Assembly: GCA_009691185.1 (NCBI GenBank)
Contig: SHVD01000005.1
Span: 1-35,898, forward strand
Length of the DNA: 35,898 nucleotides
Source: Candidatus Nanopelagicaceae bacterium
Lineage (GTDB): Bacteria > Actinomycetota > Actinomycetes > Nanopelagicales > Nanopelagicaceae
Direction: 5' to 3'
Positions 1 through 35,898 of the stretch are shown here, in pieces. The notes under the pieces were generated by a model. The model was not told the origin of the DNA. It did not search any database and saw only the letters and a program-made list of their open reading frames with translations. The position numbers and the translations under genes are program-made. How positions within the stretch are numbered: position 1 is the first letter of the stretch; each line of letters begins with the position of its first letter.

Positions 1-1
1 C

Positions 2-958
2 TCCCCCAAGGTAAATCAATTTCTAAAAGATCCTAGAACCCAAAAGGTTTACTCATTTCAAGCGATGTATGCAGGTGTTAGTCCCCAACAAGCATTAGCT
101 ATTTATGCCGTAATTGCATACATGGATTCAGTGAATGGCGTTTTCTTTCCTAAGGGAGGCATGCATGCTGTTCCTCGAGCTATGGCTGCAGCAGCACAAA
201 AACATGGTGTTACCTTTAAATATAACTCCACAGTTACCGCAATAGAAAAAAGCAATGGTAGAGCCACCGCAGTTATAACCGAATCAGGTGAGCGCATTAC
301 CTGCGATGTAGTTGTTTTAAACCCAGATTTGCCAGTTGCTTGGCGTGATTTATTGGGCGGTCAACCTAGATCTGTAAAACGACTGAAATACTCACCCTCT
401 TGCGCCACATTGCTAATTGGTTCAAGTAAAAAATATGACCATCTTGCCCATCACAATATTCACTTTGGTAAATCATGGGCCGGTGTATTTGATGAATTAA
501 TTAATAAAAAAACCTTAATGAGTGATCCTAGTATTTTAGTGACACTTCCTTCAAAGGATGATCCAACACTTGCTCCTGCAGGTAAATCCTCTTACTATGT
601 TTTATTTCCGACGCCAAACCTAACTGCTGATATTGACTGGAATAAAATCGGTCATCGATATCGAGATGAAATGATTAAAGCTTTAGAGGATCGTGGCTAC
701 AGCGGATTTGGAAATAGTATCGAGGTTGAACACCTAACCACCCCACTAGATTGGCAAAAACAAGGAATGGAAGCGGGTGCACCATTTGCAAGTGCACACA
801 CTTTTTTCCAAACCGGGCCATTTAGACCAAGGAATCTTGCCAAGGGATATGAGAACATTGTTTTTGCTGGCTCAGGCACTCAACCTGGAGTTGGCGTACC
901 AATGGTTCTAATCTCTGGCAGATTGGCCGCAGAACGAATTGTTGGACCAGTTAAATAG
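2..958 (+). CDS. crtI: Phytoene desaturase (CrtI family), 5'-truncated by window edge
   Basis: Open frame continues upstream of the ATG at 65 to base 2 (SPKVNQFLKDPRTQKVYSFQAMYAGVSPQQALAIYAVIAYMD). C-terminus GYENIVFAGSGTQPGVGVPMVLISGRLAAERI is typical of CrtI. Followed by crtB. Confidence 0.93.
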   Translation, partial: SPKVNQFLKDPRTQKVYSFQAMYAGVSPQQALAIYAVIAYMDSVNGVFFPKGGMHAVPRAMAAAAQKHGVTFKYNSTVTAIEKSNGRATAVITESGERITCDVVVLNPDLPVAWRDLLGGQPRSVKRLKYSPSCATLLIGSSKKYDHLAHHNIHFGKSWAGVFDELINKKTLMSDPSILVTLPSKDDPTLAPAGKSSYYVLFPTPNLTADIDWNKIGHRYRDEMIKALEDRGYSGFGNSIEVEHLTTPLDWQKQGMEAGAPFASAHTFFQTGPFRPRNLAKGYENIVFAGSGTQPGVGVPMVLISGRLAAERIVGPVK

Positions 959-960
959 AA

Positions 961-1872
961 ATGGATGAACTAACCGCAGCTGGGATTGTGGATCCAAAGC
1001 TACGCGCTTCATACCAAGAGTGTAAAAGACTTAACTCAATACATGGCAAGACTTATTACTTGGCCACACTTCTGTTGCCACCAGCCAAGCGACCACACGT
1101 ACATGCTTTATATGGTTTTGCACGGTATGCAGATGAAATCGTAGATGATCTGACTTCCAATCTAACTTTAGATGAAAAAGCATTTATCCTAAAAAAATGG
1201 AGTAACCAAGTGCTTTCAGATATCAAATCTGGCAGTAGTAATGATCCAATTGCAGCGGCAGTAGTTGATACGACAAGTAGGTTCAAAATACCCATTGCCC
1301 ATTTTGAAGCATTTTTGCACTCAATGAACATGGATTTAACTGTGAAGCAGTATCAGACTTATGAAGATCTTCATGAATATGTCTACGGATCAGCTGCAGT
1401 AATCGGACTACAGATGGTTTCAGTTCTGGGAACAATATCCCCTGATGCAGTAACTTCAGCAAATGAAGCAGCAGAAAAATTAGGAATTGCTTTTCAATTG
1501 GCTAATTTTATTAGAGACGTTGGCGAAGATTTAGATCGTGGCCGAGTGTATTTGCCCATGACTGAACTTGAAGCCCATGGTGTCAACCGCCAGATGCTGG
1601 AGGCAAGAGTTACAACACCTCAAATAAAAAGCGCACTGAAGGAGCAGATTCAAAGGGTAAGAAGATTGCAAAATGAATCCACCGCTGGGATAAAGCTGCT
1701 AACTCCTGGGGCTAGAGAGTGTATTCAAGCCGCCAGCCAACTTTACTGTGGGATTGTTGATGAAGTTGAAAAAATTGATTATCAAATATTTACGAAGCGA
1801 GCTAAAACCTCAAATTGGCGAAGAACCAAAATTGCCCTACCCGCTTATCTCCGCGCAGTGCTAAGTCGGTAA
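961..1872 (+). CDS. crtB: Phytoene synthase
   Basis: HALYGFARYADEIVDD and GIAFQLANFIRDVGEDLDRGRVYLP are squalene/phytoene synthase Asp-rich motifs. Confidence 0.95.
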   Translation: MDELTAAGIVDPKLRASYQECKRLNSIHGKTYYLATLLLPPAKRPHVHALYGFARYADEIVDDLTSNLTLDEKAFILKKWSNQVLSDIKSGSSNDPIAAAVVDTTSRFKIPIAHFEAFLHSMNMDLTVKQYQTYEDLHEYVYGSAAVIGLQMVSVLGTISPDAVTSANEAAEKLGIAFQLANFIRDVGEDLDRGRVYLPMTELEAHGVNRQMLEARVTTPQIKSALKEQIQRVRRLQNESTAGIKLLTPGARECIQAASQLYCGIVDEVEKIDYQIFTKRAKTSNWRRTKIALPAYLRAVLSR

Positions 1873-2178
1873 CTAACTTTTTTGCACACCACTTCTGCCC
1901 CAAAATACCCACAAACCCATTACGCTTAGTACTAATGCAAATCCAAACAAAAGATCTTCAGCTGGCGCTGACGCTATTCGAATACCAGTTATTGCATCTG
2001 GACTATACATAACAATATTTCTTGAAGTCAGCCACCAGTTAGTCAACAGTTGAAATGGCAGGATAATTGAATAGCTAGTCCAAAAAACTCTTTTAGTTAT
2101 CAATCTACTTTTAATTATAAAATAATCAAAGATAATTGCGAGTAAGAATGCGACAACTGCGATATCGCTATAAACCAC
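1873..2178 (-). CDS. crtYd: Lycopene cyclase subunit, CrtYd type
   Basis: Small ~100 aa multi-TM protein with GIRIASAPAEDLLFGFALVLSVMGLW (PxE(D/E) cyclase motif). GTG start overlaps the crtYc stop by 1 nt. Confidence 0.85.
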   Translation of the reverse strand: MVYSDIAVVAFLLAIIFDYFIIKSRLITKRVFWTSYSIILPFQLLTNWWLTSRNIVMYSPDAITGIRIASAPAEDLLFGFALVLSVMGLWVFWGRSGVQKS

Positions 2179-2507
2179 TATTCATCACCAACTATCCAGT
2201 GTTTTTTAACAGTTCGTACTGCCTGGATTGTCATCAATGCTGCTAGCGGCACTACCGTAAAAAAAAGAAACTCTTCGAGTGGGATATCAAAAGGGCCAAC
2301 AATTCCAAGCATCTGTATTTTATCGAAATACCAATGCCCTTGAGAGATTGCATAGGCATCCCAGGCTAAAAACAATATTGCCACTGGAAAAATACTTAAG
2401 AACGCCCGCTTAATACGGCGCAAAACGCCAGTTCTTAAAAACAGCTCTAGCCAAAAGGATCCGAGTACTGTGAACAAGATCATCGCCATATAGCCAAACT
2501 TCAACAC
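2178..2507 (-). CDS. crtYc: Lycopene cyclase subunit, CrtYc type (start re-assigned to GTG at 2507)
   Basis: FDIPLEEFLFFTVVPLAALMTIQAVR motif. TATAGT-TGCCAC-GTG immediately upstream supports a leaderless GTG start at 2507 rather than the ORF-track start at 2552, which would overlap the divergent riboswitch. Confidence 0.8.
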   Translation of the reverse strand: MLKFGYMAMILFTVLGSFWLELFLRTGVLRRIKRAFLSIFPVAILFLAWDAYAISQGHWYFDKIQMLGIVGPFDIPLEEFLFFTVVPLAALMTIQAVRTVKKHWIVGDE

Positions 2508-2537
2508 GTGGCAACTATAGACAATTTTATGGTGGGC

Positions 2538-2543
2538 TAAGAT
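2538..2543 (+). promoter_or_regulatory. Putative -10 element (TAAGAT) of the riboswitch/pnuT transcript
   Basis: TAAGAT lies 7 nt before the first base of the TPP aptamer (2551), so the predicted TSS coincides with the riboswitch 5' end. Confidence 0.55.
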
Positions 2544-2550
2544 ATCGAAC

Positions 2551-2632
2551 ACGGGAGCTAAGAGATTTAGCTGAGAGGGCCTGAAACTCAGGCCGACCGA
2601 TGGACCAGTTCGGTAATGCGAATTGCAAAGGA
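2551..2632 (+). ncRNA. TPP (THI-box) riboswitch
   Basis: ACGGGAGC..GCTGAGAGGGCCTGAAACTCAGGCCGACCGATGGACCAGTTCGGTAATGCGAATTGCAAAGGA matches the THI-box core (CTGAGA; GACC..GGACC..GGTAATGCG..). Its 3' edge contains the SD AAAGGA 7 nt before the pnuT ATG. Confidence 0.92.
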
Positions 2633-2639
2633 TACTTAC

Positions 2640-3191
2640 ATGTCGCTGCTAGAAATATTTGCCTTCCTGATCTCACTTGCTGGTGTAAGTCTGGGCGTAT
2701 TAGGACCTCGCATAACTTGGATTTTTTGGAGTATTGGGAGTTTGCTTTATGCGGTCCTTTTTTTTCAATCGGCTTACTATGCAAGTGCTGCGCTGCAATT
2801 TGTCTTCATAGCTGGTGGAATCTGGGGATGGTTTGGTTGGGGCCCAAAAGGTGCCAAGCCTAGAAAATCCACAAATAAGGAGCGAATAATTCTAGTTACT
2901 GCTCTAGGTTTATTCTCATTCGCACTCTGGCCTGTTTTAGTAAACATCGGTGCAACCTCATCTGCTATTGAATCTTTTGGTTTTGTTGGAAGTGTTATGG
3001 CTCAGTTATTAATGGTTTGGCAACGCTTTGAAGCATGGCCAATATGGTTCATAGTAGATCTTGCCTATTCCTATCAATACTTCAAAGGTGAGCTTTACTT
3101 AACTGCATTTCTATATTCAATTTTCACAGGAATTGCTGTTTGGGGATGGATTCGTTGGCACAGGGAATCTAGAAAAAGTCATAGTGATTAA
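2640..3191 (+). CDS. pnuT: PnuC-family transporter, probable thiamine transporter (PnuT)
   Basis: MSLLEIFAFLISLAGVSLGVLGPRITWIFW..ALQFVFIAGGIWGWFGW..SIFTGIAVWGWIRWH is a PnuC-type membrane protein. Directly downstream of a TPP riboswitch. ATG 2640 is preceded by AAAGGA. Confidence 0.85.
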   Translation: MSLLEIFAFLISLAGVSLGVLGPRITWIFWSIGSLLYAVLFFQSAYYASAALQFVFIAGGIWGWFGWGPKGAKPRKSTNKERIILVTALGLFSFALWPVLVNIGATSSAIESFGFVGSVMAQLLMVWQRFEAWPIWFIVDLAYSYQYFKGELYLTAFLYSIFTGIAVWGWIRWHRESRKSHSD

Positions 3192-3729
3192 TTACCCTGA
3201 TTTATTGGGCCAGATCGAAAAATTAGATTCAACCCAATCTATCGGCCTGGCAATCGATGGAGTTGCAGGCTCAGGTAAAACCACCTTGGCATCAAGATTA
3301 TGTAGTGATCTTAAAAGTTGCCAGGTCGTTCACATGGATGATTTGTATGAGGGTTGGAATGACCCGTTGTCACAAAGACTTACAGCCAGGGTAATCAGAG
3401 AGTTGCTAGAACCATTTAATAAGCAGATACCAATTAGATATCAAAAATTTGATTGGATATTAAATAGATTCGATAAATTTGTGGATCTAAAAGCTTCAAA
3501 TATATTAATACTTGAAGGAGTCGGCTCTGGACAACGGGAGTTTCGTAAGTATTTATCCAAAACAATATGGGTTGAATATGATCCAAAGCAAGGTTTCGAT
3601 CGGGTGATTGCCAGAGATGGTGAAGGCATAAGAGGTGAAATGGTAAATTTCTTACTAGACCAGAATAAACATTTTATTGCTGAATTAACCAAGAATGCTT
3701 CGGATTACACCATTTCTGGTGCGCCTTAA
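3184..3729 (+). CDS. P-loop kinase, uridine-kinase-like; possible thiamine/vitamin kinase
   Basis: AIDGVAGSGKTTLASRL Walker A, QVVHMDDLYEGW, LILEGVGSG. GTG start overlaps the pnuT stop by 8 bp. Confidence 0.75.
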   Translation: MINYPDLLGQIEKLDSTQSIGLAIDGVAGSGKTTLASRLCSDLKSCQVVHMDDLYEGWNDPLSQRLTARVIRELLEPFNKQIPIRYQKFDWILNRFDKFVDLKASNILILEGVGSGQREFRKYLSKTIWVEYDPKQGFDRVIARDGEGIRGEMVNFLLDQNKHFIAELTKNASDYTISGAP

Positions 3730-3765
3730 ACTCTTATTTAAGCACCCTTCCCTTAAACTTTCATT

Positions 3766-5667
3766 GTGTCTGATTTGACTGGTGAGCTGATAGATAATCG
3801 TTACCTCCTTCAGCGAAAATTGGCTGCCGGTGGCATGGCGACAATTTATGCCGGTATTGATACTCGCTTAGATCGTCCAGTTGCGGTAAAAATAATGCAC
3901 CCTCACCTGGCCAATGATGAAGCCTTCGTATCAAGATTTATTAAGGAAGCTAAAGCAACTGCAGCTTTATCTCATCCAAACATAGTTTCAATCCAAGATC
4001 AGGGATGGAATCAAGGCGGCCCACCTGCAGTATTTCTAGTGATGGAGTTAGTAGAAGGAACAACACTGCGTGACTACTTGAATGAGAATTCTGGGTTATC
4101 AATTGAACAGACTATGCAAATAATCAATCCAGTTCTGAGCGCACTATCTGCTGCCCATCGAATCGGCATAATTCATCGAGATATAAAACCGGAAAATATA
4201 TTGATATCAAAAGATGGACGAATTAAAGTTGCAGATTTTGGATTAGCAAGAAATACGGCAATGAATCAAACAATGACTGCTGAATCGAGTGTGGTTCTAG
4301 GAAGTGTTTCCTACCTTTCACCCGAGCAGGTTCAGCGAGGAGTTGCAGACGCTAGAAGTGATGTATATGCAATAGGCATTGTTTTATTTGAAATGCTAAC
4401 TGGATCCAAGCCATATGAAGGTGAGACGCCAATACAAATCGCCTATCGACATGTTAATGATCGCATTCCTAATATTCAAAGTCTTAAGCCAAGTACTCCC
4501 GCAGCTATAGCTGAGTTGGTCTATGCGGCAACTGCGCCAAACCCTGACCAGCGGCCAAAAGATGCTGAAGAATTACTAAATAGGATGCGTGAGATTCAAA
4601 TACAAATTGATCCAAAGCGAAGGCAAATGAGTTTGGAGCTTGATCTCCCACCTGTGGTTACAAAAAGTAGTAAGCGGGGTAAAGTATCAGTAGGTTCAGC
4701 TTTTGGCGGCTTGAAAGAAAAAACATCACAATTAATCTCATCTAAACCAATAAATGTAAGCAAAGCTGAGGACTCGGTGGGCACTAAAAGAAGAAAAGTT
4801 TCAAGAAGAGTCAAACGTAATCGAATTATTGCTCTGCTCTTGTTGTCTGGCTTGATTTTTGGTAGCTATCAACTACTTGGAGTTGGAAAAATTTCAGTTC
4901 CTTCACTTGCCGGAATGACACAAGCCGAGGCCAAAGCAAACCTGGCAGAGATTGGTCTTGACTTCGAAGTAGCAGAAGAGGTTTTTGATGAAGACATCCC
5001 TAAAGGAAAAGTAATATCTTCCAAACCAGCTGGGGGTGGCAGGGTTTCACCCGATGGTGTTGTTGGATTAGTGATATCCAAAGGTCAAGAGAGAATCCAA
5101 ATTCCAGATCTTAAGGGCACAACCCCTGATGTTTCTTCTCAACAATTATCTGCTCTTGGCTTAACAGTTGGCGATATTAGTGAAAGCTTTGATATGAAAG
5201 TTGCATCTGGTTTTGTGATAACAAGTGATCCTAAGAAAGGCGCCGAAGTTAAGCGTAGCTCAATTGTGAATTTAATAGTCAGCAAAGGCATAGAACAAAT
5301 ATCACTTCTTTCATTTGTAGGGAAGGGTAGCGATGAGGCACTTTCAGAGCTAACAAACAGGGGCTTTGATGTCGATGCTACTTATAAGTTTAGTGATAAT
5401 GTCTTCAAAGGATTAGTAATTTCCCAAACTCCTGAGAAGTCTGAATCAATCAGTATGGGAAGTAAAATAGAATTAGTCCTATCAAAAGGACCAGAGTTTG
5501 TATTTGTACCTAACGTTTTGGGTAAGAATAAAAATGATGCATCAGTGGATTTAGAGAATTTGGGATTAAAGGTAAGCATAAAAGGCAGCGGAAAAGTTAC
5601 CAATATCTCACCCGCCATTGGCACAAAAGTAAAACAAGGCACCACAATCACCCTGACTTTGCGATAG
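3766..5667 (+). CDS. pknL: Ser/Thr protein kinase with C-terminal TM and PASTA repeats (PknB/PknL type)
   Basis: LAAGGMATIYAG, AVKIM, HRDIKPENIL, DFGLA, SPEQ kinase motifs; TM segment IALLLLSGLIFGSYQLL; four PASTA-like units (VPSLAGMTQAEAKANLAEIGL.., IPDLKGTTPDVSSQQLSALGL.., LLSFVGKGSDEALSELTNRGF.., VPNVLGKNKNDASVDLENLGL..). GTG start. Near the class II DAHP synthase, as mycobacterial pknL is. Confidence 0.9.
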   Translation: MSDLTGELIDNRYLLQRKLAAGGMATIYAGIDTRLDRPVAVKIMHPHLANDEAFVSRFIKEAKATAALSHPNIVSIQDQGWNQGGPPAVFLVMELVEGTTLRDYLNENSGLSIEQTMQIINPVLSALSAAHRIGIIHRDIKPENILISKDGRIKVADFGLARNTAMNQTMTAESSVVLGSVSYLSPEQVQRGVADARSDVYAIGIVLFEMLTGSKPYEGETPIQIAYRHVNDRIPNIQSLKPSTPAAIAELVYAATAPNPDQRPKDAEELLNRMREIQIQIDPKRRQMSLELDLPPVVTKSSKRGKVSVGSAFGGLKEKTSQLISSKPINVSKAEDSVGTKRRKVSRRVKRNRIIALLLLSGLIFGSYQLLGVGKISVPSLAGMTQAEAKANLAEIGLDFEVAEEVFDEDIPKGKVISSKPAGGGRVSPDGVVGLVISKGQERIQIPDLKGTTPDVSSQQLSALGLTVGDISESFDMKVASGFVITSDPKKGAEVKRSSIVNLIVSKGIEQISLLSFVGKGSDEALSELTNRGFDVDATYKFSDNVFKGLVISQTPEKSESISMGSKIELVLSKGPEFVFVPNVLGKNKNDASVDLENLGLKVSIKGSGKVTNISPAIGTKVKQGTTITLTLR

Positions 5668-5701
5668 AAGTTTCTCGCCAATTCTCAGGTAGGCTCGCCA
5701 A

Positions 5702-6568
5702 ATGGCTATTGCACGAACTTATCCACGAATTGGGGCACATGTTCCAACCTCTGGCGGCATGGCAACGCGTTCGATTGAATATGCCTTAACCATTAAAGCT
5801 GAAGTGATCCAAGTCTTTGCCTCTAGTCCGCGCACCTGGGCAACATCAACACCAAATCCTGCGATGGATGCGGCATTTAAAGCAAAAACTACTGAACATG
5901 ATATTGAAAGTTATGTTCATGCATCTTTTTTAATTAATTTAGGTTCTCCTACACTATCAACATACGAGAATTCATTGTCGGCAACTGCATACTCTTTGAA
6001 ACGGGGACGAGAGATTGGTGCAAAGGGTGTAGTAATTCATACTGGATCTGCAGTTGATGAGTCGCATGTAAAGAAGGCATGGCAGCAAATTCATGAGGGT
6101 GTAATGCCAATTCTTAACAACCTTAAGGAAGATGATCCATGGTTGCTTTTGGAACCAACTGCAGGGCAAGGAAAATCACTTGTAAAAAAACTTGATGATT
6201 TAACTAAATATTTTGAGGCCCTTGAATGGCATCCAAAAGTGGGCGTTTGCTTAGACACCTGCCATGTATTTGCTGCCGGCCATGACATAAAGAAACCTGG
6301 TGGAATGAAGGAGACCATGGATTTATTGGTCGAGATTGCTGGCTTAGAACGAATTCAATTGATCCACGCAAATGACTCGATGGATATCTGCGGAAACCTG
6401 AAAGACCGCCACCAGAATATTGGTAAAGGTGAAATCGGCAGCAAGCCGTTCATAGAATTATTAGCCCATCCGGCTGTTGCTAATGCACCATTGATTCTGG
6501 AAACTCCTGGGGCCGAGCCAGAACATGGAAGTGAAGTAGCATTGTTAAAAAAGATGCGGGATAAGTAA
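5702..6568 (+). CDS. nfo: Endonuclease IV (AP endonuclease)
   Basis: RIGAHVPTSGGMATRSIEYA, GVCLDTCHVFAAGHDI, IHANDSMDICGNLKDRHQNIGKGEIG. Confidence 0.95.
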   Translation: MAIARTYPRIGAHVPTSGGMATRSIEYALTIKAEVIQVFASSPRTWATSTPNPAMDAAFKAKTTEHDIESYVHASFLINLGSPTLSTYENSLSATAYSLKRGREIGAKGVVIHTGSAVDESHVKKAWQQIHEGVMPILNNLKEDDPWLLLEPTAGQGKSLVKKLDDLTKYFEALEWHPKVGVCLDTCHVFAAGHDIKKPGGMKETMDLLVEIAGLERIQLIHANDSMDICGNLKDRHQNIGKGEIGSKPFIELLAHPAVANAPLILETPGAEPEHGSEVALLKKMRDK

Positions 6569-7441
6569 TTGAAAACTAGAGTACTCCTATACGCGGGATT
6601 ACTGGCAACAACAGCTGTCTGGGGTGGATCCTTTGTTGTAATGAAAGATTCACTTGAGCGCCAAGATGTCTACTCATTTTTGGCATCTAGATTTATTTTA
6701 GCCGCCTTATTTATGTTTTTATACCGTCCAAATTCATTAAAAGGCTTAGACCGTAAGTTCATCTTGCGAGCAACCTTAGCTGGATTACTAGTGGGAAGTG
6801 GGTTTATATTTCAAACTTTTGGTCTAACTAAAGCAACTGTCTCCAACACTGGTTTCATTACCGGTTTATACCTTGTGTTTACACCTTTGATTGCATGGGT
6901 CATACTAAAAAAGCACGTAGTAAAAATTCAATGGCTTGCTGTCGCAGTAGCCACCATCGGACTCTATTTAATTGCATATAATGGAATATCAGTTGGAATC
7001 GGTGAGATTTTGGTTTTAATCTCTGCAATACTCTTTGCTGCTCAGATTGTGGCATTGAGTGAGTGGAGTAATCGCAAAAACGCTTATGCACTCACCTTAA
7101 TTCAAATACTAGTTTCCTCCATCATTTTCTTACTCTTAACAGTTAAGAATGGCTATCAACTTCCGCCAGATGGATCAGTATGGTCAGCTGTCTTATTTAC
7201 AGCTTTTTTCGCTACCTTCCTAGGATTTCTAATCCAAGTAAAAGCGCAATCGATGATGAGTGCAACAGCTGCTGGTGTACTTCTAGCCATGGAAGTGCCA
7301 TTTGCTTTAGTTTTTGGGCTTTACTTTGACAATGACCCGCTAACATTAAGAATCATTTCCGGTGGAACTCTAGTAATGGCTGCCATGGCAATGGTAATTT
7401 GGTCGGATACTAGAAAGAACAATTATGGAGAATCGAAATGA
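6569..7441 (+). CDS. DMT-superfamily (EamA) transporter
   Basis: Multi-TM; LLATTAVWGGSFVVMKDSL, GLTKATVSNTGFITGLYLVFTPL. TTG start. Confidence 0.85.
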   Translation: MKTRVLLYAGLLATTAVWGGSFVVMKDSLERQDVYSFLASRFILAALFMFLYRPNSLKGLDRKFILRATLAGLLVGSGFIFQTFGLTKATVSNTGFITGLYLVFTPLIAWVILKKHVVKIQWLAVAVATIGLYLIAYNGISVGIGEILVLISAILFAAQIVALSEWSNRKNAYALTLIQILVSSIIFLLLTVKNGYQLPPDGSVWSAVLFTAFFATFLGFLIQVKAQSMMSATAAGVLLAMEVPFALVFGLYFDNDPLTLRIISGGTLVMAAMAMVIWSDTRKNNYGESK

Positions 7442-8496
7442 CCAGTTCTAAAACTATAGATCTAAGGTCAGACACTGTCACAAAGCCATCAGTGGGTATG
7501 AGACAAATGATGGCAGCAGCAGAGGTTGGTGATGATGTTTATGGTGAGGACCCAACAGTAAATTCTTTAGAAAGTCGAGTAGCCTCACTCTTTGATAAAG
7601 AAGCAGCTTTATTTTGTCCAACTGGTTCAATGGCTAATCAATTATCAATTCGCATGCTAGTAGCACCTGGTGAGGAATTAATAACTGAAACAAACTCTCA
7701 TATTGTTAGAGCAGAACTTGGAGCTGGGGCTGTATTTAGCGGAATAACTACTCGCACTTGGTTAGCAGATAGAGGATTATTAAATGCTGACGATCCACTC
7801 AATATTGCAAAACCAGATTCAGGGCCCTATCTAGTTTCTACAACCGCTATTGCTGTTGAAAATACTCACAACTTTGGCGGGGGCACTATTCAGCCAATTT
7901 CTGAGATAAAAAAGTTACGACAAGAGAGTCAAAAACTAGGCATCTTTCTCCACTTAGATGGCGCACGTATTTGGAATGCTCATGTTTCCTCTGGCGTGGA
8001 GCTTAATGAGTATGGAAAATACTTTGACACGATCAGTGTCTGTTTTTCAAAGGGTTTGGGAGCACCAATTGGCTCGATAATGATTTCAGATGGGGAAAGA
8101 ATTCAGAAGGCACGGCAGTGGCGAAAAAGATATGGTGGAGGTATGAGGCAAGTGGGTCTACTTGCAGCTGCGGGTCATTACGCGCTGGATAATAATATTA
8201 AATTATTGAAAAATGATCATCAGCGGGCAAAGTCAATTGCAAAAGCAATTGCTGCTGTTGCGCCAGGTTTGATCAATCCTGATCATGTTGAAACCAATAT
8301 CGTGGGATTAGATTTATCTAGTTTAAAAATTACTGCAACTGAGCTCTCATCTTGGTTACAAGAGCAGAATATTTTAGCAGGGGCGCTTGGGCCAAAGTAT
8401 TTAAGGTTAGTTACACATCTGGATCTTACTGATGATGATGTTGGGTATGTAAATCAAGTGCTGCCTAAGTTAGTGCAGCGCGCCCTCATGTCTTAG
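7438..8496 (+). CDS. ltaE: Low-specificity L-threonine aldolase family, PLP-dependent
   Basis: IDLRSDTVTKPSVGMRQMMAAAEVGDDVYGEDPTVNSLE; LHLDGARIWNAHVSSG; SVCFSKGLGAPIGS. Confidence 0.93.
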   Translation: MTSSKTIDLRSDTVTKPSVGMRQMMAAAEVGDDVYGEDPTVNSLESRVASLFDKEAALFCPTGSMANQLSIRMLVAPGEELITETNSHIVRAELGAGAVFSGITTRTWLADRGLLNADDPLNIAKPDSGPYLVSTTAIAVENTHNFGGGTIQPISEIKKLRQESQKLGIFLHLDGARIWNAHVSSGVELNEYGKYFDTISVCFSKGLGAPIGSIMISDGERIQKARQWRKRYGGGMRQVGLLAAAGHYALDNNIKLLKNDHQRAKSIAKAIAAVAPGLINPDHVETNIVGLDLSSLKITATELSSWLQEQNILAGALGPKYLRLVTHLDLTDDDVGYVNQVLPKLVQRALMS

Positions 8497-8964
8497 TAGC
8501 CATTCTTTAATCTTTACACCATAACCATAGTTTCCTAGCGCGCCACTACTTTTCACTATACGGTGACAAGGAATGACTGGCGCAATCAAATTATTACCGC
8601 AAGCGGTTCCGGCGGCTCTAATTGCATTTGCTGATCCTGCTCGTTTAGCTAGCTCTGCATAAGATAATGTCTTCCCGGCAGGGATCTTACGCATCACCTT
8701 CCATACGTCTTGTGAAAACCTAGCACCCATCTGGCGGACTTTTATGCTACTCATAGCATCTAGATCACCATTGAAGTAATCATCAATAAGGATAGAAATT
8801 ATTGGAATTTTATGGACCTCTTTAATGCCTTTTGTAAAATCTTCGTCGGAGAGTCTTAAAACTAGATTATCTAGACCCTTAAATCCTGCAGCTAATAAAA
8901 CGTCCTCATCTGCAATTAAATTCAAAGTGCCAACCGGAGTCTTAACGGTTGAAGCCAGCAGCAT
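8470..8964 (-). CDS. ogt: Methylated-DNA--protein-cysteine methyltransferase
   Basis: PVIPCHRIVKSSGALGNYGYGVKIKEWLLRHEG. Convergent 27-bp overlap with the threonine aldolase. Confidence 0.93.
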   Translation of the reverse strand: MLLASTVKTPVGTLNLIADEDVLLAAGFKGLDNLVLRLSDEDFTKGIKEVHKIPIISILIDDYFNGDLDAMSSIKVRQMGARFSQDVWKVMRKIPAGKTLSYAELAKRAGSANAIRAAGTACGNNLIAPVIPCHRIVKSSGALGNYGYGVKIKEWLLRHEGALH

Positions 8965-9007
8965 TTAACGAGTTTATTCTGTTTTATACAAACATCAATA
9001 TTTATTT

Positions 9008-10339
9008 TTAACGATCTCGTAGCATCTCTGCTACTAAAAAGGCGAGTTCAAGTGATTGGGTGTGGTTCAATCTTGGATCGCAAGCACTTTCATACCTTGA
9101 AGATAAATCTTCATGACTTATTGCTTCTCCCCCACCAACACACTCAGTGACATCATCACCTGTCAGCTCAATATGAATGCCGCCTGGGTGGGTTCCTAAC
9201 TTTTTATGAACCTCAAAAAATCCACGAACCTCATCTAGTACATCATCAAATTTTCTAGTTTTGTATCCACTTGGTGCTTCATAGGTGTTTCCATGCATCG
9301 GATCACAGACCCATAGAACTACCACACCTGATTTTCTAACCGCCTCTACCAACGGTGGCAGTTTTTCGCGAATTAAACCAGCTCCCATTCGAGTTATAAA
9401 AGTTAGCCGACCTTGCTCGTTACTTGGGTTCAGTTTTTTTATAATGGCAAGTACTTCATCGGTTGTAGTTTTTGGACCAAGCTTCACGCCAATAGGGTTA
9501 TGAATTTTTTCGGCAAAATCCATATGTGCGCCATCTATTTGGCGAGTTCTCTCTCCGACCCAAACAAAATGAGCTGAAACATCATAAGGATTGTTGGTTC
9601 GAGAGTCGATTCTAGTTAGAGCTTTTTCATACTCTAATATCAGTGCTTCGTGACTGGAATAAAAATCAACTGATTTAAATGATTCAGGATCAACGCCAGC
9701 CGATTGCATAAACTGAATCGCCCTGCCAATTTCATTTGCCATTTCCTCATAGCGAGCGCTGAATCTGGCATCTGCAGCAAATCCCTTATTCCAACTATGG
9801 ACTTGGCGAAGATCGGCGAAACCACCCTGGGTAAAGGCTCGTACTAGATTCAATGTTGCAGCTGAGGTGTTATAAACCCGCACTAAACGCTTCGGGTCTG
9901 GTGTGCGTGCATCTTTGGTAAATTCCAAATCATTAACTGCATCTCCCCGGTAGGCAGGCAGAGTTACTCCATCACGAGTTTCCAAATCATTACTACGAGG
10001 CTTTGCAAATTGCCCAGCCATCCGACCCACCTTAATTACTGGCAAGGATGAGAAGTACTGCAGGACTGCGGCCATTTGTAAAATTGTTTTGATTCGATTT
10101 CGAATTGAATCTGCAGTTGCTGCTGCAAAAGTTTCAGCGCAATCACCACCTTGTAGCCAAAATGCTCTGCCCAATGCAGCTTCACCGATTCGCTTCTTGA
10201 GATTGTCGCACTCACCGGCAAATACCAATGGTGGACAACTCTCCAATTCAGCTACCGCTGACTTGACCGCCTCTGGATCAGGCCAGGTAGGTTGTTGAGC
10301 AGCAACTAATCCTGATTTAAATATCGAGTTGGCATTCAT
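9008..10339 (-). CDS. aroG: Class II (plant/actinobacterial type) 3-deoxy-7-phosphoheptulonate synthase
   Basis: WLQGGDCAETF, KVGRMAGQFAKPRS, FVWVGERTRQIDGAHMDF, WVCDPMHGNT, GGIHIELTGDDVTECVGG. Confidence 0.96.
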   Translation of the reverse strand: MNANSIFKSGLVAAQQPTWPDPEAVKSAVAELESCPPLVFAGECDNLKKRIGEAALGRAFWLQGGDCAETFAAATADSIRNRIKTILQMAAVLQYFSSLPVIKVGRMAGQFAKPRSNDLETRDGVTLPAYRGDAVNDLEFTKDARTPDPKRLVRVYNTSAATLNLVRAFTQGGFADLRQVHSWNKGFAADARFSARYEEMANEIGRAIQFMQSAGVDPESFKSVDFYSSHEALILEYEKALTRIDSRTNNPYDVSAHFVWVGERTRQIDGAHMDFAEKIHNPIGVKLGPKTTTDEVLAIIKKLNPSNEQGRLTFITRMGAGLIREKLPPLVEAVRKSGVVVLWVCDPMHGNTYEAPSGYKTRKFDDVLDEVRGFFEVHKKLGTHPGGIHIELTGDDVTECVGGGEAISHEDLSSRYESACDPRLNHTQSLELAFLVAEMLRDR

Positions 10340-10394
10340 AAGATAATGGTAGGCAATCCTTGGATATTGATGTGGCTAATTAGGCCTTCATCAA

Positions 10395-11420
10395 CTACCC
10401 AAAGAAAATCTGCGCTTCCTTGTATAGCTCAGGATCTACCGTCTTTAATTTTGCCGTTGCAGAGGCTAGTGGCACCCGCTCTATCTTGGTTCCATGTAAA
10501 GCCACCATCTTGCCCCAATCCCCATCATGCACCGCGGTAATAGCGTGTAAACCAAATCTAGTAGCCAGTACTCGATCAAAAGCTGTTGGCGTACCACCAC
10601 GCTGGATATGACCTAGGACGGAGGTTCGAGCCTCATTACCTGTTTTCTCTTCAATTTGTTTTGCTAGCCATTCGCCAATTCCAGATAACTTAACATGTCC
10701 AAATGAATCAAGAGTTTTATCTTTAGTGATTAGATCTCCATCTTGTGGAATTGCGCCCTCTGCAATCACAATAATTGGTGAGTAGCTCTGTTCAAATCTG
10801 GACTCAACCCACTTGCAAACCTGCTCTAGGGAAAATTTCACCTCCGGAATTAATATGCAGGAAGCTCCACCAGCTAATCCTGAATGCAAAGCGATCCAAC
10901 CAGCATGCCTACCCATAACCTCAACTATCAAGGCTCGGTGGTGTGACTCCGCAGTGGTGTGTAATCGATCAATCGCTTCTACTGCAATATTTACCGCTGT
11001 ATCAAATCCAAATGTGTAATCAGTATTACTCAAATCATTATCAATTGTCTTTGGAACGCCAACGACTTTAACACCTAGTGAATCTAATTTAGTGGCAACA
11101 CCAAGTGTATCTTCACCACCAATTGCTATTAAAGCATCCACATTCATTTTTGCTAAATTTTCTTTTATTTTTTCCACACCATTATCGATTTTAAATGGAT
11201 TAGTTCTTGATGAACCCAAAATAGTTCCACCCTTAGGCAAGATTCCCCGAGTCGCTGGAATATCTAACTTCATAGTTAGGCCTTCAAGAGGACCACGCCA
11301 GCCATCACGGAAGCCTAGAAATTCATACCCATACTCTTTAACACCCTTGCGTACTGCGGCGCGGATTACTGCATTTAAACCAGGACAATCTCCGCCGCCA
11401 GTTAAAACACCGATACGCAT
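10395..11420 (-). CDS. pfkA: 6-phosphofructokinase, predicted PPi-dependent type
   Basis: MRIGVLTGGGDCPGLNAVIRA; IGGEDTLGVA and PKTIDNDL place Asp and Lys at the phosphoryl-donor positions. Confidence 0.92.
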   Translation of the reverse strand: MRIGVLTGGGDCPGLNAVIRAAVRKGVKEYGYEFLGFRDGWRGPLEGLTMKLDIPATRGILPKGGTILGSSRTNPFKIDNGVEKIKENLAKMNVDALIAIGGEDTLGVATKLDSLGVKVVGVPKTIDNDLSNTDYTFGFDTAVNIAVEAIDRLHTTAESHHRALIVEVMGRHAGWIALHSGLAGGASCILIPEVKFSLEQVCKWVESRFEQSYSPIIVIAEGAIPQDGDLITKDKTLDSFGHVKLSGIGEWLAKQIEEKTGNEARTSVLGHIQRGGTPTAFDRVLATRFGLHAITAVHDGDWGKMVALHGTKIERVPLASATAKLKTVDPELYKEAQIFFG

Positions 11421-11489
11421 TTAAAAACCCCAGACTCAAAATGGTTATAAAAATTGGTCAACATTGCTGGCTAAGTCTACTCTGCCACA

Positions 11490-12428
11490 ATGGGATTAAA
11501 ACCCGAAATAAAGGCGTACCTTACAGAGCTAGCATCCCTTGGCCTGCCACAGGTTTGGCAAGCACCATTGGATGAAATTCGAGAAAACAACAAACTTAAT
11601 GTTGCCCTGCAACAACCATTAGTTGAGATTGAATTGGTAGAACAACGCAGGATTTCAGGCCCCACTTCTGTACTACCAATTCGGATTTATCGACCCACTA
11701 ACGACTCAAATTTACCTGCAATGGTATTTTTCCACGGTGGTGGCTGGGTTTTAAATTTCTTAGATATTTATGAACCAGCACTTCGAAAAATCGCTAATCA
11801 TGGGAACTTTATAATAGTTGCAGTGGAGTACCAAAAGGCACCAGAACATCCATACCCGGCAGCCTTTACTGATTGCTACGCCACTCTTAAATGGGTAATT
11901 GATAATGCATCTGATCTATCGATTGATCAATCATCTATTGGCGTGGGTGGAGATAGCGCAGGTGGAAACTTAGCCTCTACCGTCGCGATCAGAGCCTTAA
12001 ATGAAAACTTAATTTCACTTGCTTTTCAACTGCTAATTTACCCATGTAATGATTTAGATATGGCCTATCCATCGGCAATAAATTTTGCGCAAGGGTATGG
12101 GCTCACTACCCAAGCAATGAAATGGTTTTGGGAGCAATATCTCGCCACAGCTGAGGACAAAAATGATTTATATGCAGTACCTATTAAGGCCAAGACACTT
12201 CGAGGTGTAGCACCTGCTATTTTGATTGCAGCCGAGTTTGATCCACTAACCGATGGTGTTAAAAGTTACTATCAAAAATTGATGAATGATTCAGTTCCTG
12301 CAATATATAAAGAGTATTCAGGCCAGATACATGGCTTCTTTAATTTAAGTGGCGTCACTCCTGACGCAGATTTACTATACTTAGATATTGCTAATGAAGT
12401 GAATGCAATTTTAGGAAGGCATAAATAA
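11490..12428 (+). CDS. Alpha/beta hydrolase, HSL-type esterase/lipase
   Basis: FFHGGGWVLNFLD oxyanion motif, GVGGDSAGGNLAS nucleophile elbow, FDPLTDG, IHGFFNL. Confidence 0.92.
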   Translation: MGLKPEIKAYLTELASLGLPQVWQAPLDEIRENNKLNVALQQPLVEIELVEQRRISGPTSVLPIRIYRPTNDSNLPAMVFFHGGGWVLNFLDIYEPALRKIANHGNFIIVAVEYQKAPEHPYPAAFTDCYATLKWVIDNASDLSIDQSSIGVGGDSAGGNLASTVAIRALNENLISLAFQLLIYPCNDLDMAYPSAINFAQGYGLTTQAMKWFWEQYLATAEDKNDLYAVPIKAKTLRGVAPAILIAAEFDPLTDGVKSYYQKLMNDSVPAIYKEYSGQIHGFFNLSGVTPDADLLYLDIANEVNAILGRHK

Positions 12429-13292
12429 TTGACTAGGGTGGGTTGGGGTAGATTTGCCCTAGTGGGCTTCTTATGGGGTACTCCATACCTATTTATAAAG
12501 GTCGCAGTTGAGGAGATTTCACCCTCAACAATAATTTTCTTTCGAGTATTAATTGGCACAATAGTATTACTACCACTGGCCTTATCTCAGAAAAAGATGT
12601 CAATCCCAAGAAAATATTGGCATATTGTTCTTATCTATACCGTTGCAGAGCTGATAGGTCCTTGGTATTTAATTACTAATGCTGAGCAAAAATTATCATC
12701 CGGCCTCACAGGTTTATTAGTTGCCACTGTGCCAATCTGGGCGGCTATTTTTGCCTCATTAAATGGTGATCACACTGTTTGGCATAAATCTCGATTATTT
12801 GGGTTAGGGATCGGATTTATAGGTGTCGTTGCCGTAGTAGGTATCGAGTCCATCAGTGGTCGACAGGACATCAGATCAATTGGTATGGTGATTCTGGCTG
12901 CAATTGGTTATGCCTATGCGGTAAACATGATTAATCGCAAAATTCCAAATGTTCCTGGAATTGGATTAAATGCCTGGGCGATGATCATTACTACCATTTT
13001 CTATTTTCCATTTGCGATTACGCATTGGCCAACTCAAACTCCTTCTGTAGAGGCGATAGCTTCAGTAGCAGCACTTGGCGTTTTTTGTACAGCAATTGCA
13101 TTTATTCTGTTTTTTAAATTACTTGCAGAGGTTGGGCCACCCCGTGCTTCGCTCATAACCTATTTGAATACAGCAGTTGCAGTGCTACTAGGAGTAATTT
13201 TATTGGGAGAACCACTCACCTTGGGAATAATGCTTGGACTACCGCTAGTGCTGATCGGTTCCTATTTTGCTAGTCGGAAAGTGCGTCCGTAA
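12429..13292 (+). CDS. DMT-superfamily (EamA) transporter
   Basis: FALVGFLWGTPYLFIKVAVEEISPSTIIFFRVLIGTIVLLP; multi-TM. TTG start directly after the hydrolase. Confidence 0.87.
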   Translation: MTRVGWGRFALVGFLWGTPYLFIKVAVEEISPSTIIFFRVLIGTIVLLPLALSQKKMSIPRKYWHIVLIYTVAELIGPWYLITNAEQKLSSGLTGLLVATVPIWAAIFASLNGDHTVWHKSRLFGLGIGFIGVVAVVGIESISGRQDIRSIGMVILAAIGYAYAVNMINRKIPNVPGIGLNAWAMIITTIFYFPFAITHWPTQTPSVEAIASVAALGVFCTAIAFILFFKLLAEVGPPRASLITYLNTAVAVLLGVILLGEPLTLGIMLGLPLVLIGSYFASRKVRP

Positions 13293-14187
13293 ACCCAAGT
13301 TTTGCTAAAAGTTTAGGATCTTTTTGCCACTCCTTAGATACTTTTACATGAATTTGCAGAAACACTTGCATATCAACTAAGTTTTCAATTGATTTGCGGG
13401 CAATTGTGCCAATTGATTTCAATTTACTACCCTGAGGACCAATAATAATTCCCTTTTGACTATCTCGTTCTACATGCAATGTTGCACTAATATCAAAAAT
13501 CTTTCCCCCCTCTCGCTCCCCCATCTCCTCGATAGTTACCATCACCGAGTGTGGCAGCTCCTCATATAGTTCCTCGATTGCAGCTTCTCTGATCAAATCG
13601 GCATACATCAATTCTTCAGCTTGGTCAGTATTAATATCTTTTGGATAAAGAGCTGGCGACATTGGTAAATTTTTAGCTAGTAGTTCTAGAAGTAGTTGGG
13701 TTTGCTCAAGATTTTTTGCGGAAACTGGCACGATTTCTGCTCGATTTAAATTCAACTTATTTGCAAAATCACCTACCTGCGTAAGTTTGACCGCTAAATC
13801 TGATTTTGAAACAGCATCTACTTTTGTGACTACCAAGAAGAGTGGTTGACCATTCTTTATTTGTTTGGCAATGTATTCATCTCCTGCGCCGATCTCCTCA
13901 TTGGCTGGCAAACACAATAAAACTGAATCAGTTGAACTTATGTTTTCAGTAACCATCGAATTAAGTCTTGTGCCAAGAGCAGTTTTAGGTTTATGCATCC
14001 CCGGGGTGTCAACTAAAATCATTTGAAAATCATGTCGATTAACAATTCCGCGAATTGGATTTCTTGTTGTATTTGGATGGTGTGATGTGATAACGATTTT
14101 CGTACCGACTAACGCATTAACAAGTGTTGACTTGCCTGTATTTGGGCGACCGACTACGGCAACAAATCCTGCCTTGAAATTTTCCAT
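13270..14187 (-). CDS. era: GTPase Era
   Basis: GFVAVVGRPNTGKSTLVNALVGTKI, LVDTPGMH, TKVD, C-terminal KH-like region GIIIGPQGSKLKSIGTIARKSIE. Confidence 0.95.
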   Translation of the reverse strand: MENFKAGFVAVVGRPNTGKSTLVNALVGTKIVITSHHPNTTRNPIRGIVNRHDFQMILVDTPGMHKPKTALGTRLNSMVTENISSTDSVLLCLPANEEIGAGDEYIAKQIKNGQPLFLVVTKVDAVSKSDLAVKLTQVGDFANKLNLNRAEIVPVSAKNLEQTQLLLELLAKNLPMSPALYPKDINTDQAEELMYADLIREAAIEELYEELPHSVMVTIEEMGEREGGKIFDISATLHVERDSQKGIIIGPQGSKLKSIGTIARKSIENLVDMQVFLQIHVKVSKEWQKDPKLLAKLGFTDALSD

Positions 14188-14211
14188 TGGCCATATTCTC
14201 TCACCTTTTAC

Positions 14212-15093
14212 TCATCGCAATTGCAATGGAGTAATCACATCTAGAATTTCATCCAAGCTTGTTGCAATATCAGCAACTCGCTCAGAAATTAAACGATGAC
14301 ATCCTTCACTCAATGGCGAGGTTATTTCACCTGGAATCGCAAAAACTGGTCTAAAGATCTCTGCGGCATCTCGGGCAGTTCGAATTGAGCCACTAACAAA
14401 CTCTGCTTCAACTACAACCGTTGCTTTGGTAAGCGCAGCGATTAATCTGTTGCGAATCAGAAATTTATATGGAGCCGTACTCCCTGAGGGCATCGATTCT
14501 GATACCAAGAGGCCAGATGCTGATATTTGTTTAAACAATCCTTGATTCTCTGGTGGATATAAATTATTCACTCCAGCTGCCAATACAGAAATCGTCACTC
14601 CTCCGGCAGCAAGTGCACCTGTGTGAGCTGCCGTATCAATTCCATATGCTCCGCCACTGACTACGCAAACTCCAGAGAGAGCTGCTTCATTGGATAGTTT
14701 TTTTGCAACCGTAACACCGTAATTAGTTGGCCGCCTACTTCCCACTATTGAGATTGAGTGTTCTAGCGTGGCTAATGATTCACGATTACCCAAAAATACT
14801 AAACCAATTGGTGGGGTGGCCAAAGCATTTAACGAAGTTGGCCAATCTATGCTTTCATCAGTGATAAAGAAGGTATTAGCTTGATTTATCTCAGCTTTTA
14901 ATTGGTCTAGATCTCGACTTTTAATCTGATATCTTAATTTAGAGATGTTTGGCTGTTTTAGGTATTTTCTGCCTTCGATAATTTTGCAGTAAACAGTACT
15001 AGCACCATGAGCGTTAATTTCATTAACCCAAAAAGCATTTCCAGCTTCGATGACTGAGAAAAGAATTAATTTTGCTGAAATCTCATCTATCAC
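14212..15093 (-). CDS. dprA: DNA-processing protein DprA/Smf
   Basis: SIVGSRRPTNYG, VVSGGAYGIDTAAHTGAL, VLAAGVNNLYPPEN, NRLIAALTKATVVVEA. Confidence 0.93.
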   Translation of the reverse strand: MIDEISAKLILFSVIEAGNAFWVNEINAHGASTVYCKIIEGRKYLKQPNISKLRYQIKSRDLDQLKAEINQANTFFITDESIDWPTSLNALATPPIGLVFLGNRESLATLEHSISIVGSRRPTNYGVTVAKKLSNEAALSGVCVVSGGAYGIDTAAHTGALAAGGVTISVLAAGVNNLYPPENQGLFKQISASGLLVSESMPSGSTAPYKFLIRNRLIAALTKATVVVEAEFVSGSIRTARDAAEIFRPVFAIPGEITSPLSEGCHRLISERVADIATSLDEILDVITPLQLR

Positions 15094-15148
15094 TAAACAA
15101 ACTTAACTAATTTTACATCAAATTTGGAGGTGGATAAATTTCTGTGTA

Positions 15149-15748
15149 TCAACTGAGCAGCGCTGTGATATTTGAAAATGATTTCCGATGGATTGGTAGC
15201 ACTCCATGGTTCTTTATCGCTTCAGTATGTGATGCAGTTATATACCCTTTGTGACCAGCGAAGCCATACTGGGGATATTGCTTATCAAGTGCAATCATTA
15301 TTCGATCTCGATAGACCTTTGCCAAAATAGAAGCACAACTAATTGAAATTGCCACCTGATCACCCTTCCAAACAGAGAGATTGGGTGTAGTTAATCCTGG
15401 TATTGGATATCCATCGGTGAGAATATATTCAGGTGTAATCTGTAGAGCATTTACCGCTCTGCGCATTCCTTCGATATTACATTTGTGAAGTCCAAGTGAA
15501 TCAATTTCAGCTGGTGTTATTTCGATGATTGCGTAGGAAATGCAATTACTAATCACAACATCAAAGAGTGCTTCTCGTTTGGATTCACTTAGCTCTTTTG
15601 AATCTCTCACATCCTTTAAGAGATCAGATAGTGGGTCCTTTAGGATCGCTGCAGCCACAACTAATGGACCAGCACATGGTCCGCGACCTGCTTCATCCAC
15701 ACCAGCAATATTTTTGATACCAGCCTTAAGCAAACTGAGCTCAATCAT
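15149..15748 (-). CDS. rnhB: Ribonuclease HII
   Basis: IAGVDEAGRGPCAGPLVVAA, RDSKELSESKR, SIAKVYRDRIM-type motif (ASILAKVYRDR), GHKGY. Confidence 0.95.
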   Translation of the reverse strand: MIELSLLKAGIKNIAGVDEAGRGPCAGPLVVAAAILKDPLSDLLKDVRDSKELSESKREALFDVVISNCISYAIIEITPAEIDSLGLHKCNIEGMRRAVNALQITPEYILTDGYPIPGLTTPNLSVWKGDQVAISISCASILAKVYRDRIMIALDKQYPQYGFAGHKGYITASHTEAIKNHGVLPIHRKSFSNITALLS

Positions 15749-15753
15749 GAAAG

Positions 15754-16431
15754 CTAAGGTTTATCTTTAACAGATATCTTTTTTAAATCCTCGCCTTTTT
15801 CCATTATCGAAATATTTCCAATGGGCCAAACAATGAAGCTCGCTCTGCCAACAACTTTACTAAGTGGAACTAATCCATTATTTGCAGAATCTGGTTGATA
15901 TCTGGAATCAGCACTGGCTGAACGATGATCACCCATAACCCAGATAAAGCCTGCTGGCACATCAATATTAAACTTAGTATCACTTGGCTTATCACCATCA
16001 AATATGTATGGCTCAGTTATTGGCACTCCATTTACTTGCAATTTTCCACTTGGATCACAGCAAGTAACATTATCGCCGCCCACACCAATCACACGCTTAA
16101 TCAAGTATTGCTTAGCTGGATCTGGAATAACCCCTACCATTATTAGACCAGATTTTATTTTTCCTATTAAAGCTGAATCATTTGATTCTGATGCTTCACC
16201 AAGCCAATTATCTGGATCGCCAAAAACTACTACCTCACCACGCTTAATCTCACTGAAGAGTGCGCCGAATTTATTAACTGCAATTCGATCACCTATTTGT
16301 AAAGTATTTTCCATCGAGCCTGAAGGAATATAGAAAAAATGCAGAAAAAAAGTTTTAATTACAATGGAAACTATCAATGCCGAAACTACAATAATTGGCA
16401 GTTCGCGAAGGAAGGAGCCCTTCTTTGGCAT
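15754..16431 (-). CDS. lepB: Signal peptidase I
   Basis: FFYIPSGSMENTLQIGDRIAVNK, KRVIGVGGD, WVMGDHRSASADSR; N-terminal TM. Confidence 0.95.
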   Translation of the reverse strand: MPKKGSFLRELPIIVVSALIVSIVIKTFFLHFFYIPSGSMENTLQIGDRIAVNKFGALFSEIKRGEVVVFGDPDNWLGEASESNDSALIGKIKSGLIMVGVIPDPAKQYLIKRVIGVGGDNVTCCDPSGKLQVNGVPITEPYIFDGDKPSDTKFNIDVPAGFIWVMGDHRSASADSRYQPDSANNGLVPLSKVVGRASFIVWPIGNISIMEKGEDLKKISVKDKP

Positions 16432-16445
16432 ATATTTAAAGTTGC

Positions 16446-17000
16446 TTAAGCTTGTGGAGTTTCATCCGCAACGGCTTCAGCAACAGCCTCTGCGACCGGG
16501 GCCTCGTCAACTACCGGTGCAGCCTCTGCAACTGGTGCTTCGTCAACTACCGGTGCAGCCTCTGCAAGTGGTGCTTCGTCAACTACCGGTGCGGCTTTTG
16601 CAGCTAAACGCTCCGCAGCTTTTTTCTTTAAAGTTGTTGCACCATCTGCTGGCTCATTCATAGCCTCTTTAACAGCAGCTTCATAAGCAACTCGCTTATC
16701 AATCCGTGCTGGCTGGGGTTTAACCGATCCTTCACTGCCTGGCAAACCTTTTGCTTTTTGATAATCACCCGTCAACTTCAATAATGCAGTAACTGCCTCA
16801 GTTGGTTGTGCACCAACGCCCAGCCAATATTGCACCCGCTCTGAATTAACCTCTATCAATGATGGCTCAGATGCTGGTGAGTAACGACCAATTTCTTCAA
16901 TTGCTTTTGAGTTTCTTGCTGATCGAGAATCTGCAATCACGATACGATAATGAGGTGTGCGAATCTTTCCAAGACGCATTAATTTAATCTTTACTGACAC
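16446..17000 (-). CDS. rpsP: 30S ribosomal protein S16 with long acidic/alanine-rich C-terminal repeat extension
   Basis: [40 protein letters not shown] core; C-terminus has APVVDEAP(V/L)AEA repeats. GTG start with SD GGGAG. Confidence 0.95.
16496..16603 (-). repeat. Tandem direct repeat, ~3 copies of a 36-bp unit (12 aa [12 protein letters not shown]) inside rpsP
   Basis: gcctcgtcaactaccggtgcagcctctgcaactggt and two near-identical adjacent copies on the + strand. Confidence 0.85.
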
Positions 17001-17036
17001 AAAACTCCCTATAGAAAATTAGTCGGCTTTTCTTTT

Positions 17037-17057
17037 GTAAACAGCGGGGGCGTTTAC
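17037..17057. repeat. Perfect 6-bp inverted repeat GTAAAC-N9-GTTTAC upstream of rpsP
   Basis: gtaaacagcgggggcgtttac read directly in the rpsP leader/intergenic region. Confidence 0.5.
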
Positions 17058-17156
17058 TTCCAGAGATAACCTTGCGGACAAAAATTGCTATGGGTTAGAG
17101 GGTCCCATTAGCAGATGGCTAATCTTGCCAGCACCTAGGTCTAAACCCAAATTGGC

Positions 17157-18590
17157 TTACTTTCCCTCTTCCAACGCCCGTTTAGCAGGGTTGCCTGAGC
17201 GGGACTTCTTCTTTGGGATTTCAATATTATGTTGTCTCACTTGCCCACCGCCAATACCAGCAAAACTTGGCAACCCGGCAGGAGGATTTTTGCCTCGCAT
17301 TTGTTTCATCATTTTTTGTGCTTGGCTGAACCGTTCAACTAATGAGTTAATTTCAGAAATTGCACGACCACTGCCACGAGCAATGCGTGCTCGCCTAGAA
17401 CCATTTAGAATCTTTGGATTCCGCCGTTCCAATGGCGTCATAGATTCGATTATTGCCCTGCTCCTGACTAGCTCAGATTCATCAAAATTTTCTATTTGCT
17501 TTTTCATTCCAGCAGCACCTGGCAATAAACCCATCAACTTACTCATGCTGCCCATATTTTTCATCGCTTCAAGCTGCGAGAGAAAATCTTCAAAGGTGAA
17601 ATCTTCACCCTTTACAAACTTCTCCTCTAATTTCTTTGACGCATCCTCAGGCATTGCTCGCTTTGCCTGCTCAGCCAGGGAGGCCACATCCCCTAGCCCA
17701 AGAATCCGAGATGACATCCGTTCTGGATAAAAGAGCTCGAAATCATTTATCTTTTCACCAGTTGAAATAAAAATAATTGGCTTACCTGTTAATTCAACGA
17801 TCGACAGTGCAGCGCCACCTCTAGCATCACCATCAAGTTTGGTTAGCACTACCGCATCAAAGCCCACTCCTTGGGCAAATGATTTAGCAGTGAGGGCTGC
17901 ATCTTGGCCGATCATTGCATCGACCACAAAAAATACTTCATCTGGGTTTACTGCGTCACGCACATTTTTTACTTGTTGCATCATTTCTTCATCGATGCCG
18001 GTACGACCGGCAGTATCAATAATCACAAAATTATGTAGTTTTTCGCTGGCAAATTTCAGGCTTGCTCTTGCTACTCCAACTGGATCACCCACGCCATTTC
18101 CTGGCTCTGGAGCAAAGACTGGAATCTTTATGGATTGACCCACAATTTGCAGTTGAGTTACTGCATTTGGTCGTTGCAGATCAGCTGCTACAAGCAATGG
18201 CGTATTTCCTTCATCCTTAAGGTAGTTCGCCAATTTGCCGGCTAAAGAAGTTTTTCCAGCACCTTGCAATCCAGTTAGTAAAATCACTGTTGGTGCATTT
18301 TTGGCATATCGCACTCTGCGAGCGTTGCCCCCTAAAGTTTGGGTTAGTTGATTATTTACAATTTCAAATATTTTCTGCGATGGATTTGTACTTGTATTTA
18401 TCACATCGCTTTGTTCTTGAAATTTTTCTAGGATTTTGGCCGAAAAAATATCAGCCACTTCGAGTGCCACATCGGACTCAATTAGGGCAATTTTTATATC
18501 TTGAACAAACTCAACTAATTGTGGCTGTGTAACTTTGCCACGTAGGCCAGAAAAGAGTGTAGAAAATCTCTGGCCTAATGCTTCGAACAT
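17157..18590 (-). CDS. ffh: Signal recognition particle protein Ffh
   Basis: LTGLQGAGKTSLAGKLA, DTAGRTGID, TKLDGDARGGAALS, M-domain LMGLLPGAAGMKK..RRNPKILNGSRRARIARGSGR. Confidence 0.96.
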   Translation of the reverse strand: MFEALGQRFSTLFSGLRGKVTQPQLVEFVQDIKIALIESDVALEVADIFSAKILEKFQEQSDVINTSTNPSQKIFEIVNNQLTQTLGGNARRVRYAKNAPTVILLTGLQGAGKTSLAGKLANYLKDEGNTPLLVAADLQRPNAVTQLQIVGQSIKIPVFAPEPGNGVGDPVGVARASLKFASEKLHNFVIIDTAGRTGIDEEMMQQVKNVRDAVNPDEVFFVVDAMIGQDAALTAKSFAQGVGFDAVVLTKLDGDARGGAALSIVELTGKPIIFISTGEKINDFELFYPERMSSRILGLGDVASLAEQAKRAMPEDASKKLEEKFVKGEDFTFEDFLSQLEAMKNMGSMSKLMGLLPGAAGMKKQIENFDESELVRSRAIIESMTPLERRNPKILNGSRRARIARGSGRAISEINSLVERFSQAQKMMKQMRGKNPPAGLPSFAGIGGGQVRQHNIEIPKKKSRSGNPAKRALEEGK

Positions 18591-18610
18591 GGAGGCATCT
18601 TACATTTTAT

Positions 18611-18949
18611 TTAGATGGCGCTTTCACCACTCTCACCGGTTCTGACCCGAGTGACTGACTCAACCGATGTTGCCCAAACTTTTCCATCACCGATACTTCC
18701 GGTTTTAGCAGCATCGACAATCACCTTGATTACCTTGTCAGTCTCCTTGCTGCTAACTAATATTTCCAATCTAATCTTTGGAATTAGATCAACTTTGTAT
18801 TGAGCGCCTCGATAAACCTCAGTTAGTCCAAGTTGGCGGCCAAAACCTTTTGCCTCTGAGACAGTCATGCCAGTAATACCAGCACCAACCAGAGCTTCTT
18901 TGATAGCGTCAAGTTTTTGTGGCTTGATAATTGCGGTTATTAACTTCAT
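18611..18949 (-). CDS. glnK: Nitrogen regulatory protein P-II
   Basis: MKLITAIIKPQKLDAIKEALVGAGITGMTVSEAKGFGRQLGLTEVYRGAQY..KTGSIGDGKVWATSVESVTRVRTGE. Confidence 0.96.
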   Translation of the reverse strand: MKLITAIIKPQKLDAIKEALVGAGITGMTVSEAKGFGRQLGLTEVYRGAQYKVDLIPKIRLEILVSSKETDKVIKVIVDAAKTGSIGDGKVWATSVESVTRVRTGESGESAI

Positions 18950-20250
18950 GATCTGAAACCTCCACTTGAACTAGTTGTTAATTCATATCCAGTTTCAGCA
19001 TGCTGATCGTAATCAATTCCCGAAACTTCAGCCTCTTCTTTCACTCGCAAGCCAATAGTTTTATCGATAGCAAAGCCGATAATTAACGTTACGATAAAAG
19101 AATAAGTAAGTACAAAGAAAGCACCAAAAGCTTGCTTGCCAAGTAATGCAGTTCCACCGCCATAGAAAATTCCATTTAAGCCCAGGCTATTGATCGTGCT
19201 GCTGCCGAAAAATCCTATTGACAAGCAGCCCCACAATCCACCAACTAAGTGCACACCCACTACATCCAGTGAGTCATCAAAGTTGAATAGATACTTAAGC
19301 CCAACTGCTAGGGCACAAAATACTCCGGCAAGTAAACCAATTACGACAGCTGCCCATGGCGCAACAAATGCACACGCAGGTGTGATTGCAACCAAACCAG
19401 ATATGGCACCAGATGCCACACCTAATGAAGTCGGATGACCATCTCGAATTTTTTCAACCAACAACCAGCCAAGTGCTGCTGCTGCGGTTGCTACTTGAGT
19501 ATTTAATAAAGCAATAGCTGCAATACCATTTGCGCCCAGTGCTGACCCAGCGTTGAAACCAAACCAACCAAACCACAAAAGCCCGGCGCCAATTAAAACT
19601 AACGGCAATGAGTGAGGTCGCATCGACTCACGTCGCCACCCAACTCGTCTGCCCAAAATAATCGCCATGGCTAATCCAGCAGCACCAGCATTGATATGAA
19701 CTGCGGTTCCGCCGGCAAAATCTTCGACACCACGAGCAGCTAAGAATCCAGCACCGGTAACGGTATCGCCAACCTTGTTACCAAACGCGAATACCCAGTG
19801 CGCGACTGGGAAATAAACCACTGTCACCCAAATGGCTACGAAAACTGCCCAAGCAGTAAATTTTGTACGATCTGCAATTGCGCCAGAGATAAGAGCTGGT
19901 GTGATAATTGCAAACATCACTTGAAATGCTGCGAACGCTAATAATGGAATTGGATACACCCCACCATTGTTAGTTAACTCATTTACCGCACTTCCCAATC
20001 CTGACAATGAGATCGCGCCATACCATTGTGAATTTGCTTCATAGCCAAAAGCTAGTTTGAAGCCATAAATAACCCAAAGCACGCTAACGATTCCAATTGT
20101 TACCATAGACATCAACATCATATTTAATACGCTCTTGGCTCTAACCATGCCACCGTAAAAAAGCGCCAAGCCTGGTGTCATTAAAAGCACCAATGCGGTG
20201 CTGGCTAATACCCAAGCGGTATCACCAGTATTTAAAACTACCTCTGACAT
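18946..20250 (-). CDS. amtB: Ammonium transporter
   Basis: TAWVLASTALVLLMTPGLALFYGGMVRAKSVLNMMLMS, DFAGGTAVHINAGAAGLA, VGVHLVGGLWG. SD GGAG before the ATG. Confidence 0.96.
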   Translation of the reverse strand: MSEVVLNTGDTAWVLASTALVLLMTPGLALFYGGMVRAKSVLNMMLMSMVTIGIVSVLWVIYGFKLAFGYEANSQWYGAISLSGLGSAVNELTNNGGVYPIPLLAFAAFQVMFAIITPALISGAIADRTKFTAWAVFVAIWVTVVYFPVAHWVFAFGNKVGDTVTGAGFLAARGVEDFAGGTAVHINAGAAGLAMAIILGRRVGWRRESMRPHSLPLVLIGAGLLWFGWFGFNAGSALGANGIAAIALLNTQVATAAAALGWLLVEKIRDGHPTSLGVASGAISGLVAITPACAFVAPWAAVVIGLLAGVFCALAVGLKYLFNFDDSLDVVGVHLVGGLWGCLSIGFFGSSTINSLGLNGIFYGGGTALLGKQAFGAFFVLTYSFIVTLIIGFAIDKTIGLRVKEEAEVSGIDYDQHAETGYELTTSSSGGFRS

Positions 20251-20351
20251 TTAATCTCCAATTTTTTATTAAACCTGACTAAATATGGGAAACCTCGTCA
20301 TTGAGATGGGATAACTATGCAGAGGGCGGGTTAAAACAGCTCTCCTTTAAG

Positions 20352-20367
20352 GTTTCATTCTGGTGAC
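20352..20367 (-). promoter_or_regulatory. GlnR-like operator (GTCAC-n6-GAAAC)
   Basis: Minus strand GTCACcagaatGAAAC matches the actinobacterial GlnR consensus gTnAc-n6-GaAAc, ~100 bp upstream of amtB. Confidence 0.6.
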
Positions 20368-20382
20368 AGTTTGACCCCTTAT

Positions 20383-20398
20383 GTTAAAAGTATGTTAC
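20383..20398 (-). promoter_or_regulatory. Second, weaker GlnR-like operator (GTAAC-n6-TTAAC)
   Basis: Minus strand GTAACatacttTTAAC; one mismatch in the second half-site. 15 bp from the first box. Confidence 0.45.
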
Positions 20399-21235
20399 TT
20401 AGCCAAATAAGGACTGGATGTATCGCTCTGGATCAAAGGGGGCAAGATCTGATATCTGCTCACCTGCTGCAACAAACTTGATAGGCAGTCCGCTCTCCTT
20501 TTCGATCGCCAGCGCCACCCCTCCTTTAGCTGATCCATCTAATTTGGTAATAATGAATCCGGTGATCCCCACCGACTCAATGAATACTTTCGCCTGATTC
20601 AATCCGTTTTGTCCAGTCGTGGCATCAATTACTAGCAAAATCTCATCTACTGAAGATTGCTTTTCGATTACTTTTATTACCTTACCCAACTCCGCCATCA
20701 AATTTTGCTTAGTATGCAATCGGCCAGCGGTATCAACAATTAAATAATCATAATTGCCTTCTTTGGCTTTTGTGACCGCAGAAAATGCCACCGAAGCTGG
20801 ATCACTATTGACTGGACCAATAACTATTTCAGTTTTAATTCGCTCAGCCCAAGTTTGCAACTGATCTGTAGCAGCAGCACGGAATGTGTCTGCAGCGGCT
20901 AACAAAACAGTGCTTCCGTTATTTTTAAGCACACCGGCAATCTTTGCCGCTGAGGTAGTTTTCCCTGTCCCATTAACGCCGACAATTAATATTGTTTTTA
21001 AAGAATTTCTCTCAGTTATTAAAGTGCGATCTTTTCTGCTCAACCAAGTTGAAATCACTTGAGTAATTGCTGTTTTTGCATCCTCTACTTTGACTGACTT
21101 AGCGGTCGCGATGACCTGATCTACTAATTTCACCCCCAGATCTGCCGCGATTAAATTAGTTCTTATCTCATCCCACTCTTGATCCGTTATTGCGCCAGAG
21201 CGAAGAGCAGTAAATAAACGTTGAAATAAACTCAT
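20399..21235 (-). CDS. ftsY: SRP receptor FtsY (NG domain only)
   Basis: VGVNGTGKTTSAAKIA, AADTFRAAATDQL, DTAGRLHTKQNLM, TKLDGSAKGG; 278 aa. Confidence 0.95.
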   Translation of the reverse strand: MSLFQRLFTALRSGAITDQEWDEIRTNLIAADLGVKLVDQVIATAKSVKVEDAKTAITQVISTWLSRKDRTLITERNSLKTILIVGVNGTGKTTSAAKIAGVLKNNGSTVLLAAADTFRAAATDQLQTWAERIKTEIVIGPVNSDPASVAFSAVTKAKEGNYDYLIVDTAGRLHTKQNLMAELGKVIKVIEKQSSVDEILLVIDATTGQNGLNQAKVFIESVGITGFIITKLDGSAKGGVALAIEKESGLPIKFVAAGEQISDLAPFDPERYIQSLFG

Positions 21236-21242
21236 TTACTTC

Positions 21243-24200
21243 TTAAGAAACTGCATCAACTTCACGTATACGCTGAGAGATAACCTCACTCACACCATCA
21301 CCGCGCATAGTCACACCATATAATGTATCGGCAATCTCCATAGTGCGCTTTTGATGCGTGATAATTATTAATTGAGACTTTTCGCGCCACTCTTCAAACA
21401 CTCCAAGAAGCCTTCCTAAGTTTGTATCATCTAAGGCCGCCTCAACCTCATCCATAACATAAAAAGGAGATGGTCGAGCCTTAAAGATGGCAATTAATAA
21501 GGCAACTGCAACCAAGGAGCGTTCGCCTCCAGAGAGCAACGACAACCGCTTAACTCGCGTTCCAGGAGGACGCGCCTCGACATCAATTCCTGTGGTCAAC
21601 ATGTCAGATGGATTTGTGAGAATTAGCTTTCCATCACCACCAGGGAATAACCTTGCAAAAACTAACTCAAATTCCCGCGCAGTATCCTCATAAGCTTGAG
21701 TGAAAATCTGTTGAACTCGATCATCAACCTCTTTGATGATATCTAGTAGATCTTTCTTGGCCTTCTTCAGATCTTCTAACTGTTCAGCAAGATAGCGCAA
21801 TCTCTCTTCCAGCGATGAGTACTCTTCCAGCGCTAATGGATTGATTTTTCCAAGTAAAACTAATGAGCGTTCTGCCTGAGAAAGTCTTTTCTCTTGTTGA
21901 TCTCTTCGGTATGGAATCAAATCTCCAGGAACAAACTCTCCTTGCTCGTTTTCATAAAATGTTGGTACATCATTGCTTGGATCATATTCATTAAGCAGGG
22001 TGGTTACATCAATTCCAAGCTCCTCCACCGCCTTTATCTCCATTTGTTCAATCCTGAGCCGCTGTTCAGCACGAGTAATCTCATCTTTGTGAACACTGGA
22101 GGTGAGTTTTTCTAATTCAATTGCTAACTCTCTGCTGATCGTGCGCAAACTTAGAATTTCACCTTCGCGCTCAGATCTTGATGTTTCTAATCTAGCCCGT
22201 TCAGATCCAGCACGTGAAATTGATGATTCAATTTGAATTAATGCTTCATATGAAGTGTCGGCAATCTGCTGCGCAGTTATCGCTGCCTGGGCACGATTTT
22301 CTCGCCTTGAAATTGATTTCGAGGCAGCATCTATCTCTGCCTTTGCCTGATTCTCCAATGCTAAAGCTCGTTGTGCGATTGCATCTTTACGCTCTTCAAT
22401 GGTGCGTAAATTAAGCCGTGCCTCAACCTCTTTAGATCGCGCACCTGATACTTGCGATCTTAAATCTTCTAGGTGCGTTAAATCTGGCTCAATTGGAGTT
22501 TGGTGAGATTCAAACTGCGCTATCGCAGCAGCTAAATCTCTCTCATCAAATGTACGTTGCTCACTTGCTGCCTCTAAAGTGGAGATAAGGCGATCAACCT
22601 CTTCGCTAGTGTTTTTTACATTTTGACCAGCAATCGCTAATTGTTCTGCTAACCCAGTCATTGCAGCATCTGAATCATTGAGCTTTGATAGCGCCAACTC
22701 ATAATCTTTGTTAACAGCATTGAGACGATCTTGGGCAGTATTTAACTCAAATTTAGTTCGATCACAATCAGCGGATACTTTTGCGACCTCCACTTCACAA
22801 TTTGAGGTCAGAATTGAGATCTTTTCAATTAGGTCAGCGCTCCCCGAGGATGCCACCAAATCTGTTATCTCCTTAAAAGCTGTTAATCGACCAAGAGATC
22901 CGGCTCGTAATTTCTCAGTTGACTGTAGCTTTTCAGCTAAAACCTTTAACTCACCTTCGGCTGCTTTTAAATCTATTTTTAATTTATTAAATAACCCATC
23001 GAGGCCTGGCTCTGAGGCAGTCAGTGAAGATATTTGAGTTTCAATTACTGCAAAACCTTCACGATAGCTTTTTAATCTATCTTCAGCAGAATTTTTAGCA
23101 GTTGTTAAACGACTTATCTCACCATTAGTTGCATCAATTCTGGAACGAAGTCCATTGATGTGACCTTCTTGCCTTGCAGTTCCTTCGCGTTGATCTGCAA
23201 TAGCTCGCAGTGATGCTGAAACTCGATTTTCTTCCAAAGCAAGTTGATCTTCAATAGCTTTTAAAGAGTTTGAATCAACATGTAACTGCTCTTGTGAAAT
23301 CTTTACCTGTGCAAAAAGTGTCGACTCTTCTTTTCTCAGCGACAGTGCTTCTTCTTCTAACACTTTTGGATCTCTACCTGTTGCTTTTGCCTCTTCCGCT
23401 TCTTCTGTTAAAAATCTTGCCCGCTCAGACGCTAGATTCTGCACACCTCGAATTTGTTCTCGCTGTGCTGTCAAGCGATAGAAATTTTCCTGTGCTGCGA
23501 TTAATTGTGGATTCTCACTCGCCGTAATTGCATCTAATTCAATTTCGCGGTTTCTTGCCGTGTTTAATTCTCGTTCTACCAGTTCTTTGCGCTCACGCAA
23601 CACATTCTCATCTGCAACTTCCACCTGCATCTCAGATCGCATACGAGTTAGATCATCTGCTAGCAATCGAAGTTTGGCATCTCTGACATCTGACTGAATG
23701 ACTGATGCCTTACGAGCAACCTCAGCTTGCTTGCCCAATGGCCGCAGTTGCCGACGAAGTTCAACAGTTAGATCCTGAATTCTGGCGAGATTTGTTTGCA
23801 TAGAATCCAATTTGCGCAGCGCCTTCTCTTTGCGTTTACGATGCTTTAAAACACCAGCAGCCTCTTCGATAAAAGATCTGCGCTCCTCCGGATTTGCTAG
23901 CAAGATCGCATCTAGTTGCCCTTGCCTAACAATTACATGCATTTCATGACCAATACCGCTATCACTTAACAACTCTTGAATGTCTAGTAGGCGTGTTGTT
24001 TCACCATTTAGTAAATATTCAGAGGCACCATTTCTAAATAAAACGCGAGTTATCGTTACTTCGGAAAAATCAATTGGTAGTGCGCCATCGGCATTATCAA
24101 TAGTGACTGAAACTTCAGAGCGACCAAGTGGCGCCCTGCCTGACGTACCGGCAAAAATTACATCTTCCATTTTGCCACCACGCAATGATTTTGCACCTTG

Positions 24201-24350
24201 CTCTCCTAATACCCAAGAGAGTGCATCTACAACATTTGACTTACCAGATCCATTTGGGCCAACAACGCAAGTAATGCCCTGCTCAAAATTTAAAGTAGTA
24301 GAGGAGGCAAAGGATTTGAACCCCTTCAGGTTCATACTCTTTAGATACAT
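21243..24350 (-). CDS. smc: Chromosome segregation protein SMC, apparently hinge-less (1035 aa)
   Basis: MYLKSMNLKGFKSFA, Walker A GPNGSGKSN, signature LSGGERSLVAVALL, Walker B FYVMDEVEAALDD; no recognisable hinge between the coiled-coil arms. Confidence 0.95.
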   Translation of the reverse strand: MYLKSMNLKGFKSFASSTTLNFEQGITCVVGPNGSGKSNVVDALSWVLGEQGAKSLRGGKMEDVIFAGTSGRAPLGRSEVSVTIDNADGALPIDFSEVTITRVLFRNGASEYLLNGETTRLLDIQELLSDSGIGHEMHVIVRQGQLDAILLANPEERRSFIEEAAGVLKHRKRKEKALRKLDSMQTNLARIQDLTVELRRQLRPLGKQAEVARKASVIQSDVRDAKLRLLADDLTRMRSEMQVEVADENVLRERKELVERELNTARNREIELDAITASENPQLIAAQENFYRLTAQREQIRGVQNLASERARFLTEEAEEAKATGRDPKVLEEEALSLRKEESTLFAQVKISQEQLHVDSNSLKAIEDQLALEENRVSASLRAIADQREGTARQEGHINGLRSRIDATNGEISRLTTAKNSAEDRLKSYREGFAVIETQISSLTASEPGLDGLFNKLKIDLKAAEGELKVLAEKLQSTEKLRAGSLGRLTAFKEITDLVASSGSADLIEKISILTSNCEVEVAKVSADCDRTKFELNTAQDRLNAVNKDYELALSKLNDSDAAMTGLAEQLAIAGQNVKNTSEEVDRLISTLEAASEQRTFDERDLAAAIAQFESHQTPIEPDLTHLEDLRSQVSGARSKEVEARLNLRTIEERKDAIAQRALALENQAKAEIDAASKSISRRENRAQAAITAQQIADTSYEALIQIESSISRAGSERARLETSRSEREGEILSLRTISRELAIELEKLTSSVHKDEITRAEQRLRIEQMEIKAVEELGIDVTTLLNEYDPSNDVPTFYENEQGEFVPGDLIPYRRDQQEKRLSQAERSLVLLGKINPLALEEYSSLEERLRYLAEQLEDLKKAKKDLLDIIKEVDDRVQQIFTQAYEDTAREFELVFARLFPGGDGKLILTNPSDMLTTGIDVEARPPGTRVKRLSLLSGGERSLVAVALLIAIFKARPSPFYVMDEVEAALDDTNLGRLLGVFEEWREKSQLIIITHQKRTMEIADTLYGVTMRGDGVSEVISQRIREVDAVS

Positions 24351-24405
24351 AGCTCACCCCTCACAGGCGCAAACCTATCTAAAAATCTGTCAGATTTGGC
24401 TTGAC

Positions 24406-25248
24406 CTACCGTTGGCAACGCGGACAAAAATGGGAAGATCGATTCGCAAAGGCGATTCTACGGATAGCAGTGGCGCATCTTGAACATGGTTGCCCTTCAC
24501 GACCATAAACGCTTAAAGAGCGCGAAAAGTAACCACTCTCACCATTAACATTTTTATATTGCTCATCAAAGGATGTACCACCAGCCTTAATTGCACCTTT
24601 CATAACCGACACCGTACTTGTAATAACTTTTTTAATCTCCCTTTCTGATAAATCTTCACAGATTATCTCTGGATGAATTCTTGCCCGCCACAATCCTTCA
24701 TCGGCATAGATGTTTCCAATACCACTCACCACTGTTTGACTAAGCAGGGCTGGTTTTATAGCTGTTTTCTTTTGCTTTATTTTCGAAACTACCTGTTTAA
24801 TATCAAACTCTTTCGCGAATGGATCAAGTGCAATGTGTGCCACACAGGTTGGAACGCCGTCAGATTGCTGTTCTACGGATAGCCAGCCAAAGGTACGCTG
24901 ATCAATAAATCTAATTTCATCCCTAATCTTTCTTAAACGTATGCCATTACTTAATCCCAACCTGGCTCGTAAATGTGGTTGTTTTGTGGCCAGAGTTGGC
25001 TGTACTAGTAATTGGCCGCTCATTCCCAAATGCGCAACTAGTGTTATTTCTCGATTCAACTCAAACCAAAGAAACTTACCCCTTCGGTTTACTGCAATGA
25101 TTTTTGCACCATTTACTGCAGATAATGCAGCAATCGAACTGGATTTTATTGCCCTGGGATGGAAACTTTCTGCCTCACAAATAATTTTCCCTAGTACATA
25201 TTTTTCAAGCCCACTTCGAACTGTTTCAACCTCAGGTAGCTCTGGCAT
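24406..25248 (-). CDS. mutM: Formamidopyrimidine-DNA glycosylase
   Basis: MPELPEVETVRSGLEKYV, LVAHLGMSGQL, NIYADEGLWRARIHP, C-terminal zinc finger CSRCATAIRRIAFANRSSHFCPRCQR. Confidence 0.96.
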   Translation of the reverse strand: MPELPEVETVRSGLEKYVLGKIICEAESFHPRAIKSSSIAALSAVNGAKIIAVNRRGKFLWFELNREITLVAHLGMSGQLLVQPTLATKQPHLRARLGLSNGIRLRKIRDEIRFIDQRTFGWLSVEQQSDGVPTCVAHIALDPFAKEFDIKQVVSKIKQKKTAIKPALLSQTVVSGIGNIYADEGLWRARIHPEIICEDLSEREIKKVITSTVSVMKGAIKAGGTSFDEQYKNVNGESGYFSRSLSVYGREGQPCSRCATAIRRIAFANRSSHFCPRCQR

Positions 25249-25263
25249 TTCTGAGTAAAACTA

Positions 25264-25917
25264 CTATTTCTTTTTACTTCTACTACTTAAGAGATCATAA
25301 GCAAGCTTTGCCGCTGCTTGCTCCGCTTCACGTTTACTTTTTCCCTCACCATTAGGAAACTTTTCACTACTGACAATCACGGTGGCAATAAAACTCTTAT
25401 CGTGATCTGGTCCTGATTCAGTAATTTCATACTCTGGTGATGATAAATTTAAACCTGAGGTCAACTCTTGAAGAGCAGTTTTGCTATCAAGGCTGGCACC
25501 AATGTCAGATGCCACGGTAAGTGCTGGCTTTATCCACTCTAAAACTATCTGAGCGGTTTTTGCATAACCGTGCTGGATATAAATTGCACCAACTAATGCT
25601 TCTAGTGAATCTGCCAGAATTGAATTCTTATCTCGCCCGTTAGTGGCTTCCTCACCCTTGCCTATTCGAAGATGCTCACCTAGTTCTATATCTCGAGCTA
25701 TTTGTGCCAGCGCTCTCATGTTTACTACACCAGATCTAAGTGGACTTAATCTACTCTCATCTAAATTAGGAAACTGTTTGTAAAGTTCATCGGTAACAAC
25801 TAGTCCTAATACTGAATCACCTAAAAACTCTAACCGTTCATTTGTTGGAATACCACCGGCTTCGTAAGAAAAAGAACGGTGGGTTAATGCAAGTTCCAGC
25901 AACTCATCCTTAACCAA
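25264..25917 (-). CDS. rnc: Ribonuclease III (5' end uncertain; TTG start or an upstream CTG)
   Basis: LALTHRSFSYEAGGIPTNERLEFLGDSVLGLVV; DSLEALVGAIYIQHG; dsRBD at the C-terminus. Upstream in-frame residues LYSSLTERLGI resemble the normal RNase III N-terminus. Confidence 0.94.
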   Translation of the reverse strand: MVKDELLELALTHRSFSYEAGGIPTNERLEFLGDSVLGLVVTDELYKQFPNLDESRLSPLRSGVVNMRALAQIARDIELGEHLRIGKGEEATNGRDKNSILADSLEALVGAIYIQHGYAKTAQIVLEWIKPALTVASDIGASLDSKTALQELTSGLNLSSPEYEITESGPDHDKSFIATVIVSSEKFPNGEGKSKREAEQAAAKLAYDLLSSRSKKK

Positions 25918-25951
25918 GATTCCGAGTCGCTCGGTTAGGCTTGAATACAGA

Positions 25952-26125
25952 TCAGACCTCTAAAACCTGACGACGATTGTAAGTACCGCAGGTAGGGCAA
26001 GCAGTATGTTGCAATTTTGGTTGTTGGCATTGTTCACAAGTTGCAAGATTTGCAGGAGTTGTCTTCCACATGCTTCGACGAGAGCGAGTGCGTGCTCGCG
26101 ACATTTTCCGCTTTGGGACTGGCAT
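25952..26125 (-). CDS. rpmF: 50S ribosomal protein L32 (zinc-binding C+ form), missed by the ORF track (57 aa)
   Basis: Translates to MPVPKRKMSRARTRSRRSMWKTTPANLATCEQCQQPKLQHTACPTCGTYNRRQVLEV*. SD GGGAG upstream. Confidence 0.95.
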   Translation of the reverse strand: MPVPKRKMSRARTRSRRSMWKTTPANLATCEQCQQPKLQHTACPTCGTYNRRQVLEV

Positions 26126-26208
26126 GATTTTTACTCCCTATATTGATTTACTATTTCAAGAAGATAATTATCTACGAAAAATCTGATCTTGTAAAAACGG
26201 CTTAACCC

Positions 26209-26784
26209 TTAAGCGTCAAAATCCTTCAAAGCTGCCCAACGAGGGTCTGCCTCGGTATGGGAGTGCTCCTTTGGTAGCGCACGCCATTTTTCACCACAAA
26301 CCTGACACAGCCCTGGGCAATCCTCAGAACACAATGGATTTACCTCTAAATTTAAAATTACCGCATCCCTAACTGGCAGCTCTAAATCTATTTCATCTCC
26401 ATCCATGTAATACAAATCATCCTCTTCTAAATCAACCTCATTATCTTTAGCTGAGCGCTCTTTGCCTCGCTTCTTACCTGCACTCTTACTTGCAGCAGTT
26501 TCATAATAAAAAAGTTCCGTAAAATTCTCATCGATTGGCCAGGTAATCCCATCAAGACATCTTGTGCACTCACCAGTTGCCTGTGCCATAACCCGGCCCA
26601 TTGTTAAAACCCCTTCATCTACCGATTGAATGCGCAGATCTAATTCAATAATCTCACCAGGTTTCACAGATAATAAATCAACACCAACTGGCTCAGTTAT
26701 TTCCAGATCCAACTCATACTCGCGTATCTCTCCGGCACGATGCGGTAAATCATGGGTATTAAAGATAAATATTGAACGAGCCAT
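26209..26784 (-). CDS. DUF177/YceD-family protein
   Basis: GECTRCLDGITWPI; VNPLCSEDCPGLCQVCGEKW; located directly upstream of rpmF as in other actinobacteria. Confidence 0.88.
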   Translation of the reverse strand: MARSIFIFNTHDLPHRAGEIREYELDLEITEPVGVDLLSVKPGEIIELDLRIQSVDEGVLTMGRVMAQATGECTRCLDGITWPIDENFTELFYYETAASKSAGKKRGKERSAKDNEVDLEEDDLYYMDGDEIDLELPVRDAVILNLEVNPLCSEDCPGLCQVCGEKWRALPKEHSHTEADPRWAALKDFDA

Positions 26785-26790
26785 ATAAAA

Positions 26791-27267
26791 CTACTTCTTT
26801 AGTTCAGAAAGTGCGTGTTTGGTTTCAAATCCATCTAATTGATCTCGACCCTTACTAATTACATCTAATGTCTTATTGAGAACGACTTCCAAAGTTGCCA
26901 GCCTAGTGTCGATGTACTCATCAATTTCATCCCGACTTGCATCACTCTCAGCATTCACCTCAGCCATTATTTTTTGTGCTTCCTTGCGGGCATTTGCAAC
27001 GATACTCGTTTGCTCTACCAGGCGTGCAACTTCTTCTCTAGATTGGGCGATAATGGCATCTGCCTGCTCACGAGCACTCTCTAGTATTTGATCCTTGTCT
27101 CGCAATACTGCGATTGCTTTTGCAAGATCTGATGGAAATGAAACCTTTACTTTGTCCAGAATTTGCAACATTTCCCCACGGTTTAATACACAGGATGCAG
27201 AAAGTGGAACTGAGCGAGCCTCTTCAACCGCCGCGATTGCCACCTCTAGGCTTTCAACTACATCCAT
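26791..27267 (-). CDS. DivIVA-like coiled-coil protein (SepIVA-like, by position and composition)
   Basis: N-terminal helical segment then coiled coil ESAREQADAIIAQSREEVARLVEQ..ARKEAQKIMAEVNAESDASRDEIDEYIDTRLATLEVVL. Sits next to DUF177-rpmF-rnc as Rv2927c does in M. tuberculosis. Confidence 0.7.
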   Translation of the reverse strand: MDVVESLEVAIAAVEEARSVPLSASCVLNRGEMLQILDKVKVSFPSDLAKAIAVLRDKDQILESAREQADAIIAQSREEVARLVEQTSIVANARKEAQKIMAEVNAESDASRDEIDEYIDTRLATLEVVLNKTLDVISKGRDQLDGFETKHALSELKK

Positions 27268-27269
27268 TC

Positions 27270-27752
27270 TTACTCCTTCCGCTTAACTCTAGATTTTAAC
27301 CTATCGACAATAGCAGCCGGAATATAAGCTGACACATCACCGCCATAACTGGCTATCTCCTTCACTAAAGAAGAGGACAAAAATGAATGTGAGGGCGCTG
27401 TGGACATAAACAAGGTTTCAACTCCTTGTAACTGCAAATTCACTTGGCTCATCTGTAATTCATAGTCAAAATCACTCACCGCTCTTAAGCCCTTAACAAT
27501 CGTTGGAATCTTATTTGTCCGGCAATAATCAACTAATAAACCACTCCAAGAGTCCACTTTTACATTTGAATAGCGGCTAGTCACCTCTTTGATCATGGTA
27601 ATTCGTTCATCAACTGTGAATAGTGAACTTTTGATTTGATTAACCAAAACCGCAATTACTACCTCATCAAATAATGTACAAGCCCTAGCAATAATATCTA
27701 GATGGCCATTGGTGATTGGATCAAAAGATCCCGGGCAAACCACACGTCTCAT
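27270..27752 (-). CDS. coaD: Phosphopantetheine adenylyltransferase
   Basis: RRVVCPGSFDPITNGHLDIIARA; PTIVKGLRAVSDFDYELQMSQVN; SFLSSSLVKEIASYGGDVS. Confidence 0.96.
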   Translation of the reverse strand: MRRVVCPGSFDPITNGHLDIIARACTLFDEVVIAVLVNQIKSSLFTVDERITMIKEVTSRYSNVKVDSWSGLLVDYCRTNKIPTIVKGLRAVSDFDYELQMSQVNLQLQGVETLFMSTAPSHSFLSSSLVKEIASYGGDVSAYIPAAIVDRLKSRVKRKE

Positions 27753-27801
27753 GGATAAAACGCTAGCAACTAATTGCTAAGTTAGCCATTTTGCATCAGA
27801 T

Positions 27802-28380
27802 CTAGCGCTCAGTTAATACTCCGTAATGAATACTGCCGTCGCCATATGAGCGAAGTTTTAGCTGCTCCAATCCTTCGGGCCAGATGAAATCTTTAGATTT
27901 GGCTTCGCGCTCAATTGCAATCACGCCAAACTTGCTTAATAGATTTAAGGTGAGAATTTTCTTTAAGATTTTTTCGACCTCACTATTAGCCACCTCATAT
28001 GGTGGATCAATATAAATAACCTCATAAGGATTTTTTGCGGTATGGTTTAGAAATTCAAACACACTCTTTGTATGAACTTTATATTTCCCAACCCCGTTAA
28101 GATTTGCAATTAATGCGAAGTTCTCCTCACAAACTTCAGAACTAATTGGATTATTTTCCACTGCCTCAACTAAAGCTGCTCCTCGGGAAAGAGCCTCTAC
28201 CCCTACTGCGCCAGAGCCAGCAAAAAGATCTAAAAAATGTAAACCTTCCAGATTATTAAAAGTAGAGATTAATGATGAGAATAATCCCTCACGCGCCCGA
28301 TCAGATGTTGGTCTGGTAATTGAAGGGGGTGAAAAAAGTTTGCGCCCCTTGCCAAGTCCGGCGATTATTCGCATGCTCAT
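27802..28380 (-). CDS. rsmD: 16S rRNA (guanine(966)-N(2))-methyltransferase RsmD
   Basis: MRIIAGLGKGRKLFSPPSITRPTSDRAREGLFSSL; LDLFAGSGAVGVEALSRGA; YIDPPYE. Confidence 0.94.
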   Translation of the reverse strand: MSMRIIAGLGKGRKLFSPPSITRPTSDRAREGLFSSLISTFNNLEGLHFLDLFAGSGAVGVEALSRGAALVEAVENNPISSEVCEENFALIANLNGVGKYKVHTKSVFEFLNHTAKNPYEVIYIDPPYEVANSEVEKILKKILTLNLLSKFGVIAIEREAKSKDFIWPEGLEQLKLRSYGDGSIHYGVLTER

Positions 28381-30563
28381 GATTTATCCATAAAACCAGT
28401 GGCCTCATCAACTTTCAACTTTTCAACCTCAACTTTTAATTGTGGCAGGTCAGTCAATTCCGGATTCTTTGCCAAAACATTAAGTGCCACCTCTCTGGCT
28501 TGATCAATTAATTTTTCATCTCGTAATACTCGCAGCAGGCGCAAATGCGATTTACCGCCAGATTGTGAGCGACCGAGAACATCTCCCTCTTTGCGCTGCT
28601 CTAGATCTAATCTTGCTAGTTCAAAGCCATCAAGTGTCGCAGCTACTGCAACCAGCCGTTGCATGCTTTGTGAATCCTCTTGGGCATTACTAACAAATAG
28701 ACAAAGTCCAGGCACGCTTCCTCTGCCAACTCTGCCGCGTAATTGATGCAACTGTGAGACACCAAATCTATCTGCATCCATTATTACCATCATTGATGCA
28801 TTGGGTACGTCAACTCCAACCTCGATCACAGTTGTCGCAATTAAAACCTCGATCTCCCCTTTCGCAAATGCACTCATGGTTTCATCTTTAATCTCACTAG
28901 ATAACTTGCTATGCAGTACCGCTATTTTTAAACCTTTAAGTGGGCCACTGGCTAGCTCTGGTGCTAACTCCTCAACCGCACTCATTTCATCATTATCTAA
29001 ATACTCCTCACCAAGTAGTGAGGCTGCGGTGATTTCTCTCGCTGTCATCTTCTTATTCGGATTGGCGATTCGCGGTGCAACAATGTAAACCTGATGTCCT
29101 TTCGCTACCTCCTCCTTCACTCTCTCCCAAGCTCTATTTAAGTAATGCGGCTTTTCAAGCACTGGTATTAAGTGAGTTGTGATTCCTATTCGACCAGCAG
29201 GTAATTCATGCAAGGTTGAGATATCAAGATCACCAAAAACTGTCATTGCAACAGTGCGAGGTATTGGTGTTGCTGTCATTACTAATAGATGTGGTGGCTG
29301 CTTTGCCTTCATCCTTAATGCATCCCGTTGCTCTACACCAAACCTATGTTGCTCATCTACTACAACTAAACCTAAATCTTTGAACTCAACTCCATCTGAA
29401 ATAAGTGCATGTGTGCCAATTACAATTCCAGTTTGTCCAGAGGCAAGTTTTGCGTGAATCGCTTTTTTTTGAGCAAGTGGTAGCGACCCAGTTAATAACT
29501 CAACCTGGGTACCAATTTCACCAGCTTGCAATATTCCAGCCTGAGCTAAATCGCCTAATAATTTAGTAATCGTTCGATAATGTTGTTGGGCTAGCACCTC
29601 AGTTGGTGCAAGCAACGCAACTTGCCCTGATGAATCAACTACCGACAACATCGCTCTTAATGCCACAACAGTTTTTCCGGAGCCGACCTCTCCCTGTAAT
29701 AATCTATGCATCGGGTATTTATTTGAAAGATCCTTTTCAATTTGACTATTAACTTCAATTTGTCCAGAGGTGTATTTGAAAGGCAATTTTTCCTCAAATG
29801 CTGCCACTAAAACTGGCGTATTTGGAGTTCTTGATTTTGTGCTTAACTTTGCAATTTCATTTCGTCGCTGACCCAACAACAACTGCAGAAGTAATGCCTC
29901 ATCAAAAGTGAGCCTTTGTTTGGCATTTTCTGCAGATTCAAGATCTGGCGGCTGATGAATATCAGCAAATGCTTTTTTCAAAGTTGGGTAAGCAAACTGA
30001 GCTGCAATATCTTTAGGTAAATAATCTGGCAACTCATCTAGAGAATCTAAAGTTAATTTCACACACTGCATAATTTTCCAAGAGGGTAATTTTGATGTCG
30101 CTGGATATACTGGCAGGAATTTGCCAGCAAACTCAGCTACTGCTGAATCAACATCATCACCATCAGGTATCAGCTGATAATCAGGGTGGGATAGTTGACG
30201 CTTTCCTTTAAAGATACCTACTTTGCCTGCAAATAACCCCACCCGACCGGTTTTTAAATCTTTTTCTCGCCACGCTTGGTTGAAAAAAGTTAGGGATAAA
30301 TTTGCACTGCCGTCAGTAACTACTACCTCTAAGATATTTTTTCCATTTGCTCGACGTAATTTGACTGCCTCTATTTCAGCCAAGATTGTTACCTCATCTT
30401 CTGCAATTAAAGTAGAAATATCAGTCAATTCACCACGAACCACATACCTACGCGGATAATGTCGCAGTAATTCATTAACATCTGTAATACCAAAGGATTT
30501 CTCTAAAACCGCAGCAGTCCGATCGCCTAAGACATTAGTTAATCGGGTGGTAAGGATTGCCAT
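28377..30563 (-). CDS. recG: ATP-dependent DNA helicase RecG
   Basis: LLQGEVGSGKTVVAL, VVDEQHRFGVEQR, TATPIPRTVAMT, LRGRVGRG. Confidence 0.96.
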   Translation of the reverse strand: MAILTTRLTNVLGDRTAAVLEKSFGITDVNELLRHYPRRYVVRGELTDISTLIAEDEVTILAEIEAVKLRRANGKNILEVVVTDGSANLSLTFFNQAWREKDLKTGRVGLFAGKVGIFKGKRQLSHPDYQLIPDGDDVDSAVAEFAGKFLPVYPATSKLPSWKIMQCVKLTLDSLDELPDYLPKDIAAQFAYPTLKKAFADIHQPPDLESAENAKQRLTFDEALLLQLLLGQRRNEIAKLSTKSRTPNTPVLVAAFEEKLPFKYTSGQIEVNSQIEKDLSNKYPMHRLLQGEVGSGKTVVALRAMLSVVDSSGQVALLAPTEVLAQQHYRTITKLLGDLAQAGILQAGEIGTQVELLTGSLPLAQKKAIHAKLASGQTGIVIGTHALISDGVEFKDLGLVVVDEQHRFGVEQRDALRMKAKQPPHLLVMTATPIPRTVAMTVFGDLDISTLHELPAGRIGITTHLIPVLEKPHYLNRAWERVKEEVAKGHQVYIVAPRIANPNKKMTAREITAASLLGEEYLDNDEMSAVEELAPELASGPLKGLKIAVLHSKLSSEIKDETMSAFAKGEIEVLIATTVIEVGVDVPNASMMVIMDADRFGVSQLHQLRGRVGRGSVPGLCLFVSNAQEDSQSMQRLVAVAATLDGFELARLDLEQRKEGDVLGRSQSGGKSHLRLLRVLRDEKLIDQAREVALNVLAKNPELTDLPQLKVEVEKLKVDEATGFMDKS

Positions 30564-30692
30564 AGTGGAAGTATCTAACGCCGCCTGGCCAACTATGCGT
30601 AACTACCCACCGGATTAGCCATTTAATACCCTCACAAGGTAATCTTTCGCCTCTAATTAAGTGAACCAAGGAAAATCAAGGGAGTAATTAAC

Positions 30693-30878
30693 GTGTCTTC
30701 TGTATGCGATCTCTGCGGTAAGGCTCCAAGCTTTGGTAATAACGTCTCCCATTCAAAGCATGCAACCCGCCGCCGTTGGAATCCAAATATTCAAAAGATC
30801 CGCACAATTATCAATGGCCAAGCTAAACGTAAAAATGTTTGTGCATCATGTCTTAAAGCGGGTAAAGCAGTTCGCTAA
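30693..30878 (+). CDS. rpmB: 50S ribosomal protein L28 (zinc-binding C+ form)
   Basis: MSSVCDLCGKAPSFGNNVSHSKHATRRRWNPNIQ..CASCLKAGKAVR; SD GGGAG. Confidence 0.95.
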   Translation: MSSVCDLCGKAPSFGNNVSHSKHATRRRWNPNIQKIRTIINGQAKRKNVCASCLKAGKAVR

Positions 30879-31814
30879 TTAAAAGTGCTGATATCCAGCC
30901 TTTTGAATTTTTTCACCATCAAGTAACACCTCACCATTGCCCAGCTCTACGACGCCAATCTCAAGCCCAATCTCATCACTAGCATTTTTAGGATCCACAG
31001 TAGCTAGAAAAAAGTGATCCTCTCCTCCGGTCAGAATCCAATCAAATACCTGCTCACCTAACTCAACTGCTAACTCTGCAAGATCTTTAAAATCTGATCC
31101 TGATATTAATTTATCTTTAGATAAATTAATTCTTACAGTTGACGCAGAGGCAATATGGCTAGCGTCAGTGACTAGTCCATCGCTGATATCACACATTGAT
31201 GTAGCTACTTGTATTAATTTATCTGGCGCACTTAGCTTTGGATTCAAATGAGCCTCAACTACATATCTAGGACGATCTAACCCACGGGTTAATATTGCAA
31301 GACCAGCAGCAGATAATCCAGGTAATGCGGATACATAAACAATGTCGCCCACTTTCGCACCTGACCTAGTAATTGGTTTTTCTGAAATCTCACCAAGTGC
31401 GGTAATGCTTAAACTCATCTTCTCTGCTCTACTTAAATCTCCACCAATAACTGCAACTTCAAATTTATCAGCAACTGATCTAATTCCTTTTGCTAACTCA
31501 CTTACCATCTGCGAGTTATTAACCTCGGTGATAGCTGCTGCTACCAGTAGATATTTAGGAGTAGCTCCCATAGCAAATATGTCTGCCAGGTTTGCCGTTG
31601 TTAACTTGGCACCTATTTGAAACGGAGTAGACCATCCCCGTTTGAAATGGATATCTTCAACCGCCATATCCACCGTTGCCACTAGTTTTTTATTCGAGGC
31701 CAAAATCACAGCAGCATCATCACCGATGCCTATCTCAACTCCAGTTTGGAATGAGGCGTGAAAAAGATCGCGCAACTGTGCGATCAGCCCTGCTTCAGAT
31801 TCAGTCAATGCCAC
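30879..31814 (-). CDS. thiL: Thiamine-monophosphate kinase
   Basis: GIGDDAAVILA, TVDMAVEDIHFKRGWSTPFQIGAKLTTANLADIFAMGATPKYLLVA, VIGGDLSRAEKMSLSITALGE, DISDGLVTDASHIA. GTG start at 31814, or TTG a few codons in after GGGGAG. Confidence 0.95.
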   Translation of the reverse strand: MALTESEAGLIAQLRDLFHASFQTGVEIGIGDDAAVILASNKKLVATVDMAVEDIHFKRGWSTPFQIGAKLTTANLADIFAMGATPKYLLVAAAITEVNNSQMVSELAKGIRSVADKFEVAVIGGDLSRAEKMSLSITALGEISEKPITRSGAKVGDIVYVSALPGLSAAGLAILTRGLDRPRYVVEAHLNPKLSAPDKLIQVATSMCDISDGLVTDASHIASASTVRINLSKDKLISGSDFKDLAELAVELGEQVFDWILTGGEDHFFLATVDPKNASDEIGLEIGVVELGNGEVLLDGEKIQKAGYQHF

Positions 31815-31897
31815 TCCCCAATTAACTCGCTATAGGCTACCCTTTCATACAGCTACATTTCATCGTTGAATATGTAGCTCGGATTGAGAGGCAAGAA

Positions 31898-32134
31898 ATG
31901 TCTGTTCAGGCTTACATACTTATCCAAACTGAGGTTGGTAAAGCATCTAGTGTTGCAAAGGCTGTCTCTGCAATTGCAGGTGTGACAATCGCTGAAGGTG
32001 TTACCGGTCCATATGATGTGATTATGCGAGCAGAGTCGGCCAGTATGGAAGATTTTGGGCGGACCGTATTAGCTAAAGTTCAAGCAGTATCTGGGATCAC
32101 CAGAACTTTGACTTGCCCAGTTACAAGCCACTGA
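31898..32134 (+). CDS. Stand-alone Lrp/AsnC ligand-binding (RAM) domain protein
   Basis: MSVQAYILIQTEVGKASSVAKAVSAIAGVTIAEGVTGPYDVIMRAESASMEDFGRTVLAKVQAVSGITRTLT. Confidence 0.88.
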   Translation: MSVQAYILIQTEVGKASSVAKAVSAIAGVTIAEGVTGPYDVIMRAESASMEDFGRTVLAKVQAVSGITRTLTCPVTSH

Positions 32135-32154
32135 GGGTTGATAAAACTTCTTAA

Positions 32155-32385
32155 CTAAAACCAGCGAATCATTCCAATGATTCCTGCTGTAGCGTAAAAG
32201 AACTGTAGAAATAGTATTCCCTTGTGTTTACCCAAGAAAGCCCAAATTCCTATGAATGCAGAGGAAGCCAATAGGAGGGTGAAGCCAATAAATTCAGCTC
32301 CAATGTTGGCAGCAACTAGCAGCGAATAAAAAATAGCGGTGATAACACCAAGCCACTCAAAAAATCTTGACTTACTTATCTTCAT
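32155..32385 (-). CDS. Small 3-TM membrane protein, half-PnuC-like
   Basis: 76 aa, hydrophobic; FLQFFYATAGIIGMIRWF resembles the repeated PnuT motifs ALQFVFIAGGIWGWFGW and LYSIFTGIAVWGWIRWH. Overlaps the start of the next gene by 4 nt. Confidence 0.6.
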   Translation of the reverse strand: MKISKSRFFEWLGVITAIFYSLLVAANIGAEFIGFTLLLASSAFIGIWAFLGKHKGILFLQFFYATAGIIGMIRWF

Positions 32386-32879
32386 TTAGCCACCATACCA
32401 ACCATCATCGATTTTGCATCAGTACAACCCAATAATTCACTGTAACTAGTAGGAAAGACCGCATGCGGGTGCCCTGCTGCAACCCAGATGACCTCGTAAT
32501 CATTTAATGCTTCATCAATTAATGTAATTGCAGGTGATGTAAGCCAGCCAATAGGAGCCACGCCACCAATTGAAAATCCTGAACTTTCTTTCACATAATC
32601 AGCATCAACCCGCTCTAATTTTTCAACACCCAACTTGCTGGCAACTAACTCTGTATCAACACGGTGCCGGCCAGAGGTAATAACTAATAACGGTGATTGG
32701 TCAGGCAATTTAAATATAATTGAAGAAGCAATTTGCCCTACCAAGATTCCAAGGCCTGCTGCAGCCTCCGCTGCACTCTTTGCTGTTTCAGCTAATACCT
32801 TTATTTCACCTTTAATAGAGAATGTTTCCATAGCAGCTACTACCCGCTTTACCGCTGACTTTTCTAAAACGCCACTCAT
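32382..32879 (-). CDS. YbaK/ProX-type aminoacyl-tRNA deacylase-like protein
   Basis: LGILVGQIASSIIFKLPDQSPLLVITSGRHRVDTELVASKLG..SGFSIGGVAPIGWLTSPAITLIDEAL..VIWVAAGHPHAVFPTS. Confidence 0.88.
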   Translation of the reverse strand: MSGVLEKSAVKRVVAAMETFSIKGEIKVLAETAKSAAEAAAGLGILVGQIASSIIFKLPDQSPLLVITSGRHRVDTELVASKLGVEKLERVDADYVKESSGFSIGGVAPIGWLTSPAITLIDEALNDYEVIWVAAGHPHAVFPTSYSELLGCTDAKSMMVGMVAK

Positions 32880-32884
32880 GATGA

Positions 32885-33928
32885 TTAGCGAGTAATGCTT
32901 GCTGAGCGATTTTGAGCACTCTGGATTAATTTTGAAATTAATGATTGATAATTTATACCAGTTTTTTCAATCAATTTTGGATAAACCGAGGTTGGGGTAA
33001 AGCCTGGCATAGTGTTAATTTCATTAATTATAATTTGGCCTTCATTTGAGTAGAAAAAATCAATTCTGGCTAATCCTTCACACCCCGCTGCATTAAACGC
33101 GATAAGTGCAGCAGCTTGAATTTTCTCCTCAACACCTTGAGGTAGATCTGCTGGTGCGACTAATTGCATTGAATTGTCTAAATACTTTGCTTGAAAATCA
33201 TAAAACTCATACTTATCAGCGATAACAATCTGGCCAACTGTAGAGACCTTTACTTCACCATCTGCTTGTAAAACTGCGCATTCAATCTCCTTACCAATAA
33301 CAGCTTTTTCAATTATCACCTTAGTATCAAAAGTGAGCGCGTAATCAACGGCAGTAATCAATTCACTTTCCTGCTTAACCTTGCTGGTTCCTCTACTTGA
33401 ACCACTTCTTGCTGGCTTTACAAACAAGGGATATGAAAGATTGCCAGGTAATCTAAATTTGTTTGAAGTTACCACTACTCCTTCAGCCACCTTAAGGCCA
33501 GCAGCAGCAAAAATTGGTTTCGCATAAGACTTATCCATACTTACTGCACTTGCTAGCACTCCAGATCCAACATATCGCAACCCGATCATTTCAAATAATC
33601 CTTGAATCGTGCCATCCTCACCATACGGACCATGCAAAATTGGAAAAGCCACATCAATTGCTAAGTTTTTTCCACCTGAAAATAATCCACTACTGGTTAG
33701 AGTGACCTCAACACCAGATTCTGGTACTGAAGGAAGGGCGCCATTTATAATCGCAAAATTAGTATCTTCAGCAAGTAATAACCATTTACCACTCTTTGTT
33801 ATACCAATTAAAACTGGATCAAATTTGCTGCGATCTATCGCACCTAGAATTCCATTTGCTGAAACACAAGAGATCTCATGCTCACTGCTCTTGCCGCCAC
33901 AGATAATCGCTACTCTTACTTTGCTCAT
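32885..33928 (-). CDS. ddl: D-alanine--D-alanine ligase
   Basis: VRVAIICGGKSSEHEISCVSA; FPILHGPYGEDGTIQGLFEMIGLRYVGSGVLASAVSMDK; INEINTMPGFTPTSVYPKL. Confidence 0.96.
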   Translation of the reverse strand: MSKVRVAIICGGKSSEHEISCVSANGILGAIDRSKFDPVLIGITKSGKWLLLAEDTNFAIINGALPSVPESGVEVTLTSSGLFSGGKNLAIDVAFPILHGPYGEDGTIQGLFEMIGLRYVGSGVLASAVSMDKSYAKPIFAAAGLKVAEGVVVTSNKFRLPGNLSYPLFVKPARSGSSRGTSKVKQESELITAVDYALTFDTKVIIEKAVIGKEIECAVLQADGEVKVSTVGQIVIADKYEFYDFQAKYLDNSMQLVAPADLPQGVEEKIQAAALIAFNAAGCEGLARIDFFYSNEGQIIINEINTMPGFTPTSVYPKLIEKTGINYQSLISKLIQSAQNRSASITR

Positions 33929-34926
33929 TAGATTTCAGCCTTAATACTTATCGTCATCAATCGATCCATGGCATCTCTAGGATTTAATGTGCCAGCAACA
34001 ACATCTGAAACTGCTTCAATAATCGGAACTTCAACCCCAACTCGGTGAGCTAGCTCTAAAATCGCTCCAGCTGAATAAACACCCTCCACCGTCTTGACTA
34101 CCTGCGCACGAGCCTTTGCAACTGAACCAGACTTTCCTAAAACTTCACCAAAACTTCTATTTCGTGAAAGTGGAGACTGGGCACTTGCTACTAAGTCACC
34201 AATTCCTGCCAAACCTAAAAAAGTAAGTGGATTGGCGCCATACGCCTGGCCAAGTTTTGCCACTTCGGATAAACCACGAGTAATCATTAAACCTTGAGTA
34301 TTTTCACCATATCCCATACCAACTGCAATACCTACGGCAAGTGCCACGACACTTTTTGCAGCTCCGGCAAACTCACATCCAACCAAGTCATCTGATGGAT
34401 AAATTCTGAAATAATTAGTTGAAAACAACTCCTGCATAATCGCAATATTTAGCGGATTCTCAGAGGCAGCAACCGCACCAGCTGGCTGGCGCATAATGAT
34501 CTCACTAGCCAAATTTGGCCCGGTAATTATTCCCAACCTTGATTTATCTACCTCTAATACTTGCTGGGCAACCTCAGTCATTCGTAATTGAGTCTCAACC
34601 TCAATTCCTTTTATAGTACTGATAATTGGCAGATCTTTGGGAAAAAACCCTTTCCAACTATTCAAGTTTTCACGCAGGGTTTGTGATGGAATTGCCAGCA
34701 AGATGACATCTGCGAACTCAAGTACAGCTTTGATATCAGTAGTAGCTTTAAGCTCTTTTGGCAGATCAATTCCCTTTAAAAATCTTCGATTAGAGTGACG
34801 GCGATTAATCTCACGAACTACTTTTTTATTTCGCCCCCAGATTAATACTTGTTGACCAGAGTCGACCATAACCTGACCTATGGTTGTGCCCCAGGCACCT
34901 GAGCCAAGTACTGCAACTTTTTTCAT
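33928..34926 (-). CDS. gpsA: Glycerol-3-phosphate dehydrogenase [NAD(P)+]
   Basis: KKVAVLGSGAWGTTIGQVMVDSG; ISTIKGIE; ITGPNLASEI; EFAGAAKSVVALAVGIAVGMGYGENTQG. Confidence 0.96.
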   Translation of the reverse strand: MKKVAVLGSGAWGTTIGQVMVDSGQQVLIWGRNKKVVREINRRHSNRRFLKGIDLPKELKATTDIKAVLEFADVILLAIPSQTLRENLNSWKGFFPKDLPIISTIKGIEVETQLRMTEVAQQVLEVDKSRLGIITGPNLASEIIMRQPAGAVAASENPLNIAIMQELFSTNYFRIYPSDDLVGCEFAGAAKSVVALAVGIAVGMGYGENTQGLMITRGLSEVAKLGQAYGANPLTFLGLAGIGDLVASAQSPLSRNRSFGEVLGKSGSVAKARAQVVKTVEGVYSAGAILELAHRVGVEVPIIEAVSDVVAGTLNPRDAMDRLMTISIKAEI

Positions 34927-35705
34927 TTATTACCCCTTTTGAAATTCCCAATACGAGGAAGCGTAGATTTTTTTGGATCAAAAATTTCTAATGGGGCACT
35001 CTCACCACGCAGTTGTTCTAGCAGCCTGGTTACTGCACTCATTACATAAGCTGTTGCCTCCTCGAGCGCCACAGGATCTTCAGCCCTACCTTTCCATTTT
35101 GAAAACTCCAGTGGCGGACCGGCCACGACTTGAAACTTAGCCCTGGGAAATAATTTAAGTTTTTTGCTGTAAGCAGGGAGTAATTTTTGTGCTCCCCATT
35201 GCGCACAGGGGATAACTGGTACTTGAGTTAGGATCGCCAGTCGAGCGATCCCGGTTTTTGCCTTCATTGGCCAATAATTTTCATCCCTAGTCAATGTACC
35301 CTCTGGATAAACACCTAATAGATGACCTGATTTTAAAAATGCAATCGCATGTACAAGTGAATTTGATGCTCCAGATGTCTCTCGCTCAACTGGGATTTGC
35401 CCCGCACCACTTAACACTCGGCCAATAATTGGCAGCTTAAATAGTGAGGCTTTGCCTAGATATCTTGGCGCTCTGCCATTGTCATAAAGAAAGTGCGTAA
35501 AAACCAAAGGATCAACATATGAAATGTGATTGCAAACTGCAATGGCTGCCCCACTCTTTGGAATATTTTCAACTCCACGCCACTCTCGCCTACCAACTAA
35601 ATTTAATATTGGCCGCACCAAAGTAGCGCCAAACTTGAACCAATTAGTTATCCCTAGTGGCTTTCCTACTGGGGGTGCGTAGGAAACTGTTAGTTCGGTG
35701 GACAC
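34923..35705 (-). CDS. plsC: 1-acyl-sn-glycerol-3-phosphate acyltransferase family
   Basis: AIAVCNHISYVDPLVF (NHx4D motif), GVYPEGTLTRD. Confidence 0.92.
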   Translation of the reverse strand: MSTELTVSYAPPVGKPLGITNWFKFGATLVRPILNLVGRREWRGVENIPKSGAAIAVCNHISYVDPLVFTHFLYDNGRAPRYLGKASLFKLPIIGRVLSGAGQIPVERETSGASNSLVHAIAFLKSGHLLGVYPEGTLTRDENYWPMKAKTGIARLAILTQVPVIPCAQWGAQKLLPAYSKKLKLFPRAKFQVVAGPPLEFSKWKGRAEDPVALEEATAYVMSAVTRLLEQLRGESAPLEIFDPKKSTLPRIGNFKRGNK

Positions 35706-35756
35706 TCGTTAATTCTACGACTAATCAGGATAATCGCTATAAATGAGCGTAAAAAA

Positions 35757-35780
35757 CGGGACCCCACGCATGAGATCCCG
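35757..35780 (-). terminator. Rho-independent terminator for the HU-like gene
   Basis: Minus strand CGGGATCTC-ATGCGT-GGGGTCCCG hairpin (9 bp including G-U pairs) followed by TTTTTT (35751-35756). Confidence 0.8.
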
Positions 35781-35799
35781 CTTTTAATTACTAATTAAT

Positions 35800-35898
35800 T
35801 TAGCGACGCTTTGATTTCTTCGCCTTCTTTGCAGGCTTACGTGCGCTCTTCTTTGTCTTTGCAGCAGCTTTAGCTGGTGCTGCCTTTGATGGTGGTGT
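35800..35898 (-). CDS. HU-like DNA-binding protein, Lys/Ala-rich C-terminal tail (partial, truncated by window edge)
   Basis: Minus-strand translation TPPSKAAPAKAAAKTKKSARKPAKKAKKSKRR*; upstream of plsC/gpsA as actinobacterial hupB is. Confidence 0.75.
   Translation of the reverse strand, partial: TPPSKAAPAKAAAKTKKSARKPAKKAKKSKRR

Follow-up and report, generated by a model that had tools for sequence, protein, structure and literature searches.

A natural SMC protein without a hinge domain in freshwater Nanopelagicaceae that retain ScpAB and ParB

The stretch of DNA analyzed here (the window; all 35,898 nucleotides of positions 1 to 35,898 of contig SHVD01000005.1, assembly GCA_009691185.1) encodes an SMC protein of 1035 amino acids (aa) that has intact ATPase heads and full-length coiled-coil arms and lacks the hinge. 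Its host genus (g1) is read as Candidatus Nanopelagicus (acI-B), a streamlined freshwater actinobacterium. Because the hinge was tested for and is absent, the protein is described as a hinge-less SMC and should be kept apart from the canonical hinge SMCs; it very probably works like one of them. SMC proteins are defined in part by their hinge, whose role beyond joining two SMCs is debated. In a study from 2025, a conserved role was argued for, namely letting the motors bypass obstacles. A very abundant freshwater genus that has lost the hinge and kept arm length, ScpAB, ParB, and parS-like sites represents a natural deletion experiment, which allows a direct test of condensin loading, translocation, and chromosome-arm alignment without a hinge gate. 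Its apex, moreover, offers a test of rebuilding an apex dimer from coiled coil alone.

The gene lies on the minus strand in the order rnc-fpg-smc-ftsY (Table 1), and its product reaches 765 bits against the NCBIfam model SMC_prok_B (TIGR02168; cut-off 567), with a match that is split in two parts. As the initial annotation had stated, the open reading frame is complete and the heads are intact: the split N- and C-terminal heads carry the Walker A (GPNGSGKSN), signature (LLSGGERSL), and Walker B/D-loop (FYVMDEVEAALDD) motifs without damage. Across the 24 species compared, 85% of the residues of the N-terminal head (1-165) are invariant, and S940, G941, G942, D967, E968, D974, and D975 are invariant columns of the C-terminal head. 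Further downstream, a gene for a glnK-like P-II protein and the ammonium transporter gene amtB are found between ftsY and ffh (17157-20250, minus strand).

Table 1. Positions in the window of the smc gene, the parts of its product, and the neighboring genes
Feature	Position	Strand	Basis
smc, hinge-less SMC protein, 1035 aa	21243..24350	-	ATG start; Pfam SMC_N E 1.5e-69, SMC_hinge absent
N-terminal half of ATPase head, residues 1-165, Walker A GPNGSGKSN	23856..24350	-	sequence
N-terminal coiled-coil arm, residues 169-498, about 330 aa	22857..23846	-	no indel vs L039 outside hinge; AlphaFold2 helix
Pre-apex motif EKLRAGSLGRLTAFKEI, residues 479-495, clade-specific	22866..22916	-	entropy, clade-fixed residues, 24 species
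Apex turn in the place of the hinge, residues 494-510	22821..22868	-	alignment with hinged sisters; AlphaFold2 turn position
C-terminal coiled-coil arm, about residues 505-830	21861..22838	-	alignment and model
C-terminal half of ATPase head, about residues 831-1030; signature LLSGGERSL, Walker B/D-loop FYVMDEVEAALDD	21261..21860	-	sequence
mutM/fpg (formamidopyrimidine-DNA glycosylase), upstream of smc	24406..25248	-	Pfam Fapy_DNA_glyco, H2TH, zf-FPG_IleRS
rnc (ribonuclease III), upstream of smc	25264..25917	-	Pfam Ribonucleas_3_3, dsrm
ftsY (SRP receptor GTPase), downstream of smc	20399..21235	-	Pfam SRP54, SRP54_N

The initial annotation had further claimed that the protein is unusually short, that it lacks the hinge, and that the missing length amounts to about one hinge, all of which the present analysis bears out. 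A Pfam search that recovered SMC_N (E 1.5e-69) found no SMC_hinge (PF06470) in the 1035 aa at E<=10, nor did it find this domain elsewhere in the same genome or, in the order-wide search, in the relatives from the genus. The same search detected the hinge in 184 of the 206 genomes of the order and is therefore sensitive in this lineage. The appropriate yardstick for length is not the textbook 1150-1200 aa but the hinged SMCs of sampled sister genera of the family, which measure 1178-1184 aa. Compared with one of them (L039, 1180 aa), the protein shows indels only at the hinge, where segments of 13, 81, and 51 aa are missing; the net loss relative to the hinged sisters is 145 aa, and a hinge of about 160 aa has shrunk to 15 aa between the arms. 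Since the indels are confined to the hinge, arm length is preserved to the residue, and in the alignment the N-terminal arm is exactly as long as that of the hinged sisters. The span originally flagged (22715-22915) corresponds to residues 479-546, at the apex of the arms. A divergent hinge overlooked by Pfam was ruled out, as merely 15 aa lie between the arms and two AlphaFold2 models show plain helices in this region. MAFFT placed the segment ITDLVASS, within the residual 15 aa, against part of the hinge, in a match that is too short to be judged as a remnant.

No other protein in the genome was found that could be taken for a second SMC: judged by open reading frame lengths and scores, all other SMC_N matches belong to ATPases of the RecN, RecF, and ABC types. 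None of the three outcomes that the initial annotation had listed against itself (an SMC_hinge match, a deletion absent from close relatives, and a second full-length SMC) was thus observed. The suggestion made there that the protein might be a Rad50/MukB-like variant holds only in part. Rad50/SbcC and the archaea-specific SMC-related proteins (ASRP) likewise form a coiled-coil hairpin without an SMC hinge, but they dimerize by a CXXC zinc hook, whereas residues 461-560 contain no CXXC in any of the 24 species, and the kleisin is ScpA. Cys518 is not invariant. All these family models stay far under their cut-offs (Rad50 models, at most 52 bits against 700-1087; ASRP model NF045487, 51.9 bits against 300), as do the RecN models, whereas SMC_prok_B is above its own.

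The hinge-less form is a property of the genus. An smc open reading frame is present in 23 of the 25 g1 genomes, and all 23 products match the window protein over residues 1 to 1035; the two genomes without an smc match (G092 and G207) are both incomplete. An SMC of 1035 aa is also encoded by G087, from the neighboring genus g12. A deletion common to all genus members with an smc open reading frame and to a neighboring genus is neither chance nor misassembly, and its presence in all close relatives, which the initial annotation had proposed to check, extends to three single-contig genomes (G008, G011, and G019, the last of 1,161,863 bases). In a tree of heads and arms from which the hinge columns were removed, the hinge-less proteins form one clade (support 100/99), so that one loss within the family suffices, and the alignments indicate that the hinge was lost in frame once, in the common ancestor that Nanopelagicus shares with one sister genus. 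The closest pair (dS 0.20) gives a dN/dS ratio of 0.067, and other pairs, in which dS is partly saturated, give 0.03-0.04; at the codon level, smc is thus under strong purifying selection. Several genomes of the order without a hinge match fall outside g1 and g12, among them G056, in which smc is cut short (open frame of 474 aa). Nanopelagicales-like SMC genes were also found inside three records (L065, L078, and L077) titled Bifidobacterium breve (two metagenome-assembled genomes) and Ca. Fonsibacter lacus, names that are probably wrong.

The partners of a bacterial condensin, after which the initial annotation had asked, are retained. The genome encodes the kleisin ScpA (E 7.2e-54) and the kite protein ScpB (E 6.4e-51), both on contig C59, as well as ParB (E 6e-35), and all three are also encoded in the hinge-less genomes that consist of a single contig; the scores resemble those of the hinged sisters. 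In these single-contig genomes, two parS-like 16-mers lie 628 bp apart near parB. A parS-like pair with the same 628 bp spacing is present on contig C15 of the genome under study, and a similar pair occurs in hinged relatives. A control with the pattern read backwards gave 0-1 matches per genome, which means that lone sites with two mismatches elsewhere may be due to chance. ParB and the parS-like sites are scored here by presence.

In place of the hinge, the models predict a two-helix hairpin with a turn of two to six residues. AlphaFold2 yielded a full-length monomer model of modest quality (pLDDT 71, pTM 0.31, heads poor), in which a helix spanning residues 328-498 is followed by a short turn and a second helix (505-612), and a model of residues 401-635 as a single hairpin (pLDDT 92.8). 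The turn has two residues, 503-504, in the fragment and covers 499-504 in the full-length monomer, and neither model contains a globular domain at the apex. The best-fitting solved structure for the apex fragment is a coiled-coil fragment of B. subtilis Smc (5nnv, TM 0.76); beyond Smc arms, the fold search returned generic coiled coils, which are uninformative.

The residues just before the turn are distinctive. Over the stretch EKLRAGSLGRL (residues 479-489), entropy averages 0.03 bits in 16 hinge-less species and 1.31 in hinged sisters, and this stretch is the sole one of the 14 most conserved arm windows that is not conserved in the hinged sisters too. The hinge-less clade has fixed 14 residues that are rare among its sisters, and five of these (K480, L481, S485, L486, and I495) fall into one 25-residue bin at the apex (p 1.4e-5, for a named bin). 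Invariant in all 24 species are E479, L481, A483, G484, L486, G487, R488, L489, A491, E494, and I495; residues 500-506 of the turn vary between species. Relative to the sisters, hydrophobic residues were gained at 481 (L481) and 486 (L486) and lost at 485 (L485). If the heptad register of the hinged sisters is assumed, the gained residues would occupy positions g and e beside the core, an arrangement seen in bundles with three or more helices.

With moderate confidence, we propose that the only chromosomal SMC of Ca. Nanopelagicus species is a ScpAB- and ParB-dependent condensin that is joined at its coiled-coil apex and lacks the hinge bypass gate; both dimer and function are what we infer. 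The ancestral in-frame loss left arms of unchanged length, which are predicted to come together as a tight hairpin of coiled coil. SMC-ScpAB would be loaded at parS, with the motor run by the heads and the kleisin, and at the apex a four-helix contact formed from the EKLRAGSLGRL-AFKEI motif would join two SMC arms, probably aided by side-by-side contacts of the arms. In B. subtilis, cells with a Rad50 zinc hook in place of the Smc hinge grow normally on rich medium (PMC5344682), and arm contacts probably aid dimerization of hinge-less Smc (PMC5526789). Without the hinge channel, the loop-extruding core would be kept and the single-strand bypass gate would be gone, as the Wadjet and B. subtilis work suggests: a Wadjet core without the elbow-to-hinge segment, closed by a disulfide, processes plasmid or naked DNA and cannot bypass obstacles (PMC12647877). 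A genome of 1.2 Mb in which two parS-like sites lie near parB may be able to do without the gate. On the other side, B. subtilis without the hinge region has been taken as an smc null (PMC5344682), and the Wadjet core needed its disulfide to stay closed (PMC12647877). A simple hairpin may therefore be insufficient, and the contact made by the conserved apex motif could be a different one.

The closest alternative to an apex-joined condensin is a hinge-less SMC that works with ScpAB and has no apex joint, in which the pair is held together only by the heads, by the bridging ScpA, and by arms lying side by side, so that DNA would be clamped in an open rod or V and no closed ring would form. Retention of ScpA and ScpB, the behavior of B. 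subtilis Smc (PMC5526789), and the variation of the turn between species all fit this arrangement. We nevertheless consider it unlikely, as the near-invariant, clade-specific motif just before the turn argues for a selected apex site, and DNA cleavage by the Wadjet core was lost once its ring had been opened by reduction (PMC12647877). A more radical possibility is that the protein has been repurposed as a RecN- or Rad50-like repair or tethering ATPase and is no longer a condensin. In outline, a hinge-less helical hairpin does resemble RecN and Rad50, and the null phenotype of the B. subtilis strain without the hinge region (PMC5344682) would agree with such a change. This appears quite improbable, given the low scores of the RecN and Rad50 models beside that of SMC_prok_B, the separate RecN-type open reading frame in the same genome, the lack of CXXC, the retention of ScpA, ScpB, ParB, and parS-like sites, and the unaltered arm length.

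Two further explanations concern the missing domain itself. A hinge supplied by a separate gene, for which no point speaks, is highly improbable: a search that detects hinges in sister genera with E values of 1e-12 or lower gave no SMC_hinge match, and a first look gave no candidate, in the three single-contig genomes. That the short gene is an assembly artefact or a decaying pseudogene might be suspected from the state of its assembly (80.65% complete, 71 contigs). This idea was rejected and is scarcely credible, since 24 distinct proteins of equal length come from separate genomes, three of which are single contigs, and both the intact ATPase motifs and the dN/dS values of 0.03-0.07 speak against a pseudogene.

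Hinge-less SMCs as such are already known, since they were predicted in 2025 in one marine actinobacterial cluster, for which an unknown lineage was suspected (PMC12153180, Environ Microbiome 2025;20:65). That cluster reportedly diverges close to the base of the actinobacterial SMCs, and the main text of the study is silent on ScpA and on freshwater (PMC12153180). Like the Nanopelagicus protein, its members are actinobacterial, have heads and arms without hinge or CXXC, and are accompanied by no hinged copy in the genome. By the description of the cluster, the Nanopelagicus SMC differs in belonging to a freshwater genus with isolate genomes, in a loss that occurred inside a hinged family, in partners that are shown, and in its recurrence in five more families. 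What is new compared with prior art is therefore the host genus, the placement of a single loss within a hinged family, the retained partners, the recurrence in independent families, and the apex motif.

Among known systems, canonical SMC-ScpAB (TIGR02168) shares the heads, the arms of about 330 aa, and the presence of ScpA, ScpB, ParB, and parS-like sites in the genome, whereas the apex of the Nanopelagicus SMC is hinge-less, a predicted two-helix hairpin with a conserved motif of its own. SMCs with channel-less hinges (Acetobacter, Wadjet II/III, and MukB; PMC12647877) also have no hinge channel and presumably no hinge bypass; however, they retain the hinge, and their arms tend to be longer, while in Nanopelagicus the whole hinge is gone and the remainder is unchanged. 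The protein thus departs from the trend described there, by which absence of the hinge channel goes with longer arms (PMC12647877). The engineered Wadjet ecJET(core) (PMC12647877) resembles it in the removal of the hinge and is active on naked DNA, but is laboratory-made, has also lost the arms from elbow to hinge, and is closed by a disulfide, whereas the Nanopelagicus SMC is natural and has full-length arms.

Hinge-less SMCs recur elsewhere in Actinomycetota. In an even draw, 51 of 247 genomes of the phylum gave no hinge match, and the SMC was read in sequence for 19 listed no-match genomes besides the one under study. A missing Pfam match alone is unsafe as proof of loss, as the middle region of one protein (G313) is divergent but of full size, and two others (G258 and G292) are contig fragments; the count is therefore limited to lineages read in sequence. 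Intact heads without a hinge were found in families f10 (about 1015-1026 aa), f31 (885-893 aa), f38 (914 aa), f35 (785 aa), and f13 (734-771 aa), and ScpA is encoded in 15 of 16 hinge-less genomes from these other families. Within f10, proteins of about 1020 aa from six genera (L249-L254) show no indel anywhere inside the SMC, so that arm and apex length look fixed. In f13, f31, f35, and f38, unlike in channel-less-hinge SMCs, the hinge has been lost, and the part of the protein that separates the head motifs is shorter. The f13 SMCs (L185, L186, L188, L189, L191, and L192) have much shortened arms and an apex whose length differs between genera, and ScpA is present in 6/6 genomes.

On a heads-only tree, the hinge state changes six times, at least four of them on well-supported branches. 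A common origin of all hinge-less SMCs was rejected (log-likelihood 342 lower, p-AU 1e-48); f13 and f31 are grouped with weak support and may share one loss or reflect long-branch attraction. Judged from these alignments and trees, hinge-less SMCs are present in five further actinomycetotal families through several independent losses, the exact number of which depends on the root and on long branches. Such independent families open the hinge question to comparative study. As a tentative generalization, which we regard as quite possible though short of probable, complete hinge loss may be a recurrent route in Actinomycetota toward ScpA-partnered, core-type motors that have evolved coiled-coil apex dimers and would fold chromosomes without a bypass gate, in some families with shrunken arms (734-771 aa).

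Two other SMCs depart from the usual form. The Ca. Ancillula protein (L071:1812-5126, 1105 aa) has no Pfam hinge match and a shrunken middle between its arms, possibly a partly eroded hinge. The SMC of G252 from family f25 (L231) retains a hinge match at 965 aa, clearly below the usual length, and its arms are therefore probably shorter.
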